DNA of 64,000 bases, from NCBI RefSeq assembly GCF_900100255.1, contig NZ_FMTS01000001.1:806001-870000 (forward strand), in the 5' to 3' direction. This document shows, piece after piece, positions 1-64,000 of the stretch. Made by a program: the position numbers and the translations under genes. How positions within the stretch are numbered: the first letter of the stretch is position 1; every line of letters starts with the position of its first letter. The notes beneath the pieces are model-generated. The model was not told the origin of the DNA and searched no databases. It was given only the letters and a program-made list of their open reading frames with translations. Source of the stretch: Asticcacaulis taihuensis. Lineage in GTDB: Bacteria; Pseudomonadota; Alphaproteobacteria; Caulobacterales; Caulobacteraceae.

Positions 1-2967
1 GTACTGGCTGGAGAACGGATAGTTGCCCAGACGTGAGGCCGAGCCCGAATAGAGGCCATCACCGATGACCGGGGCGTACTCATCAAGGACGTTGTTGATG
101 CCGGCAATGACGTCAAACGACTTGCCGCGGTAACGGACTTCGAGGTCATGCGTAACGAACGGCGGCACCGAAGCTTTGTAGGTGTAGGTATTGGCCGCGT
201 TGTGGCCAACTTCGCCGTACCAGCCGAGATTGCTGGCCGCACCGGTATAGTTGAAGGTCCAGGCTACCTGCCAGTCCTTATGGGTGAACTTGGTCTGAAC
301 ATCGCCCACCCAGTTCGGATTGCCGATAGTGCCGACATAGTCATCGATCACAGCACCTTCATATTGCTGGCTCTTGTAGTACTTGTACCAGCTAAACTGG
401 GCGTCGGAGGTCAGCTTGCCGAAGTTGAATTCGTGCTCATAGCTGACCGTGAAGTCGATACCGGCCGTTTCTTCGGTCGGGATATTACGATAGCTGGCAT
501 CGATCGTCAGGATCTGGTTGAAGGTCGTCGATGTCGGATCGAGATCGCGGACGAACTTGTCGCAGAAGCCCGGCTGCGAACGGAACTGAACGCTGCCGTA
601 GCAAGCGCCGACAACGGCCGCACCATTGGAGGTGATCTGATCGCTGATCTTGGTCTTCCATACATCCATGGCGAACTTGAAGCCCGTATCAGGCGGCGTC
701 AGAACAAAACCAAGGGTCGTGGCATATGAAGTTTCAGGTTTCAGGTAAAGGCCGCCCCCGGTGGTCAGCACGGCCGAGCTGCCGGCGCCGGTATAGTCGC
801 CGGCGACACCATCAGCAGCGCAGTTCGCACGGATCGTGGCGTTGACCGCATATTCGCCGTCCGCACCGATCTTGTCGTAATTGATACAGGGATCAACCTG
901 GCTTTGCGACAGATAGCTGGTCTGATCGTTGAGATAGAGTTCGTATAGGGCCGGCGCACGGAAGGACGTACCGGCAGTGCCGCGGACCCGGAAGATGTTG
1001 TCAAGCGCCCAGTTGAAACCAACCTTGTAGGTATTGGCGCTGCCGACGCTGTCATAATCGCTGTAACGGCCGGACAGGTTCAGGGTCAGGTCTTCAAACA
1101 GGAACTTGCCACGGACGATCGGAACTTCCAATTCTCCGTAGACTTCCTTCAGTTGATCATCACCCTTGGTAATCCCCGCCGAAGTACGGTTGTAGGAGTT
1201 ACCGTTACGAGCCAGTTCACCCGGCACGTCGTTGATCTCATCCTTGCGGAAGCTGATACCGAAGGCCGCGCCCAGGGCACCAGCCGGCAGTTGCATGATA
1301 TCACCGGTCGCCGTGGCTTCCGCCGTAAACTGCGAGTAATCGGTCTTGCCGTGATCGACCGTGAAGTAATAGTCGTACTCCGCCTGGGTCAGCTTGCCGG
1401 TCGATTGCGCATCCGGGCTGAACAGGTTCAGAGGCACGCAGCCTGCCGGCGCGCCGGCGCCGCATTCATCGATTTCGACAAAATTGACCTGGTCGAAACC
1501 GGTGCCCCAGTTCACACGGTCAGCATAGATCGCCGTATTATCATACTTGCCAACGCTCTTGGAATAGGAGGCGTAAGCATCCCAGTTCCACGACGACAGA
1601 GTGCCGCGCACGCCGCCAAGGAAACGGCCAAGATCGACCTTTTGCGATGCATCAGATTCAAAAATGGTTATAGGTTGAGCATAGGGTTGGGCAGGACCAA
1701 ATCCATAATAGTCGTACGCAGCTTCAGGGAAATCCGCATTCGGCGTATGTGGGAGCGGATTCACACTGGAATGGGATGAATAATACGGAAAGAGTTGCGC
1801 CCAAGTACGTTGCGAAGATTTACGCTCACCAAACATCAGTTCAGTATAGAGTTCAGCGCCATTTAGCCAGTCCGGACGCCATTGCCCCTGAGCAAAAAGC
1901 GAAACCCGCTTGACCGGCGAAATGGCGGTGGTGTCCAACGCTGGGTCCGGATTGTCGTTTTCCCACACGACAGTGGATGCCGTGCCATCATAGAGGACAT
2001 AGTTGTTAAGTGGCCCATTGGTATGATTCGGCGCGTAGAAATAGAAATCTGCGCTTGGAGAACTACCGATCAGCGGGCTGAAGTTGTCGATAATTGCGCT
2101 TCCCCAAACACCTGAAGCGTTGTAGCACTTGAACTCGCCAGTGCGCGGATCGATACGATCGGCCCGTGAACCGTCCGCCGTGGAGTAACGCAGCAATTGC
2201 GGGCAGGCGAGGCCCGGCCGATCACGATAGGTCAGTTCCTGCTGCTCGAAATATTCACCCGAGATCAGGATGCCGCCCTTGTCGAAAGTCTTGCCGTACA
2301 TAGCCGAGGCGGTATAGCTGTCGGCACCATCCTTCTCGGACTTCAGGCCGGAGGCTTCGATATGGAAGCCGTCGAAATTCTTGGTGGTGATGATGTTGAC
2401 AACACCGGCCACGGCGTCGGAACCGTAGATCGACGAGGCGCCATCCTTCAGGATTTCATAGCGTGAAACCATCGATTGCGGAATGAAGTTCAGGTCGACC
2501 GGACCAACCGTGCCGCCAACACCGGCGGGGGGCATGCGGCGGCCGTTGATCAGTACCAGAGTCCGCTGGGCGCCGAGGCCACGCAGAGACAGGGTATTGA
2601 TACCGGCACCGCCATCAACGACATAACCGGTGAAGGTATTGTTGATCTGGCCGGAACCGGAAGCAATCGAGGAGCTTTGCAGGATCTGCGCGGCGTCGAT
2701 CATGCCGGACATGCTCGACTTTTCAGCCGTAATGACCTGAACCGGCGCTGCCGAGTTGAATTCCGACTTGCGAATGCGCGAACCGGTCACAACAATTTCG
2801 GTGGTGTTATCGTCAGCCGGAGCGGCTTCCGGGGCAGCGGGCGCCGCAGTCGTATCTTCAGCGGGCGGCGTGGTTTCCTGGGCAATGGCAGGCAGCCCCA
2901 CAGCGAGGGTGGTCAATATGGTGCCAGCCAGCAACCATTTGCGCGTCAAATTCGTCGATTTCGACAT
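1..2967 (-). CDS. TonB-dependent receptor (C-terminus cut by window edge)
   Basis: This is an outer-membrane TonB-dependent receptor, which imports a bulky substrate using energy passed on by TonB-ExbBD. The frame is open for 989 codons from the ATG at 2967 to the window edge, so only the last residues of the final beta strand are missing. It has a signal peptide (about residues 1-30, ending LPAIA), an Ala/Pro/Thr-rich linker, the TonB-box-like EIVVTGSRI, then a plug domain with LSLRGLG, LVLINGRR and the DGASSIYGSDAVAGVVNIIT stretch, then an aromatic-rich beta-barrel. A GGAG sequence lies 8 nt before the start. It sits downstream of an S9 peptidase and a GH13 enzyme on the same strand, so a peptide or glucan ligand is possible. 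The substrate cannot be read from the sequence. Confidence 0.95.
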   Translation of the reverse strand, partial: MSKSTNLTRKWLLAGTILTTLAVGLPAIAQETTPPAEDTTAAPAAPEAAPADDNTTEIVVTGSRIRKSEFNSAAPVQVITAEKSSMSGMIDAAQILQSSSIASGSGQINNTFTGYVVDGGAGINTLSLRGLGAQRTLVLINGRRMPPAGVGGTVGPVDLNFIPQSMVSRYEILKDGASSIYGSDAVAGVVNIITTKNFDGFHIEASGLKSEKDGADSYTASAMYGKTFDKGGILISGEYFEQQELTYRDRPGLACPQLLRYSTADGSRADRIDPRTGEFKCYNASGVWGSAIIDNFSPLIGSSPSADFYFYAPNHTNGPLNNYVLYDGTASTVVWENDNPDPALDTTAISPVKRVSLFAQGQWRPDWLNGAELYTELMFGERKSSQRTWAQLFPYYSSHSSVNPLPHTPNADFPEAAYDYYGFGPAQPYAQPITIFESDASQKVDLGRFLGGVRGTLSSWNWDAYASYSKSVGKYDNTAIYADRVNWGTGFDQVNFVEIDECGAGAPAGCVPLNLFSPDAQSTGKLTQAEYDYYFTVDHGKTDYSQFTAEATATGDIMQLPAGALGAAFGISFRKDEINDVPGELARNGNSYNRTSAGITKGDDQLKEVYGELEVPIVRGKFLFEDLTLNLSGRYSDYDSVGSANTYKVGFNWALDNIFRVRGTAGTSFRAPALYELYLNDQTSYLSQSQVDPCINYDKIGADGEYAVNATIRANCAADGVAGDYTGAGSSAVLTTGGGLYLKPETSYATTLGFVLTPPDTGFKFAMDVWKTKISDQITSNGAAVVGACYGSVQFRSQPGFCDKFVRDLDPTSTTFNQILTIDASYRNIPTEETAGIDFTVSYEHEFNFGKLTSDAQFSWYKYYKSQQYEGAVIDDYVGTIGNPNWVGDVQTKFTHKDWQVAWTFNYTGAASNLGWYGEVGHNAANTYTYKASVPPFVTHDLEVRYRGKSFDVIAGINNVLDEYAPVIGDGLYSGSASRLGNYPFSSQY

Positions 2968-3100
2968 AAATAGCTCCATTATGTACGGTCCCCGGACCTG
3001 AGCGAACACTATCCCGTCACAATTTCGACGCAATAACAAAATGGTTGCAGGACGAACTTAAAAATGAACATGTGACGACTTTGTCGCACTTGCACAAACA

Positions 3101-3130
3101 TAAGGCCCCGCAACGGGTTGCGGGGCCTTA
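3101..3130 (-). terminator. Rho-independent terminator after the S9 peptidase gene
   Basis: A perfect 13-bp inverted repeat (TAAGGCCCCGCAA with its complement) encloses a 4-nt loop. On the minus strand it is followed by TTATGTTTGT. It lies between the S9 peptidase stop and the TonB receptor start, so the receptor probably has its own promoter in 2968-3100. The palindrome could also work on the plus strand. Confidence 0.8.
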
Positions 3131-3170
3131 TTACATTACAAATTGTTCATGTTTTGCGGTCGCAAAATAC

Positions 3171-5204
3171 CTAATTGATCAGGCCGCATTTCGGGCTTTT
3201 CAGGAAATCTTCCATCAATCCCAGGCTCTGCTCCTGCCACTCCACATGCCATGGCAAGGTATGCCACATGCCTTTGATTTCGGTGTACTGCACATCCTTA
3301 CCAGCGGCCTTCATGGCCGCGTAGAACATGCGGGAGTGCTCCGTATCGGCCTGGCGATCATGATCGCCATGATAGAGCAGGATGGGGATATTAGCCTTGT
3401 CGACATTTTTCAGCGGGTCCATACCATCAACGGTCTTGCCCTGAATGTCGCGCTGGATGTGGCTGTCGCCCCACAGGTTGCCGATACGTTGCAGGCTGGA
3501 AACCCCCGCCCCGGCGATGGCGCATTTATAGGGGCTATTGGGGCGGACGCTCGCCGCGATGGCCGCGAAACCACCATAGGAATAGCCCATGATGGCCATT
3601 CGCTTCGGGTCGGCAACGCCTTTCGAGACCAGATAGGCGGCCGCGTCGTCGTTGTCATCCGACATCTTCTGCCCCCACTCCTTGTCACCGGCTTTCCACA
3701 GCTTGTCACCCCAACCTTCCGAGCCGCGATACTGCGGCTGGATAACGGCAATGCCGCGTGTGGCGAAGAACTGCGGCCAGCCGGCCGGATCCCAGCCAAA
3801 ATGATCACGCGCCCACGGGCCGCCGTGCGGCATAACGATCAGCGGCACCGGTCCCTGATCGGCTGTCCAGCCCGGGGGATAGGTAATAAACGCCGGAATG
3901 TCCAGGCCGTCGCGCGCCTTGTAGGTCACGAACTCCGCCTTGCCGAGTGTCTTCGGATCAATCCACGGCTTGGCACCGCCCAGCGGTTGCAGCTTGCCAT
4001 CCTTGTAAAGGTAGTATTGCGGGGGTAAGTCCGGCGCTTCGACCTCGACCACCGCCATCTGGTAGGTGTCACGGTTAATGGTCAGGTTTACATTCTTGCC
4101 AGGGAAACTGGCTTCAATCGATTTTTGCACCGCCGCCCACTTCGGATCAAGATAGCTGATCGTGGTCGCCGGTCCTTCCACAGCGACGGCGAAGATTTCA
4201 GTCTTCCTATTGGCGCGGTCAATAGCAAAACCGACCCCGTCAATGTCGTACTTGTCACTGGCAAACAAAGGTTCAGCCGAGAATTTCTGTGCCGCAATAT
4301 CGTAATCATAAATGGCCAGTTTATCACCATTTATATTGGTCGAAACAACAAGCTGATTGGGGTCCGTGTCAAAACCCTGAATGTCGATCTTCTTGCGTTC
4401 GGCGACCTTATAGCTAAGCGGCGCGTGATAAACCCACTCCCCGGTCGCCCTGTCCTTTATATAGACCTTATACCAATACTCACCGCCTACATTATCAATC
4501 TGCTCCTTGATCAATGGCTCGCCGGTATTGAGGTCCACGCCTGCCGCCACAAAATTGAACTCAGTAGACCCCAAAGCCACCGTGCGGGTCTTGCCGGTTT
4601 TGGTGTCGAGTTCAAAGATCTTCTGAGCGAAGTCATCCGGATTAACCGTTTCCATGAGTACCTTGGTGTCATCATACAGATTACGGTTGAATATTCTGGC
4701 AGATGCCGTACGTGCCATAGAATCGCGCACATCCTTATTGAGTGTGCCGGTCATCTTGAACGGCTCTTCGATCTTTCGCCCTTCCAGATCGGAATAATAA
4801 ACCTTGGTGGTAAAGGTTGGCTTGCCGTCATAGCCGGTTATCGGCTGTTCCGTCTGGAAATAAATCTTGTCATTACTGAAGAAGCCGACGCCCTCGATCC
4901 GCTGTGTCTCCGAAGGAATCCAGATCGGCTTCTTGCTGAGGTCATCCGTATCCCATATCGAGATGACAGGCCACTTCTGCCCTTTCACGGCAATCAGACC
5001 GGCAATATGCTTGCCATCAGGCGATATGGTGACGCCTGTCAGTTCGTCGTAACGCGCCAGGTCGTCGATCGACACAGGCTTGGCTGGCGGGGTATAGGCG
5101 GCGTGGGCGATGCCTATACCACCCGCCAGCAAGCCAACCGACAGAGCGGCAATAGCGGTGGATTTCAGCAGGGCTTTGAGGGGATTGGATGATCCGCGGG
5201 TCAT
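3171..5204 (-). CDS. Exported S9 family (prolyl oligopeptidase-type) serine peptidase
   Basis: A 677-aa serine peptidase of the prolyl oligopeptidase/acylaminoacyl peptidase family. The N-terminus is a signal peptide (hydrophobic stretch ending GIAHA, about residue 35), so the enzyme is periplasmic or envelope-bound. A beta-propeller-like region (about 45-400) is followed by an alpha/beta-hydrolase domain. The nucleophile is in GYSYGGFAA (Ser about 542), the Asp in HGDHD (about 616) and the His in GMWHT (about 648). It lies between the GH13 gene upstream and the TonB receptor gene downstream, all on the same strand, which suggests periplasmic processing of peptides or glycans. Family assignment is firm; the substrate is unknown. 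Confidence 0.95.
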   Translation of the reverse strand: MTRGSSNPLKALLKSTAIAALSVGLLAGGIGIAHAAYTPPAKPVSIDDLARYDELTGVTISPDGKHIAGLIAVKGQKWPVISIWDTDDLSKKPIWIPSETQRIEGVGFFSNDKIYFQTEQPITGYDGKPTFTTKVYYSDLEGRKIEEPFKMTGTLNKDVRDSMARTASARIFNRNLYDDTKVLMETVNPDDFAQKIFELDTKTGKTRTVALGSTEFNFVAAGVDLNTGEPLIKEQIDNVGGEYWYKVYIKDRATGEWVYHAPLSYKVAERKKIDIQGFDTDPNQLVVSTNINGDKLAIYDYDIAAQKFSAEPLFASDKYDIDGVGFAIDRANRKTEIFAVAVEGPATTISYLDPKWAAVQKSIEASFPGKNVNLTINRDTYQMAVVEVEAPDLPPQYYLYKDGKLQPLGGAKPWIDPKTLGKAEFVTYKARDGLDIPAFITYPPGWTADQGPVPLIVMPHGGPWARDHFGWDPAGWPQFFATRGIAVIQPQYRGSEGWGDKLWKAGDKEWGQKMSDDNDDAAAYLVSKGVADPKRMAIMGYSYGGFAAIAASVRPNSPYKCAIAGAGVSSLQRIGNLWGDSHIQRDIQGKTVDGMDPLKNVDKANIPILLYHGDHDRQADTEHSRMFYAAMKAAGKDVQYTEIKGMWHTLPWHVEWQEQSLGLMEDFLKSPKCGLIN

Positions 5205-5325
5205 GGGTCAGCACTCCGGTAAATTTTGCAACAAACTGGGCACGTCAGAAAGCTGCAGTCAACCCGTTTGTGGCGGATTGACGGCGCTTTCATGTCACCT
5301 TACCAATTTGTAATGCGACCTGCGC

Positions 5326-6954
5326 TCATTGGCTTTTCGTGAAAACCCAGGTCGTTTTGGCCGGCACCACGACTGTGAGCTTGCCGCCTTCGCTGGCCAC
5401 TGACTGGTCCGACGCCTCTCCCACCACATGCAGCGACTGGACAAACCGCCCCTCTCCCACTGTGGCACTCAAGGCTTGCGGCGCATCGGAGAGGTTGACC
5501 AGCACTGCCACCTTATCATCAAGCCCTGTGCGCGTGAAAACAAAAGTCGGATCGCCGGCCTTCGACTGGAGGTCCAACCGGCCCGTTCCGAAGACCGGAT
5601 GATCGCGGCGAAGCATATAAAGCGCGCGGTAGTATTCGAGCAGCGAATTTGGGTCGCCCGCCTCGATCGCCACATTCTGGCTGGCGACATTGATCGCCAC
5701 ATCGCGGTAAGGCGTGCCCTTGGTAAAGCCTGCCGTGCGCGGATAGCCTGTCCAGCTCATCGGCGAACGGATGCCGGGATCGTTGAACGCGCCACCATTG
5801 CTCATGCCGATTTCCTCGCCGTAATAAGCAAACGGCGTGGCCGAGGCCAGGATCGAGATGGCGGCGGAAAGTTTGTAATCCGCCGGATCATTGACGCCGA
5901 ACTGGTTCATCAGCCGGTCGCCGACATAGGCGTCATGGCTTTGCAGGGCCAGCGGCATCAGGTCGGCATGAGGGTTTTGCAACTGGGAGATCAGGGCTGG
6001 CTGCACCGCCCCCGTCTTCGCGCCTTCGATGATCGATTGCTGAACACCATAGGCAAAGGCACTGCACGCCTTGACGTACATGTCCGCGCCTTCCGAAGCC
6101 TCGCAGATCATATAGCGATTGTCGTATTCATCGAGCGTTTCCCGCAGCTTGGCCACGATACCAGGATTGGCGGGGTTGTTGAAATAGGCTTTGGGCCCGT
6201 CCTCGATCAGCATGGTGACGGCATCCAGCCGGAAGCCATCGACGCCCCTGTTCATCCAGAAGCGCATGGTGTCCTGAAGATAGCCGATCACCTTCGGGTT
6301 CTTCAGGTTCATATCCGGCATGGAGTCCGAAAAGACGCCATAATAGAGCCCGACCCCACCGGGCACGATCTTCGTCACTGGTTTCCACGGATCGTTATAA
6401 TAGGCGCCGCTGACCCCGCGCATCTTTTCATTATACCAGCCAGGATTTTTGTCAGCGAAAACATACCAGTCGCGGTACGGACTGGCCTTCGATTTCGCTG
6501 CTTCCTGGAAGATGGCGTTGCCGCTGCCGGAGTGATTGACGACGAAATCGAGAATGACGCCAATGCCGCGCTTATGGGCTTCCTGCACGAAGCGCTCGAA
6601 GTCGGCCATGGTGCCGTAATCGGGATTGACGGCGCGATAATCATTGACCGCATAACCGTGGTCGCCATCCTGGCTGGGCATCATCGGCATCAGCCAGATT
6701 CCAGTCACGCCGAGATCATGCAGATAATCGAGTTGCGAGGTCAGGCCGTTGAAATCGCCGATGCCGTCGCCGTCGCTGTCCTTGTAGGAGCGCACGAAGA
6801 TTTCCATGAAAACGGCGGTTTTGTTCCAGTCCTTCGGCAACGCGCTGGCTTTGGCTTCCACAGCCACGGGCGAGACGTCAATCCCCGCATGGGCGACGCC
6901 CGCCAGGGCCAGTATGGATACGGCGGCGCACTGCGCGATACGCTTAAAACACAT
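5326..6954 (-). CDS. Exported GH13 alpha-amylase family enzyme
   Basis: A glycoside hydrolase of family 13 that should act on alpha-glucans in the periplasm or outside the cell. I place the start at 6954 (MCFKRIAQ) because GGGAGG precedes it by 6-7 nt; a longer frame upstream lacks such a site. Length is then 542 aa with a signal peptide ending AHA at about residue 23. All GH13 signatures are present: DFVVNH (region I), GFRLDAV with nucleophile Asp244, the acid/base Glu285 in MICEASEG, and the third acid Asp341 in LQSHD. A DSDGDGIGDFNG motif resembles the calcium site of oligo-glucosidases and amylases. It is probably the first gene of the local exported-enzyme group. Confidence 0.95.
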   Translation of the reverse strand: MCFKRIAQCAAVSILALAGVAHAGIDVSPVAVEAKASALPKDWNKTAVFMEIFVRSYKDSDGDGIGDFNGLTSQLDYLHDLGVTGIWLMPMMPSQDGDHGYAVNDYRAVNPDYGTMADFERFVQEAHKRGIGVILDFVVNHSGSGNAIFQEAAKSKASPYRDWYVFADKNPGWYNEKMRGVSGAYYNDPWKPVTKIVPGGVGLYYGVFSDSMPDMNLKNPKVIGYLQDTMRFWMNRGVDGFRLDAVTMLIEDGPKAYFNNPANPGIVAKLRETLDEYDNRYMICEASEGADMYVKACSAFAYGVQQSIIEGAKTGAVQPALISQLQNPHADLMPLALQSHDAYVGDRLMNQFGVNDPADYKLSAAISILASATPFAYYGEEIGMSNGGAFNDPGIRSPMSWTGYPRTAGFTKGTPYRDVAINVASQNVAIEAGDPNSLLEYYRALYMLRRDHPVFGTGRLDLQSKAGDPTFVFTRTGLDDKVAVLVNLSDAPQALSATVGEGRFVQSLHVVGEASDQSVASEGGKLTVVVPAKTTWVFTKSQ

Positions 6955-7034
6955 GATTGACCTCCCTTTATTTATTCTGTGCCGGCAAGGTGGCACCTCG
7001 CCCGCGGCTTGGGAAGCTGAATACGTATGCGCGG

Positions 7035-7406
7035 CTAACGCTCCATGACCCGCACATCATGCCAGTTGGGCTGGAACGACCAGACCTTGGCGCCGTGAGC
7101 TGTAATGACAATACGATGTTCGCCTCGCCATTTGACGGTCAGGTCCACCGGCTTTTCAGAATTGGACGCATCGAAGATCGCCACGGCGGTTCGCCCGTTC
7201 ATCAGACCTTCGGCTCGACGCAGAAAAACCTCCTGCACCGGCGAAGCACCAACACACTCCTTGTTGACGACCTCCGCCTGATAATGACCAGTCGGAGAGG
7301 CAATGGTGTCGATATGCTCTTCCGAGCATAGGCCCAAGTGGTTGCACCCTGACAGGCTCAGGCTCCAAAGAGCGATTATTATAAGCCTTGATGTCGCCTT
7401 GCGCAT
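7035..7406 (-). CDS. Small lipoprotein of unknown function
   Basis: A 123-aa protein with a hydrophobic N-terminus ending in a lipobox (LSLSGC), so it is probably a lipid-anchored envelope protein. I use the ATG at 7406 because it puts a basic n-region (MRKATSR) directly before the hydrophobic stretch; the frame could start upstream at 7463. The body holds short segments such as TGHYQAEVVNKEC and VKWRGEHRIVITAHGAKVW, typical of a small beta-rich domain. I do not recognise a named family. It is on the same strand as GH13, about 80 nt upstream of that gene, and could share its transcript. Confidence 0.75.
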   Translation of the reverse strand: MRKATSRLIIIALWSLSLSGCNHLGLCSEEHIDTIASPTGHYQAEVVNKECVGASPVQEVFLRRAEGLMNGRTAVAIFDASNSEKPVDLTVKWRGEHRIVITAHGAKVWSFQPNWHDVRVMER

Positions 7407-7607
7407 GTCTGCGTCGTTCTTTCGTGCGACCACAGTTGCCGCCAAGGTCAACTTAGGCGACAAGTGTTAATATTTCCCACACCTGTGGAAATGCGGCGAC
7501 CGGTATCCTCGTACTTTTTTATCAATTCCTTGCAAGTCAAGGCAAAACCCGCATTTGCAAACCCGTCTTCCTGGTCGCATCCTCCTGTGGATAAAGGAGC
7601 GCACGCC

Positions 7608-8081
7608 ATGGATATTTACGCCTATATCGTCCGCGATCATCGCAAACTGTCCGGCCTGATGGACGACCTGATGTCGATCCGGCTGCCTGCGGTCAGGCAG
7701 ACCCTGTTCGATCAGATCAGGACCGAATTGTCAGCGCACGGCGACTCCGAAGAACGCACCTTCTATGCAGCTCTCGAACACGCCATCCCGACGCAGGAAA
7801 TGAACGACAAGCTCGAACATTCCGAGCATGAGCATCATGAAATCAAGGCTTTGCTCCATGTGCTGGACCGGTTGTCAATCAGCAGCGAGGAATGGATGGA
7901 GAAGTTCGGCGAGCTGAAATTCGCCATCGAACACCATATCGCCAAGGAAGAGGGCGAAATATTCCCGCGCGCCAAGGAAGCCATTTCTCCGCTCGATGCC
8001 CATCGCCTGGCCTTGCAGATGGATGCGCTGAAACAGCAGATCCTGGCCGGTCAGAACGCCTCGGCTGTTATCTATTTATAG
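7608..8081 (+). CDS. Hemerythrin HHE-domain protein
   Basis: A 157-aa protein with the hemerythrin cation-binding fold: a four-helix bundle holding a di-iron site that senses or binds oxygen or nitric oxide, or handles iron. Iron-ligand-like histidines and acids occur in order: VRDHRKL, HGDSEERTFY, HSEHEHHEIK and EHHIAKEEGEIFPRAKE. The start at 7608 is set by AAAGGAG 8 nt upstream; a longer open frame upstream has no supporting site. Its 3' end overlaps the end of the convergent MFS gene by 10 nt. The family is clear; the precise role is not. Confidence 0.9.
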   Translation: MDIYAYIVRDHRKLSGLMDDLMSIRLPAVRQTLFDQIRTELSAHGDSEERTFYAALEHAIPTQEMNDKLEHSEHEHHEIKALLHVLDRLSISSEEWMEKFGELKFAIEHHIAKEEGEIFPRAKEAISPLDAHRLALQMDALKQQILAGQNASAVIYL

Positions 8082-9244
8082 ATTGATCGGCGCAGAACGA
8101 TCGGCAAAACTAACAGATAGAGCGCTGCACCGATAATCCATACCAGTCCGGGAAAGACCTCCCGCGACAGGAAGTAAATGTTCAGCATCAAAACTGGTCC
8201 GATGATGGCAGCCAGGCTTTGCAGGCTGGCGATAACGCCCTGAAGTTGTCCCTGGCGATCCTCGCTCACCTGCTTGGAAATGACCGCCATCAGTATGCTC
8301 GGGCCTATACCGCCCACGCTCAGAAGCGGGATCAATACCCAGATAAATGCGCCTTTGGTCACCACCCCCAATGCCACATAACAGGCCATGTCAGCGAAAA
8401 CTCCAACCAGCAAGGCGCCGCGCTCACCCAGTCGTCTGGTTATAGGCCCGACCAGGAATGCCTGCGCCAGGGCATGAAAAAAGCCGAACAGGGTCAGGGA
8501 CACCCCGACAGTCAGCCCCTGCCAGTTGTAGCGGTTTTCGACATACAGCACCCATACGCTGCCACCGATTTCGCCAATGATGGCAAACAGGCCGCCCGCC
8601 AGCAGGAGGGCAACAATCCCCCTGAAGGCCGTGATACTGGTGAGCGGCGCCAGCGGGTTGAGCTTCTCGGCGGTTGGCTCAGTCACACGCGACTCCGGAA
8701 GAACGAACAGGCATAGCAATAGATTGATCACGGTCAGGGCCGCAGCCAACGCGAACGGCCACATCAGGCTGGCTTCGCGCAGCAACCCGCCTGCCGCCGG
8801 ACCGAGAATAAAGCCAACTCCCATACAGGCGTTCATCTGCCCGAAACGCTTGGCGCGCTCTTCCGGCGTGGAAATATCGGCAAGATAGGCTTGCGCCACC
8901 GACATATTGGCACCGGTAATGCCCGCGATGGCCCGCGCCACGAACAGAACCCATAGGGGCGGCAGGCAGGCCATGACGGCATAGTTCAGCGCCGCGCCGA
9001 TCAGCGAAATCGTCAGCACCGGCTTACGACCCACACGATCGCTCCAGCCACCCAGCAACGGTGCGCACAAAAACTGCATCAACGCGTACAGCGATAAGAA
9101 CAAGCCATAGGCCATGCCGACTGTGGCTCCGGATTTGGCAGCGCCGAACAGATCAGGCAGAACTGGCAGCACCAGGCCGATGCCCGCCATATCGAGCGTG
9201 ACGGTCAGGAAAATGGCGAAAAGGGCGAGACAGGACGTTTTCAT
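8072..9244 (-). CDS. TetA-type MFS drug efflux pump
   Basis: A twelve-helix major facilitator drug:H+ antiporter of the tetracycline-resistance (TCR/Tet) group. The N-terminal pattern LDMAGIGLVLPVLPDL and the loop GGWSDRVGRKPVL (MFS motif A) followed by GITGANMSVAQAYLADI match TetA-like pumps. A GTG at 9256 could extend the frame by four residues but lies inside the upstream operator; I prefer the ATG at 9244, giving 390 aa with the usual short cytosolic start. It is divergent from a TetR gene across two tet-type operators, so it is expected to be induced when TetR binds its ligand. Which drug it exports is not shown by sequence alone. Confidence 0.9.
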   Translation of the reverse strand: MKTSCLALFAIFLTVTLDMAGIGLVLPVLPDLFGAAKSGATVGMAYGLFLSLYALMQFLCAPLLGGWSDRVGRKPVLTISLIGAALNYAVMACLPPLWVLFVARAIAGITGANMSVAQAYLADISTPEERAKRFGQMNACMGVGFILGPAAGGLLREASLMWPFALAAALTVINLLLCLFVLPESRVTEPTAEKLNPLAPLTSITAFRGIVALLLAGGLFAIIGEIGGSVWVLYVENRYNWQGLTVGVSLTLFGFFHALAQAFLVGPITRRLGERGALLVGVFADMACYVALGVVTKGAFIWVLIPLLSVGGIGPSILMAVISKQVSEDRQGQLQGVIASLQSLAAIIGPVLMLNIYFLSREVFPGLVWIIGAALYLLVLPIVLRRSIYK

Positions 9245-9249
9245 AAAAT

Positions 9250-9262
9250 TTATCACTGATAA
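9250..9262. promoter_or_regulatory. TetR operator 1 (proximal to the pump gene)
   Basis: The sequence TTATCACTGATAA is a perfect palindrome around 9256 and matches the core of classical tet operators (TATCANTGATA). It lies immediately before the pump start codon. Confidence 0.85.
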
Positions 9263-9267
9263 GTTAT

Positions 9268-9280
9268 TTATCGCTGATAA
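9268..9280. promoter_or_regulatory. TetR operator 2 (proximal to the regulator gene)
   Basis: TTATCGCTGATAA is a palindrome with one mismatch, centred 18 bp from operator 1. The double-operator arrangement between divergent tetA and tetR genes is the same as in classical tet determinants. Confidence 0.8.
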
Positions 9281-9309
9281 GGTTGCGAGACACTCAAGTC
9301 AAGGTGAAA

Positions 9310-9924
9310 ATGAAACTCGACAAATCGACCATTATTGAAGCCGCGCTCTCCCTGCTCAATGAAGTGGGGATTGACGCTCTTTCCACACGTGCCCTGGCGC
9401 AGAAACTGGGCGTCCAGCAACCCGCGCTTTACTGGCATTTCAGGAACAAGCGCGCCTTGCTTGATGCGCTGAATGCTGACATACAGGCGCGTTTCGATAC
9501 TTGCGAGCCGTCTCCTAATGAGACCTGGCAGGCCTTTTTCCGTCGCAACTCCCTGATGTTCCGTCAGGCGCTTTTAAGTGTCCGCGATGGCGCGCGCCTT
9601 CACGCTGGCACGGAGGCCGAACCCGATCATGTGGCGCAAATTGACGCTATGCTGGCTTTCATGGAGAGGCAGGGCTTTACTGCCGCCGACGCCATGTCAT
9701 TAAGCATCGCCACCAGTCGTTATGTCGTCGGCTGTGTTTTAGAAGAACAGAGCGAACCGCCTTCACCCGAACAGATCGAAGCGCTGGATGCGCGAGCGCA
9801 GGCATTTCCTCATGTGGCAGCAGCCTTGGCCAGCTATCGTAACAACAGGCCTGAAACCCATTTCCTTATAGGCCTCGACCTGCTGATCGCCGGCTTCGAG
9901 GCAAAACATGTTCCGTCTTCGTGA
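9310..9924 (+). CDS. TetR-type repressor of the adjacent MFS pump
   Basis: A 204-aa repressor closely following the TetR prototype. The N-terminal DNA-binding part reads LDKSTIIEAALSLLNEVGID, then LSTRALAQKLGVQQPALYWHF and NKRALLDAL, near the pattern of Tn10 TetR. In the ligand domain the residues equivalent to TetR(B) Asn82, Phe86, His100 and Thr103 are kept (RRNSLMF and GARLHAGT). The residue equivalent to His64 appears to be Asp. The start at 9310 follows AAGGTG; an upstream TTG frame is less likely. It should repress itself and the pump through the two operators. Its stop directly abuts the end of the convergent permease gene. Confidence 0.93.
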   Translation: MKLDKSTIIEAALSLLNEVGIDALSTRALAQKLGVQQPALYWHFRNKRALLDALNADIQARFDTCEPSPNETWQAFFRRNSLMFRQALLSVRDGARLHAGTEAEPDHVAQIDAMLAFMERQGFTAADAMSLSIATSRYVVGCVLEEQSEPPSPEQIEALDARAQAFPHVAAALASYRNNRPETHFLIGLDLLIAGFEAKHVPSS

Positions 9925-11232
9925 TCAGCCAACTACTGGCCTCGCAAACACCTTCGCCAGGCCCCAGTAGCTGACGGCCGCGATGAAGAAGGCTGGCAGG
10001 GTGGCGCCGATCGTCGGCAGCAGGTTCAGGACATAATAATAGGTGGCGATACCGGCCGCCCAGGCAGCAAAGGCGCTGATATGCACGCCATAACTGAAAC
10101 CATAGGCGCCCCCGATTCGGCTGATGTCGGGAACCGCCACCTGACGCTTGTGGATCAGGAAGTGATCGACCAACAGCACGCCATAAAGCGGCGTGAAGAC
10201 CGAACCGATCATATAAAGGAAGCTCATGAATTCGGCCATCGGCACGAACAGCGCAATAAGCGTACACAGAACACCAAAGCCGATCACCAGATGGCGGATA
10301 CGGAAATGCAGCAGGCTGCCGAGAGATGTAGCCGCCGAGAAGATATCAGCGAAAACATTGTCGGTCTCGTCGATCAGGATCAGCAGCAGGGCCAGCCCAC
10401 CGCCGGTGGTCGCCAGGGCCGATAACAGCAACTGATCCGGATTGCCCGCAGCCACCAAGGCATAGGCGGCGCCAAGCGCGAAAAACCAGATATTGGCCAG
10501 CAGATAGCCGAGGGTCGAGCCCTTGAAGACCGCGCCAGGAGATTTGCCGAAACGCGCATAATCGGCGATCAGGGGCAGCCACGACAAAGGCATGGCGATC
10601 ACCAGATCGATGCCGCCGCCCAGAGACAATGAACCGTCTCCCTTGCGCGCAAAAGCAGCGGCGAGATTATGGTCAGCCAGCAAGGCATAGGTCATCCACG
10701 CCGCCCCTGCCAACAGCAGCCAGAGGCCCCAGTGGCGCAGGAAGCGGCGGACAAAGCTCAGCGGCCCCATCACCGCCAGACCGGTGGCGGCAACGCCGAA
10801 AACGAGTGTCCACAAAACCGGCAAGGTGAAATGGAGGGTGTTGGTGGACAGCGTATTGGCAGCGTCGCGCATGGCGATGATCTCGAATGCCCCCCAGCCG
10901 ACCAGTTGGATGACATTGAGGATCGCTGCCACTGATGCGCCGCGCACGCCCAGCGTCGGGCGAAGCGCGCCCATGGTGGAGAGACCAGTATCGGCCCCGA
11001 CAACGCCCGCCAGTCCCAGCAGCACCGCCCCGGCCACGCTGCCGATGACGATAGCCAGCAACCCTTCGCCCAGCGACAGCCCCGGTACGAGATAGGCGCC
11101 GGCCTGTAAAACCAGCAGACCGATCCCCAGCGAGAACCACAGCGAGAAGGCATCACGCAAGGTCAGGGTGCGCTTATTCTCAGGCACCGGCACGAGCGGA
11201 TCATAGGCGTCCTGGTCGGAGATTTCGGTCAT
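9925..11232 (-). CDS. NCS1-family nucleobase/pyrimidine permease
   Basis: A 435-aa membrane protein of the nucleobase:cation symporter-1 family (cytosine/purine permease-like), with about twelve hydrophobic helices. The N-terminal LTLRDAFSLWFSLGIGLLVLQAGAYLVPGLS and the LNVIQLVGWGAFEIIAMRDAA segment are typical of the family. It resembles the CytX branch, linked in many bacteria to uptake of the thiamine pyrimidine. A TPP-controlled thiC lies 3 kb away, but I see no TPP riboswitch in front of this gene, so thiamine precursor uptake is only a possibility. Cytosine or a related base is the other candidate. Confidence 0.85.
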   Translation of the reverse strand: MTEISDQDAYDPLVPVPENKRTLTLRDAFSLWFSLGIGLLVLQAGAYLVPGLSLGEGLLAIVIGSVAGAVLLGLAGVVGADTGLSTMGALRPTLGVRGASVAAILNVIQLVGWGAFEIIAMRDAANTLSTNTLHFTLPVLWTLVFGVAATGLAVMGPLSFVRRFLRHWGLWLLLAGAAWMTYALLADHNLAAAFARKGDGSLSLGGGIDLVIAMPLSWLPLIADYARFGKSPGAVFKGSTLGYLLANIWFFALGAAYALVAAGNPDQLLLSALATTGGGLALLLILIDETDNVFADIFSAATSLGSLLHFRIRHLVIGFGVLCTLIALFVPMAEFMSFLYMIGSVFTPLYGVLLVDHFLIHKRQVAVPDISRIGGAYGFSYGVHISAFAAWAAGIATYYYVLNLLPTIGATLPAFFIAAVSYWGLAKVFARPVVG

Positions 11233-11280
11233 GGGTAAGGGTCTGGAATCAGAGAAACCTCACCCATAACAGACTTGAGG

Positions 11281-11350
11281 AAGTAAGAAACCCCACCACC
11301 GCTCGCTGCGCTCACGGTCCCCCTCCCCGGCATAGCCGGGGAGGTAAAGA
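11281..11350. repeat. GC-rich palindromic intergenic element
   Basis: A perfect 10-bp stem (CCTCCCCGGC with its complement) encloses ATA at 11322-11344, preceded by GCTCGCTGCGCTCACGG. There is no T-tract on either strand, so it is not an ordinary terminator. The same style of CCTCCCC/GGGGAGG palindrome recurs near 58.2 and 62.1 kb. Confidence 0.55.
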
Positions 11351-11369
11351 TGCCTCGTCTTGTAAAACT

Positions 11370-12203
11370 CTAGTTATTCCCGCCGATCAGGTCACCCAGG
11401 CCGCCAAGCACCGAGCCCTCGCCGCGCGACGGACCGCCACCGCCGATCGCGGCGCCGATGCGTCCGGCCAGGCGCGCAAACGGCAGCGACTGCACCCACA
11501 CCTTGCCGGGGCCGGTCAGCCGGGCGAAAAACACGCCCTCCCCGCCGAACAGCATGGATTTCACGCCGCCCGCCTGAATCAGGTCGAAATCGACCGTATC
11601 GGTGAAGGCCGCCACGCAGCCCGTATCGACATGCAGTTCCTCGCCGGCCTTCAGTTCGCGCTCGATGACCATGCCGCCGAACTGGACGAACACCCAGCCA
11701 TCGCCTTCGAGCTTCTGCATGATGAAGCCCTCACCGCCGAACAGGCCGGTCATGACCCGTTTCTGGAAGGCGATACCAAGCGACACGCCCTTGGCGGCGC
11801 ACAAGAAGGCGTCCTTCTGGCAGATCAGGCGCCCGCCGACATCCGAAAGCTTGATCGGCACTATGGCGCCCGGTACCGGCGCCGAGAAAGCGACCCGCGC
11901 CTTATCGCGGCCGTTATGGGTGAATACCGTGGTGAACAGGCTCTCGCCGGTGATCAGGCGTTTGCCGGCGCCCAGCAGCGCGCCCATGAAGCCCCCGCCC
12001 TGCGCGCCAGATCCATCGCCAAACACGGTGGTCATACCGACACTGGCATCTTTCCAGACCATGGCGCCGGCTTCGGCAATCGCGCTCTCCCCCGGATCGA
12101 GTTCGATCTCTACGAATTGCAGTTCCTGGCCCTTGATCTCGAAATCGATATCATCGGCGATACCGGACTGGCGGTGATGGGTAACGGGAACGGACGGCAG
12201 CAT
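11370..12203 (-). CDS. TIGR00266 / AIM24 family protein
   Basis: A 277-aa soluble protein of the widespread TIGR00266 (AIM24-like) family, whose fold is a double-stranded beta-helix. Typical pieces are FVEIELDPGESAIAEAGAMVWKD, a glycine-rich segment (GSGAQGGGFMGALLGAGKR), GGEGFIMQKLEGDGWVF and GGEGVFFARLTGPGKVWVQSLPF near the C-terminus. There is no signal peptide. GAGAGG lies 5 nt before the ATG. Its biochemical role is not established in bacteria. It is divergent from the lipoprotein gene at 12419 across a 215-nt gap in which I see only a small CCGGT-GAA-ACCGG hairpin at 12391-12403. Confidence 0.85.
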   Translation of the reverse strand: MLPSVPVTHHRQSGIADDIDFEIKGQELQFVEIELDPGESAIAEAGAMVWKDASVGMTTVFGDGSGAQGGGFMGALLGAGKRLITGESLFTTVFTHNGRDKARVAFSAPVPGAIVPIKLSDVGGRLICQKDAFLCAAKGVSLGIAFQKRVMTGLFGGEGFIMQKLEGDGWVFVQFGGMVIERELKAGEELHVDTGCVAAFTDTVDFDLIQAGGVKSMLFGGEGVFFARLTGPGKVWVQSLPFARLAGRIGAAIGGGGPSRGEGSVLGGLGDLIGGNN

Positions 12204-12418
12204 GAAGACCTCTCAGGTGACAGTTCCCGAAGATGTAGCGATGTCGGCGCCAATGTGAAGGGACTTTGCAAAAGGAAGTGAACAGGCAACGATACTTCGT
12301 TGTAAACCTTGCCGAAACGCCGCCCTTGCAGTAGGTTTCCCGAAGCGTTCAGAAACACACGCCTTTCGAGACATCTACGTCATTGTCGGACCGGTGAAAC
12401 CGGGTGGCCGGGGAAGCT

Positions 12419-14137
12419 ATGCCCATGATTTCGAGTTCCAGATTACCTCTGGTCCTGCTTATATTGTCGTTGGTATGTGCCTCCCTTTCGGCCTGCGGAA
12501 ACACCCGCAGCCCGCCGGCGGACGTGGCCAAAAATCCTGCCTCCGCAATGGCCTTCGCCCGGGGCGCTCTCGGAAAAATGCCGGATGCGGCCCGCCAGGC
12601 GTTCAAGGACAAGCTCAAGGCGGAAAACGAACGGCTGAACGCCGAACTGAAGACCATCCTGACATCCGGCGAATCTGGACAGCTTGGCCGACTGGCGGTT
12701 TTCGCCCAGGCCCGCAAGGCCAATCTCCAGGAACTGAAGCGCCGGATATCCATAGAGAACGGCCTGCTCGCGCAGATCGACCCGGAACACGTCAATTACA
12801 GCGGGACCGACCCAAACAGCGCCCTTATCCACGCCCAGGAAATAACCACCCACCGCACCGTAATCGCCCAAGCGGTATTGATGGCGGGCGTAGAGCAACG
12901 CTTCCTGCGCCGCGTCCTGTCGGTCAGTCCGGTGCTTCAGGAGGCCAGCCAGCGCCAGGACGACGCGCAAGGATCGATGGCCGCCCCTTCGGCAAATGTC
13001 GGCACCATCCCCTACTATATCGATGAGATGAAGAAGGAGCCCTGCCTCTTCATCTCGCCCGATGCCACTTCGCCCGCGCCCGTATCTGTACGCGGTATCG
13101 AGTTGGGCATGAACCGTCGCAAGGTGATTGATACCCTGTGCGCCTCCGAAAATGGCGAGGTCCGCATCCAGGCCCAGGCGGTCGGCCAGACCTACAGCCC
13201 CGGCAGCGTGGAAATCGGCGCCCGCCTGCTGGCCTGGGAAGCTTATCGGAAAGGCGCTGCTTACAGCCCGGACTATCAAGGCGTCAATGCCTGGCTGGCC
13301 AATCCGGAAAACAGCGCCGAAATCCGCTCACTGGTGCATCCCTACCTGAAAACCACCCGCTTCTGCCTGCATTGCACCGGCATCGGCCGTGAGGACGCAA
13401 ATTTTCTCAGCGTCGAATATGCACCCGAAGGTACGGTCGTGGCAGTCATCCGTTCGCAGCGCTACACCGACTCCACCTCTCAGGATGCCAGCGGCCGCCC
13501 CTTGCTTGTGGATCATCCCCATCCGCAACCGATGAATGCTGTTCTCGATCCTCTCCGCAATCAGTTCGGCACACCGTCCTTCGTTTTCCGTAATATGGTG
13601 GCGTGGGTCTACCCTGACGGACAAACGCCGCTGCAACCGGAAGCCTGGTCTATTCAAGCCTCACCGGATGGCCTCTCGACCGGGATCAGATTTAATGACG
13701 CCAATTTCACCGTACCTTCTCCCCTGAATGCCGGCACTCCGGCCTTCATGACGCTTTACCGGGCCCTGTCGGCACAATCGACGCCAGCCACCTACTGCGT
13801 GTCCAAATACGCCTATGACGGACTGGACGGCAACTGGCCGCTGAAGGCGATCTACGCCGATCGCTACGGTGCGCGCGCCTATGACCCTTCCGTCGCTGCG
13901 CCCGGCGAAACCGACCGGTGCGGCGTGATTGTCTATGCCGTGATGGATTTGACGGCCGACGACGATCACGACGTCTATATAACTGACTCCACACCGGTTT
14001 ACGGGCTGACAGTTTCGATCATCAATACCGTCCGCCTGGCCGACGTACACAAACGCGAGGCCCAGACGGTCATCGACCGGATGAAGGCTCTGGCCGCCAC
14101 ATCGCAATCCGCGAAGCCCGTCGACCTGCGTCACTGA
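12419..14137 (+). CDS. Large lipoprotein of unknown function
   Basis: A 572-aa exported protein starting MPMISSSR with a lipobox (ASLSAC) near residue 29, so it should be anchored in the envelope. The start at 12419 follows GGGGA by 4-5 nt; GTG 12404 and ATG 12425 are alternatives. Residues about 35-110 are charged and likely helical or coiled-coil (RQAFKDKLKAENERLNAELK). The middle holds GIELGMNRRKVIDTLC, a motif style seen in secreted alphaproteobacterial proteins. Further on come paired cysteines in CLHCTG. I do not recognise a named family. It stands alone between the AIM24 gene and the thiC leader. Confidence 0.8.
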   Translation: MPMISSSRLPLVLLILSLVCASLSACGNTRSPPADVAKNPASAMAFARGALGKMPDAARQAFKDKLKAENERLNAELKTILTSGESGQLGRLAVFAQARKANLQELKRRISIENGLLAQIDPEHVNYSGTDPNSALIHAQEITTHRTVIAQAVLMAGVEQRFLRRVLSVSPVLQEASQRQDDAQGSMAAPSANVGTIPYYIDEMKKEPCLFISPDATSPAPVSVRGIELGMNRRKVIDTLCASENGEVRIQAQAVGQTYSPGSVEIGARLLAWEAYRKGAAYSPDYQGVNAWLANPENSAEIRSLVHPYLKTTRFCLHCTGIGREDANFLSVEYAPEGTVVAVIRSQRYTDSTSQDASGRPLLVDHPHPQPMNAVLDPLRNQFGTPSFVFRNMVAWVYPDGQTPLQPEAWSIQASPDGLSTGIRFNDANFTVPSPLNAGTPAFMTLYRALSAQSTPATYCVSKYAYDGLDGNWPLKAIYADRYGARAYDPSVAAPGETDRCGVIVYAVMDLTADDDHDVYITDSTPVYGLTVSIINTVRLADVHKREAQTVIDRMKALAATSQSAKPVDLRH

Positions 14138-14185
14138 ACTTCCGGCTTGACCCCTGCGCCATTCCGCCTATGCTCACCCGCAGTT

Positions 14186-14280
14186 CACCGGGGTGTCCGC
14201 GCGTAAAGGCGGGCTGAGACGAAGGTCAAGTCCTTCAAACCCGCCGAACCTGATCCGGGTCATGCCGGCGAAGGGAGTTG
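14186..14280 (+). promoter_or_regulatory. TPP riboswitch (THI element) of thiC
   Basis: The conserved parts of a thiamine pyrophosphate riboswitch are present in order: ACCGGGGTG, GGCTGAGA (14212-14219), then CCGAACCTGATCCGGGTCAT and GCCGGCGAAGGGAG. It lies 80 nt upstream of thiC on the same strand, so TPP should lower thiC expression. Confidence 0.97.
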
Positions 14281-14334
14281 GATACGCTTAATCGCCCGCC
14301 AGGGGCAACCGAGCGCCCGCAATCTGCGCGCATG

Positions 14335-16196
<1,862 letters not shown>

Positions 16197-16231
16197 CAGG
16201 CGCACAACTATAACTGGCTTAAGTGATGGGG

Positions 16232-16259
16232 TGTGGGGTCCGTGACCCCACATCTTTTC
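16232..16259 (+). terminator. Rho-independent terminator of thiC
   Basis: TGTGGGGTC pairs perfectly with GACCCCACA around a CGT loop and is followed by TCTTTTCTT. It lies 35 nt after the thiC stop. Confidence 0.85.
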
Positions 16260-16275
16260 TTCCCGGAAATTGCAT

Positions 16276-16319
16276 AGTTGCGATCGCAACTTGTAATTTC
16301 GCCTGACAGCGTCTATATA
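16276..16319 (+). promoter_or_regulatory. Putative promoter with a 16-bp palindromic operator
   Basis: AGTTGCGATCGCAACT (16276-16291) is a perfect palindrome. Directly after it, TTGTAA (16291-16296) and TATATA (16314-16319) are spaced by 17 bp, as in a sigma-70-type promoter. Transcription would start near 16326 and give a leader of about 190 nt before the 46-aa gene. The palindrome overlaps the edge of the -35 element, as an operator might. The binding protein is unknown. Confidence 0.5.
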
Positions 16320-16325
16320 GCCTCC

Positions 16326-16515
16326 ATCAACGCCGATATCTCCGGCGGCGCTTAAGGCTTTACGCCCTCGCGCCCGAATGCGTTTTTCTCGCATTATCCC
16401 CGTCAATCACCGCGCATTTATAAGCGGTGCATCCGGCTATTGAATTTCCAATTGCCCTAACAAGAACTGACCGCCGGAAACGTCCTATGGATAAAACCGC
16501 CGGCGAAGGATTATT
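16326..16515 (+). other. Structured leader upstream of the 46-aa gene
   Basis: No convincing gene fills this stretch, but it holds several short perfect hairpins on the plus strand: CGCCG/CGGCG (16331-16347), AATGCG/CGCATT with a T-rich loop (16377-16395) and CACCGC/GCGGTG (16408-16429). CCGCCGG also occurs twice as a direct repeat before the start codon. It may be a regulatory leader or a small RNA; it matches no riboswitch class I know. Confidence 0.4.
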
Positions 16516-16656
16516 ATGTATACCCAAACCAAAACCCAGACTACGCATATGCGCCCCGACCTGCGTCTCGTGGCCCGCAAGGCAAACCCTGTCGCCCTGC
16601 CCGTCGGTTTCAGCCGCCGCGAATTGCAGCGCCTTGTCGCCGACATGATAGACTAG
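16516..16656 (+). CDS. 46-aa conserved-looking small protein
   Basis: This short frame encodes 46 residues starting MYTQTKTQTTHMRPDLR and ending RRELQRLVADMID. It has GAAGGA 5 nt before the ATG, and most codons end in C or G like those of neighbouring genes, which argues for a real gene. The product is basic in the middle and lacks a membrane segment, so it is probably a small cytosolic protein. I do not recognise the family. It is transcribed behind a promoter and structured leader and faces the minus-strand genes that follow. Confidence 0.65.
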   Translation: MYTQTKTQTTHMRPDLRLVARKANPVALPVGFSRRELQRLVADMID

Positions 16657-16662
16657 GAACCG

Positions 16663-16875
16663 TCACGCGCGGCGACGACCGTGACTGCGCGGATGCAGGA
16701 TCATCACTATGCGCGGCGCGTCTGGATTATGCGCCAGCGGGCTGCCGCACTCCGCATAAAGCCACTCACCCACGGCAAAAATAAGCGGTTTCAGTCGCTT
16801 GCGGATTACCAGGTGCGGGCGCAGATCGCCCTCAAGCTCCACCCAGCAGCAATCAACCAATCTATCAAGCCTCAT
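16663..16875 (-). CDS. Possible 70-aa protein downstream of the cupin gene
   Basis: An open frame of 70 codons begins with ATG 51 nt after the JmjC/cupin gene on the same strand. The product (MRLDRLVDCCWVELEGDL at the start and HPRSHGRRRA at the end) has a plausible amino-acid mix and codon use. There is no clear ribosome binding site and I recognise no family. It could equally be chance, since only 6 nt separate its end from the end of the convergent 46-aa gene. Confidence 0.3.
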   Translation of the reverse strand: MRLDRLVDCCWVELEGDLRPHLVIRKRLKPLIFAVGEWLYAECGSPLAHNPDAPRIVMILHPRSHGRRRA

Positions 16876-16926
16876 AAGTTCGAGGTTTGTTCTGATCCGC
16901 GCTATGCCGTCAATTCACAAATATGT

Positions 16927-17940
16927 TTAAGACGCCACCGCGCGTTTGAACGCAACCTGATAGGCGCGCATTTGATCGGCGGACATATTGTGACTGAACA
17001 CGCCATGCGCCGACCTCGGCAAATGCGCCATGGGATCGCCATGCGTTTCAAACACATAGTGGTTCACCAGGGCCTGCCACGCGCGTTTTTCTGGTGGCGG
17101 CAGATGGTTATAGCTTAGCGCCGCCATAAACAGGGCTGTAAAAGGTGGCGCGACATCGACCCGCCCCTCATTCCACCAGTAATTAACAAGCATATTCAGT
17201 GGCCCGGTGGTCTGAACATGATGCCACCACATGGCCGGAATATACAGGGCGTCTCCCGGTTCCAGTTTCGCCTGAACAGCGGCTTCCAGAGCCAGACGAA
17301 ACCGGGGAAAACGTTCAAAATCCGGATCATCCAGTTCCACCATACTGATGGGTACGCCGGCAGGCGTTGCCTCTATCGGCCCCGGATACAGGTTGCCTAT
17401 CTGATCAGGCGCAAAAAGGGTGAAGGTTTTTTCGCCAGATACATGACAGGCAATGTTGCTGAATGTATCGAAATGTGTCTGTGTGCGCAGAGTATTGGCC
17501 AACCATACTTTTGGACGCACCTTATGATCCAGCAGAGGCATGTCCAGATTCTTGGCCATATCCGGAAATACCGAATCCACATTGTGCGCCTGAATATAAA
17601 CGGAATCACGAACGTCGCCGGCCTTGCCTGCAAGACACCAATCCACCATCCGGCTAAGGTTCTGCCTGTGCTGAGTAAAATTAAAACCTGACAGGTCTTC
17701 ATTATAGAAATAGCGGCCTGAAAATTCCTTCTGCAGCAAAGCGATATTTACCGGTTCACCAGCGTCATTCTGTTTGAGATAGCGGCCTAGTACTTCCGGG
17801 GATTCTTTTGCCAGACGCACGCATTCCCAATCAGCCACCAGCCCTTTCAGGACCACGGGCGCATCCAATGGCTTTATTTCATTTTCAAAAATAGCGCGAT
17901 CAACATTGTGAGCCACAATCGCGGGTTTAAAATTGTGCAT
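16927..17940 (-). CDS. Cupin-like / JmjC-domain oxygenase
   Basis: A 337-aa protein of the cupin_8 (JmjC-like) family of Fe(II)/2-oxoglutarate-dependent oxygenases, which hydroxylate proteins or small molecules. The facial triad is visible: HFD in LRTQTHFDTFSNIACHVSGEKTFTLFAP, and the distal His in MWWHHVQTTGPLNMLVNYWWNEG. The N-terminal APVVLKGLVADWECV is typical of the family. There is no signal peptide. In related bacteria such genes often lie beside TonB receptors and tryptophan-halogenase-like genes; here it stands alone. The substrate is unknown. A 171-nt AT-rich region separates it from the divergent phasin-like gene. Confidence 0.85.
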   Translation of the reverse strand: MHNFKPAIVAHNVDRAIFENEIKPLDAPVVLKGLVADWECVRLAKESPEVLGRYLKQNDAGEPVNIALLQKEFSGRYFYNEDLSGFNFTQHRQNLSRMVDWCLAGKAGDVRDSVYIQAHNVDSVFPDMAKNLDMPLLDHKVRPKVWLANTLRTQTHFDTFSNIACHVSGEKTFTLFAPDQIGNLYPGPIEATPAGVPISMVELDDPDFERFPRFRLALEAAVQAKLEPGDALYIPAMWWHHVQTTGPLNMLVNYWWNEGRVDVAPPFTALFMAALSYNHLPPPEKRAWQALVNHYVFETHGDPMAHLPRSAHGVFSHNMSADQMRAYQVAFKRAVAS

Positions 17941-18111
17941 GGATGAACCGGGTATCTCTCAACATATTTCTTTGTTGAACCCGTTAAAATTGCAAATCCG
18001 TCGCATGTTTGCGGTATTTTATTATATTTAATAATAACTGCGTTACTTATAAAACCGGCATTGCTGGCTTAACATATGGCTTTCTTATGCCGTAACAGGC
18101 TTCCTGATGGC

Positions 18112-18594
18112 ATGACACGCAAATCCTCCTACCTGAACCCATTTGCCTTGTGGACCGACCTGGCCATGCAGACCACCGGCATGATGCTGGCCTCGGCCGA
18201 GGTCATCAGCCACCGCACCACACGCATGGCGAATGCCTCCCTTCCGCCCAGCGCCAGGGATGCCGCCGAATTTACCCTGATGGGTCAGGAGAAGGTGGAG
18301 GCCGCTACCGAATCCATGCAGGCGGCGGCGATGTCGATGATGGCCTTTAGCCCGTTCGCAGCTATGAAGATGTTCAACGAGATGGCCGCGATCCAGACCA
18401 GCCTCTTCCACCTCGCCACCAGTTCCAGCCTGCCCGCAGCGATATCGCGCCACCAGACACTTGGCCGCTCGATGCGCAAAGCGGCCAATAGCGCCCTGAG
18501 CCTGTCGGACCAGACCGCCAATGCCGCGCTCGATACGCTCAGGCCCATCCATTCGCGCGCCACGGCCAACGCCAAACGACTGGGTAAGCGCTAA
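18112..18594 (+). CDS. Phasin-like protein
   Basis: A 160-aa, Ala/Met/Ser-rich, helical protein that resembles phasins, which coat polyhydroxyalkanoate granules. It starts MTRKSSYLNPFALWTDLAMQTTGMMLASAEVI and continues with amphipathic helices such as EKVEAATESMQAAAMSMMAF and a basic tail (ATANAKRLGKR). The start is uncertain: ATG 18076 gives 12 more residues and neither has a good ribosome binding site. Upstream, TTATTAT-ATTTA-ATAATAA (18019-18037) forms an AT-rich inverted repeat in the likely promoter. No PHA synthase lies nearby, so the role is inferred from composition only. Confidence 0.6.
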   Translation: MTRKSSYLNPFALWTDLAMQTTGMMLASAEVISHRTTRMANASLPPSARDAAEFTLMGQEKVEAATESMQAAAMSMMAFSPFAAMKMFNEMAAIQTSLFHLATSSSLPAAISRHQTLGRSMRKAANSALSLSDQTANAALDTLRPIHSRATANAKRLGKR

Positions 18595-18690
18595 TAAGCC
18601 GCGTGTTGCGATTGGAAGCCGGAAGTGATGACGCAAGGTCAGAGAACCTTGCTATGCTGGCCACAATCACAACAAATGCCACGGCCCGAT

Positions 18691-19950
18691 ATGAAATCCC
18701 TGCACGACCACGCCCTGAGGCAGCCCCTCAGCGACCTTATGCACGAACGCAGCCTGCCGATCTATAAGACACCCGTCGCGGTGCGCAGTTGGGTCTATCT
18801 GGTCAGCGACGATCAGCGCCAGACGGAAACGGACTGGGTCAACAGCCTGCAAGCCGGCGCGCCCGACCTCTCGCGGCTTGCGGAGACTGACGAGACCACC
18901 GGCCGCATCTGGGAACGGCACGGCGAGTTTTCGACCTGGTTGAAATACGACACCGACATCTCGCTTTCCGCCGCCACCAAGGCCGATCTGGGCTTTTGTC
19001 GAATCCGTACTGCTGATTTCGACTGGCTGACCGGCGCGCCGGGCGAGGTCTTTCGCAGCGTCGAAATCTCGGTCCTGCCCTATGAGCCGAAGACCGCCCA
19101 ACTGCAAAAGGTGATCGACCTGACCCAGGCGGTATGCTGCGATGTGTTTGACGGCGCGGCGCGCATATGGTCGGATTTCCGGATGCATGAGGGCGGCGCC
19201 GGCCGCATCTACGTGCAGGACAAGGGGCTGGAGAATGACGAAGCGTCGCGCCTGCTGCAAACCCTGATCGAGATCGGCCATTACCGCAAGCTGGCCCTGC
19301 TGGGCTTCCCGGTGGCGCGCACCCTGATGGGCTGGCTGAAGGGCGCCGAGGCCCGTCTGGCCGGACTGACCTCCGACATGGCCAGTCAGAGCGCCTCGCA
19401 GGAGCAGCTTCTGGAACGCCTGATGGCGCTGTCGGCCGAGGTCGAAGACCGTGTCAACGCCGTCCGCTTCCGCCAGGGCGCCACCGAAGCCTATGCCCGC
19501 CTGGCTGAAGACCGGCTGGTATCTTTGCGCGAGACCCGCGTCGCCGGCTTTTCGACCATGCAGGAATTCATCGAGCGTCGCCTGCATCCCGCCATGCGGA
19601 CCTGCGAGGCGGCGGCGCGGCGACTGGATGACCTGTCGGTGCGTATTGCCCGCGTCAGCGACCTGCTGCGCGCGCGGATATCAATCTCGCTCGAAGTGCA
19701 GAACCAGAGCCTGCTGAAAAGCATGAACGTGCGAGCCAAGTTGCAAATGAAACTGTCCGAACTGGTCGAGGGCCTATCGGTCTTCGCCGTCGGCTATTAT
19801 ATTTTCAGTCTGGTAAAATACATGATCGATCCCCTCCTCGATCCGCACCTGGCGCATCTGCTCTATGGCCCGATCATCGCGACGATCCTTGTCCTGGCCT
19901 GGCTGTTCATCCATCACCGCAAGAAAAGCATCGGCCATTCGGAAACCTAG
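18691..19950 (+). CDS. DUF3422 family protein
   Basis: A protein of about 419 aa of the DUF3422 family, common in proteobacteria and of unknown function. Characteristic parts are HALRQPLSDLMHERSLP at the start, RHGEFSTWLKYDTD, and the long helical region ending in LQNQSLLKSMN-like residues before the membrane part. The C-terminus has two hydrophobic segments (FAVGYYIFSLVKYMI and LYGPIIATILVLAWLFI) and a basic tail, so it is probably an inner-membrane protein with a large cytosolic domain. Start codons at 18625, 18676 and 18691 are possible; 18691 fits the usual family N-terminus. Confidence 0.85.
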   Translation: MKSLHDHALRQPLSDLMHERSLPIYKTPVAVRSWVYLVSDDQRQTETDWVNSLQAGAPDLSRLAETDETTGRIWERHGEFSTWLKYDTDISLSAATKADLGFCRIRTADFDWLTGAPGEVFRSVEISVLPYEPKTAQLQKVIDLTQAVCCDVFDGAARIWSDFRMHEGGAGRIYVQDKGLENDEASRLLQTLIEIGHYRKLALLGFPVARTLMGWLKGAEARLAGLTSDMASQSASQEQLLERLMALSAEVEDRVNAVRFRQGATEAYARLAEDRLVSLRETRVAGFSTMQEFIERRLHPAMRTCEAAARRLDDLSVRIARVSDLLRARISISLEVQNQSLLKSMNVRAKLQMKLSELVEGLSVFAVGYYIFSLVKYMIDPLLDPHLAHLLYGPIIATILVLAWLFIHHRKKSIGHSET

Positions 19951-20026
19951 ACCTTTTGCCCTTCCCCTTCCGTCATGCAGCCGATAAGGAAAACCAAACC
20001 TCCTCCGCCTTGAGAAATATGAGTCG

Positions 20027-20905
20027 ATGTCCCATCCTGAACTTCTAAATGGTCTGGTCGATATTGCCGGCCAATATGATGCTGTTTTCTGCGATATCTG
20101 GGGCGTCATCCATAATGGCCGGCAGCATTTCCCGACCGCCTACGAGGCGCTGCGTGAATTTAAGGCGAAGCACGGCCCGGTCATCCTGATCTCCAATTCG
20201 CCGCGGCCGCATGACAGCCTGGTCGAACAACTGGCCAGCCTGGGCATCATGGCGGATGGTTTCTCCGATGTCATTTCCTCCGGCGACGCCACGCGCGAAT
20301 ATCTGCGGAAGTTCGCGGCTCAGGGCGCCGCCTGGAAGCTTGGGCCGGAACGCGACAATGTCATCTATGAAGGGATCGACATCGACCTTACGGGTACGCC
20401 GGAAAATGCCGCCTTTATCTCCTGCACCGGCCCGTTTGACGACGAAAACGACACGCTCGAACAATATCAGCACGCCTTTACCCTGGCTGCCGGCCGCAAG
20501 GTCGTCATGATCTGCGCCAATCCGGACAAGGTAGTCCAGCGCGGCGACAAGATCATCATGTGCGCCGGTTCGCTGGCCGATCTCTACGCCTCGCTCGGCG
20601 GCCCGGTCATCATGGCTGGCAAGCCCTACGCACCGATCTACGACCTGTGCTATTCAGCGCTGGAAAAGATCACCGGCAAGCCGCATGACAAAACCCGCAT
20701 CGTCGCCATCGGTGACGGCCTGCCGACCGACGTGCTGGGCGCCAACGGTCAAGGGCTCGACCTTCTGTTCATCGCCGCCGGAATCCATGCCGCCGAGGCC
20801 ACCAATGCCGAAGGCGTCCTCGATCCGCTGCTGCTCAAGGCGGTGCTCGATACGCAGATGGCCAATGCGAAATACGTCGCCGATGCCTTGCGCTGGAAAG
20901 CCTAA
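20027..20905 (+). CDS. TIGR01459 family HAD-IIA hydrolase
   Basis: A 292-aa phosphatase-like enzyme of the HAD superfamily, subclass IIA, in the alphaproteobacterial TIGR01459 group. Motif I is altered to FCDIWGVIHNG (nucleophile Asp, then Trp-Gly), motif II is LISNSPRP, and motif III/IV lies in AIGDGLPTDVLGANGQGLD. The substrate is likely a small phosphorylated metabolite but is not known. Its last 4 nt overlap the end of the convergent GNAT gene. Confidence 0.9.
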   Translation: MSHPELLNGLVDIAGQYDAVFCDIWGVIHNGRQHFPTAYEALREFKAKHGPVILISNSPRPHDSLVEQLASLGIMADGFSDVISSGDATREYLRKFAAQGAAWKLGPERDNVIYEGIDIDLTGTPENAAFISCTGPFDDENDTLEQYQHAFTLAAGRKVVMICANPDKVVQRGDKIIMCAGSLADLYASLGGPVIMAGKPYAPIYDLCYSALEKITGKPHDKTRIVAIGDGLPTDVLGANGQGLDLLFIAAGIHAAEATNAEGVLDPLLLKAVLDTQMANAKYVADALRWKA

Positions 20906-21360
20906 AGCACTTTCCGGTAAACGATGAAGCCTGAACGCTGAGCTATCTTGTCGTACAGCTTTTGCGCTGTGCGGTTGGTCTCATGCGTATGCCAATAGAC
21001 CCGCGATATGCCGGCCTGCCGTGCCGCCTCATACACAGTTTCGATCAGCCCGCGCGCTATCCCCTGCCCCCGTTGCGCCTCCAGGGTATACAGATCCTGC
21101 ATATAGCAGGTCATTTCGATCGCCGAAGTCGAGCGATGAAAGAGATAGTGCGCCAGTCCGGCGATCATCCCGTCCTTTATCGCCACGAGAGCCGACATCG
21201 GCTCCACCGGATCAAGGAAGCGCGCCCAGGCTGTTTCAGTCACGAGATCCGGCAGGGCGGTGGCGCCGGACCGGCCATAAAAGGCATTATAGGCCAGCCA
21301 GAGCGGCAGCCACTGCGCATAGTCTTCCGGCACGACCGGGCGAATGAGAAAATCGGACAT
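20902..21360 (-). CDS. GNAT-family N-acetyltransferase
   Basis: A 152-aa acetyl-CoA-dependent acetyltransferase. The acetyl-CoA binding loop is seen in LYTLEAQRGQGIARGLIETVYEAAR (the R/Q-x-x-G-x-A/G motif), and the C-terminal strand is VYWHTHETNRTAQKLYDK. The beginning, FLIRPVVPEDYAQWLPLWLAYNAFYG, is typical of the family. The acceptor substrate is unknown. It overlaps the HAD gene end by 4 nt in convergent orientation. Confidence 0.9.
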   Translation of the reverse strand: MSDFLIRPVVPEDYAQWLPLWLAYNAFYGRSGATALPDLVTETAWARFLDPVEPMSALVAIKDGMIAGLAHYLFHRSTSAIEMTCYMQDLYTLEAQRGQGIARGLIETVYEAARQAGISRVYWHTHETNRTAQKLYDKIAQRSGFIVYRKVL

Positions 21361-21390
21361 GGCCCGTCATAACACTCCCCACCGAAAAGC

Positions 21391-21426
21391 AAAACGCCCG
21401 GCAGCCATGCAGCTACCGGGCGTTTT
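21391..21426 (-). terminator. Terminator of the cheY-cheZ unit
   Basis: An 11-bp perfect inverted repeat (AAAACGCCCGG with its complement) surrounds a 14-nt loop. On the minus strand it ends in CGTTTTGCTTTT, 65 nt after the CheZ-like gene stop. It lies on the far side of that gene from the GNAT start. Confidence 0.8.
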
Positions 21427-21491
21427 CACCATCACAAATGTCTCGTCATCAGCGTCTTGCCGCGCTTCGTGACCGCTTTGCTTATTCAGGT

Positions 21492-22442
21492 TTAGTCGAA
21501 CAGGGCGTCGATATCGTCCTGCGAATTGGTCTTGCCCATATCTTCGGCGGGAATATCGAACAGAGCGTCGATATCGTCCTGGGAATTGCTTTCAGCGGCT
21601 TCCGGTGCGGCGGCCTGGGGCGCAGGTGCCGGAACTGGGGCCGGAGCGGGTGCCGGTTTTGGCGCCGGCGCGGGTTGCGGCTTCGGTTCGGGTGCCTTGG
21701 CGACAGGGGCAGGCGTTGGCGCCGGAGCGGGCTTGGGTGCCGGTGCCTTGGCAGCCAGGGCGTCGGCCTTAACAGGCGCTTCATCAAAGCCCGAATCAAA
21801 CATGGCGTCGATAGCGTCCTGCTTTGTTTCCGGACCACCGATAGCCGGACCGTTAAGCAGCAGGTCGTGGCGGCGCTTTTCTTCCGCGGTCATTTCCTGC
21901 GGCGTCGAATCCTCGACCCCCAGGGTATTGGCCAGCTTGCCGACGCGCTCCTCGATCTGCTTCAAGACGTTCACCACCTTCGACACGCGCTGGCCGGTGA
22001 TATCCTGGAACGAGCAGGCTTCAAAAATCTTCATGACCTCGTCATCGACCGCAGCCTTGTAGGCATTGGCGTCTCCGCCGAACTGGTCGATCGAGAAGCC
22101 CATCATGGCCTCAGCCGAATTCATGATGTTGTGGGTGGCGTTTTCGGTATCGCGGGTAATGGCTTCGAGTTCCGCGCCGGCGGTGGGGATACGTTCCTGC
22201 GAAATGTCGTGAGGACGCATTTCGCGGATTTCTTCCTTCGCCTTGGCAATATAGCCGGCGATGACGCTGAATTCTTCCGAGCGGCGCTTGTCCAGTTGCT
22301 GGAAGAAGCCGCGCATCAGGGCCACAAGCGCCTCGGATTGCTGCATCAGGTTGATGAGCTTGGGCTCAAGCTCGCCGACCATGGCGGGATCAAACCCTTC
22401 CGGTGCGTAACCTTCGTCTGATTTTGATGCTGGCAGGGCCAT
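21492..22442 (-). CDS. cheZ: CheZ-type CheY-P phosphatase with tandem CheY-docking-like motifs
   Basis: A 316-aa protein with a helical CheZ-like domain (about residues 20-175) and a long tail. The catalytic pattern FQDITGQRV carries Asp147 and Gln151, equivalent to Asp143 and Gln147 of E. coli CheZ, which dephosphorylates CheY-P. The tail has a KQDAIDAMFD motif (207-216), a Pro/Ala/Lys linker (about 233-280) and two identical SQDDIDALFD motifs (287-296 and 307-316), the last forming the exact C-terminus. These resemble the CheY-binding peptides of FliM (SQxEIDALL) and of CheZ itself. AGGA precedes the start by 6-7 nt. It lies 60 nt downstream of cheY on the same strand, most likely in one transcript. 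Confidence 0.88.
   Translation of the reverse strand: MALPASKSDEGYAPEGFDPAMVGELEPKLINLMQQSEALVALMRGFFQQLDKRRSEEFSVIAGYIAKAKEEIREMRPHDISQERIPTAGAELEAITRDTENATHNIMNSAEAMMGFSIDQFGGDANAYKAAVDDEVMKIFEACSFQDITGQRVSKVVNVLKQIEERVGKLANTLGVEDSTPQEMTAEEKRRHDLLLNGPAIGGPETKQDAIDAMFDSGFDEAPVKADALAAKAPAPKPAPAPTPAPVAKAPEPKPQPAPAPKPAPAPAPVPAPAPQAAAPEAAESNSQDDIDALFDIPAEDMGKTNSQDDIDALFD
21495..21824 (-). repeat. Three repeats encoding (S/K)QD(D/A)IDA(L/M)FD in the CheZ tail
   Basis: The copies lie at 21495-21524, 21555-21584 and 21795-21824. The first two are nearly identical in DNA, and the third differs at a few bases. They encode the acidic-hydrophobic peptides described for the CheZ-type gene. Confidence 0.85.
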
Positions 22443-22502
22443 TGTAATCCTACTTTTTAGACGAGACGTGTCTTTGAGAGACGGTTTAGCACGCGCCAGG
22501 GC

Positions 22503-22889
22503 TTAGAAATCGCCGAGAACGGCGGTGATCTTTTGCTTGAGAGTCGCCGCGTTGAAAGGTTTAACAATGTAATTGTTAACGCCGGCTTTCTTGGCAGCAA
22601 TAACGTTTTCCGTCTTGCTCTCGGCCGTGACCATGATGAATGGCGTACGCTTCAGGCCGTCATCGGCACGAACCTTGAGCAACAGTTCGTAGCCCGTCAT
22701 CGGTTCCATGTTCCAGTCGGAGATGACCAGGCCATAAGAACTCTTCTTCATCTTGTCGAGCGCTTCGGTGCCATCCGAGGCCTCTTCAACATTCTCGAAA
22801 CCAAGCTGCTTCAGCAGATTGGAAATAATACGCAGCATGGTCTTGTAATCATCAACTACCAAGACCGGCATGGACATATCGATGGCCAT
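22503..22889 (-). CDS. cheY: CheY-type single-domain response regulator
   Basis: A receiver-only protein of 128 aa (from the ATG at 22889) that should control the flagellar switch. The acidic pair is in VLVVDDYKTMLRI, the phosphoacceptor Asp in LVISDWNMEPMTGYELL, the switch Thr in FIMVTAES and the Lys in YIVKPFN. DWNMP-like sequence and LGFENVEEASDG are close to the CheY type of chemotaxis rather than of general two-component regulators. A GTG 12 nt upstream could extend the frame, but GTGGGG would then be coding instead of the ribosome binding site. The CheZ-type phosphatase gene follows on the same strand. Confidence 0.93.
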   Translation of the reverse strand: MAIDMSMPVLVVDDYKTMLRIISNLLKQLGFENVEEASDGTEALDKMKKSSYGLVISDWNMEPMTGYELLLKVRADDGLKRTPFIMVTAESKTENVIAAKKAGVNNYIVKPFNAATLKQKITAVLGDF

Positions 22890-23233
22890 GTAACGCCCCA
22901 CTTTTTCTAAGCGAGCCCTGCAATGTGCAGGCCCTTCCTTTGTACCTGACCAGAATAGTGATGAGACGATAAAATCCGGTTAAGAGCGTTTGCGAATTTT
23001 ATTATTATATTTCAACGATATATCCTATATTAACCACGATTTATGGTGAAAATTACAGCGCGGATTTCATTTTTTGTCCCGCTTCGGCACGTTTTTTCTG
23101 GCTCAAACGCCGCCGGGCTCGCCGCGTAAGCGGCGACGGGCCTTGCCCTTGCCGGATATCTCCACAGCGATATCCGGAATTTTTCGGGGAAAAATGCCTT
23201 GGCAGCCGTATCGGCGTGAACTAGAGCAGGAAC
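22890..23233. other. Intergenic region between cheY and the MaoC gene
   Basis: No gene is visible in these 344 nt. Next to cheY, CCTGCA-ATG-TGCAGG (22917-22931) can form a hairpin in its leader. The middle (22975-23040) is AT-rich and should hold the divergent promoters. On the plus side CGCCG-CGTAAG-CGGCG (23120-23135) and the terminator-like hairpin at 23152-23184 precede the MaoC start. Confidence 0.6.
23152..23184 (+). terminator. Terminator-like hairpin in the MaoC-gene leader
   Basis: CCGGATATC pairs with GATATCCGG across 8 nt and is followed by AATTTTT. No plus-strand gene lies directly upstream, so it would act within the 5' leader of the MaoC gene, as an attenuator, or stop stray transcription. 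Confidence 0.5.
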
Positions 23234-23671
23234 ATGACCCAGGATACTTTCAGCGCCTACTATCTCGACGAACTGTCCATCGACCAGACCGCCTCGCGCG
23301 TCTTTACGGTTGATGACGCCGCCATCCGTGCTTTCGCCGATGTCTCGACCGACCATAACCCGGTCCATGTTGATGAGGATTTCGCCGCGAAATCGCCTTT
23401 CAAAGGCCGGATCGCCCACGGCATGTTGCTGGGCGCCTATATTTCCGCGACCCTGGCCACCGACCTGCCCGGCCGCGGATCGATCTACGTGTCGCAGACG
23501 CTCGACTTCAAGCGCGCCGTCCGTCCGGGCGACGAGGTAACGATCGAGGTGACGATCAAGGCGATAGACCTGAAATCCGGCCATGTGACACTGTCCACCC
23601 TTGCCAAGGTGCGCAACAAGACCATGTTAAGCGGAACCGCCGTGGTTATCGCCCCCAAAAGACCTGCCTGA
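23234..23671 (+). CDS. MaoC-family (R)-enoyl-CoA hydratase-like protein
   Basis: A 145-aa single hot-dog-fold protein of the MaoC/PhaJ family, which hydrates trans-2-enoyl-CoA to the (R)-3-hydroxy form. The hydratase 2 motif is complete: FADVSTDHNPVHVDEDFA with the catalytic Asp and His, followed by GRIAHGMLLGAYIS. AGCAGGAAC precedes the ATG. Such enzymes can supply PHA or fatty-acid precursors, which may relate to the phasin-like gene 5 kb away, but that link is speculative. The ribF gene follows 22 nt downstream on the same strand. Confidence 0.9.
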   Translation: MTQDTFSAYYLDELSIDQTASRVFTVDDAAIRAFADVSTDHNPVHVDEDFAAKSPFKGRIAHGMLLGAYISATLATDLPGRGSIYVSQTLDFKRAVRPGDEVTIEVTIKAIDLKSGHVTLSTLAKVRNKTMLSGTAVVIAPKRPA

Positions 23672-23693
23672 ATCAAGAGACCAGCATAGTCAA

Positions 23694-24671
23694 GTGACCG
23701 CCCTCCTGCCCCGCTCCATCAAGGTCATCACGCTTGGCGTGGATGCCGGCCACAGACTGCAGGCCGATGCGCCTCTGCCTGTCGGCGCCAGTGCGGCCAT
23801 CGGCAGTTTCGACGGCGTGCATATCGGGCACCAGCATGTGATCGAATCGGCCATCGCGGCGGCAAAGGTCCAGGGTGTCCCATCGGCAGTCATCTGCTTC
23901 GATCCGCACCCGCAGAGCTTCTTCCATAAAGCCGGCAAGCCTTTCCGGCTGATGCATCTGTCACAGCAATTGCGCGCCTTTGAAGCTCTGGGCGTCGGCT
24001 ATGCCTTTGTCCTCAGCTTCGACGCCAACCTGTCCTCCCTGACCGCAGAGGACTTCGCCCGCCTGATCCTGCGCGACTATCTCAAGCTTAGCCACGTCTC
24101 GGCCGGCTTCGATTTCCAGTTCGGCAAGCGCGGCGGCGGCCATGCCAAGGATCTGGTGGCATTTGGAGAACAGTTCGGCTTCACCACTGATATCCTGCCC
24201 TGCCAGACCGATACAGCCGGCCACAAACTGTCCTCCTCGGCGGTGCGCGAGGCCCTGCTGGCCGGTGATGCCAGACTAGCGGCGGAAATCCTCGGCCGCC
24301 CACAAGCCTATCTCGGCGAGGTCATTCATGGCGCCAAACAGGGCCGCACCATCGATTTCCCGACGCTTAACCTGACTTTGGGCGATTACCAGCGCCCGCG
24401 CTATGGCATCTATGTGACGCAAACCACCCTGCCCGATGGCCGCGTGATCAATGGCGTCAGCAATATCGGCGTCCGCCCCACGGTCGGCGGCAATATAGAA
24501 CTGCTAGAAACTTATCTCTTCGATTTCAGCGAGGAGATTTACGGCCAGGTGGTCGAGACCGCCCTGCTCGACTTTATCCGCCCGGAAGCGAAGTTCGCCT
24601 CCTTCGATGAAATGAAGCTCGAAATCCAGAACGACGCCGCCAAGGCGCGGGTCTACTTCCAGAAAAAGTAA
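23694..24671 (+). CDS. ribF: Bifunctional riboflavin kinase / FAD synthetase
   Basis: Makes FMN from riboflavin and FAD from FMN. The N-terminal nucleotidyltransferase domain (about residues 25-190) has AIGSFDGVHIGHQHVI and the SSSAVREALLAGD motif. The C-terminal flavokinase domain (about 195-320) has GRTIDFPTLNL and INGVSNIGVRPTVGG, and ends with a helix rich in Lys. The start is GTG at 23694, which gives the normal length of 325 aa. It is probably co-transcribed with the MaoC gene and is followed by a long inverted repeat. Confidence 0.96.
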   Translation: MTALLPRSIKVITLGVDAGHRLQADAPLPVGASAAIGSFDGVHIGHQHVIESAIAAAKVQGVPSAVICFDPHPQSFFHKAGKPFRLMHLSQQLRAFEALGVGYAFVLSFDANLSSLTAEDFARLILRDYLKLSHVSAGFDFQFGKRGGGHAKDLVAFGEQFGFTTDILPCQTDTAGHKLSSSAVREALLAGDARLAAEILGRPQAYLGEVIHGAKQGRTIDFPTLNLTLGDYQRPRYGIYVTQTTLPDGRVINGVSNIGVRPTVGGNIELLETYLFDFSEEIYGQVVETALLDFIRPEAKFASFDEMKLEIQNDAAKARVYFQKK

Positions 24672-24676
24672 AGTGG

Positions 24677-24790
24677 TCCACAGATAAGCCAGATAAGCAC
24701 AGATGGTCCATGATCATCATCGTCTTCGTGGGTGATGTGACGAACGTGAGGCGCGAAGCGCCATCTGTGCTTATCTGGCTTATCTGTGGA
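24677..24790. repeat. Perfect 30-bp inverted repeat element, 'CCACAGATAAG' type
   Basis: Positions 24677-24706 and 24761-24790 are exact reverse complements for 30 bases, with a 54-nt centre that itself contains GGCGCGAAGCGCC. The arms are built of the units CCACAGATAAG and CCAGATAAGCACAGAT. A transcript would form a long hairpin between the convergent ribF and GyrI-like genes, so it may stop transcription. A related element lies at 43992-44131. Confidence 0.9.
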
Positions 24791-24798
24791 TTCCTTTC

Positions 24799-25416
24799 TT
24801 AAATCCGCCTGATCGGCTGGCGCAGGATGGTCCGCAATTTCGCCGGTTCGGCCTTTCGCGGATCGCTGAGATAGATCTCATGATGCTTGCCGGTCTCCTT
24901 CAGCCCATTGGCCGGCAGCCACTCTTCATGCAGGCGTTTGAGCACCGGCCCTTCGTCATCATAGGGCCCGACATGCAGGATCTGGGCGCAAAGCCCTTCT
25001 TCCAGCCGTTCCAGCCGCACCTTTTCCAGTCCCGGCAGCCCCTTCTTCATCACCACCTCGCTGAGCGCGGCGCACAGGTGCCCCTTCTCGATCCAGTCCG
25101 GCTGAAGGATCATCATCGTCCATGACCATTTCGACTTCTCGCGCGTGACAAAGCTGTTCATGTCCCTGGCCCACCACAGACCTTCCAGCGGCCCGACCAC
25201 ATAGTCCCGGTCAAACGCCCGTTTGCTCATGAATTTCAAGGTATAGGAAAGCGAATAGAGCGCCTCGATCGCCTGGGCATATTCCGGCGCGGTATTCGGG
25301 TCGCCCTTGCCGTCGAACATGAGATATTGCAGAGGCGGCACCTCGACCAGGGTAAACTCTTTCGCTGACGCGCTATAAAGCGGCTTATATTCCACTTTCA
25401 GATCGATCTTGCTCAA
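24799..25416 (-). CDS. GyrI-like small-molecule-binding domain protein (TTG start)
   Basis: A 205-aa stand-alone GyrI-like (SHV-fold) protein, starting SKIDLKVEYKPLYSASAKEF after the initiator. Family features are LVEVPPLQYLMFDGKGDPN, GPLEGLWW and the C-terminal HEIYLSDPRKAEPAKLRTILRQPI. Such proteins bind small amphipathic ligands or act as hydrolases on them; there is no DNA-binding domain here. I set the start at the TTG at 25416 because AGGAGG lies 7 nt before it, while the longer frame to 25506 has no such site and does not fit the family. It faces ribF across the inverted repeat. Confidence 0.88.
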   Translation of the reverse strand: MSKIDLKVEYKPLYSASAKEFTLVEVPPLQYLMFDGKGDPNTAPEYAQAIEALYSLSYTLKFMSKRAFDRDYVVGPLEGLWWARDMNSFVTREKSKWSWTMMILQPDWIEKGHLCAALSEVVMKKGLPGLEKVRLERLEEGLCAQILHVGPYDDEGPVLKRLHEEWLPANGLKETGKHHEIYLSDPRKAEPAKLRTILRQPIRRI

Positions 25417-25549
25417 TTCGCAGCCTCCTGTTTCGCGCAATCTATCGCCTAGCCCTGCCAGAAACTGCCAGCAGGCTTTCACTGCATATTTTGACTCTGG
25501 CCGCATTTGCGTTAACCTCTATTAACGAACATCTGGTGGGGGTGTCAGA

Positions 25550-26398
25550 ATGCGTGTCATCAAGCATGTCTTTTGCGGCCTGGCAGCCTTGTGTCTGTCC
25601 GCCATCGCTTCGGCCGCCAATGCCATGGGCGGCTATAATGACTGCGATTTCGCCGACCTTCACCGCTTTGAAACGCCCGGCCTGAATTTCACGGCCGGCA
25701 GGATCACGAAAGCCACGCCCTTCAAACCGGCCGCCCTGTTCGAGGCGGGCGCGCCGTGCGTCGGGCTTGAGGCCACGCTGTGCGCCGGACCGACCAATGA
25801 CACCATCGCCCGCAACCAGCCGGTCATTATCGCCTTCACCCGCGCCGGCTCAGCCTGCATTGTCTTTCAACAGGGCGCCGATATCCGTTCCGGCTGGGTT
25901 GATTTGGCGCGTATCAATACAAAAAAAGCCAGGCCAACCACTTTCGCCAACTGGCAGGGCCTCTGGCACGCCGACGCGAACCACACGAAAACCGACATCA
26001 CCGTCATGAGCGTGGCGGACTTTTCCGGCAAATATCAGGGCCAGCAGACCCATCCTGATCCGGAATCGATTTACGCGCTCCTCACCTACGATCCGGCTAA
26101 GCGCGACAGCCTGACGCCCCAGAGTGTCGGCCTGACTGGTTATGCGGCCTATACCTTCGATACAATCGGCGGCACGGACACGCACCTTGGTATGTTCACC
26201 GCCACCACCGACTTCAACGGCCCGGTCCTGCTCTATGATGAAGCCGCCGAGGATCGCCATGAGGACCGCGACACGGACTGCCTCGTCGTCATGCTCTATT
26301 TCGGCGATATGCTCGCCGTCACCGACCAGGGCCGTTGCGGCGGGGAGAGCGTGCGCTTCAACGGCACATTCCGACGCACCAAGGCGCAATTGCGCTAG
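25550..26398 (+). CDS. Exported protein of unknown function
   Basis: A 282-aa protein with a clear signal peptide (VFCGLAALCLSAIASAANA, cleavage near residue 25), so it is periplasmic or secreted. The mature part has six or more cysteines, including CDFADLH, APCVGLEATLC, SACIVFQQG and DTDCLVVMLYFGDMLAVTDQGRCGG, which may form disulfides. The middle (VIIAFTRAGSACIVF to GWVDLARI) looks like an SH3b-type beta domain, but this is a guess. I recognise no named family. A terminator-like hairpin after it separates it from ileS. Confidence 0.75.
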   Translation: MRVIKHVFCGLAALCLSAIASAANAMGGYNDCDFADLHRFETPGLNFTAGRITKATPFKPAALFEAGAPCVGLEATLCAGPTNDTIARNQPVIIAFTRAGSACIVFQQGADIRSGWVDLARINTKKARPTTFANWQGLWHADANHTKTDITVMSVADFSGKYQGQQTHPDPESIYALLTYDPAKRDSLTPQSVGLTGYAAYTFDTIGGTDTHLGMFTATTDFNGPVLLYDEAAEDRHEDRDTDCLVVMLYFGDMLAVTDQGRCGGESVRFNGTFRRTKAQLR

Positions 26399-26469
26399 GA
26401 AAATCCGGGGCGCTCTGATAAAGCCAGAACCATGATGATGTCGGGGCTTCGCACCATACGAATTTGACG

Positions 26470-26508
26470 CCCGGTACGCGGTTTATGAACCCGTGCCGGG
26501 AGGTTTTT
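26470..26508 (+). terminator. Terminator or attenuator between the exported protein gene and ileS
   Basis: CCCGGTACG pairs with CGTGCCGGG (one G-U pair), and the inner GGTT pairs with AACC after a one-base bulge. This gives a stem of 13 pairs, followed by AGGTTTTT. It sits only 41 nt before the ileS start codon, so it may end the upstream transcript or act in the ileS leader. Confidence 0.6.
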
Positions 26509-26548
26509 GCGCCCTATTACAGACACCTTTTTATAAGACCTGAGAGTC

Positions 26549-29503
26549 ATGTCCGATTCCACTACTACTGTGACCGCCCGCGATTACCGCGAGACCGTCT
26601 TCCTGCCTGAAACCGATTTCCCCATGCGCGCCGGCCTGCCGAAGGCCGAGCCGGAACTGCTGAAAAAGTGGGAAGAGGCCGACCTCTATCACGCTGTACG
26701 CAATGCCCGCCAAGCCGCCGGCGCCCCGCTGTTTGTGCTGCATGATGGCCCGCCATATGCCAACGGCAATATCCATATCGGTCACGCACTCAACAAGATC
26801 CTGAAGGATTTTGTTGTCCGCTCGAAGTTCCTGACTGGCCATGACGTCGATTACGTGCCGGGCTGGGATTGCCATGGCCTGCCGATCGAATGGAAGATCG
26901 AGGAAGAGTTCCGCGCCAAGGGCCGCAAGAAGGATGAGGTGCCCGCCGCCGAGTTCCGCAAGGCCTGCCGCGAATATGCCGCCAAGTGGATCGAGAGCCA
27001 GCGCGAGGAATTCAAGCGCCTGGGCGTACTTGGTGAGTGGGAGCATCGTTACGCCACCATGGATTTCAGCACAGAAGCCAAGGTGACCGCCGAATTCCAC
27101 AAGTTCCTGATGTCCGGTCAGCTCTATCGCGGCTCCAAGCCGGTGATGTGGTCGCCGGTTGAGCGCACGGCCCTGGCCGATGCCGAGATCGAATACCACC
27201 CGCATGTCAGCCCGACCATCTGGGTCAAGTTCCCCATCCAGCCGGGTGACTGGGGCGACGCCTCGGAAGCCTATGAGCACCTGCATGGCGCCTCGGTCGT
27301 CATCTGGACCACCACACCGTGGACCATCCCGGCCAATCGCGCGGTCAGCTTCAACCCGAAGGTCGCTTACTTCGTTTATGAAGTGACGGATGTAAAATCC
27401 GAAGAAGACTTGGGTTTTGCCCCTTGGGTTAAGGTCGGCGACAAGCTCGTTCTGGCTGAAAAGCTGGCTGAGAGCGTACTGTTGGCGGCGAACGCAAAGT
27501 CATGGAAACAAGTCGTTGATGTGCCGGCCGAAGTGCTTTCCGGCCTTAGGCTGTCCCATCCCCTCGCCGCCCTCGATGCCGGCTATGGCTTCGATGTGCC
27601 GATGCTGGCCGGTGATCACGTCACCGACGATGCCGGTACGGGCTTTGTCCATACCGCGCCGGGCCACGGCGCCGACGACTATCTCGTCTGGCTGAAATCA
27701 GGCCGTTCGCTCGATTCGATCCCCGATACGGTCGATCCGGACGGCGCCTACTATCCGCATGTGCCGCTCTTCGCCGGCCTGAAAGTGCTGGAAACCGAAG
27801 GCAAGAAGGCCGGCAAGTTTGGCGACGCCAATCCGACGGTGATGAACAGGCTCATCGAGGCCGGCAACCTGCTGGCGCGCGGCCGGGTCGAGCACTCCTA
27901 TCCACATTCCTGGCGCTCCAAGGCGCCGGTCATCTTCCGCAACACCCCCCAGTGGTTCATCCGAATGGATGGTGATGACAGCTTGCGGGATAAGGCCAGG
28001 GCCGCCATCGCCGACACCGCCTTTTATCCCGACCAAGGGCGCAACCGTATCGGCGGCATGGTCGAGACGCGCCCGGACTGGCTGATCAGCCGCCAGCGCA
28101 ACTGGGGCACACCGCTGGCCATGTTCGTCGATAAGAAGACCGGTGAGCCGCTGAAGGATGAAGGCGTCAACGAACGCATCATCAAGTACATCACCGATGG
28201 CGGCGCCGACGCCTGGTTCACCCGCCCCGACGCCGACTTCCTTGGTAATGGCTACAATCCGGATGACTATGAGAAGGTCACCGACATCCTTGATGTCTGG
28301 TTCGATTCCGGCTGCACCCACGCCTTCACCCTGGAGGACCGCGCCGATACGCCCAATTCTCCCTCAAGATGGCCGGCCGATCTCTATCTCGAAGGCTCCG
28401 ACCAGCACCGCGGCTGGTTCCAGTCCTCCCTGCTGGAAAGCTGTGGCACGCGCGGCCGAGCGCCATATAATGCCGTCCTGACCCACGGTTTCGTGCTCGA
28501 CGAGAACGGCGAGAAGATGTCGAAGTCCAAGGGCAATACCACCGCCCCGCAGGACGTCGCTAAGGAATCCGGCGTCGAAATCCTGCGCCTGTGGGTGGCC
28601 TTCGCCGACTATTCCGAAGACCTGCGCATCGGCAAGCAGATCATCCAGACCACGGTCGACTGCTATCGCAAGCTGCGCAACACAATCCGCTACCTGCTGG
28701 GCGCCATCCATGGCTTCACAGAGGCCGAAGCGGTAGACTATGCCGACATGCCGTCGCTGGAACGCTACATCCTCAACGAGGTCTATACGCTCGATGCCAA
28801 GGTACGCGCCGCCTATGAGGTCTATGACTTCGCCGAAGTGGTCCGCCCCGTTACGGAATTTTGCATCCAGACGCTTTCGGCGCTTTATTTCGATATCCGC
28901 AAGGACAGCCTCTATTGCGACGCCCCCTCGTCGCTCAAGCGCCGCGCCTGCCGCACGGTGATGAACATCCTGTTCGAGCGTCTGACCCTGTGGCTGGCGC
29001 CGATTCTCACCTTCACCTGCGAAGAAGCCTGGACATCTCGCGGCAACGCACAGGCCAACCTGTTCCGCGTCCTCGAAGACGTTCCGGCCGAGTGGCACAA
29101 CCTGGCCGAACACGACCGCTGGCAGAAGATCGAGACCGTGCTCTCGGTCGTCACCGCCGCCCTGGAAGAAAAGCGCCGCGACAAGGTGATCGGCTCGGCC
29201 CTCGAAGCCGCGCCGGTGGTCCATATCGCTGATGGCGCCACCTGGGAAGCCATGCAGGGAATCGACGCCGCCGAGGTCTTCCGTACCTCGCAGGCCACAT
29301 TAAGCCTCGATCCGGCGCCGGCCGATTCTTTCAAGCTGGAAGGATTGGCCATGATCGCCGTCGTCTTTGCCCGCGCGGAAGGCCGCAAATGTGCCCGTTC
29401 CTGGCGCATCCTGCCGGAGGTCGGCAGCGATCCGCGCTACCCTGACCTTAGCTTGCGCGATGCCGAAGCCGTCGCAGCCTACGATCAAACCCATGCTGGA
29501 TAA
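26549..29503 (+). CDS. ileS: Isoleucyl-tRNA synthetase
   Basis: Charges tRNA-Ile. The 984-aa protein has the class I signatures YANGNIHIGHALNK (HIGH motif) and GEKMSKSKGN (KMSKS motif), the editing (CP1) domain with TTTPWTIPANRA and GTGFVHTAPGHGADDY, and the WFDSG and GSDQHRGWFQSSLLES stretches. The C-terminal zinc knuckle usual in this bacterial type is degenerate: one half reads KCARSW with a single cysteine and the second half (PDLSLRDAEAV) has none. The lspA gene overlaps its 3' end, as in many proteobacteria. Confidence 0.98.
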   Translation: MSDSTTTVTARDYRETVFLPETDFPMRAGLPKAEPELLKKWEEADLYHAVRNARQAAGAPLFVLHDGPPYANGNIHIGHALNKILKDFVVRSKFLTGHDVDYVPGWDCHGLPIEWKIEEEFRAKGRKKDEVPAAEFRKACREYAAKWIESQREEFKRLGVLGEWEHRYATMDFSTEAKVTAEFHKFLMSGQLYRGSKPVMWSPVERTALADAEIEYHPHVSPTIWVKFPIQPGDWGDASEAYEHLHGASVVIWTTTPWTIPANRAVSFNPKVAYFVYEVTDVKSEEDLGFAPWVKVGDKLVLAEKLAESVLLAANAKSWKQVVDVPAEVLSGLRLSHPLAALDAGYGFDVPMLAGDHVTDDAGTGFVHTAPGHGADDYLVWLKSGRSLDSIPDTVDPDGAYYPHVPLFAGLKVLETEGKKAGKFGDANPTVMNRLIEAGNLLARGRVEHSYPHSWRSKAPVIFRNTPQWFIRMDGDDSLRDKARAAIADTAFYPDQGRNRIGGMVETRPDWLISRQRNWGTPLAMFVDKKTGEPLKDEGVNERIIKYITDGGADAWFTRPDADFLGNGYNPDDYEKVTDILDVWFDSGCTHAFTLEDRADTPNSPSRWPADLYLEGSDQHRGWFQSSLLESCGTRGRAPYNAVLTHGFVLDENGEKMSKSKGNTTAPQDVAKESGVEILRLWVAFADYSEDLRIGKQIIQTTVDCYRKLRNTIRYLLGAIHGFTEAEAVDYADMPSLERYILNEVYTLDAKVRAAYEVYDFAEVVRPVTEFCIQTLSALYFDIRKDSLYCDAPSSLKRRACRTVMNILFERLTLWLAPILTFTCEEAWTSRGNAQANLFRVLEDVPAEWHNLAEHDRWQKIETVLSVVTAALEEKRRDKVIGSALEAAPVVHIADGATWEAMQGIDAAEVFRTSQATLSLDPAPADSFKLEGLAMIAVVFARAEGRKCARSWRILPEVGSDPRYPDLSLRDAEAVAAYDQTHAG

Positions 29504-30038
29504 GCCCTTTATGGACAAGCTGCGCGCGCACTTCACCCCGCTCTATACCTCGCTTGGCCTCAAGGGCCTGGGGCTGGCGGTCATCGTCCTGATCCTTGAC
29601 CAGCTCACCAAGCTGGGCGTGCTCTATGGATTAAATCTTCAGGCCATCGGCGATCAGGTCAATATTTTGCCCTTCTTTTCGCTCACCATGGTCCATAATC
29701 AAGGCATCAGCTTCGGCCTCCTGACCTCGGGCGGCCTTGGCCGATGGCTGTTGGTGCTGTTCCAGTTCGGCATGGGCCTGGCCCTTATGGACTATGTGCG
29801 GACGCAGACGAACGCGTGGCTGACCGTCAGCCTCGGCCTGATCATCGGCGGCGCCATCGGCAACGGCATAGACCGGTTCCGGCTGGGCTATGTCGTCGAT
29901 TTTCTCGACTTTTCGGGCACGCATGTGTTCCCGTGGGTCTTCAATGTCGCCGACAGCGGCATCTGTATCGGGGTGGCCCTGCTGGTCTGGTACTTTATCC
30001 GCGCCGACCTGACGGCCAAACACAAGGATGCGGCTTAA
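29493..30038 (+). CDS. lspA: Lipoprotein signal peptidase (SPase II)
   Basis: An inner-membrane aspartic peptidase that cuts prolipoproteins before the lipidated cysteine. It has four membrane helices and both catalytic aspartates: GNGIDRFRLGYVVDFLDF and FNVADSGICIGV. Length is 181 aa from the ATG at 29493, which overlaps the ileS stop. An ATG at 29511 is the alternative; neither has a strong ribosome binding site, so translation is probably coupled to ileS. Its clients in this window include several lipobox proteins. Confidence 0.96.
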   Translation: MLDKPFMDKLRAHFTPLYTSLGLKGLGLAVIVLILDQLTKLGVLYGLNLQAIGDQVNILPFFSLTMVHNQGISFGLLTSGGLGRWLLVLFQFGMGLALMDYVRTQTNAWLTVSLGLIIGGAIGNGIDRFRLGYVVDFLDFSGTHVFPWVFNVADSGICIGVALLVWYFIRADLTAKHKDAA

Positions 30039-30120
30039 CGCTTGGCAGCGTCCGATAAAACAAGTATCACTTCCCCACGGTTCGGCGTGGTTAAAACACC
30101 GGATGGGGACATTGGAGCAA

Positions 30121-30696
30121 ATGATGAAGTCGGTTAAGATTGCGGCAGGTCTGTTGATCGTGGCGGGTGTCGCCCTTTCGGGGTGCCAGTCCACCAAGAA
30201 CGCCCTGGGCCTGAACAAGGTCGTGCCCGATGAATTCCGCGTGGTCACCAAGGCGCCGCTCGTCGTGCCGCCCGATTACGCCCTGCGTCCGCCCGCCCCC
30301 GGCGAGCCGCGCCCGCAGGAACTGCAACCGGAAAGCGCCGCTCGCCAGGCCCTGCTCGGCCAGCGTGACGCCGTCAACCGCAGCGCTGGCGAACAGGCTC
30401 TGGTGGCCCGCATGGGCGGCAACAAGGCCGACCCGCTGGCCCGCTATGTGGTTGACGATGAGTTCGGCGACCTGACCTACAAGGAACCCTCCTTCGCTGA
30501 CAAGGTGATGTTCTGGAAGAAGCCCGCCGAGGCCTCTGAAGCCGCGACCGCCGCCAATGCCAATGCCGCTGCCGGCAATACGCCCGTACCGGTCGATGCC
30601 GCCGCGGAACAGGCGCGCCTCAAGGCTCTGGTGGGGGATAATCCTATCATCATCACCCAGAAGCCGAACCCCAAGTTCAAGCTGCCGGGTCTCTAG
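30121..30696 (+). CDS. DUF3035 lipoprotein
   Basis: A 191-aa lipoprotein of the DUF3035 family, conserved next to lspA in alphaproteobacteria; function unknown. The lipobox is ALSGC, followed by KNALGLNKVVPDEFRVVTKAPLVVPPDYALRPP, which is the hallmark of the family, and later KADPLARYVVDDEFGDLTYKE. The C-terminus is Ala/Pro-rich and probably disordered. GGAG precedes tandem ATGs at 30121 and 30124; the second has the better spacing. It forms an ileS-lspA-DUF3035 unit closed by a strong terminator. Confidence 0.92.
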   Translation: MMKSVKIAAGLLIVAGVALSGCQSTKNALGLNKVVPDEFRVVTKAPLVVPPDYALRPPAPGEPRPQELQPESAARQALLGQRDAVNRSAGEQALVARMGGNKADPLARYVVDDEFGDLTYKEPSFADKVMFWKKPAEASEAATAANANAAAGNTPVPVDAAAEQARLKALVGDNPIIITQKPNPKFKLPGL

Positions 30697-30743
30697 GCTT
30701 CGAGCTTTCAAGGTTACCGATAATTTACTTGAGCAATCAGATG

Positions 30744-30776
30744 AAAAGGCGTTCCTTCGGAGCGCCTTTTTTCTTT
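30744..30776 (+). terminator. Rho-independent terminator of the ileS-lspA-DUF3035 unit
   Basis: AAAAGGCG pairs with CGCCTTTT, extended inwards by a G-U pair and TCC/GGA around a TTC loop (12 pairs). It is followed by TTCTTT. Confidence 0.92.
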
Positions 30777-30801
30777 GGCCAAACATAATCTGGAGGTTCC
30801 C

Positions 30802-31593
30802 ATGGTATCGCAGCGTATTCTCTGTCTGGCTATGGCGCTTTCGCTGAGCGGACTGGCCCAGACAACCTACGCGGCAGACACAGCCGCTGCCCCCGCCGAA
30901 TGCGCCGCTAATGCATCGCTCGATACCCGCGTCGAGGCCGTTCTGGCCAAGGCTGATCGTCCCGAAGGCCAGCGCGCCAATGACGCCAATCGCCTGGGCG
31001 AAACGCGGTTCGTGCTGGATCACATAAAGCCCGGCGATCACGTCCTCGATATGGGCGCCGGTGGCGGCTACGCCTCTTATCTGCTGTCGGCGGCGGTCTG
31101 CACCGGCAGCGTCGATTCGCAAAACCCGCCGAAATGGGTGGATGCCTTCAAAATGGAACCGGCGCGACAGGCGCTGGTTACCGCACGGCCGAACGTGCAT
31201 CTGGTGACCTCGGACTTCGGCAAGGTCCCCCTGCCCGCTGCGCCCTATGATGCCATCTTCATCGGCACCATCTATCACGATACCTATAATGAAGACGGCC
31301 ATGACGCCGTGGCCATGGACAAGGCCCTGCTGGCGGCACTGAAACCCGGCGGTCTGGTTATCCTGACCGACCATCGGACGGCGGATGGCGTGGCGGCAAC
31401 GGCGACCAATACCCTGCACCGGATCGACAAGGCGCAGGTGCTGGCAGACTTCAAGGCGGCGGGTTTCGAGCTGGTCGAGGATAGTTCGGTATTAGCCAAT
31501 CCGGCGGACGATCATTCGAAGAACGTGTTCGATCCATCCATCCGTGGCCATACCGACCGCATGGCCCTGGTCTTCCGTCGGCCGTTACAATAG
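30802..31593 (+). CDS. Exported class I methyltransferase-like protein
   Basis: A 263-aa protein with a SAM-methyltransferase fold preceded by a signal peptide (ILCLAMALSLSGLAQTTYA, cleavage near residue 23). The SAM-binding motif I is HVLDMGAGGGYASYLLSAAV; other pieces are PYDAIFIGTIYHDTYNED, LLAALKPGGLVILTDHRT and TLHRIDKAQVLADFKAAGFEL. It matches the 'predicted methyltransferase' group (COG4798). GGAGG lies 5 nt before the ATG at 30802. An exported enzyme that needs SAM is puzzling, since SAM is cytosolic. The substrate and true location are unknown. It starts just after a terminator and is followed by mutL. Confidence 0.88.
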   Translation: MVSQRILCLAMALSLSGLAQTTYAADTAAAPAECAANASLDTRVEAVLAKADRPEGQRANDANRLGETRFVLDHIKPGDHVLDMGAGGGYASYLLSAAVCTGSVDSQNPPKWVDAFKMEPARQALVTARPNVHLVTSDFGKVPLPAAPYDAIFIGTIYHDTYNEDGHDAVAMDKALLAALKPGGLVILTDHRTADGVAATATNTLHRIDKAQVLADFKAAGFELVEDSSVLANPADDHSKNVFDPSIRGHTDRMALVFRRPLQ

Positions 31594-31650
31594 GCAGGCA
31601 AAACCTTAACACCAGAAGACACCCGCGCCGACTCCGGCTATAAAGGCTGG

Positions 31651-33534
31651 ATGTCGAATATTCAGCGCTTGCCACAGGATACCATTAACAGAATCGCCGC
31701 CGGTGAGGTGGTCGAACGTCCCGCCTCGGCGGTCAAGGAACTGGTGGAAAACGCCATCGACGCCGGTGCGACCCAGATCGATATCCGCGCCGATCTCGGC
31801 GGGCTGTCGCGCATCCTGATCGAGGACAATGGCTCCGGCATGGGGGCGGATGACCTGCAACTGGCCATTGAACGCCATGCCACCTCCAAGTTGAAGCCCC
31901 AGGCCGACGGCACCTGGGATCTGCTGCATATCAAGACCCTCGGTTTCCGCGGCGAGGCCCTGCCCTCAATGGGCTCCGTGGCAAGGCTCGACATCACGTC
32001 CCGCCTCAAGGATGGCGCGCCGCTCAATATCCGCATCGATGGCGGCGTCATCGCCCCCGTAAGGCCAGCGGCCTTTGGCGGCGAGCATGGCACCCGCATC
32101 GAACTGACCGACCTGTTCTACGCAACGCCCGCCCGGCTGAAATTCATGAAGTCCGAACGCGCGGAAAACATGGCCATCGCCGAAGAGGTCAAGCGCCAGG
32201 CCATGGCGCATGAAAACGTCGCTTTTTCGCTTGAACTGGACGGCAAGAAGCAACTGAAGCTTTATGCCGAACCGGCCGGCTTCGAGGGCCGTCTGAAGCG
32301 CCTCGCCGCCCTGCTGGGCAATGATTTTTCCGATAACGCCCTGCTGATCGACCAGGGCCGCGAAGGCGTGCATCTCACAGGCTATGCGGGCCTGCCCACC
32401 TTCTCGCGCGGCAATGCGGCGCACCAGTATCTTTTCGTCAATAACCGCCCGGTGCGAGATAAGCTGCTGGCCGGCGCTTTGCGCGCGGCTTACGCCGACT
32501 TCCTTGCGCGAGACCGCCATCCCCTGGCCGCGCTGTTTGTCGAGATCGATCCGCAGGAACTCGACGTCAACGTCCATCCGGCCAAGACCGAAGTCCGTTT
32601 CCGCGACCCGAACCTGGTGCGCGGCCTGATTATCGGTGCCCTCAAACACGCCCTGGCCTCCGCCGGTCATCGCGCTGCCACCACCGTGGCGCACCAGACA
32701 ATCAGCGCCTTCCAGCCTCAGGTGGTGCAACCGCTGCTCGGCCTGAACCGGCCTTATAATCCGGTCTCGCCGGCGCAGATTGCCGCCGTCCGCCCCTACA
32801 TGTCGCCCTATCTGCCGGAGGCCACGCCCTTTTCACCGACAGCGCGCGTGGAGGCTGAAGGCTTTTATCATGATACGCCCGGTGTGGCCGAAGCCTATGC
32901 GCCAGACATCGTGGAATTGCCAACCGAGGTCCAGGCCCCCACTCAAACCGAAGCCTTTCCGCTTGGTGCGGCGCGGGCACAACTGCATGAAACCTATATC
33001 ATCGCCCAGACCGCCGATGGACTGGTCATTGTCGACCAGCACGCCGCCCACGAACGCCTGGTCTATGAACAGATGAAGGTGGCAATGGCGACCGGCCATG
33101 TGCAGAGCCAGAGCCTTCTGATCCCGGAAATCGTCGATCTCGAACGCGAGGAAGTTAGCCGGTTGATGGCGCGCCAGGCCGACCTGCAATCGATGGGCCT
33201 AAGTATCGAAGCGTTTGGGCCCACCAGTGTCCTGGTGCGCGATATCCCCACACTTTTGGGCGATTGCGATATTGCCGGGCTGGTGCGCGATCTGGTCGAT
33301 GACCTGACCGAACACGGCGAGTTGCTGGCGCTGAAAGAGCGCATGGCGGAGATTTGCGGCGATCACGCCTGCCGGCACAGCATCCGCTCCGGCCGCCGCC
33401 TGACGGGTGAGGAAATGAACGCCCTGCTGCGCCAGATGGAAGCCACGCCTCATTCCGGCCAGTGCAATCATGGCCGTCCCACCTATGTCGAACTAAAGCT
33501 CAAGGATATCGAAAAGTTGTTCGGGCGGCGATAA
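31651..33534 (+). CDS. mutL: DNA mismatch repair protein MutL
   Basis: Couples mismatch recognition by MutS to strand incision. The GHKL ATPase part has [34 protein letters not shown] and [19 protein letters not shown]. The C-terminal dimer domain has the metal-binding endonuclease motif [12 protein letters not shown], with the supporting [10 protein letters not shown] and [11 protein letters not shown] segments, so this MutL should nick DNA itself, as expected in a lineage without MutH. The linker (about residues 340-430) is Pro-rich and variable. Length is 627 aa. A GC-rich hairpin without a T-tract follows at 33558-33585. Confidence 0.98.
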
Positions 33535-33623
33535 AATGAAGTCCTAAAACGACCACCGGGGCGCCGCGATCCTGTCGCGCGCCCCGCAATGCCCCCGCCC
33601 TTTGACTCTGTGGGCGAATATCC

Positions 33624-33654
33624 AATAAAAAAGCCTGCAATCAGCAGATTGCAG
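33624..33654 (-). terminator. Terminator of the 49-aa membrane protein gene
   Basis: CTGCAATC pairs perfectly with GATTGCAG around AGCA. On the minus strand it is followed by a run of six T, and it lies 12 nt after the stop of the small gene. Confidence 0.85.
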
Positions 33655-33666
33655 ACCCCAATAAAC

Positions 33667-33816
33667 TCAGTGCGTCAGGTTCAGAATGATAAGACCAAGG
33701 CCCATGACCACGCCCCACACCTGAACGCTCAGACCAGCCACCAGAAACAGTTTCAGCCCATCGGAGCGGCGCTTCGTGGCGCGCGGACTTACGGCTTGTG
33801 CAGTTTGAATATCCAT
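33667..33816 (-). CDS. 49-aa single-helix membrane protein
   Basis: A small gene encoding 49 residues. It has a short basic cytosolic head (MDIQTAQAVSPRATKRRSDG) and one hydrophobic helix (residues about 21-46, with LFLVAGLSVQVWGVVMGLGL) ending NLTH. AAGGTG stands just before the ATG at 33816 and a strong terminator follows the stop, which makes it convincing although short. I do not recognise the family; it could be a subunit of a membrane complex or a small regulator. It is on the same strand as rsmD, after a 205-nt AT-rich gap. Confidence 0.75.
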   Translation of the reverse strand: MDIQTAQAVSPRATKRRSDGLKLFLVAGLSVQVWGVVMGLGLIILNLTH

Positions 33817-34021
33817 CACCTTGACCCCTAATTTAGTAATAGTCTGCTCAGGCTGTCAGCAATTTTTGTGCCTCGTTTTTTGGGCCAGTTTGCTGTTCAT
33901 GCCTTGTTAAGGACATATTGGGGATAAGAGTTAAGAACCGTCAATAGATAATTTTTAACCCTGCGTTAAATATACCACTTACCCGCTCTTTATGGATTTT
34001 TTATTTAATTAAATCCGCACC

Positions 34022-34597
34022 TTACGAATTAAAAATTTTTTGTTTCAGGAATAAAACCTGCGCCGCGCCATAGGTTTTGAAGTTGATTTTTTGCCACACA
34101 TCTGTGACAAAATCATCCTCATCCGCTGCCCGCTCAAAGACGATTATGGCATTTTCAGACAACCAGTTACCGCTGACAAGGGCATCCAAAGCCTTTTCAC
34201 CCAAGCCTTTGCGATAGGGCGGATCGAGAAAAACGAGATTGAAAGCTTCCGCCTGGGAGCCGGGACGCGCCCCCAGCTGGGTCGCATCCCGCCTGTGGAC
34301 GCGGGTTGTGCCAAAAAGACCGAAGGTTTCGACATTGTCCCGAATTGCGCCACGCGCCGCCTCGTCCGTTTCGACGAACAGGCAGAACCCCGCGCCGCGC
34401 GACATCGCCTCGAAGCCCAGCGCGCCGGAGCCAGCGAACACGTCCATGACGCGGGCGCCTTCCAGGTTCGGCGCCCAGTCGGCATGGGCCAGGATGTTGA
34501 AAATGGCCTCACGGGCGCGGTCAGAGGTCGGACGGGTGTTCTGCCCGTTCGGCGTCACCAGCGCACGGCCCTTGAATTTACCTCCGACGATCCGCAC
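34022..34597 (-). CDS. rsmD: 16S rRNA (guanine(966)-N(2))-methyltransferase
   Basis: Methylates guanine 966 of 16S rRNA using SAM. The 191-aa protein opens with the family signature MRIVGGKFKGRALVTPNGQNTRPTSDRAREAIFNIL, has the SAM loop VMDVFAGSGALGFEAMSRGA and the catalytic DPPY motif in LVFLDPPYRKG. It begins 11 nt after the pseudouridine synthase gene and is certainly in the same transcript. Downstream, GGATTT...AAATCC (33992-34016) is a weak AT-rich hairpin. Confidence 0.97.
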   Translation of the reverse strand: MRIVGGKFKGRALVTPNGQNTRPTSDRAREAIFNILAHADWAPNLEGARVMDVFAGSGALGFEAMSRGAGFCLFVETDEAARGAIRDNVETFGLFGTTRVHRRDATQLGARPGSQAEAFNLVFLDPPYRKGLGEKALDALVSGNWLSENAIIVFERAADEDDFVTDVWQKINFKTYGAAQVLFLKQKIFNS

Positions 34598-34608
34598 CGC
34601 CCCAGCCC

Positions 34609-36609
34609 TTAGCCGTCACGGCGCGGCTTGAAGCCAGGTTTTCCACCGGAAGGACGGCCGCCAGGCTTGCCGCCGGGTCTACCATCACGGGGCGCGCCTT
34701 TGAAGCCGCCGGCAGATGGACGATCGCCATAAGACTTGCGTTCACCACCTTCACGCGGGGCATAGTCGCGCTTGGGGCCACGGCCTTCGCCATCACGCGC
34801 GGCGTAGGGTTTCTTGAAGGCCGGGCGCTCTCCCCTTTCGGCGCCTTCCGCACGGGCCGGACGGTCACCGTAGTCGCGCTTCGGACGGTCATTATAGCTG
34901 CGTTCGCCACCGGTATTGTCACGCGCGGCATAGGGCTTCTTGAAAGCCGGACGGCCTTCTCGTTCAGGGCGTTCGCTGCGTTCCGGACGTGGGGTCCACT
35001 TCTTTTCACCACGCTCTTCACGGTTCTGGCCACCGAACTCACGCTTGGCGCGTTCGTAGGCACCGGCTTCACCGGCGGGAATGCCATCGCCATCGCGTTT
35101 GGCGTAGGGCTTCTTGAACGGGCGATCGCCTTGCGGACCTACGTTCCGAGGACGATCACCGAAATCACGCTTCGGACGGTCGCTATAGCTCCGCTCACCG
35201 CCGGCATTGTCTCGCGCCGCATAGGACTTCTTGAACGCTGGACGATCGCCTTGGGGCCGATCGCCGAAGTCGCGTTTCGGGCGGTCTCCGTAAGGTTTGC
35301 GTTCAGCCCCTTCAGCGCGCGGGGTCCAGGTCTTTTCACCGTAAGGCTTACGATCGCCATAGTCACGACGCGGGGCTGGTTCGGGGCGGCGATCGCGGGC
35401 CTCGCCATCGCCTTCAAAGCGCGGGCGTTCATCGAAATCGCGATCTTTGTAATCGCGTTTTTCAAACTCAGTGCGCGGCTTCCAGTCTTTCGGCTTGTCA
35501 CCGAATTTCTTGTCTCCGAACTTTTTCGCCCCAAATGCCGGCTTGTCCGTCTTGAAGCGATCGCCGCCACCACGGCGGCCGACGGGCGCGCCCGTGCTTT
35601 CACGGGGGGACGATATACTGCGTGTCTGCGAGGCCCCTTCCAGCGGAAGGTTCTTCAACTGAACAACGTCCGCCAGCATCTCGCGGATCACGCGCGGGCC
35701 GATTTCTTCCACCTCGCCCGGCTCCAGATTGCCGAGCAAGAAAGGCCCGTAGGCCAGGCGGATCAGGCGGTTGACCTTCAGGCCGATCGATTCCAGCACC
35801 TTACGGACTTCGCGGTTCTTGCCTTCGGTGATCGAGACCGTGACCCAGCAGTTGGCACGGCCATCGGCCTTTTCCGCCACCTTGTCGAGCGTGGCCTCCA
35901 TCGGGCCGTAGATCACACCGTCAACCGTGGTGCCGTCTTTAAGGGCATCGAGACGCGCCTGGGTGGTATGACCAAGCGCGCGGGCGCGATAGCGGCGCAC
36001 CCAGCCCGCGGACGGCAGCTCCAGCGCGCGCGCCAGTTCGCCGTCATTGGTCAGCAGCAGCAGCCCTTCGGAATTGAGATCAAGACGGCCCACCTTCAGC
36101 ACCCGCGGCAGGTCTGCCGGTAGCTTGTCGAAAACTGTCGGCCGGCCGGAGGGGTCACGTTCGGTGGTCACCAGGCCGACGGGCTTGTGATAGCGCCACA
36201 GGCGGGTGGGTTCGGCCTTGCCGACCACCTGGCCGTCAACGGTGATGACGTCGGTCGCCTTGACCAGGACCGCCGGGGTTTCAAGGATGCGGCCATTGAC
36301 GGCGATCTTGCCCAGGCCGATAAGACGCTCGATTTCGCGGCGCGAGGCCAGGCCGGCGCGGGCCAGCACCTTGGCGATACGCTCGCCAGCGGCGATCTTG
36401 TCGTCTTTTTTTGGGGCCTTCTTCGGACGCTCAGGCTTCTTGCCGGCGGCTTCGCGGGCGTCACGCATTTCCTGCGGCATATAGCGGTGACCGTCGGCGA
36501 TCTCCTGCAATTCCTTCGCGGCCTGGATCTCCTGCGGTGTCAGTTCGCGCGGGGTTTCAGGTCCGAATTGTTCATCGTTACGCTCTCCAGCGTTACTGTC
36601 TTGGGTCAC
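34609..36609 (-). CDS. RluB/RsuA-type rRNA pseudouridine synthase with long basic tail
   Basis: A 666-aa protein. Residues about 70-130 form an S4 RNA-binding domain (RIAKVLARAGLASRREIERLIGLGKIAVNG). The synthase domain follows, with the catalytic Asp in VGRLDLNSEGLLLLTNDGELA and the KNREVRKVLESIGLKVNRLIRLAYGPF signature of the RsuA/RluB/E/F family. From about residue 330 to the end the protein is a low-complexity Arg/Lys/Gly/Asp/Pro tail with repeats. RluB (23S rRNA U2605) is the most likely target by similarity. Translation starts at GTG 36609 after GAGAGA. rsmD follows 11 nt on. Confidence 0.93.
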   Translation of the reverse strand: MTQDSNAGERNDEQFGPETPRELTPQEIQAAKELQEIADGHRYMPQEMRDAREAAGKKPERPKKAPKKDDKIAAGERIAKVLARAGLASRREIERLIGLGKIAVNGRILETPAVLVKATDVITVDGQVVGKAEPTRLWRYHKPVGLVTTERDPSGRPTVFDKLPADLPRVLKVGRLDLNSEGLLLLTNDGELARALELPSAGWVRRYRARALGHTTQARLDALKDGTTVDGVIYGPMEATLDKVAEKADGRANCWVTVSITEGKNREVRKVLESIGLKVNRLIRLAYGPFLLGNLEPGEVEEIGPRVIREMLADVVQLKNLPLEGASQTRSISSPRESTGAPVGRRGGGDRFKTDKPAFGAKKFGDKKFGDKPKDWKPRTEFEKRDYKDRDFDERPRFEGDGEARDRRPEPAPRRDYGDRKPYGEKTWTPRAEGAERKPYGDRPKRDFGDRPQGDRPAFKKSYAARDNAGGERSYSDRPKRDFGDRPRNVGPQGDRPFKKPYAKRDGDGIPAGEAGAYERAKREFGGQNREERGEKKWTPRPERSERPEREGRPAFKKPYAARDNTGGERSYNDRPKRDYGDRPARAEGAERGERPAFKKPYAARDGEGRGPKRDYAPREGGERKSYGDRPSAGGFKGAPRDGRPGGKPGGRPSGGKPGFKPRRDG
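34612..35580 (-). repeat. Repeat-rich basic tail of the pseudouridine synthase
   Basis: Imperfect units of about 35-45 codons repeat here, built around FKK(S/P)YAARDN(A/T)GGERSY followed by DRPKRD(F/Y)GDRP. At least three are clear, and there are several shorter DRPKRDFGDRP or ERKPYGDRP pieces. The tail is roughly 320 residues long. Confidence 0.8.
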
Positions 36610-36681
36610 GGTATATCTCTCTAAATGTAATTGACGCCATTTCGCTTGACGTCTCAGTGCAGGCCCGTCTTTAAATCCTCT

Positions 36682-37158
36682 ATGGAAGACGATATCGACT
36701 TGATGCGTATAGCGCTGGAAAAAGCGCGTGAAGCGGCCTTGTCCGGCGAGGTGCCGATAGGCGCTCTAATCTTCGATCCGTCAAGTAAAACTGTTGTAAC
36801 AAGTGCTGGAAATGCGCCGATTTCGTTACATGACGCCACAGCGCACGCCGAAATCCGCGCCCTGAGGGCCGCAGGCGAGGCCCTCGGCAATTACCGCCTG
36901 ACCGATCTCTGGCTTTATGTGACGCTGGAACCCTGCGCCATGTGCGCCGGCGCCATCAGCCATGCCCGCATCGGCCGGGTCATCTATGGCGCCCCCGATC
37001 CCAAGGGTGGCGCCGTTGAGCATGGACCGAAATTCTTCGCGCAGCCGACCTGCCACTGGAAACCCGATGTTACCACGGGCATATTGGCCGATGACAGTTC
37101 GGAAATGCTGAAATCCTTCTTCAAGACCAGACGCAAGGGAACACAAAATGGCGGGTAA
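36682..37158 (+). CDS. tadA: tRNA-specific adenosine deaminase
   Basis: Converts the wobble adenosine of tRNA-Arg(ACG) to inosine. The zinc-deaminase motifs are complete: TAHAEIRAL (zinc His and catalytic Glu) and LEPCAMCAGAI (two Cys). Further family residues are SGEVPIGALIF and NYRLTDLWLYVTLEPC. I choose ATG 36682 (MEDDIDLMRIALEKAREA, 158 aa) because it matches the family; the frame opens further upstream. It is divergent from the pseudouridine synthase gene and overlaps mscS by 11 nt. Confidence 0.94.
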   Translation: MEDDIDLMRIALEKAREAALSGEVPIGALIFDPSSKTVVTSAGNAPISLHDATAHAEIRALRAAGEALGNYRLTDLWLYVTLEPCAMCAGAISHARIGRVIYGAPDPKGGAVEHGPKFFAQPTCHWKPDVTTGILADDSSEMLKSFFKTRRKGTQNGG

Positions 37159-38020
37159 TGGTTTCAATCTCGGCCCTCTCCAGCCTTTTTGGGATGAAGT
37201 GGTCCGCGACGCCGGTATTGTCTGGGCGAAACTGGGCGAACATCCGGATATGATGGCCAATATCGGCTGGGCCGCGGCCATCTTTGCCATCACCCTGATG
37301 CTGTCAGGCATGGCGTCGGATGCCGTCAAGCGCGCCTCGCGCCGGTTGGTTCACAAGGATGGCGACCGGACCCTGCTGGAATTCTTTTCGCAGGTTGTGC
37401 GCTGGATCGTCCTGGCGGTCGGCCTGGTGGCGGTGCTCAATCGCCTCGGTGTCCAGACGGCTTCCTTGCTCACCGTCCTGGGCGCGGCCTCCCTGGCCAT
37501 CGGTCTGGCCCTGCAGGGCACGCTCGGCAACGTGGCCGCCGGCCTGATGATCCTGTTCAACAAGCCCTACCGCATCGGCGACACGGTCCATATCGGCGAG
37601 GTCAAGGGCACGGTCCATCGCCTGGGCCTGTTCGCCACGGAAATTAATAATGCCGATAATATCCGCGTCTTCGTTCCCAATACCAAGGTCTTCAGCAACG
37701 AAATCTACAATGTCACCACCAATTCGGCGCTGAAAATCGAAGTATTGGTCGATGTCGCCTACCATACCGACCTGAATCAGGCGCTGGATATCCTGCGCGA
37801 TGTCGCCCTGAAGCAGCCGGAACGTCTCAGTACACATGATCCGGTTATCGGCTTCACACAGTTCGCGGCCAGCGGGATTACCGCCCGCGTCTTCCTGTGG
37901 GTCATGCCGGCACACGGCATCAGCGCCCGCACAAGCCTGATGATTGATATAAAGAAAGCTTTCGATGCGGCGGGAATCGAAATCCCCTTCCCGCACCAAG
38001 TTGAGATCAGCAAGGCTTAA
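37148..38020 (+). CDS. MscS-family small-conductance mechanosensitive channel
   Basis: A 290-aa inner-membrane channel that opens under osmotic downshock. There are three membrane helices (IGWAAAIFAITLMLSGMASDA, VVRWIVLAVGLVAVLNRLGV and LGAASLAIGLALQGTLGNVAAGLMILF), the last being the pore-lining TM3 with its Ala/Gly packing. The cytosolic beta domain follows with YRIGDTVHIGEVKGTVHRLGLF and VFVPNTKVFSNEIYNV. Length matches the classic MscS. The start overlaps the end of tadA by 11 nt. Its stop overlaps the convergent outer-membrane protein gene by 4 nt. Confidence 0.95.
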   Translation: MAGNGFNLGPLQPFWDEVVRDAGIVWAKLGEHPDMMANIGWAAAIFAITLMLSGMASDAVKRASRRLVHKDGDRTLLEFFSQVVRWIVLAVGLVAVLNRLGVQTASLLTVLGAASLAIGLALQGTLGNVAAGLMILFNKPYRIGDTVHIGEVKGTVHRLGLFATEINNADNIRVFVPNTKVFSNEIYNVTTNSALKIEVLVDVAYHTDLNQALDILRDVALKQPERLSTHDPVIGFTQFAASGITARVFLWVMPAHGISARTSLMIDIKKAFDAAGIEIPFPHQVEISKA

Positions 38021-38676
38021 AACTTGTAACGCAAACCCAGTTCAACGACAGGGTAGGTCTTGAAGTCCCTGATGTCGTCTTCCAGACTCTGGCGTTCGGT
38101 CTCCAGCGCCGTCTGCACTTCCGGCATGTCGGCATAAATGCTATCAGATGTCAGGGTCACGCGCGGACGCCCCTGGAAATAGGCGCCGGCTTCGAGATTG
38201 ATTTCGACTGCGCCTACAGGCCAGCGTGCGCCGATACCGAGATATGGCACGGCATCGTCAAATTTGGCACGTCCATTCAAGGTGCCGACCTGAGCCTCGG
38301 TCAGGGGTACACCGCCGACCGTCACCGTGCCGTTGGCGCGGCCGGTTGCCACGACCTTGTTGTCATTCTTGTATACGCCGGCGGTTACATAAAGCGGCCC
38401 TGTCTCGCTGAAACGGTAGTCGAGTTGCGCGCCGTAGGAGGCCAGTTTCAGATCCCCGTCATAGCGGATATCGTCGCTGGTGTCGTCGTAACCGAAGCTG
38501 GCGCCATTGGCGATGGCGCGGAGAGTGAAATGCGGGCTCAGTTTCACGCCAAACTCGGCGCCATATCCCAGTGTACCGGCACGAAGCCCGACAAAATCAG
38601 GCTCGACCGCCTGCGCGCTGACGGGGGCAAGGGCAATGGCACCCAGAAGAGCGGTGGCGATAAACAGGTGACGCAT
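38017..38676 (-). CDS. Outer-membrane beta-barrel-like protein
   Basis: A 219-aa exported protein. From ATG 38676 it has a signal peptide (LFIATALLGAIALAPVSAQA) preceded by GGGAAG at 7 nt. The mature part alternates hydrophobic and polar residues in strands, for example LGYGAEFGVKLSPHFTLRAIANG, LASYGAQLDYRF and GPLYVTAGVYKND. It ends in VVELGLRYKF with the C-terminal Phe typical of outer-membrane barrels. It looks like an eight-strand barrel with a helical insert (about 180-200). I do not recognise the specific family. It lies downstream of accA on the same strand. Confidence 0.8.
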   Translation of the reverse strand: MRHLFIATALLGAIALAPVSAQAVEPDFVGLRAGTLGYGAEFGVKLSPHFTLRAIANGASFGYDDTSDDIRYDGDLKLASYGAQLDYRFSETGPLYVTAGVYKNDNKVVATGRANGTVTVGGVPLTEAQVGTLNGRAKFDDAVPYLGIGARWPVGAVEINLEAGAYFQGRPRVTLTSDSIYADMPEVQTALETERQSLEDDIRDFKTYPVVELGLRYKF

Positions 38677-38797
38677 GATGTGGCTTCCCAAATTCGTAGA
38701 TTCACGGACAGCATAGAAATACCGCTGCCGGTTCACAAAGTGATTTGAGAGGCTGAAATATTAGATAGCGGTAAAAGAAGCCTGAATGGCTGGCCGT

Positions 38798-39754
38798 CTA
38801 GCTCAATCCCTTACGGCCAATATCGTAGAAGCGCTGGGCGCGCTGCTCGACCAATTGATCCGGCGACAGGAAACTCATCGCCTGCAATTCCTTTTCCAGC
38901 ACATTACCGAGAGTCTCGATCATGACTTCCGGATCGGAATGGGCACCGCCGGCCGGTTCCTCGACGATACGGTCGACAATGCCCATCTTGAGCAGGTCCG
39001 GCGCGGTGATCTTCATCTGATCGGCGGCATCCTTGGCACGCGAACCGTCATGCCACAGGATCGAGGCTGCACCTTCAGGCGAGATCACAGAATAGATGGA
39101 ATGTTCGAGAATCAGCACGCGGTTGGCAGCAGCGAGTGCAATGGCCCCGCCGGAACCGCCCTCGCCTGTTACCGTGGCGATAACCGGCACGCGCAGGGTC
39201 AGGCCCTTTTCGGTCGAGCGGGCGATAGCCTCGGCCTGGCCGCGTTCTTCGGCGCCGATGCCCGGATAAGCCCCGGCGGTATCCACAAATGTGAGAACCG
39301 GCAGACCGAACTGCTCGGCCATTTCCATCAGGCGCACCGCCTTGCGGTAGCCTTCCGGACGGGCCATACCGAAATTGTGCTTCAGGCGCGTGGCGGTGTC
39401 ATGGCCCTTTTCATGGCCCATGACCACCACAGACTGACCGCGGAACCGGCCGAGGCCACCGACGATGGCCTGATCATCGCCGAACTTGCGGTCACCGCGC
39501 AGCTCGACGAAATCTTCAATCAGGCCACTGATATAATCGACCAGATGCGGGCGTTCCGGATGGCGGGCGACCAGGGTCTTTTGCCAGGGATCGAGACGGG
39601 AATAGGTCTCGCGGCGCAGGACTTCAGTACGCTGGCGCAGGGCATCCAGTTCGACATCAAGATTGGCGCCTCCGCTTTGCGACAGGGCGGAAAGCTCCTC
39701 GATCTTGGCTTCCAGGTCCGCGATCGGACGTTCGAATTCGAGATAATGTCGCAT
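38798..39754 (-). CDS. accA: Acetyl-CoA carboxylase carboxyltransferase subunit alpha
   Basis: The alpha half of the carboxyltransferase that makes malonyl-CoA for fatty-acid synthesis. The 318-aa sequence begins MRHYLEFERPIADLEAKIEEL and has ARHPERPHLVDYI, the biotin/CoA-site stretch VGHEKGHDT and NFGMARPEGYRKAVRLMEMAEQF, then FVDTAGAYPGIGAEERGQAEAIA and GEGGSGGAIA. The complete crotonase fold is present. The upstream gap to xerD (178 nt) holds a CAAGGGG-CACGG-CCCCTTG hairpin that has no T-tract on the sense strand. Confidence 0.98.
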   Translation of the reverse strand: MRHYLEFERPIADLEAKIEELSALSQSGGANLDVELDALRQRTEVLRRETYSRLDPWQKTLVARHPERPHLVDYISGLIEDFVELRGDRKFGDDQAIVGGLGRFRGQSVVVMGHEKGHDTATRLKHNFGMARPEGYRKAVRLMEMAEQFGLPVLTFVDTAGAYPGIGAEERGQAEAIARSTEKGLTLRVPVIATVTGEGGSGGAIALAAANRVLILEHSIYSVISPEGAASILWHDGSRAKDAADQMKITAPDLLKMGIVDRIVEEPAGGAHSDPEVMIETLGNVLEKELQAMSFLSPDQLVEQRAQRFYDIGRKGLS

Positions 39755-39932
39755 CAGGTCGCTCTTGATTGCCCCAAATGTACGCGCGTAGCGTTAAAAA
39801 CCAATACGAATAAGGGCACTACCCTTAGAGGAGAGGCCGTTTAACAGCAAGTCGTCATCCGTTAAAGGGGATTTTTCAAGGGGCACGGCCCCTTGCCCCA
39901 TTCGTCGCAAAGCTTTTTAACACCACAAAACC

Positions 39933-40853
39933 TTATCCAGTCCGCTTTTTAGCCAGCGGATGATGGCTTTCGACCACCTCCCGCAGGCGTTCGCCCGCGA
40001 CATGGGTATAGATCTGCGTGGTGGAGATATCGGCATGGCCCAGCAGGGTCTGCACAGTGCGCAGATCCGCCCCGCCCTCCAGCAGGTGAGTCGCAAAGGC
40101 GTGACGCAGAACGTGCGGCGACACGCGCGCCGGATCGATGCCGGCATTGAACGCCGCTTCATCCAGCAATTGCCCGACACGCCGGCGCGTGAGGTGACCA
40201 TCAACGCCGCGAGACGCAAACAGATAGGGATTGTTCTTGTCACCCGCTGGCAAAAAGGCCGGGCGAATCTCCAGATATTCCCGGATGGCGGCGCGGGCGG
40301 AAGGATTGAGCGGCACCAGCCGTTCGACGCCGCCCTTGCCCTTGATGATCAGATAGGCGGGATCGCGTTGGACGGCATCGAGCTTGAGGCCGACCAGTTC
40401 GGAAATGCGCATACCGGACGCATAGGCCATCTCGATCAGGCACTCCAGCCGCACGGCCTGATGTGGGTTCTTCTCCGCGCAGGCCGCAATCAGCGAGTCG
40501 ACCTCGGCGCGCGAAAGGATTTTGGGCAGGGTCAGGCCCTTTTTCGCGGCAGCGATCTTGCGACTGGGATCGGCGCCGGTCAGATTTTCCGCCACACAGA
40601 AGCGGTAGAACTGGCGGATCGCCGACCGCTTGCGCTGGGTGGTGGCCGCCGACAGGCCGCGTTCGCTTAAAGTGGTGAAATAACGCGCCAGGTCGGATTC
40701 CGCCAAACTAAGCAGACCGGAAGCGGTAACCTGCAATGTGTCAACCAGATCCGCCAGGTCGCGCCCGTAAGCCTCAAGCGTCAGCTTCGCGGCATTGCGT
40801 TCCACGGCCATCATTTGCAGAAACTGTTTTACGGGATCGAATCTGGAACTCAT
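39933..40853 (-). CDS. xerD: Site-specific tyrosine recombinase XerD
   Basis: A 306-aa recombinase that resolves chromosome dimers at dif together with XerC. It has the N-terminal SAM-like DNA-binding domain (FLQMMAVERNAAKLTLEAYGRDLADL) and the catalytic domain with Arg in YASGMRISELVGL, His-x-x-Arg in HVLRHAFATHLLEGGADLRTVQTLLGH, and the nucleophile Tyr in TTQIYTHV. XerD rather than XerC is my reading of length and of SRAEVDSLIAA. It is divergent from aroK across only 47 nt. There is no sign of an integrated element beside it, so it is the housekeeping enzyme. Confidence 0.93.
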   Translation of the reverse strand: MSSRFDPVKQFLQMMAVERNAAKLTLEAYGRDLADLVDTLQVTASGLLSLAESDLARYFTTLSERGLSAATTQRKRSAIRQFYRFCVAENLTGADPSRKIAAAKKGLTLPKILSRAEVDSLIAACAEKNPHQAVRLECLIEMAYASGMRISELVGLKLDAVQRDPAYLIIKGKGGVERLVPLNPSARAAIREYLEIRPAFLPAGDKNNPYLFASRGVDGHLTRRRVGQLLDEAAFNAGIDPARVSPHVLRHAFATHLLEGGADLRTVQTLLGHADISTTQIYTHVAGERLREVVESHHPLAKKRTG

Positions 40854-40900
40854 AAGGTTAAGTCTGGCAAAGTCCCCCTAATATCGTGTAAAGCAGGCAA

Positions 40901-41497
40901 ATGACCGCCGAGCCTGAGCCTTCCGCTGCTGAACCCCCAATACCTGGGTCTCCAGTGCGCCCCGTCTTCACCCTGCCGAAAACCGTTGCGCTTGTCGGCC
41001 TGATGGGCGTTGGCAAGACCACCATCGGCCGTCGCCTGGCCGATCATTTCGGCCTGCCCTTTGTCGATGCCGACGAGGAGATCGAAAAGGCGGCCGGGAT
41101 GACGATCGCCGATATCTTCGCCAACTACGGCGAAAAAGGCTTCCGTGATGGCGAACAGCGTGTCATCGCTCGCCTGCTGGAAGGGGGGCCGCGTATCCTG
41201 GCCACCGGCGGCGGCGCCCTGACGCACCCCCTCACCCGTGAAAACCTCAAGGCCAAGGCGATTACCCTCTGGCTGAAAACCGATATCAAGGTACTGGCCA
41301 AGCGCGTGGCCAACCGTCCTCACCGCCCCCTGCTCAAAGACCGGAACCCGATCGAAGTGCTCAAAGAACACGTCAAGACCCGCTATCCCCTGTATGAAAT
41401 CGCCGACATCACCGTCGACACCGGCGACCAGTCGCACGTCAAGGCGCTCGATCAGGTGGTGGCGGCCCTGCACGCCCATATCATGGGTGCAAAATGA
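40901..41497 (+). CDS. aroK: Shikimate kinase
   Basis: Phosphorylates shikimate in the chorismate pathway. The Walker A loop is [15 protein letters not shown]. The shikimate-binding [30 protein letters not shown] and [16 protein letters not shown] segments and the lid ([12 protein letters not shown]) follow. The protein is 198 aa with a short disordered Pro/Ala N-terminal extension (about 25 residues). It overlaps aroB by 4 nt (ATGA), so the two are translationally coupled. Confidence 0.97.
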
Positions 41498-42633
41498 GCA
41501 ATATCAGGCGCATTCCGGTATCCGGCGAAGGCTTCAAAGCCTACGAGGTCATTGTTGGACAGGGTCTTCTGAACGAGGCTGAAAAATGGGTTGGTCCTTT
41601 CCTGACCAATTCACGCGTGGTCATGGTGACGGATTCCAATGTCGGCCCGCTGCACGCCGACCTCATCCTGGCCCAGTTCGAGGTCGCCGGCCGCAGGACG
41701 CACAAGATCGTGGTGCCCGCCGGCGAGGAAAGCAAATCCTATGACGGCCTGAAATTCGTCCTCGACGCCCTGCTCGATTGCGGCCTGGACCGCAAGGACG
41801 TGGTGATCGCCCTTGGCGGCGGCGTCATCGGCGACCTGACCGGCTTTGCCTGCGCCGTCTACATGCGCGGCATCGACTTCATCCAGATCCCGACCACCGT
41901 CCTGGCTCAGGTCGATTCCTCGGTCGGCGGCAAGACGGCTATCGATCACGAAAAAGGCAAGAACCTGATCGGCGCCTTCTGGCAGCCGCGCCTGGTGCTG
42001 TGCGATCTTGATATCCTGAAGACCCTGCCGGCGCGTGAAATCCGCTGCGGTTATGCCGAAATCATCAAGTACGGCCTGCTGGGCGACAAGACCTTCTTCG
42101 AATGGCTGGAGGCCAATGACGACAAGGTGCTGGCACTGGAGCCCGCAGCCATCCTGTACGCCGTTGCCCGCTCTGTCGAAATGAAGGCCGAAATCGTCGC
42201 CGCCGATGAACGCGAAGGCGGTCAGCGGGCCCTGCTCAATCTCGGCCACACCTTCGGCCATGCGCTGGAGGCCGAGGTCGGATTTGGTGATATGCTGCTG
42301 CATGGTGAGGCCGTCGCTATCGGCATGGCCCAGGCTTTCCGCTACAGCGCCCTCAATGGCGAATGCACGGAAGAAGAGTCGGATCGCGCCGTGGCAGCTA
42401 TCGCCCACGCCGGCCTGCCGACACGCATGTCGGATATCAGGAATGCCCCCTTTGATGCCGACCGCCTGATCACCCACATGGGCCACGACAAGAAGGCGGA
42501 AGGCGGCACCCTCACCTTCGTGCTGGTCAATGGTATCGGACGGGCCTTTGTCGCCAAAAAGGTATCCGCCGAATTGATCGCCGAATTCCTCATATTGGAT
42601 GGCGCCGTTTCATCCACCACAGCGCCGGCCTAA
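41494..42633 (+). CDS. aroB: 3-dehydroquinate synthase
   Basis: The second enzyme of the shikimate pathway, which cyclises DAHP to 3-dehydroquinate using NAD+ and a divalent metal. The 379-aa sequence has the NAD-binding [21 protein letters not shown], the substrate loop [35 protein letters not shown], and the metal-binding His residues in [12 protein letters not shown] and HGEAVAIGM. It sits second in aroK-aroB, with the CBS transporter gene 12 nt downstream. Confidence 0.98.
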
Positions 42634-42645
42634 AGGTCAAAACTC

Positions 42646-43914
42646 ATGCTGATCGCCTCGCTTATCGCCCTGGTTCCTGTGCTGCTGCTGATACTGGGGG
42701 TATCGGCGATCTTCAGCGCGGGCGAGACCTCGATGACGGCCGCCTCGCGCGGCCGGATGCACCAGCTTGAGCGCGATGGCGACAAGGCGGCCAAGCGGGT
42801 CAACAAACTCCTGACCAACCAGGAAAAGATGATTGGCGCCATCCTGCTCCTGCAGAATGTGCTCAATATCGGTGCCTCCGCCATTGCCACCATCTCCATC
42901 GACCGCGCCATTCCCGGTCCGTGGGGCGCGGCAATCTCCACTGCCTTCATGACCGTGATGGTGCTGGTCTTCGCCGAAGTCCTGCCCAAGACCCTGGCCA
43001 TAATGAAGCCGGATGATGTGGCCCGCTTCCTGTCACGCCCCGTAAGCTGGACCGTCTTCATCTTCGGACCGATCATCAATGCCGTGCAGTGGTTCGTGCG
43101 CGCCGTCCTGCGCCTGTTCGGCGTGCGCATGTCGATGGAGGTCGATGTGCTGGCGGCGCACGAGGAAATCCGCGGCGCCGTCGAATACCATCATGACGAA
43201 GGCGCCGTTCAGAGCGAAGACCGCAACATGTTCCGCGGCGTGCTTGACCTCGCCGAACTCGATGTCAGCCAGATCATGGTTCACCGCAAATCGATCGACA
43301 TGATCGATGCCGACCTGCCGACCGAGCGCATCATCGATATTGCCCTGGGTTTCAGCCACACCCGCGTGCCGCTTTACAAGGACAACACCGAGAATATTAT
43401 CGGCATCCTGCACGCCCGCGACCTGATGGCAGCGGTGATCCGTGCCAAGGGCGATATCAAAAGCGTCGATGTCATGGCCATCGTGCGCGAGCCGTGGTTC
43501 ATCCCGGACACCACCAATCTTAAGGACCAACTGGCCGAATTCCGTCGCAAGAAGGCGCATTTCGCCTTAGTGGTTGATGAATATGGCGCCCTGCAGGGGC
43601 TGGTGACGCTGGAAGACATCCTGGAAGAGATCGTCGGTGAGATCGATGATGAACACGACGCCGTACTGACCGCCCTGCGCCGCCAGTCCGACGGATCAAT
43701 CCATGTCGATGGCGACCTGGCCATACGCGACCTCAACCGCGCCATGGACTGGGAATTGCCCGACGAGGATGCCGTCACCATTGCCGGCCTGGTGATCCAC
43801 GAGGCCCGCACCATCCCCGAACCGGGCCAGACCTTCATCTTCTATGGCCGCAAATTTCAGATCTTGCGCCGCCAGCGCAACCAGATCACGGCAATCAAGA
43901 TTTCACCGGTCTAA
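42646..43914 (+). CDS. CorB/HlyC-family CNNM transporter with CBS domains
   Basis: A 422-aa membrane protein. Residues about 1-190 form the DUF21/CNNM membrane domain (LIALVPVLLLILGVSAIFSAGETSMTAASRGRMHQLE, then further helices with FAEVLPKTLAIMKPDDVARF). A CBS pair follows (about 205-335; VHRKSIDMIDADLP, GILHARDLMAAV, FALVVDEYGALQGLVTLEDILEEIVGEI) and then the CorC_HlyC domain (DGDLAIRDLNRAMDWELPDED). Members are linked to magnesium or cobalt export. It is the third gene of aroK-aroB-CorB, an arrangement seen in other alphaproteobacteria. A terminator shared with the convergent RND operon lies downstream. Confidence 0.93.
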   Translation: MLIASLIALVPVLLLILGVSAIFSAGETSMTAASRGRMHQLERDGDKAAKRVNKLLTNQEKMIGAILLLQNVLNIGASAIATISIDRAIPGPWGAAISTAFMTVMVLVFAEVLPKTLAIMKPDDVARFLSRPVSWTVFIFGPIINAVQWFVRAVLRLFGVRMSMEVDVLAAHEEIRGAVEYHHDEGAVQSEDRNMFRGVLDLAELDVSQIMVHRKSIDMIDADLPTERIIDIALGFSHTRVPLYKDNTENIIGILHARDLMAAVIRAKGDIKSVDVMAIVREPWFIPDTTNLKDQLAEFRRKKAHFALVVDEYGALQGLVTLEDILEEIVGEIDDEHDAVLTALRRQSDGSIHVDGDLAIRDLNRAMDWELPDEDAVTIAGLVIHEARTIPEPGQTFIFYGRKFQILRRQRNQITAIKISPV

Positions 43915-43991
43915 CGGAAGATCTGTAAATTTCAGACGCCTGAACCTTACCCGGAACTGCCTCATCGTTCCGGCCTTAAGAAAGACAGCTT

Positions 43992-44131
43992 ATCCACAGA
44001 TTACACAGATTACGCAGATTTTTCAGAGTTTAATGAGCAACCTCCAGAAACTTTGGCTGGAGCCAATGGCGCTTTCGCACCGATGGTCTCGCACTATACG
44101 TAAGGTTCTAAAATCTGTGTAATCTATGGAT
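43992..44131. repeat. Imperfect inverted repeat element, 'CCACAGATTACACAGATT' type
   Basis: ATCCACAGATTACACAGATT (43992-44011) pairs with 44112-44131 with one mismatch in 20, across a 100-nt centre that contains GGCGCTTTCGCACC. The arm units match those of the perfect element at 24677-24790 (CCACAGAT and repeated CACAGAT). This fills most of the 300-nt gap after the CorB-type gene. Confidence 0.8.
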
Positions 44132-44163
44132 GAACTCTATCTTTTGCGTATTCCTTGAAACAA

Positions 44164-44200
44164 AAGGCCCGCCGGATCACTCCGACGGGCTTTGAATTTT
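44164..44200. terminator. Bidirectional terminator between the CorB-type gene and the RND operon
   Basis: AAGGCCCGCCGGA pairs with TCCGACGGGCTTT around TCAC, with one mismatch and one G-U pair. It is followed by TGAATTTT on the plus strand and by TTTTGTTTC on the minus strand, so it can end both converging transcripts. Confidence 0.75.
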
Positions 44201-44214
44201 CAGCGACACCCCGA

Positions 44215-47200
44215 CTACTCGGCGGTCGTTTCTTCCGGCTCATCCTTGCCCTGGGCATGGAAAAGTGGCGAGATCATCTTGCCAAAGAAGTGCGATATCT
44301 CATCGATGATCGTGTAGGTCGCCGGCACGAACACCAGTGATAAGAGCGTCGAGGTGATCAGACCGCCGATCACCGTTACCGCCATCGGCTGGCGGAAGGC
44401 GTCATTGCCGACGGCTACCGGGATCATGCCGGCGCCCATGGCCACGGTGGTCATGACGATCGGACGCGCCCGTTTCTTGGCGGCCTCAAACAGAGCCTCG
44501 GTGCGCCCCATGCCCCCCTTGATCGCTACCATGGCGTATTCGACCAGCAGGATCGAGTTCTTGGCGGCGATACCAACCAACATGATCAGGCCGATATAGG
44601 TCGGCATCGACATGCTCATCTGCGCCAGGATCAGGCCGATGAAAGCCCCGCCAAAGCAAAGAGGCAGCGCCAGCAGGATGGTGAACGGGTGGCTGAACGA
44701 ACCGAACAGCAGCACCAGTACCACATACATCAGGGCAATCCCGGTCAGGATGGCAGCGATGAAGTTCGGCACCATTTCGAGGAAGTCCTCTGTGTTCGGA
44801 TTGGGCACAACCCGCACGCCTGGGATTTCACCCTTCTTGAGCTTGACCATGGTCGGTGTCGCCATGACAGCTTTATCGGCCGTACCATTGGGCACGCCGT
44901 TCAGGTCTGCATTAACCGTGGCCGAGCGGGTACGATCGATCCGGTTGATCTTGATCGGGCCGGCGCCGAACGTGATATCCGCCACAGCCGACAGAGGCAC
45001 GGAAGTGCCGTACTTGGTCGGCACCATCAAGGTATTGAGGTTGTTGATATCGTAGCGGGCATCGGCCTTCAGCAGGACGCGGATCGGGATCTGTCGGTCG
45101 CCATCATTATATTTGGCCAGAATCTGGTCAATATCACCCATCGTGGCGACGCGCGCAGCAGAACTGATCGTGCTGGTCGAAACCCCCATCAGCGCCGCCT
45201 GGTCGGGCTTGGGCGTGATGACGACTTCCGGCTGCACAAGATTGTCCTCGGAATGGACATTGGTCAGTTCCTTGAGTGCTGCCATTTCCCGCAGCAACTG
45301 CTGCGAGGTGGAGGCCAGCAACTGTTCGTTATCCGACGCCAGGATATAGGCCACGCCGGTGCCGCCGCCGCCATCCTGGCCGAAGCTGCTGTGGATGCCG
45401 GGATACTTGCCCAGGGTCTTCGAGAATGCCTGTTCGAACTGGGTCTGCGAGAGCTTGCGCTCCTTTTTCGGCACGAGGTTGACTGTGATCGTGGCATTTT
45501 CCATGTTCATCACGGCATAGGTGCTGCGCACCTCCTTGTGGGTGGCCAGGTCGGCGACAATGCGCTTGACCACATTATCGGTTTCCTGCAGCGGCGTTCC
45601 AGGCGTCAGGGTCAGGCTCATGACCGACATCGACTGGTCGTCGGCCGGGATATTGTCGCTCGGAATCGTACTCAACAGGGCAATTGAGCCCGCAAAGAAC
45701 ATGATGCCGCCCAGGAACGGCGCCCAGCGCGCCCGCAGCAGTGAGGTCTTGAGGCGGACCGTCAGAATGATGGTGCCGATGACGCAGGCAAGGCCGACAA
45801 GTGCGATAACCCCGCCGATAATCTGCGACGGCAGTTCCGGCTTTATTATGTCACCGTCCGGGCCTGGGTGCGGGAATATGAAGCCCGACCCCATCGCCAT
45901 GATGCCCAGCGAAAACAGCAGACCAAATTCGAGCGCCGCCCAGCGTGCCTTCATATAGGGTTTATAGAGGACGAAGAACAAAAGCAGGGTCACGCCGAAG
46001 ACGCCGGCAGCCGCCATACCCATCGGCACCGCGCCCTTGGTCAGGTACTGGATCAGCAACATTACCGAAATCAGCGCGCCATGCATGAAGATGTACCAGC
46101 GCCACTTCAGGTGGCCCTCCAGACACCATTTCAGCATGGCCTGATAACCATCCATCCAGAACGGCTTGTCATGGTCGTGCTTCGGATTGGCGCGCAGCAG
46201 ATAGGCGCCCATCAGCGGCGTGAGCGTTCGCGCCACCACAAGCGAGAAGAAGACGGATACACAGGACGCGATAGCAAAGCTCTTGAAGAATTGCCCAACG
46301 ATGCCCGGCATGAACCCGGTGGGCGCGAACACGGCGATCAGGGTCGCGGTGGTCGCCACGACGGCCAGGCCGATTTCGTCGGCAGCTTCGATGGCCGCCT
46401 GATACGGCTTCTTGCCTTCGCGCATGTGCCGCACGATGTTTTCGATCTCGACGATGGCGTCGTCGACGAGAATACCGACGGTCAATGACAGGGCCAGCAG
46501 GGTCACCACGTTGAACGACTGGTTCAGCAGATGCATGACATAGAAGGTTGGCAACAGCGACATCGGCATGGCGACGGCGGAAACCAGGGTGGCCCGCCAG
46601 TCGCGCAGGAACAGCCAGACCACGAATACGGCTAGGAGTGCGCCGATCAGCAGGGCCTCCATCGAAGTGTCGTAGCTGCGCTGCACCTCTTTCACGGAGG
46701 AGGAAACCTCTTCGATCTGCACATTCGGATTGGAGGCTTTCAGCGCCTCCACGGCAGCGCGAACGCCTTCGGCGACCTTGACTTCTGACGTGGCACGGGT
46801 CCGCTGGATATTAAAGCCGACGACCTCATTGCCGTTATAGCGGGCGCGCGTCCGCGGCTCGGACCAGGTGTCACTGACCGTGGCGATATCGCCCAAGCGC
46901 ACGCTGCCGCCATTGGACAGGGTGATGCGCGTATCCGAAAGCTGCTGGACGCTGCTGGCGCCACCGACCGTGCGGATGGTCTGCTCCGACGTGCCGGCAT
47001 TGAAACGGCCGCCCGGCATGTTGACGTTGAAATTACGAAGTTGCTGGCTGATATCGCCTGCCGTCACACCCTGCGCCGCCAGCTTGGCGGGATCGAGTTC
47101 GATGCGGATTTCACGTTCAACCCCGCCGTCACGCGTCAGTTGCGACACGCCTTTAACGCCCAGGACCTTCTTGGCGACATCGTTATCGACATACCAGCTC

Positions 47201-47700
47201 AGGTCTTCCGGCGTCATGTTGGCGGCACGGATCGTATAGCTGAGCAGCGGCTGCCCCTGCGCATTCTCGACGCGCGACACAATCGGATCGAGCACATCGG
47301 ACGGCAGGTTGGCCCGCACGCCAGCCACGGCGTTGCGCACATCGTTTGTCGCCTTTTCCAGGTCGGTTTCGAGCTGGAAGGTGATGACAGTGGTCGAGGC
47401 GCCTTCGTTGACAATCGACTGGATATGACGCACGCCGCCCAGGCCCGATACGGAATCCTCGACGATGCGCGTTACCTGGTTCTGCAGTTCGGTCGGCGCG
47501 GCGCCGGAGCGGACGACGGTGACGACCACGATCGGGAAGTCGATATCCGGCCAGTTGTTGATGCGCATCTGACCGAAGCCGAGGAAGCCGGCGATCGTCA
47601 TGACGACAAAGAAAACAAGGGTCGGGATGGGATTGCGGATCGACCAGGATGAAATCTGGAAGCCACCGCCGCCGCTTTGCGCTGAAGATGCGGTTGACAT
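44215..47700 (-). CDS. RND efflux permease (HAE-1/AcrB-like) with an extra membrane insertion
   Basis: The inner-membrane proton-driven pump of a tripartite drug efflux system. The proton-relay residues are present: two Asp in LTVGILVDDAIVEIEN (TM4) and Lys in MLVGIAAKNSILLVEYA (TM10). The start SWSIRNPIPTLVFFVVMTIAGFLGFGQM is typical. At 1161 aa it is about 110-140 residues longer than usual. The surplus lies at about residues 530-655, between the TM6 region and the canonical TM7, and contains four predicted helices. The MFP gene lies upstream with only a 2-nt gap, so they form an operon. No TolC-type gene is nearby. Confidence 0.95.
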   Translation of the reverse strand: MSTASSAQSGGGGFQISSWSIRNPIPTLVFFVVMTIAGFLGFGQMRINNWPDIDFPIVVVTVVRSGAAPTELQNQVTRIVEDSVSGLGGVRHIQSIVNEGASTTVITFQLETDLEKATNDVRNAVAGVRANLPSDVLDPIVSRVENAQGQPLLSYTIRAANMTPEDLSWYVDNDVAKKVLGVKGVSQLTRDGGVEREIRIELDPAKLAAQGVTAGDISQQLRNFNVNMPGGRFNAGTSEQTIRTVGGASSVQQLSDTRITLSNGGSVRLGDIATVSDTWSEPRTRARYNGNEVVGFNIQRTRATSEVKVAEGVRAAVEALKASNPNVQIEEVSSSVKEVQRSYDTSMEALLIGALLAVFVVWLFLRDWRATLVSAVAMPMSLLPTFYVMHLLNQSFNVVTLLALSLTVGILVDDAIVEIENIVRHMREGKKPYQAAIEAADEIGLAVVATTATLIAVFAPTGFMPGIVGQFFKSFAIASCVSVFFSLVVARTLTPLMGAYLLRANPKHDHDKPFWMDGYQAMLKWCLEGHLKWRWYIFMHGALISVMLLIQYLTKGAVPMGMAAAGVFGVTLLLFFVLYKPYMKARWAALEFGLLFSLGIMAMGSGFIFPHPGPDGDIIKPELPSQIIGGVIALVGLACVIGTIILTVRLKTSLLRARWAPFLGGIMFFAGSIALLSTIPSDNIPADDQSMSVMSLTLTPGTPLQETDNVVKRIVADLATHKEVRSTYAVMNMENATITVNLVPKKERKLSQTQFEQAFSKTLGKYPGIHSSFGQDGGGGTGVAYILASDNEQLLASTSQQLLREMAALKELTNVHSEDNLVQPEVVITPKPDQAALMGVSTSTISSAARVATMGDIDQILAKYNDGDRQIPIRVLLKADARYDINNLNTLMVPTKYGTSVPLSAVADITFGAGPIKINRIDRTRSATVNADLNGVPNGTADKAVMATPTMVKLKKGEIPGVRVVPNPNTEDFLEMVPNFIAAILTGIALMYVVLVLLFGSFSHPFTILLALPLCFGGAFIGLILAQMSMSMPTYIGLIMLVGIAAKNSILLVEYAMVAIKGGMGRTEALFEAAKKRARPIVMTTVAMGAGMIPVAVGNDAFRQPMAVTVIGGLITSTLLSLVFVPATYTIIDEISHFFGKMISPLFHAQGKDEPEETTAE
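45730..46104 (-). other. Four-helix insertion within the RND permease
   Basis: The segment encodes hydrophobic stretches WYIFMHGALISVMLLIQYL, MGMAAAGVFGVTLLLFFVLY, AALEFGLLFSLGIMAMGSGF and IIGGVIALVGLACVIGTIIL. After it comes the usual TM7-to-porter transition (FLGGIMFFAGSIALLSTIPS). An even number of helices would keep the topology of the rest of the pump unchanged. Confidence 0.75.
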
Positions 47701-47702
47701 GA

Positions 47703-48797
47703 TCAGTGCTCTCCGCCCGCTGCCGTTGTGGCGGTGGCCTTGACCAGGTCGCCGTCATTCAGGAAGCCGGCGCCGGTCGTGACCACGCGGTCCCCTGCGA
47801 CAAGCCCTTCCTTGACAATGACATCCTTCCCGCCGGTGGTTGTCCCCGCCACGATCTTGCGAAGATGTGCCTTGTTATCGCTTCCGATCACAAAGACCTG
47901 CGGCACATTCTCGTGATAGACAATGGCGTTCTGCGGGATCAGCAGCACATTTTGCGAACCGGCCGCGATCGTGCCGGAAGCAAACATACCCGGACGCAGG
48001 CCTGACTCCCACGGCACGCTGACGCGCGCATAGCCCAGGCGCGTGGCCGGATCGACCATCGGCGTAACGATGCGCACCGAGCCACTGACCGGGCCGGTGG
48101 ATTCACTGGTCACCGTCACCGGCATACCAGCGGAAATATTGTGCAGGTCGCTTTCCACAACCTGCATGTTGAGTTCGATACGGCCATCGCGGACGATGCG
48201 GAACAGTTCGGCGCCCTGGCTGATATTCTGGCCCAGCACCGCCGTGCGGTGGGTAACGATGCCGGAAACCGGCGCACGGACCGTTGCCATATTGAGCTGA
48301 GTCTGGGCCGTCTGCATGGCGGCTTCCGTCGTCAGCTTGGCGGCCTCGGCATTATCGAGCGCGGCAGCCGACAGATAGCCTTGCTGGAACAGGGTCTGGG
48401 CGCGCAGGTAAGCCTTGTTCGACTGGTTGTAATTGGCTTGGGCCTGCTTGAGCTGGGCCTGGAGCAGAACGTCGTTCATTTTCAGCAGGGGCTGGCCCTG
48501 CTTGACGGTTTGCCCTTCATCAGCCAGCAGCGCCACGGCGGTCAGGCCACCGGTTTCGGCGCCGACGGCGACCTCCTGCCAGGCGCTGATCGTGCCGGTG
48601 CCCACCACCTGGACAGGCGCCGTATCCTGGCGCACCACGGCGAAATTGACGACCGCCGCATGGGATTCGGCCTTGCCGTCATCCTTTTTCTTGCTGCAGC
48701 CGCTGATGCCGGCGCCAATGACCAGCGCCATGGCGACGAACGCCACCACTGATCGTGACCGCGAACCGGCTTTCAGAGTTCCCCAAATCATGCCCAT
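47703..48797 (-). CDS. RND efflux periplasmic adaptor (MFP) lipoprotein
   Basis: A 364-aa membrane-fusion protein that bridges the RND pump and an outer-membrane channel. It has a lipobox (GAGISGC) after the signal helix, a barrel-sandwich segment with WQEVAVGAETGGLTAVALLADEGQTVKQGQPLLKM, an alpha-hairpin (LLQAQLKQAQANYNQSNKAYLRAQTLFQQGYLS) and MATVRAPVSGIVTHRTAVLGQNIS. I place the start at 48797 (MGMIWGTL) because AGGATCA precedes it; the longer frame to 48935 has no support. It is the first gene of the two-gene efflux operon. Confidence 0.93.
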   Translation of the reverse strand: MGMIWGTLKAGSRSRSVVAFVAMALVIGAGISGCSKKKDDGKAESHAAVVNFAVVRQDTAPVQVVGTGTISAWQEVAVGAETGGLTAVALLADEGQTVKQGQPLLKMNDVLLQAQLKQAQANYNQSNKAYLRAQTLFQQGYLSAAALDNAEAAKLTTEAAMQTAQTQLNMATVRAPVSGIVTHRTAVLGQNISQGAELFRIVRDGRIELNMQVVESDLHNISAGMPVTVTSESTGPVSGSVRIVTPMVDPATRLGYARVSVPWESGLRPGMFASGTIAAGSQNVLLIPQNAIVYHENVPQVFVIGSDNKAHLRKIVAGTTTGGKDVIVKEGLVAGDRVVTTGAGFLNDGDLVKATATTAAGGEH

Positions 48798-49107
48798 TGA
48801 TCCTACTTTTATTTTCGTGCCGCGCTCCGACGGACACCATTGTTTCTTTACCGCACTCTGATGTGCGCCCCGTTGCCTGTCAACGAAAGGCGACATTACA
48901 AATCTTTCACGAACGCGCACCTCGGCAGGCGTCATTGCACCCGCATGACGCCGTTCTCGTTTGCTATATCATGAATTGGCAGAAAACTGTCAGCAGCTAA
49001 AACGCTGTAATGCCTGAAAAGAGGGTTAACCGAAGCGATAATCCTCGGGCTATTGCATATTTATGCCACCTGGGTCAGCTTACGCCTTCAGATCAAGGGA
49101 GAACGTC
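48798..49107. promoter_or_regulatory. Divergent promoter region of the RND operon and the zinc peptidase gene
   Basis: No gene is visible in these 310 nt. GGCGTCAT (48928-48935) and ATGACGCC (48945-48952) form a perfect 8-bp inverted repeat with a 9-nt spacer, suited to a dimeric repressor of the efflux operon. The stretch beside the peptidase gene (48960-49060) is more AT-rich and probably holds its promoter. No regulator gene lies next to it. Confidence 0.45.
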
Positions 49108-49950
49108 ATGAGATGGCAAGGCGGACGCAGGGGCGGCGTTGAGGATCGTCGGGGCGGCGGTGGCGGCATGGGCCCGGTGGCCGGCGGCGGTGGACTGGTG
49201 CTCGTGGTCGTGGCGCTGATCGGCTATTTCGTATTCGGCATTGACCCGCAAACCATCATGAGCGCCGGCAGCCAGAGCGCGCCGACATCAGACGTGCAAG
49301 CTTCTACCGGCACACCCGGCGACGAGGAAGGCCAGTTCGCCGATGTCATCCACACCTCGGCCAATGATACCTGGCAGGCGCTTTTCCAGTCTGAGGGCAA
49401 GGACTTCCGCCCCTCCACCATCGTGCTTTATACGCAGGGCACGCCCACCGGCTGCGGCATGGGCGAAGCGGCCATGGGGCCCTTCTACTGCCCGGCCGAC
49501 GAAAAGGTCTATATCGATCTCGATTTCTTCCGCACGCTCGATAATCAGCTCGGCGCGCCGGGTGATTTCGCCAAGGCCTATGTCATTGCCCATGAGGTCG
49601 GCCACCATATCCAGAAGCTGGAAGGCGCGAGCGATGCAGTCAGCCGCCAGGAGCAGCATCTGAGCAAGGCCGGTGCCAATGCCCTCTCCGTCAAGCTGGA
49701 ACTCCAGGCCGACTGCTATGCCGGCGTCTGGGCCAAGCGCGCCAACGACAAGGAACACTGGATCGAGGCCGGCGACATCGACGAAGCCCTGGGCGCGGCC
49801 ACGGCGGTGGGCGACGACACGCTACAGGAAAAGGCTCAAGGTCGTGTCGTGCCGGACAGCTTCACCCACGGCTCGGCCGCCCAGCGCACCCAATGGTTCA
49901 AGGCCGGCTTCCGCGCCGGTGATCCGGCGGATTGCCGTACCTTCGGCTAA
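49108..49950 (+). CDS. Membrane-anchored neutral zinc metallopeptidase (YpfJ/KPN_02809 family)
   Basis: A 280-aa protein of the predicted zinc peptidase family YpfJ. An Arg/Gly-rich head (MRWQGGRRGGVEDRRGGGG) precedes a single membrane helix (LVLVVVALIGYFVFGID). The catalytic domain has PFYCPADEKVYIDLDFF and the zinc motif VIAHEVGHHIQKLEG, followed by LQADCYAGVWA (third ligand region). GGGAG precedes ATG 49108 by about 6 nt. The physiological target is unknown. Its end overlaps the convergent DUF1080 gene by 4 nt. Confidence 0.93.
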   Translation: MRWQGGRRGGVEDRRGGGGGMGPVAGGGGLVLVVVALIGYFVFGIDPQTIMSAGSQSAPTSDVQASTGTPGDEEGQFADVIHTSANDTWQALFQSEGKDFRPSTIVLYTQGTPTGCGMGEAAMGPFYCPADEKVYIDLDFFRTLDNQLGAPGDFAKAYVIAHEVGHHIQKLEGASDAVSRQEQHLSKAGANALSVKLELQADCYAGVWAKRANDKEHWIEAGDIDEALGAATAVGDDTLQEKAQGRVVPDSFTHGSAAQRTQWFKAGFRAGDPADCRTFG

Positions 49951-50855
49951 CGCGCCTCGATTGCCGGCAGGCTATTGATCGGCTCAATGGTGATGTTGCG
50001 GAAGAAGGTTTCCGCCCCTTCGGACTGCAACTGTATCGCGCCGTGCATAAGCGGCTCGCAGGGGGCTGTATCGCTGGCCTTGTCGCAGATGCCCCAGACC
50101 TCCATGACCGGGACGCCATTGACCACATGGACGGCGTGGTTGGCGAAGACGTAGAGATCGAGCGTATTCCACTGGCCGACCGGCTTGTCGGCATTGAAAT
50201 TGTTTTCGATATTCCACAGGGCGGTATTGCCAATGGCTGAGCCTTTCGGCGCGCCGGCCATGAAGCGCTGCTTCGGATCAATGATTGACGGATCAATAGC
50301 CACGCTGGAATCAACCTGCAGACCGTTACCCACCGGCACCACCATGCCGACGCTGCCGGTCATGATCTCGAATTCGACCGCGCGCGACCAGGTGCCCCAG
50401 ACCACACCAGGGGCGCCGTGGGTGTGATACAGCAGGCCATTGTTTTCCGGGTCGTTGAGGCGTGGCGCATATCGTTTGCCGCTCCATTTGTATTCCAGCC
50501 GCAGGTGATAGTTCTTGAAATCGCCCTTGTGGACCAGGCTGCCCCAGGTTTCGCCGCTGACACGCAGGGCGGGCGCACCATCCTCGGTTACCACCGTGAA
50601 GATATCCCCCTTGCCACCCGGACCGATCGGCTTTGCACCACCGGCATTATAGGTCACGGCCGGCTCCCTGTAGCCCAGCCAGGCCGTCCAGTCGTTCAAA
50701 TCCTTGCCGTTGAACAGCGCTTCGGCCGGTCCGGTGGCCGGCGGAATATTTTTCAGCACCAGGGTTTGCGGATGGAAGACTGGCGCTTCGGCTCGCGCCA
50801 CGCCCAGCCCGAACGCCAAGGCCAGCCCTGCAGTAGCGGCAACACGCTTCAACAT
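49947..50855 (-). CDS. DUF1080 (3-keto-disaccharide hydrolase-type) exported protein
   Basis: A 302-aa protein of the DUF1080 family (concanavalin-like fold), some members of which cleave 3-keto-glycosides. A signal peptide (GLALAFGLGVARA) precedes the domain with EALFNGKDLNDWTAWLGY, YHLRLEYKWSGKRYAPR, NNGLLYHTHGAPGVVWGTWSRAVEFEIMTG and a C-terminal GAIQLQSEGAETFFRNITIEPI. All of these are typical of the family. GGAAGAG precedes ATG 50855. A LacI-type operator lies in the promoter, so expression is probably sugar-controlled. No other sugar genes are adjacent. Confidence 0.9.
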   Translation of the reverse strand: MLKRVAATAGLALAFGLGVARAEAPVFHPQTLVLKNIPPATGPAEALFNGKDLNDWTAWLGYREPAVTYNAGGAKPIGPGGKGDIFTVVTEDGAPALRVSGETWGSLVHKGDFKNYHLRLEYKWSGKRYAPRLNDPENNGLLYHTHGAPGVVWGTWSRAVEFEIMTGSVGMVVPVGNGLQVDSSVAIDPSIIDPKQRFMAGAPKGSAIGNTALWNIENNFNADKPVGQWNTLDLYVFANHAVHVVNGVPVMEVWGICDKASDTAPCEPLMHGAIQLQSEGAETFFRNITIEPINSLPAIEAR

Positions 50856-50888
50856 ATCTCTTCCCAACTTTTATATGACTGTACGCGA

Positions 50889-50904
50889 TGGTAATCGATT
50901 ACAT
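50889..50904. promoter_or_regulatory. LacI-family-type operator before the DUF1080 gene
   Basis: GTAATCGATTAC (50891-50902) is a perfect 12-bp palindrome with the central CG expected of LacI-family operators, set in TGGTAATCGATTACATA. It lies 36 nt upstream of the DUF1080 start codon. The regulator is not in this window. Confidence 0.6.
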
Positions 50905-50935
50905 ATACATGCGTCAAGGAAAGGAAAAGCGTCTC

Positions 50936-51520
50936 TCAATGCGTGGTGGACTTGTTCAGCGCATCGTACATATTGATTTTCATGCCCCCCGGAACGGTCA
51001 TGTCGCCGCCCTTCATATCGACCGGACAATCACCCAGCCGTTTGCCGATTACCGTGGTGGTCGATTTGCCGTCCCCGCTCAATGGCGGCTCCATGGTGGC
51101 GGCAATCGTTTGGTGATACTCGCTGTCGCTGATCATTTCCATGCGGATATGGCTGGTGACCTTGCGGCCTGACATTTGGCAAACCGAATCGACATCGACG
51201 GTTGTTCCGGTCTTTACGATATTACTTTGGGTGCATTGGGCATCGCCAGTGCCCTTCATGCCGACTTCAACCATCCGTTCGCTCAGGCCCTGATCTACGC
51301 AAAGCTTGCTGACCAGGCCCGCCGGCATTCCCGGCACCGAGGTCGTCATTTCCCACAGGCCAGGCTTCTGCGCCATCGGGCTGGCCTCCGCCAACGGGGC
51401 CGGTTTCGCCGCTTCAATGCCGGCTGACTGACTTTCAGGCGCCTTCGGCTTGCTGCAACCAACCATGCTGCCCAAGGCGGCGATCAGTATCAGAGCCGTA
51501 GTCAAACGCATAATTGTCAT
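50936..51520 (-). CDS. DUF3617 lipoprotein (copy 1)
   Basis: A 194-aa lipoprotein (lipobox SMVGC) with a DUF3617 domain, a family of unknown role common in alphaproteobacteria. The domain begins with KPGLWEMTTSVPGMPAG and has four cysteines in LCVD, AQCTQ, DSVCQM and LGDCPVDM. GGAGG stands 6 nt before the ATG. Its sequence is closest, among the four cluster members, to the next copy upstream (shared SHIxxxxISDxxxHQT and KRLGxCPxxMKxGD). A 61-nt gap separates it from that gene. Confidence 0.88.
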   Translation of the reverse strand: MTIMRLTTALILIAALGSMVGCSKPKAPESQSAGIEAAKPAPLAEASPMAQKPGLWEMTTSVPGMPAGLVSKLCVDQGLSERMVEVGMKGTGDAQCTQSNIVKTGTTVDVDSVCQMSGRKVTSHIRMEMISDSEYHQTIAATMEPPLSGDGKSTTTVIGKRLGDCPVDMKGGDMTVPGGMKINMYDALNKSTTH

Positions 51521-51581
51521 GAGGCGCCTCCTTCAAGTTGCGCCCTACCATACAACCGAAGAACGACGTTACAAACCCTTA

Positions 51582-52223
51582 TTAACGAAACTTGGCCAGC
51601 ACGAGCCCGGCCTTCAGTTTCACGCCGTCTCCCGTCACATAGTCACCCGGCTTCATACCGGCCGGACAATTCCCCAGACGTTTGCCGTCGGTGATCGTGA
51701 CCTGGTTGCCGTGACCGGCAAACGCCGGTGAATACCGCGTCTCGACCGTCTGGTGGAAGGCGTCATTGCCGATGATATCGACATGAATATGCGAGGTCAG
51801 GGTGGTGTCATTGACCATGCAGACTGTATCGATATCGGCGCCGTTATCGCTCTTGGTGACCGAGCGCGCCGAACATTCGAGATGGGCCATTTCCGGTTTG
51901 CCCGGCAGATCATGGCCGATCAGGGCCAGCTTTTCCCCTTGTGCGTCATTGACGCAGATTTTCGACACCGAGCGCCCGCCCAGTTGCGGCAGGGTCTGGG
52001 TCAGTTGCCAAAGTCCCGCGCGTTGTCCCAGCCGGCTGACCTTGTAGGCCGGTGCGCTTTCGGACTCCGCCTCACTGGCCGCAGCACTTTCCGCCGCGGC
52101 CGATGCCGCTGCTGCCGATAGTCCGGCCCCGTCTTCGACAAAGGGCGTGCGCGGCGTTTCCGGCTTGTCGCAGCCCGTCACAAGGAAAGCTGTCACCCCC
52201 AGCATGACAAATTTCAACTTCAT
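51582..52223 (-). CDS. DUF3617 lipoprotein (copy 2)
   Basis: A 213-aa lipoprotein (lipobox LVTGC) with an Ala/Ser/Glu-rich linker (about residues 35-60) and a DUF3617 domain: RAGLWQLTQTLPQLGGRSVSKICV, then cysteines in HLECSA and DTVCMV and in GNCPAGMKPGDYV. It overlaps the small lipoprotein gene upstream by 4 nt, so the two are translated together. Function is unknown; its location is expected to be the inner or outer membrane, facing the periplasm. Confidence 0.87.
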   Translation of the reverse strand: MKLKFVMLGVTAFLVTGCDKPETPRTPFVEDGAGLSAAAASAAAESAAASEAESESAPAYKVSRLGQRAGLWQLTQTLPQLGGRSVSKICVNDAQGEKLALIGHDLPGKPEMAHLECSARSVTKSDNGADIDTVCMVNDTTLTSHIHVDIIGNDAFHQTVETRYSPAFAGHGNQVTITDGKRLGNCPAGMKPGDYVTGDGVKLKAGLVLAKFR

Positions 52224-52432
52224 TGCGAGTCCGCCTCCGATGCCTGGCTGTCGCCATCCATCGACATGACCGGGGAGTAGCTGGCATAGGCCGCCGCCTC
52301 TTCGGCCGTCAGGCTGGCGGCGGGGCTTTCGCCGGCATCCGCCACGTCACCGGATGCCCCAGGGCGCGGACTGCAACCGCTGAGGATGCAAATGACCAGG
52401 CCGGACGCAATTAAACAGACAAACGGTTTCAT
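52220..52432 (-). CDS. 70-aa lipoprotein
   Basis: A short lipoprotein with a signal helix (FVCLIASGLVICILSGC, lipobox LSGC) and about 50 mature residues that are acidic and rich in Ala and Ser, without a recognisable fold. AAGG lies about 6 nt before the ATG. It overlaps DUF3617 copy 2 by 4 nt and is probably a partner of that protein. No family is recognised. Confidence 0.75.
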   Translation of the reverse strand: MKPFVCLIASGLVICILSGCSPRPGASGDVADAGESPAASLTAEEAAAYASYSPVMSMDGDSQASEADSQ

Positions 52433-52505
52433 ACTTGACCTTTAAAGACACCCTATTTCCGAACATATTCACGAGATTGTAAAGACGAAATTCGGAAATG
52501 ACGCT

Positions 52506-53207
52506 TCAAGTCGGCGAGATTGCAGGATCATCCGGCAGTTTCCAGTCAATCGGCGCATAGCCTTTCGAGACCAGAAAATCATTGGCGCGCGAAAAGGGTT
52601 TGGTGCCGAAGAAGCCATTATGGGCCGAAAGCGGTGACGGGTGCACCGACTTGATCACCAGATGTTTTGAGGTATCGACAAACGCCGCCTTTTTCTGCGC
52701 GTAGGAACCCCACAGAATGAACACCGCCGGCTGCGGCAGGTCATTGACCGCGCGGATCACCGCATCGGTGAACTTTTCCCAGCCCTTGCCCTGGTGGGCC
52801 GCCGCCATGCCCATTTCCACGGTCAGCACGCTGTTCAGCAGCAACACACCTTGTTTTGCCCAATGCTCCAGGAAGCCATGGCGCGCCGGCGGGATACCGA
52901 GATCACCTTGCAATTCCTTGTAGATATTGACCAGTGAGGGCGGGATGCGCACACCGGGCTTTACCGAGAATGACAGGCCGTGCGCCTGCCCTTCGCCGTG
53001 ATAAGGATCCTGACCGAGGATGACCACGCGTACCTTTTCCGGCGGCGTCAGGTCGAGGGCGCGGAAATAGTCGCTCCCCTTCGGGAATATCCGCTTGCCC
53101 GCTGTGCGCTGTGCCTGAAGAAAAGCGCGCAGGTCGGCCATATAGGACTTGGAAAATTCCGGCGCCAGCAGAGCCTTCCAGCCGTCATCGAGTTTGATAT
53201 CGCTCAT
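52506..53207 (-). CDS. ung: Uracil-DNA glycosylase
   Basis: Removes uracil from DNA. Family 1 motifs are complete: VVILGQDPYHGEGQAHGLSFSV with the catalytic Asp, LLLNSVLTVEMG, and HPSPLSAHNGFFG with the catalytic His. Length is 233 aa. It is embedded on the same strand between members of the DUF3617 cluster, which looks accidental rather than functional. The distance to the next gene (73 nt) leaves room for a separate promoter for the lipoproteins. Confidence 0.98.
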   Translation of the reverse strand: MSDIKLDDGWKALLAPEFSKSYMADLRAFLQAQRTAGKRIFPKGSDYFRALDLTPPEKVRVVILGQDPYHGEGQAHGLSFSVKPGVRIPPSLVNIYKELQGDLGIPPARHGFLEHWAKQGVLLLNSVLTVEMGMAAAHQGKGWEKFTDAVIRAVNDLPQPAVFILWGSYAQKKAAFVDTSKHLVIKSVHPSPLSAHNGFFGTKPFSRANDFLVSKGYAPIDWKLPDDPAISPT

Positions 53208-53246
53208 GCGGACATCCGGCCCCGACTCCTGCCCTCTGTCAAGCGC

Positions 53247-53741
53247 TCAGGATTTCGTACAGGTGCCCGTCACCTTGCCCATGATATGCAGCGTTGAATC
53301 CTGTCCCGCGGTAGAGGCGGTCACATCGCCGCTGAAAGACTGCCCGTCATCGGCAAGGTTCAGCGAACCGGTGCCTTTGACGGCCGCGCAGTCCGTGGTC
53401 CAAGAGACCGTCTTGCCCACTTCACTGAATTGCTGACCCTCGCATTGCGGCCCCGTCACGACCACTGGTGGCGCCTTCAGGTCTTCCGGATTGGCGCAGA
53501 GGCTGGCGGTTTCGGTAGTCGGCGCCTGACCGGCAACCGTCGTGGTGGCGGTAATTTCCCACAGTGAATCCGGCCCCGGCAGAACTGGCGCATCGGTGAC
53601 TTCCGTCGGCGTATCGGCCACGGCGGAGGCGGCCGTTGTCGGTTTTGGATCAGGTACAACCTGATCCATCACAGCGGGGGAAACGACGCCAAAGATAAAC
53701 CCGGCAGCAGCCGTAAAGGCCAGGGCAAGGGTGGGACTCAT
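53247..53741 (-). CDS. DUF3617-like exported protein (copy 3)
   Basis: A 164-aa protein with an N-terminal hydrophobic segment (LALAFTAAAGFIFGVVSPAV, a signal peptide or anchor) and a Thr/Ala/Pro linker. Its domain matches the DUF3617 pattern: DSLWEITATTTVAG, then LCAN, PQCEGQQF, TTDCAAVKGTGSL and the terminal TGTCTKS. AGGAG lies 8 nt before ATG 53741, so I use that start rather than 53759. Unlike copies 1 and 2 it lacks a lipobox. Confidence 0.8.
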   Translation of the reverse strand: MSPTLALAFTAAAGFIFGVVSPAVMDQVVPDPKPTTAASAVADTPTEVTDAPVLPGPDSLWEITATTTVAGQAPTTETASLCANPEDLKAPPVVVTGPQCEGQQFSEVGKTVSWTTDCAAVKGTGSLNLADDGQSFSGDVTASTAGQDSTLHIMGKVTGTCTKS

Positions 53742-53921
53742 GAACAAGGCTCCTGTCAAAACAAAAACCCCGCAATGCCGCCCACCGCCATATTAGGCCT
53801 GCAATCGGATCACGCCAAATCAAAAACACATCAAGCATTTGACATTTATTGATTTTTTATACGGCGCACCTTGCCTCGAAAGCCCTGGCCGATACACGCC
53901 TTACCATAAATTTGCAGGCTT

Positions 53922-54329
53922 TTAAGTGCTGCACCGGTCAACGACCTTGCCGTCCAGGCCGGTTGTCACCTCACCTTCCGGCGTCCGGACCGTGCTTTGA
54001 CCTTCTACAGCCTTGCCGCCATGCGAGAATGTCCATTGGCCGGCGCCCTGCGCCACATCGCACTGGGATTTCCACGACACGACATCGCCATCACGCGTAA
54101 ATTCCGGATCGCTGCACTTACCGCCGGTCAGATCCTTTGGCGGATTAAGCCAGCTATCCTCGGACATGCACATCCAGGTCGTGTTCTTGCTTGGCGCGCC
54201 ATCGCCGGCTTGCGTCTCGACTTCGAGTTCCCATAAGCGGCCCTTTTCATAAGCCGAAGCTTCGGTCGCGCCCATGACTGCAAACAGCGCCGCAGCGGCG
54301 CTCAAAAGATACATATTGCGCAGCGTCAT
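53922..54329 (-). CDS. DUF3617-like exported protein (copy 4)
   Basis: A 135-aa exported protein with a signal peptide (LLSAAAALFAVMGATEASA). The compact domain has GRLWELEVETQAGDG, then cysteines in WMCMSEDSW, GKCSDPEF, SQCDVAQGAGQW and VDRCST, the same four-cysteine layout as copy 3. A strong ribosome binding site (AGGAGG) precedes the ATG. It is followed by copy 3 after 180 nt that hold no visible gene. Confidence 0.82.
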   Translation of the reverse strand: MTLRNMYLLSAAAALFAVMGATEASAYEKGRLWELEVETQAGDGAPSKNTTWMCMSEDSWLNPPKDLTGGKCSDPEFTRDGDVVSWKSQCDVAQGAGQWTFSHGGKAVEGQSTVRTPEGEVTTGLDGKVVDRCST

Positions 54330-54710
54330 CTTTTCCTCCTGAAAAATCTCTGCCCCCTCAAATTGAGCTTACCCCACACAAAAAGGTCAATTCAAGCCAG
54401 CTCGCAGAGATTTGACACAGAACAAAATAAATTTACTATAGTTCACACTCACCCATAACCATCTTTATTTAAAAAATATACACTCACTAATCCATGTAAT
54501 CAAAATTCATATACACAATAAATTATTTTAAATTTACAGACGTAATTCATGTATTCAAAATTGACACAATACCGACATAACATAATTGTGAAGGCGCGAA
54601 ACGCGCCTCCGCGCTCGATGCAAATGAAACCGCCGTATATTGTATCAGATCGGTAAGTGTGTATTGTCACCACTTTGCAGTCATAACTTCATAAAAAACC
54701 GAGGCCGCTC
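54330..54710. other. AT-rich intergenic region before the S10 peptidase gene
   Basis: No gene is visible in these 381 nt. From about 54415 to 54590 the DNA is strongly AT-rich, unlike its surroundings. CATGTAATCAAAATT (54493) and CATGTATTCAAAATT (54548) are direct repeats 55 bp apart. TTGACA (54561-54566) followed 16 bp later by TAATTG could be the promoter of the peptidase gene. AGGCGCG-AAA-CGCGCCT (54592-54608) forms a hairpin in its leader. Confidence 0.55.
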
Positions 54711-56246
54711 GTGACTCTCCGCCCCTCCTCCACCCTTCGCGCCCTGCTGACCGGCACGGCCTGCCTGTTCCTGGCCAGTTCGGCACTGCCTGGCTATGCC
54801 GCCGATGATACGAAGGCCAAGCCGGATGCCGCCGCCGATAAAAAGGCCGACAAGGATGACGCCTTGCCGCCCCTGCCGGATGACAAGACCATCCACCAGT
54901 CGATCCAGCTTGACGGCAAGACGCTGAACTATGACGCCACGGTCGGCAGCATTCCGGTCCGCGATGCCAAGGGCAAGAAGATCGCCGATGTCGTCTTCAC
55001 CGCCTATATCGTGCCTGGCAAAGCCCCTAGTCGCCCGGTGACCTTCGCCTTCAACGGCGGTCCCGGCGCTTCCTCGGTCTATCTCAACATGGGCGCTGTC
55101 GGCCCCAAGCGCGTCCAGTTCGGCGATGAAGGTGACTCGCCCTCCGATTCCAGCGTCACCACCGACAACCCCAATAGCTGGCTCGATATGACCGACCTCG
55201 TCTTCATCGATCCGGTCGGCACGGGCTATTCGCGCTCGCTGGAAGACGACGACACCACCAAAAAGGACTTCTGGTCCACTGAAGCCGATATCCAGTACCT
55301 GTCGCGCGTGGTCTATGACTGGCTGGTCAAGAACGGCCGGCTGCGTTCGCCGAAATACGTCATGGGCGAAAGCTACGGCGGTTACCGGGCGCCACGCATC
55401 GCCAATGCCCTGCAAACCCGCATGGGCGTCGGCGTTTCCGGCCTGATCATGGTGTCGCCTTATCTCGATCCGGCCGCCGTCGGTTCGGAAACCGCCCTGT
55501 CTCCCCTGCCGTGGATGATCAACCTGCCTTCCATGGCCGCCGCCAACCTCGAAAAGCAGGGCAAGCTGACTCCCGCCGCCATCGCCGAGGTCGAGCAATA
55601 TGACCGCACCCAGTTCGTCACCGATTTCCTGGCCGGCCGTTCCGATCCGCAGGCCGTCAGCCGCCTGGTGGCCAAGGTATCGGAATATACCGGTCTCGAT
55701 CCCGCCCTGGTGGCCCGCATGGATGGCCGCGTCGACAGCATGACCTTCGTGCGCGAAAGCCACCGCAATGAACGTAAGATTGGTAGCTGGTACGATTCCA
55801 ATGTCACCGCCTATGATCCTTTCCCGGAATCGCCGAGCCAGAAATCCGGTGACCCGATCCTGAACGCCCTGCTGGCCCCAACCACCAGCGCCATGGTCGA
55901 TTTCGTCACCCGCGAGGTCGGCTGGAAGACCGACGCCCACTATGAGGCCCTGTCCCCCGTTGTCGGTGAAAACTGGCAGCAATACCCCAACGAGGACAAG
56001 CCGGTCAGCGACCTGCGGCAGGCCATCGCCAACGATCCGAAAATGAAGGTGCTGATCGCCCATGGCTATAACGACCTCTCCTGTCCGTTCTTCACCTCGC
56101 GCCTGGTCATTGATCAATTGCCGACCTTCGGCGGCACGAAACAGGTCAAACTCTCCGTCTATCCCGGCGGCCATATGTTCTACAGCCGCGCCGGCAGTGG
56201 CGCAGCCTTCAAGGCCGACGCAAAGGCCCTTTACAGCAAGGATTAA
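54711..56246 (+). CDS. Exported S10 family serine carboxypeptidase
   Basis: A 511-aa serine carboxypeptidase-like enzyme. It starts at GTG 54711 behind GAGG and has a signal peptide (LLTGTACLFLASSALPGYA) and a Lys/Asp-rich linker. The S10 features are FAFNGGPGASSVYLNMGAVGP, DPVGTGYSRS, the nucleophile in YVMGESYGGYRAPRIA, the Asp in LIAHGYNDLSCPF and the His in YPGGHMFYSR. It should act on peptides in the periplasm. The CocE/NonD hydrolase gene follows after 3 nt, so the two are coupled. Confidence 0.94.
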   Translation: MTLRPSSTLRALLTGTACLFLASSALPGYAADDTKAKPDAAADKKADKDDALPPLPDDKTIHQSIQLDGKTLNYDATVGSIPVRDAKGKKIADVVFTAYIVPGKAPSRPVTFAFNGGPGASSVYLNMGAVGPKRVQFGDEGDSPSDSSVTTDNPNSWLDMTDLVFIDPVGTGYSRSLEDDDTTKKDFWSTEADIQYLSRVVYDWLVKNGRLRSPKYVMGESYGGYRAPRIANALQTRMGVGVSGLIMVSPYLDPAAVGSETALSPLPWMINLPSMAAANLEKQGKLTPAAIAEVEQYDRTQFVTDFLAGRSDPQAVSRLVAKVSEYTGLDPALVARMDGRVDSMTFVRESHRNERKIGSWYDSNVTAYDPFPESPSQKSGDPILNALLAPTTSAMVDFVTREVGWKTDAHYEALSPVVGENWQQYPNEDKPVSDLRQAIANDPKMKVLIAHGYNDLSCPFFTSRLVIDQLPTFGGTKQVKLSVYPGGHMFYSRAGSGAAFKADAKALYSKD

Positions 56247-56249
56247 GTC

Positions 56250-58190
56250 ATGATCTTCCGCACCCTCACCTGCGCCGCCGCGCTTCTGGCACTGGCCGCC
56301 ACGCCCGTCATAGCCAGGCCGAAGCCCGCCGCACCGGCTGCCAATGCACCCGTCACACCCATGACGCCGGATATTGCCCCGGCCTATGACAAGGTCCGGC
56401 CCGACGCTGATTTCGTCCGGCGCGTCGTCATGGTGCCGATGCGCGACGGCACCAAGCTCTATACCGTGATCGTCTTCAAGAAGGGCACCAAGGACGGCCC
56501 GATCCTTTTGTCGCGTACGCCCTATGACGCCAAGAGCACCATGGCGCGCACGGCGAGCCAGACGATCAAGGAAGTGCTGCCGGCGATGTACAATGAATTC
56601 GTCGATGACGGCTATGTCATCGTGACGCAGGATATCCGCGGCATTCATAATTCCGAGGGCACCTTCATCATGAATCGCCCGCTGGCCGGGCCGCTCAATG
56701 ATACCAAGATCGATGAATCGACCGATGCCTATGACACCATCGACTGGCTGTCGAAGAATATCCCGGAATCGAACGGCAAGGTCGGTATCGTCGGCTCGTC
56801 CTACCTGGGCTTCACCTCGCTGATGGCCGAAATCAATCCGCATCCGGCACTCAAGGCCGCCGTGCCGCAAAGCCCGATGGTCGATGGCTGGATGGGTGAC
56901 GACTGGTTCCATAACGGCGCCTTCCGCGTCAGCAGCTTCGACTATGCCCTGGAGCAAAGCACCGGCAAGGCCGAGGCCGGCGCCGCCATTCCCGGCGGCG
57001 CCGGCGACGATTACAACCGCTATCTTGACGCCGGTTCGGTCGGTGACTACGCCCGCAAGTGGGGCATTGACCAGGTGCCGTTTGTCCGCAAGCTGATGGA
57101 AAACCCGGCCTATACGACCTTCTGGTCAGGCCAGGCTGTCGATAAATGGATGGCTGAACAGCCGCTGAAGGTGCCAACCATGCTAGTTGTCGGCCAGTGG
57201 GACCAGGAAGATTCCTACGGCGCCCCGGCGGTCTACAAGGCGATCGAGCCCAAGGACACCAACAACGACATGGTGTCGCTGGTCATCGGACCCTGGCGCC
57301 ATTCCGGCGTCAACCACTATGGCTATGACCTGGGCGCCCTGACCTTCACCGGTGACACCGCGCAAGAATTCCGCGTCAAATACATGAAGCCCTTCTTCGA
57401 CCATTACCTGAAAGGCGCGCCCGACCCGAAGACCCCGCCGGTCCTGACCTATGCCACCGGCGTCAACCACTGGGACGAATCGCCCAAGTGGCCGATGGGC
57501 ACTCTGACCCCGCTCTATATCGGTGATAACGCCACGGCGAATTTCGACAAACCGGCGGCGGCGGCGCATGACGATTACATCTCCGATCCGTCCAAGCCCG
57601 TGCCCTTCATCCCGCGCCCGATCAATATGGCCGATCCGACCCAGTGGAAGCCATGGCTGGTGCATGACCAGCGTTTCGTTTCCGATCGTCCGGATGTGCT
57701 AAGCTATACCAGCGCCCCGCTGGAAAAGGCCGTACATGTCATGGGCGCGCCGGAAGTCGATCTCTTCGCCGCCACCTCCGGCACGGACAGCGACTGGGTG
57801 GTCAAGATCATCGATGTATATCCCAATGAATCACCGGAAGACGCGACGCAAGGTTCCAAGCCCTCCATGGCCGGTTTTGAACTGCCCATGGGTATCGAAA
57901 TCTTCCGCGGCCGTTATGTTCATGGCTTCGATAAACCGCAGGCCCTGACACCCGGTAAGGTCGAGGAATACAAATTCGCCCTGCCGAACATCGACCACGT
58001 CTTCCTGCCCGGACACCGCATGATGATCCAGGTGCAGTCATCGCTGTTCCCGCTCTACGACCGTAACCCGCAGACCTTTGTCGAAAATATCTTCAACGCC
58101 AAGGCTTCGGACTACAAGGCGGCGACGGAAAGTGTTTATCGCGGGGCGGATACCGCCTCGGCGGTCTGGCTGCCGATTGTGAAAGAGTAA
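56250..58190 (+). CDS. Exported CocE/NonD family hydrolase (X-Pro dipeptidyl-peptidase S15-like)
   Basis: A 646-aa alpha/beta-hydrolase with a signal peptide (LTCAAALLALAATPVIA). The N-terminal catalytic domain has VVMVPMRDGTKLYTVIVFKKG, VTQDIRGIHNSEG, the nucleophile in VGIVGSSYLGFTSL, and WRHSGVNHYG. The C-terminal jelly-roll domain (from about residue 480) carries GAPEVDLFAATSGTDSDWVVKIIDVYP. Members include acyl-amino-acid hydrolases and S15 peptidases; together with the S10 gene just upstream it suggests stepwise peptide or acyl-peptide breakdown outside the cytosol. Confidence 0.93.
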   Translation: MIFRTLTCAAALLALAATPVIARPKPAAPAANAPVTPMTPDIAPAYDKVRPDADFVRRVVMVPMRDGTKLYTVIVFKKGTKDGPILLSRTPYDAKSTMARTASQTIKEVLPAMYNEFVDDGYVIVTQDIRGIHNSEGTFIMNRPLAGPLNDTKIDESTDAYDTIDWLSKNIPESNGKVGIVGSSYLGFTSLMAEINPHPALKAAVPQSPMVDGWMGDDWFHNGAFRVSSFDYALEQSTGKAEAGAAIPGGAGDDYNRYLDAGSVGDYARKWGIDQVPFVRKLMENPAYTTFWSGQAVDKWMAEQPLKVPTMLVVGQWDQEDSYGAPAVYKAIEPKDTNNDMVSLVIGPWRHSGVNHYGYDLGALTFTGDTAQEFRVKYMKPFFDHYLKGAPDPKTPPVLTYATGVNHWDESPKWPMGTLTPLYIGDNATANFDKPAAAAHDDYISDPSKPVPFIPRPINMADPTQWKPWLVHDQRFVSDRPDVLSYTSAPLEKAVHVMGAPEVDLFAATSGTDSDWVVKIIDVYPNESPEDATQGSKPSMAGFELPMGIEIFRGRYVHGFDKPQALTPGKVEEYKFALPNIDHVFLPGHRMMIQVQSSLFPLYDRNPQTFVENIFNAKASDYKAATESVYRGADTASAVWLPIVKE

Positions 58191-58200
58191 CGATCTAATA

Positions 58201-58336
58201 ATCTCCCCCTCTTGGAGGGGGAGCTGGATTTTTGGTGAAACCAAAAAGACAGAGGGGGTAAACAGACGCTGGCTTACCCCCTGTCGTCTTCAGCTAATCG
58301 CCGAAGCCAACCTCCCCTCCAAGAGGGGGAGAGCTA
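58201..58336. repeat. Nested palindromic intergenic element
   Basis: CTCCCCCTCTTGGAGGGG (from 58203) recurs inverted at 58312-58332 (outer arms of about 20 bp with one extra G). Inside lie TTTTTGGT-GAA-ACCAAAAA and GAGGGGGTAA paired with TTACCCCC. The whole 136-bp unit can fold into a multi-hairpin structure between the convergent hydrolase and WYL-regulator genes. Confidence 0.75.
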
Positions 58337-58340
58337 AACA

Positions 58341-59087
58341 TTACTGCACCGTCGCCGAAACAGGCGCAGCCGCCTTGGCTGCGACCGCTGCTTCATACTG
58401 CGCGTGTTCCTCGTCGCGCTCCGTCTTCCATGCCTTGAGCAGGACGGCGCGGCGTTTCGGATAGCGATTTTCCAGCGGTGACCAGGAAATGATCCGGTCC
58501 GCCCGCAAATGGCGGAAGGCCTGGCGCATCTCGCACCACACCACCACCATGCGGATATGCTCGAAGAAGCCCAGCGCGATCGGCCAGACCACCCGGTCGG
58601 TCGTCACCTCCTTGAGGTCGGTATAGCGCACCTCGACCCGGCACTCGCTGCGGATCGAAGCGCGGATATCGCCGAGATCGATCCGGCTCGGCGGCGTCGA
58701 CCAGCTCGGCACGACCAGCAGGCCGGAGGTATCGATTTCGTCGGCCAGATCCTTCGGCAGGACGGCGACAATCTTGGTCAGGGCGTTCTGCGCCGCCGCC
58801 CCCAGCCGGGCATCACCGCGATCGGCCACCCAGCGCACGCCAAGCACCAGCGCTTCCAGTTCTTCCTGACTGAGCATGAGTGGCGGCAACATGTAGCCCG
58901 GCCGCAGCACATAGCCGACGCCTGGCTCGCCTTCGATATGCGCCCCCTGAGCCTGCAATGCGCCGATGTCGCGGTAAAGCGTGCGCAGGGAAATATCGAG
59001 CTCGCGCGCCAGTTCTGCCCCTGAAACGGGATAGCGATGGCGGCGCAGCAGTTGCAGCAGGTCCAGCAGGCGGGTGGCGCGTGACAT
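58341..59087 (-). CDS. YafY-type transcriptional regulator (HTH + WYL domain)
   Basis: A 248-aa regulator. The N-terminal winged helix reads ATRLLDLLQLLRRHRYPVSGAELARELDISLRTLYRDIGALQAQGAHIEGEPGVGYVL, typical of the YafY/DeoR-like group. The WYL domain follows at about 135-205 (CRVEVRYTDLKEVTTDRVVWPIALGFF...MVVVWCEMRQAFRHLRADRI), in which the W-Y-L triplet is degenerate. It probably senses a small ligand or nucleic acid. AAAGGATG lies before the ATG. The target is unknown. Confidence 0.92.
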   Translation of the reverse strand: MSRATRLLDLLQLLRRHRYPVSGAELARELDISLRTLYRDIGALQAQGAHIEGEPGVGYVLRPGYMLPPLMLSQEELEALVLGVRWVADRGDARLGAAAQNALTKIVAVLPKDLADEIDTSGLLVVPSWSTPPSRIDLGDIRASIRSECRVEVRYTDLKEVTTDRVVWPIALGFFEHIRMVVVWCEMRQAFRHLRADRIISWSPLENRYPKRRAVLLKAWKTERDEEHAQYEAAVAAKAAAPVSATVQ

Positions 59088-59203
59088 GACGGCATCCTTT
59101 GGTCAGGTGGGCTCAGGTACGCGATACTGACACCTTCCTACTATCCACCTGATGACACTTTCTGTCAGCATAATTCCGGCGAGGCCGCAAATATTGTGAA
59201 CGC

Positions 59204-59241
59204 TTGACTCTGACCCGATATCATACATACTGGTTGGTATG
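59204..59241 (+). promoter_or_regulatory. Promoter and operator of the TetR-family gene
   Basis: TTGACT (59204-59209) and CATACT (59226-59231) are spaced 16 bp apart. CATACTGGTTGGTATG (59226-59241) is an imperfect palindrome of the kind bound by TetR-family repressors; it covers the -10 box and the start codon. Transcription would begin at about 59238, at or one base before the ATG, so the mRNA would be leaderless. Confidence 0.55.
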
Positions 59242-59862
59242 GAAGCACATTCATCCCCCCGCCGCAATGCCAGCCACACCCGCGAACGCCTGCTCAATGC
59301 CGCCTTTGAGGAGGTATATCATTCCGGCTTTCGCGGCAGCGACCTGAATACCATCCTGGCGAAGGCCGGCGTCACCAAGGGGGCGCTCTATCATCACTTC
59401 GATGGCAAGGACGCGCTCGGTCATGCGATCGTGGAAAATGTCATCGCCAAAATCACGCAAGATAAATGGCTGGCGCCGCTTGATGATGTCGATGACCCGA
59501 TTGACGCCCTGATCGGCATACTGGATAGCACCGGCACCTCCGAGGCCGAAGTCAATGGCGGCTGCCCGCTCAACAACCTGGCACAGGAAATGTCGCCGCT
59601 TGATGAAGGCTTTCGCCTGCGCCTGTCGGAAATCTTCACCAACTGGATCGACGGCGTGACCGATGCCCTGCGGCTGGGCCAGGTCAATGGCAAGGTCCGG
59701 CGCGATATCGATCCACGCGAGACCGCGACCTTCTTCGTCGCCAGTTATGAGGGCTATATCTCCCTGGCCAAGACAGCGCAGGACGCCCGCGTTCTGCGCT
59801 CCGGCATCAGGCAGTTGCGCGTTTACCTGGAAGGGTTGCGCCCCCCGATCAAGACAGCGTGA
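59239..59862 (+). CDS. TetR/AcrR family transcriptional regulator
   Basis: A 207-aa repressor. The helix-turn-helix is RERLLNAAFEEVYHSGFRGSDLNTILAKAGVTKGALYHHFDGKDALGHAI. The ligand domain contains GGCPLNNLAQEMSP, found in a TetR subgroup that has a reactive-cysteine-like CPL segment. A palindromic operator overlaps its own start, so it probably represses itself. It lies 95 nt upstream of prpB on the same strand and is a candidate regulator of the methylcitrate operon; that link rests on position only. Confidence 0.9.
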   Translation: MEAHSSPRRNASHTRERLLNAAFEEVYHSGFRGSDLNTILAKAGVTKGALYHHFDGKDALGHAIVENVIAKITQDKWLAPLDDVDDPIDALIGILDSTGTSEAEVNGGCPLNNLAQEMSPLDEGFRLRLSEIFTNWIDGVTDALRLGQVNGKVRRDIDPRETATFFVASYEGYISLAKTAQDARVLRSGIRQLRVYLEGLRPPIKTA

Positions 59863-59863
59863 G

Positions 59864-59893
59864 TTGACGCCAATCTTTACGCAGACGTAAATA
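59864..59893 (+). promoter_or_regulatory. Candidate promoter and operator of prpBCD
   Basis: TTGACG (59864-59869) and TAAATA (59888-59893) are spaced 18 bp apart. Between them lies the perfect inverted repeat TTTACG-CAGA-CGTAAA (59876-59891), well placed for a repressor. A second inverted repeat, GCTTGACC (59901-59908) with GGTCAAGC (59929-59936), lies between it and prpB. Confidence 0.5.
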
Positions 59894-59957
59894 ACCTGTG
59901 GCTTGACCACAATGGTTTCAATTGATACGGTCAAGCAAAACAGACAGGGATATTTCT

Positions 59958-60848
59958 ATGACGATTGCATCCGCGGGCGCGAAATTCCGCGCGGCCCTGG
60001 CCGCTGAAAAGCCCTTGCAGGTCATAGGCGCCATCAATGCCAATCATGCCCTGCTGGCCAAACGCGCCGGTTACAAGGCCATCTATCTCAGCGGCGGCGG
60101 TGTGGCGGCCGGATCGCTGGGGATGCCCGATCTCGGCATCAATACGCTCGATGACGTGCTGATCGATATCCGCCGCATCACTGATGTCTGCGACCTGCCG
60201 CTGATGGTCGATATCGATACCGGCTTTGGCCCCTCGGCTTTCAATATCGAACGCACGGTCAAGTCGCTGATCAAGTTCGGCGCTGCCGCCTGTCATATCG
60301 AGGATCAGGTCGGCGCCAAGCGCTGCGGCCACCGTCCCGGCAAGGAAATTGTCTCCACCTCGGAAATGGCCGATCGCGTCAAGGCCGCCGCCGATGCCAA
60401 AACCGACCCCGATTTTTTCCTGATTGCCCGTACCGACGCCATTGCCGTCGATGGGGTGGACGCCGCCATCGAACGCGCTGTCAGATGCGTCGAAGCCGGC
60501 GCGGACGGCATCTTCGCCGAAGCCGCCTATGACCTCGAGACCTATCGCCGCTTTGTCGATGCCGTGAAGGTGCCGGTACTCGCCAATATCACCGAATTCG
60601 GCAAAACGCCGCTGTTTACGCGCGACGAACTGGGCGAAGCTGGCGTCGCTATTCAGCTCTATCCACTGTCTGCCTTTCGCGCCATGAACAAGGCGGCGGA
60701 AAATGTCTATGAAGCCATCCGCCGCGATGGCCACCAGAAGACCGTACTCGATACCATGCAGACGCGCGAGGAACTGTATGACCGCATCGGATATTACGCC
60801 TTTGAAGACCGCCTCGACGCCCTCTTCAACACCAATAAATTAAAGTAA
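59958..60848 (+). CDS. prpB: 2-methylisocitrate lyase
   Basis: Cleaves 2-methylisocitrate to pyruvate and succinate, the last step of propionate breakdown by the methylcitrate cycle. The 296-aa enzyme from ATG 59958 has [19 protein letters not shown], the metal site VDIDTGFG, and the catalytic loop [10 protein letters not shown] with Cys123, as in the isocitrate lyase superfamily. An AGGGA sequence lies 7 nt before the start. First gene of prpB-prpC-prpD. Confidence 0.97.
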
Positions 60849-60869
60849 ACAGGAACAAGGAAATGCCTC

Positions 60870-62024
60870 ATGGACGGAGACATCCAGCCCGGCTTTAAGC
60901 CCAAGAAATCCGTGGCCCTGTCCGGCCAAATCGCCGGCAATACCGCCCTGTGTACGGTCGGTCGCACCGGCAATGACCTGGCCTATCGCGGTTACGACAT
61001 TCTCGACCTGGCCGCGACCTCGGAGTTTGAAGAGATCGCCTACCTGCTGATCCACGGCAAGCTGCCCAATGTCAGCGAACTCAGCGCCTACAAGACCCGG
61101 CTGAAATCCCTGCGCGGCCTGCCTGCCACGCTCAAGGCGGTGCTGGAAAGCCTGCCCTATTCGACCCATCCGATGGACGTGCTGCGCACCGGTGTATCCG
61201 TGCTGGGCTGCCAGTCGGCGGAACGCGAGGATCATAACCACCCCGGCGCGCGCGATATTGCCGACAAGCTGCTGGCCAGCTTAGGCTCCATGCTGCTCTA
61301 CTGGTATCAGTTCAGCCATAACGGCAAGCGCATCGAGGTCGAGACCGATGACGACTCGATCGGCGGCCATTTCCTGCACATGCTGCACGGCAAGCCGCCA
61401 CCGCTCTCGTGGGTGGACGCCATGCACACCTCCCTGATCCTTTATGCCGAGCATGAGTTCAATGCCTCAACCTTTGCCGCCCGCGTCATCGCCGGCACGG
61501 GATCGGATTTCTATTCGTGCATCATTGGCGGCATCGGCGCCCTGCGCGGCCCCAAGCACGGCGGCGCCAACGAGGTCGCCTTTGATATCCAGAAACGCTA
61601 CGATAATCCGGACGAGGCCGAGGCCGATATCCGCGCCCGCGTCGAGCGGAAAGAGGTCATTATCGGTTTCGGCCATCCGGTCTATACGGTTTCCGATCCG
61701 CGCAATGTGGTGATCAAGGAGGTGGCCCGCCGCCTTTCCGCAGAGCAGAACTCTATGAAAATGTTCAACATCGCCGAGCGGCTGGAAAGCGTGATGTGGG
61801 ACGCTAAGCGCATGTTCCCCAATCTCGACTGGTTTTCGGCGGTCAGCTACCACATGATGGGCGTGCCGACCGATATGTTCACGCCCCTGTTCGTCATCTC
61901 GCGTACCGCCGGCTGGTCGGCCCATATCATCGAACAACGCCAGGACGGAAAGATCATCCGCCCCAATGCCCACTATACCGGCCCGGAGGATCGCCCCTTC
62001 GTGCCGCTGAAAGACCGTCCTTAA
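60870..62024 (+). CDS. prpC: 2-methylcitrate synthase
   Basis: Joins propionyl-CoA and oxaloacetate to 2-methylcitrate. The 384-aa length and the opening [35 protein letters not shown] identify the PrpC branch rather than the longer GltA-type citrate synthase. Catalytic residues are in [16 protein letters not shown] (His), GPKHGGANE (His) and the Asp region of [25 protein letters not shown] precedes the ATG, 21 nt after prpB. Confidence 0.96.
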
Positions 62025-62028
62025 ATTT

Positions 62029-62167
62029 TCTCCTCCCTTGCGAGCGTCTTGGCGAAGCGGGGGAGGTGTCACGGCGAAGTCCGTGACGGAGGGGGCAACC
62101 CCAACCGTCCGAAAGCCCCCTCCGGCGAGACAAGCTCGCCACCTCCCCCCTTACACAGGGGAGGAGA
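62029..62167. repeat. Nested palindromic element between prpC and prpD
   Basis: CTCCTCCCTT (62030-62039) pairs with AGGGGAGGAG (62157-62166) with one mismatch. Inside, GGGGGAGGT pairs with ACCTCCCCC, GTCACGG-CGAAGT-CCGTGAC forms a small hairpin, and CGGAGGGGGC pairs with GCCCCCTCCG. It resembles the 58.2-kb element and sits inside the operon, so it will be part of the prpC-prpD mRNA. Confidence 0.75.
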
Positions 62168-62184
62168 AGTAGAAGAGACCCCAA

Positions 62185-63636
62185 ATGTCCGCCCATATTC
62201 CTAACGAACGTCCCGCCCCCGATACCGTCCTCACCGATATCGTCGATTATGTCCTGAACTACGAAATCACTTCCGACCTCGCCTACGAGACCGCCCGCAA
62301 CTGCCTGATCGACACCCTCGGCTGTGGGCTGGAAGCGCTCGACTATCCCGCCTGCACCAAGCTGATGGGCCCGATCGTCCCCGGCACCATCGTGCCCAAT
62401 GGCGCCAAGGTGCCCGGCACCCAGTTCCAGCTCGATCCGGTTCAGGCCGCCTTCAACATCGGCGCCATGATCCGCTGGCTCGATTTCAACGACACCTGGC
62501 TGGCGGCCGAATGGGGCCATCCGTCCGATAATCTCGGCGGCATACTGGCGGTGGCCGACTGGCTGTCGCGCACCGCGGTCTCTGCCGGGAAAAAGCCATT
62601 GCTCATGCGCGACATACTGACTGCCATGATCAAGGCGCACGAGATTCAGGGCTGCCTGGCCCTGGAAAACAGTTTCAATAAGGTCGGTCTCGATCATGTG
62701 GTGCTGGTCAAGGTGGCCTCCACAGCCGTGGTGGCACAGATGCTGAGCCTCGACCGCGAAGAGATCATCAATGCCGTGTCGTTGGCCTGGGTCGATGGCC
62801 AAAGTTTACGCACCTATCGTCATTCGCCGAATACCGGTTCGCGCAAGTCCTGGGCCGCCGGTGACGCCACGGCGCGCGGTGTCCGCCTGGCTCTGATGGC
62901 CGCCAAGGGCGAGATGGGCTACCCGTCCGTGCTGACGGCCAAAACCTGGGGCTTCTATGATGTGCTCTTCAAGGGCCAGCCGTTCAAATTCCAGCGCCCT
63001 TATAGCGCCTATGTGATGGAACATATCCTGTTCAAGATCAGCTTCCCGGCCGAGTTCCATTCCCAGACTGCCGTCGAAGCCGCTATGATGCTGCATCACA
63101 AGCTGGCCACCATCGGCAAGACGAGCGAGGATATCCGGCGCATCACCATCCGCACGCACGAAGCCTGCATCCGCATCATCGACAAGAAAGGCAAGCTGGA
63201 CAATCCGGCCGACCGCGATCACTGCATCCAGTACATGGTCGCCGTGCCGCTGATCTTCGGCCGCCTGACCGCCGCCGATTACGAGGACAGCGTGGCTGCC
63301 GATCCGCGCATCGATGCCCTGCGCGACAAGATCGCATGTGTTGAAGACCCGCAATTCACCGCAGATTATCATGATCCTGACAAGCGTTCGATTGCCAATG
63401 CCCTGACCATTGAACTGAACGACGGCACTATGCTGGATGAAGTCGTGGTGGAATACCCCATCGGCCACAAGCGCCGCCGCACTGACGGCATTCCCCTGCT
63501 GGAGGCCAAGTTCCGCACCAATCTGGCGCGCCGTTTCCCGGCAAAACAACAGGCCGCCATCCTCAGGGTCAGCCTCGATCAGCAGGCGCTGGAAGCCATG
63601 CCGGTCAATGAGTATGTCGATCTATATGTGATCTGA
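62185..63636 (+). CDS. prpD: 2-methylcitrate dehydratase
   Basis: Dehydrates 2-methylcitrate to methylaconitate in the methylcitrate cycle. The 483-aa MmgE/PrpD-family protein has [21 protein letters not shown], the [40 protein letters not shown] core, and [29 protein letters not shown], all characteristic of PrpD. GGAGAAGT stands before the ATG region. It completes prpB-prpC-prpD but is separated from prpC by 160 nt of palindromic DNA. No acnD or prpF is seen. Confidence 0.97.
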
Positions 63637-63639
63637 CAA

Positions 63640-64000
63640 TTATCTGCCCAGATTAAGCGGCATGGCAAAAACCTGCGTCCAGTAGGCGTGAAACTCCGGT
63701 GACACGCCGGCCACGCGCTGATCGTCCTCCTGCCAGGCCATGGCAATGCCGGTTTCCTTGAAGGCGCACATCAGGATGTTCTGACGATGCCCCGGACTAT
63801 TCATCCAGGCATCGAACACCTCTTCAGGGTCATCTGTATTGGCTTCTATATTCTCGCCGACCATCTGAAACACATAGCCGGTATCACGCACCCGCCTGCC
63901 GGGTGTCGAGCCATCCGGGGCATTGTGGTTGAAATAATGGCGCTCGGCCATGCCGCGGCTCTGACGCTCGGCGGCTTCGGACAGCCGCGCCTCAACGCGC
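63640..64000 (-). CDS. CAP-domain (SCP/PR1-like) protein, N-terminus cut by window edge
   Basis: The C-terminal 119 or so residues of a CAP-superfamily protein, a family of secreted proteins found from bacteria to animals; some bacterial members act on spores, cell walls or lipids. The hallmark residues are seen: RQSRGMAERHYFNHNAPDGSTPGRRV, VGENIEAN and FDAWMNSPGHRQNILMCAFKETGIAMAW, with the His and Glu of the CAP cavity. The frame is open to the window edge, so the signal peptide and start are outside. The stop lies 3 nt from the prpD stop. Confidence 0.9.
   Translation of the reverse strand, partial: RVEARLSEAAERQSRGMAERHYFNHNAPDGSTPGRRVRDTGYVFQMVGENIEANTDDPEEVFDAWMNSPGHRQNILMCAFKETGIAMAWQEDDQRVAGVSPEFHAYWTQVFAMPLNLGR

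Follow-up and report, generated by a model that had tools for sequence, protein, structure and literature searches.

A CheZ-type phosphatase with three predicted CheY~P-docking peptides in Asticcacaulis taihuensis

In E. coli, the main affinity of CheZ for CheY~P lies in a short C-terminal helix that is carried on a flexible tether, and the cooperativity of the enzyme toward CheY~P has been modelled with CheZ networks in which each subunit provides a single hook (both from PMC1447658). CheZ and FliM in general occupy one and the same face of CheY, and the contacts made to CheY by the FliM N-terminal peptide include Q8, I11, D12 and L14 (PMC3774744). In Caulobacter, the N-terminal peptide of FliM is bound by the CheY-like protein CleA, and its interaction with CleD has been seen by NMR; when ID is changed to WA in the peptide ERILNQDEIDSLLG, which includes NQDEIDSLLG, CleA binding is lost in a two-hybrid assay, and CheY is likewise expected not to bind the ID-changed peptide (PMC5677366). 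The model organism of the family, Caulobacter crescentus, is reported to be without CheZ, and phosphate sinks have been proposed (PMC10579534).

The locus described here lies in a window of 64,000 nucleotides of the Asticcacaulis taihuensis genome, by which we mean the whole stretch of DNA that was analysed. On the minus strand it carries cheY (22503-22889; 128 aa plus stop) and, directly downstream after a gap of 60 nt, the gene of a CheZ-type phosphatase (21492-22442; 316 aa plus stop). The two genes together make up the span 21492-22889 given in the first-pass annotation, which placed cheY next to the phosphatase without stating the strand. Upstream of cheY, four patterns for a CtrA-type box were tried, and a single TTAAC was found but no full box. 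The translation of cheZ contains every peptide that the annotation had listed, all encoded on the minus strand. The catalytic stretch FQDITGQ (aa 145-151; 21990-22010) aligns to E. coli CheZ without gaps, and LLNGP (aa 195-199; 21846-21860) forms a conserved landmark ahead of the docking peptide. Motif 1, KQDAIDAMFD (aa 207-216; 21795-21824), is homologous by position to the C-terminal CheY-binding peptide of E. coli CheZ and is followed by a Pro/Ala/Lys/Glu-rich linker (aa 217-286; 21585-21794) that varies in length and sequence. The tail then ends with motif 2, SQDDIDALFD (aa 287-296; 21555-21584), a spacer of 10 residues, IPAEDMGKTN (21525-21554), whose length is kept in 25 of 25 orthologues, and motif 3, again SQDDIDALFD (aa 307-316; 21495-21524), which forms the exact C-terminus and is identical in all 25 orthologues.

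The assignment to CheZ rests on profile and structure-linked searches. In a profile search with the Pfam model of CheZ, PF04344, the protein reaches 41.1 bits (cut-off 30.7), with residues 118-215 matching positions 100-198 of 203, that is, the second half of the profile only; among solved structures its best relative is the CheZ of E. coli (1kmi_Z, E 1e-7, phmmer). The alignment pairs D147 and Q151 with positions 143 and 147 of the E. coli chain, which we take to be the catalytic residues. In an alignment of 70 CheZ sequences, 11 columns are invariant; they include F145, D147, G150 and Q151 of the catalytic stretch, G198 and P199 of LLNGP, and Q208 and D212 of motif 1 (numbered as in the present protein). 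The NCBIfam CheZ equivalogs NF008368 and NF041271 give 40.2 against a cut-off of 257 and 14.7 against 350; this places the protein within the CheZ family but not among the curated equivalogs. A FliM domain (PF02154) is absent from it in the Pfam scan, and the five Pfam families matched up to E 1 include no CheC-type domain (CheC/CheX/FliY). In CheZ proteins a long helical hairpin makes up a four-helix bundle in the dimer; for the present protein, AlphaFold2, run on a CheY-CheZ read-through as one chain (pTM 0.35), places helices at 169-223, 226-263, 274-292 and 294-323, corresponding to CheZ 20-74, 77-114, 125-143 and 145-174. Taken together, the PF04344 score and the 1kmi_Z match support the identity that had been given to the protein at first sight, with phosphatase activity as the prediction.

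Not all three docking-like peptides are novel in kind. The alignment to E. coli CheZ continues through LLNGP into KQDAIDAMFDS against SQDQVDDLLDS, so that motif 1, as judged from the aligned sequences, is homologous to the peptide with which E. coli CheZ is known to bind CheY. By the same comparison, motifs 2 and 3 are extra copies on the far side of the Pro/Ala/Lys/Glu linker. The original description of three docking-like peptides is borne out as a count; motif 1 is the ordinary CheZ peptide, however, and the additions are two rather than three.

Motifs were counted with the regular expression Qxx[IVL]Dx[LMI][FLMI]. The tails of the 25 genus orthologues contain 83 matches, where shuffled tails give 0.015 in total and reversed tails none at all; the class tails together hold 130 matches against 0.19 expected by chance, and the CheZ protein cores of the class yield a single match in 24,325 residues. 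At the level of DNA, a strict pattern finds four places in the whole 3.97-Mb genome, three of them in cheZ and one in another protein, presumably RpoC; read backwards, the same pattern finds no place in the whole genome. A looser DNA pattern, QDx[IV]DxL, finds 12 places (backward control: 1), among them cheZ twice, fliM (NQDEIDSLLG) and a peptidase-like protein whose VQDQIDTLSK is without the last hydrophobic residue; the remaining eight sit in frames that by eye are not gene-like. Chance repetition of a short motif is ruled out by the shuffles, the reversed tails, the core counts and the conservation of the copies.

This conservation can be followed through the genus. Uncorrected pN/pS proportions over the 25 orthologues, some of which come from close kin, are 0.16 for motif 1, 0.12 for motif 2 and 0.07 for motif 3 (10-codon motifs and hence small samples), 0.15 for the core, 0.31 for the spacer and 0.47 for the linker, which has a pairwise identity of 0.52. 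In every one of the 25 orthologues, motif 3 starts exactly 20 residues after the start of motif 2, while the length of the linker varies. This fixed register, together with conservation far above that of the linker, argues for selection on every copy and also on the pairing of motifs 2 and 3. A reservation applies to motif 3, whose pS is 0.28 against 0.54-0.71 in the other regions, so that its constancy may partly be a DNA-level or small-sample effect. Motifs 2 and 3 are identical at 27 of 30 bases; a recent duplication at the DNA level was considered and rejected, since the pair is present at the same spacing in all 25 genomes.

The number of motifs differs between lineages. Among the 25 Asticcacaulis genomes searched, 17 encode three and 8 encode four. 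CheZ proteins of sister families in the same order have two motifs in all five loci examined (out of 8 strong order matches), with the motif starts 15-18 residues apart and no long linker. At the level of the class, 110 of the matches listed were sampled, mostly the better-scoring ones and with some genomes contributing two: 90 carry one motif, 18 two, one four and one none. In the last of these (L135) an in-frame TAG follows right after LLEGP, and there is no docking peptide. Beyond the Alphaproteobacteria, each of 30 CheZ proteins (the 30 best-scoring loci of a phylum sample) has exactly one motif, and all end in LGF. The first-pass annotation had named homologues that lack the motif yet keep CheZ activity as evidence that would count against its docking idea. 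For the motif as such this does not apply, since 109 of the 110 class matches have at least one; for the extra copies it does, and because 90 of the 110 proteins have a single motif, CheZ in general seems, as far as sequences can tell, to have no need of three.

A tree built from the CheZ core with the tail left out needs 6 changes for the split between single- and multi-motif proteins, compared with 25.3 for shuffled labels. It was built by a quick method (of its 117 inner branches, 33 are starred and 52 open), and 3 of the 6 changes are forced by starred branches; three proteins with degenerate or truncated tails (L118, L135, L180) were left unlabelled in it and kept in the count of 110. The multi-motif trait is inherited, but it was gained or lost on more than one occasion, gain and loss being indistinguishable.

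Several further CheZ proteins came to light in these searches. The four-motif CheZ of another alphaproteobacterial family (L124:612-1523, minus strand), with motif starts 123, 87, 67 and 9 residues from the end, is apparently a parallel case. The A. taihuensis genome itself has a second CheZ (C9:411007-411267; L100:9002-9598, minus strand) of 198 aa with one motif, NQADIDALFA. It sits between a response-regulator-like and a receiver-histidine-kinase-like frame, as judged by eye and by a receiver match, and is a paralogue that may serve another receiver. Across the family, 19 of the 119 genomes searched have a CheZ match, 18 of them above the cut-off, and 16 of the 19 are Asticcacaulis; this distribution would reflect either losses or a gain from outside.

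The presumptive partner of the tail is the neighbouring CheY, whose closest solved relative is itself a CheY (1d4z_A, E 5.8e-42). All 25 genus loci have cheY immediately ahead of cheZ; at the level of the class, 64 of 110 loci have a cheY-like frame whose end lies no more than 400 nt upstream of cheZ. The window CheY retains D12, D13, D57, T87, K91, Y106, V108, K109 and K119 of E. coli CheY and differs from it by A90S, K92T, I95V, A99K and K122A; its docking face is largely conserved. All three CheZ motifs have Q, I, D and L/M at the places where FliM makes its contacts, and the AlphaFold2 read-through draws a helix on each of them (357-365, 438-443 and 457-463) at low to modest confidence, with pLDDT values, in blocks of 10, of 60-61 for motif 1, 48-59 for motif 2 and 67-73 for motif 3. 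The window cheY-cheZ pair is on another contig than the sole match to a CheA domain in the genome (PF02895, C9:162943), which is near a different CheY-like gene (C9:165093); the CheY-like protein of that region (C9:162943-165434) is 35% identical to the window CheY.

We consider it probable that this CheZ, with its chain of three predicted CheY~P hooks (four in some relatives), acts as a multivalent tether that feeds the active sites. Each peptide would form a short helix on a flexible tether and bind the alpha4-beta5-alpha5 face of CheY~P, and the tether would then bring the bound CheY~P to the active site, which sits on the helix bundle of CheZ. If the protein is dimeric like E. coli CheZ, three peptides per subunit would amount to six per dimer. 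The rate of capture at low CheY~P should then rise approximately in proportion to the number of hooks, and several CheY~P molecules could be held off the motor at once. Several observations weigh against this reading: the Pfam match is confined to the second half of the profile, the NCBIfam scores are far below their cut-offs, the predicted structure of the tail is of low to modest confidence, the neighbouring CheY is altered at A90, K92, I95, A99 and K122, and one motif is all that most class CheZ proteins (90 of 110) and the second CheZ of this genome have.

The kinetic side of this proposal was explored with a simple capture-and-transfer model, in which the rate constants are assumed and only molecule numbers and cell size are taken from PMC1447658. 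When one active site is served by n hooks, turnover at low levels of CheY~P becomes about n-fold faster; at n = 3 the maximal rate goes up about 1.6-fold and the half-saturation point falls about twofold. The model shows no cooperativity: the log-log slope stays at or below 1.00, and the Hill value over 10-90% is 1.01-1.16. The suggestion, made when the motifs were first noticed, that multivalency would sharpen signal termination consequently finds no support when multivalency is taken on its own; sharpening would need either cross-linking of dimers or titration of CheY~P, and titration in the model matters at a Kd of 1-10 uM and little at 100 uM.

Of these two routes, cross-linking leads to the alternative that survives best, although we still regard it as rather unlikely. 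Since every subunit carries several hooks and an active site of its own, CheY~P captured by a hook of one dimer would be presented to the active site of another, giving rise to networks driven by CheY~P and to cooperative phosphatase activity. The same scheme has been proposed for E. coli CheZ with its one hook per subunit (PMC1447658), and additional hooks and a long linker would allow more connections. The result of the simple model, which has no bridging and shows no cooperativity, speaks in the same direction insofar as sharpening calls for such bridging or for titration. On the other hand, the E. coli network is itself a model resting on indirect data. An extended form of the idea, to which we give somewhat less weight still, casts the CheZ of Asticcacaulis and its relatives as a multivalent scaffold on which CheY~P, gripped by three or four hooks of each subunit and bridging adjacent dimers, would seed the assembly of its own phosphatase, with activity setting in cooperatively above a threshold of CheY~P.

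Titration is the basis of the next alternative, according to which the tail mainly draws CheY~P away from FliM, as a sponge or as a competitor of the motor, with catalysis as a secondary matter. The shared face of CheY (PMC3774744) is in line with it, as are concentrations: with E. coli numbers (PMC1447658), three hooks per subunit provide 11.3 uM sites against 9.6 uM CheY, and at a Kd of 10 uM and 30% phosphorylation, going from one hook to three lowers the free share of CheY~P from 0.76 to 0.50. At a Kd of 100 uM, however, the free share only changes from 0.96 to 0.90, and neither these E. coli numbers nor the Kd values need be those of the present organism. The catalytic residues are moreover intact and the core is strongly constrained, and we hold a role confined largely to titration to be unlikely.

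FliM itself bears on this alternative and on the earlier proposal that the tail mimics the FliM N-terminus. The one FliM match of the genome (C8:1196113) carries the same ERILNQDEIDSLLG as Caulobacter, and the FliM docking peptide is a single NQDEIDSLLG that is invariant in 25 of 25 genus genomes and differs in its letters from the CheZ motifs. In all 25 genomes, FliM has an N-terminal extension of about 60 residues, acidic, Trp-containing and Gly-rich, before NQDEIDSLLG. Because CheZ and FliM share one face of CheY, competition with FliM would be inherent in any CheZ; mimicry as a special trait of the present protein is weakened by the generality of this face-sharing and by a FliM peptide that is both distinct and invariant.

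The copies might also serve different receivers, one hook being reserved for the neighbouring CheY and the others for other CheY-like proteins, with CheZ as a hub. The genome holds 53 receiver matches to CheY, and its only CheA match is near a different CheY-like gene; the Caulobacter precedent of a FliM N-terminal peptide that is bound by CleA and interacts with CleD (PMC5677366) and the slight unlikeness of KQDAIDAMFD and SQDDIDALFD are also compatible with such a division of labour. Yet Y106, V108 and K119 do not occur together in any of the nine CheY-like loci that rank next in the genome, and motifs 2 and 3 are identical within the window protein, which leaves this reading improbable to about the same degree as the preceding one.

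Least of all do we expect motifs 2 and 3 to be neutral or redundant duplications, or anchors for a partner that is not a receiver: a low-complexity linker drifting in length, a copy number of three to four within the genus and the low pS of motif 3 (0.28), whose constancy could partly lie at the DNA level or in the small sample, would agree with this, but motifs 2 and 3 have a lower pN/pS (0.12 and 0.07) than the core (0.15), motif 3 does not differ among the 25 orthologues, the register is fixed, and the contact letters Q, I, D and L/M are present in every copy of the window protein; a different partner may still be anchored there.

The multivalent tether that we favour can be set beside four described or newly compared systems. 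E. coli CheZ (b1881, 1KMI) shares with the window protein the PF04344 core, the catalytic D and Q, a docking peptide (SQDQVDDLLD) that comes after LLNGP, and a cheY immediately upstream of cheZ, the last two features having been read in MG1655; it has a single C-terminal peptide and ends in SLGF, whereas the window CheZ has three peptides, two of them past a 70-residue Pro/Ala-rich linker. In the literature under open licence, no description of a CheZ with several docking motifs was found among the matches listed. The two-motif CheZ proteins of other Alphaproteobacteria (sister families of the same order; L106, L110, L112 and others) come nearer, having a proximal motif, a second one that ends exactly at the C-terminus and, in several cases, a Pro/Ala-rich linker between the two, but they stop at two motifs where the window CheZ has three. 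The N-terminal CheY~P-binding peptide of FliM resembles the CheZ motifs in being a short QxxIDxL(L/F) sequence and differs from them in occurring as a single NQDEIDSLLG, in contrast with the copies KQDAIDAMFD and SQDDIDALFD. The CheZ oligomer model of PMC1447658 likewise has a flexible tether between the active site and a hook for CheY~P; it has one hook per subunit in E. coli, compared with three here.

The tandem-hook CheZ is a real and conserved elaboration of a known enzyme and not a new system. Within a family whose model, Caulobacter crescentus, is reportedly without CheZ, one genus keeps this elaborated form, and natural CheZ proteins, whose hooks number from one to four within a single class and differ in number even within one genome, offer a series in which the effect of hook number can be tested.
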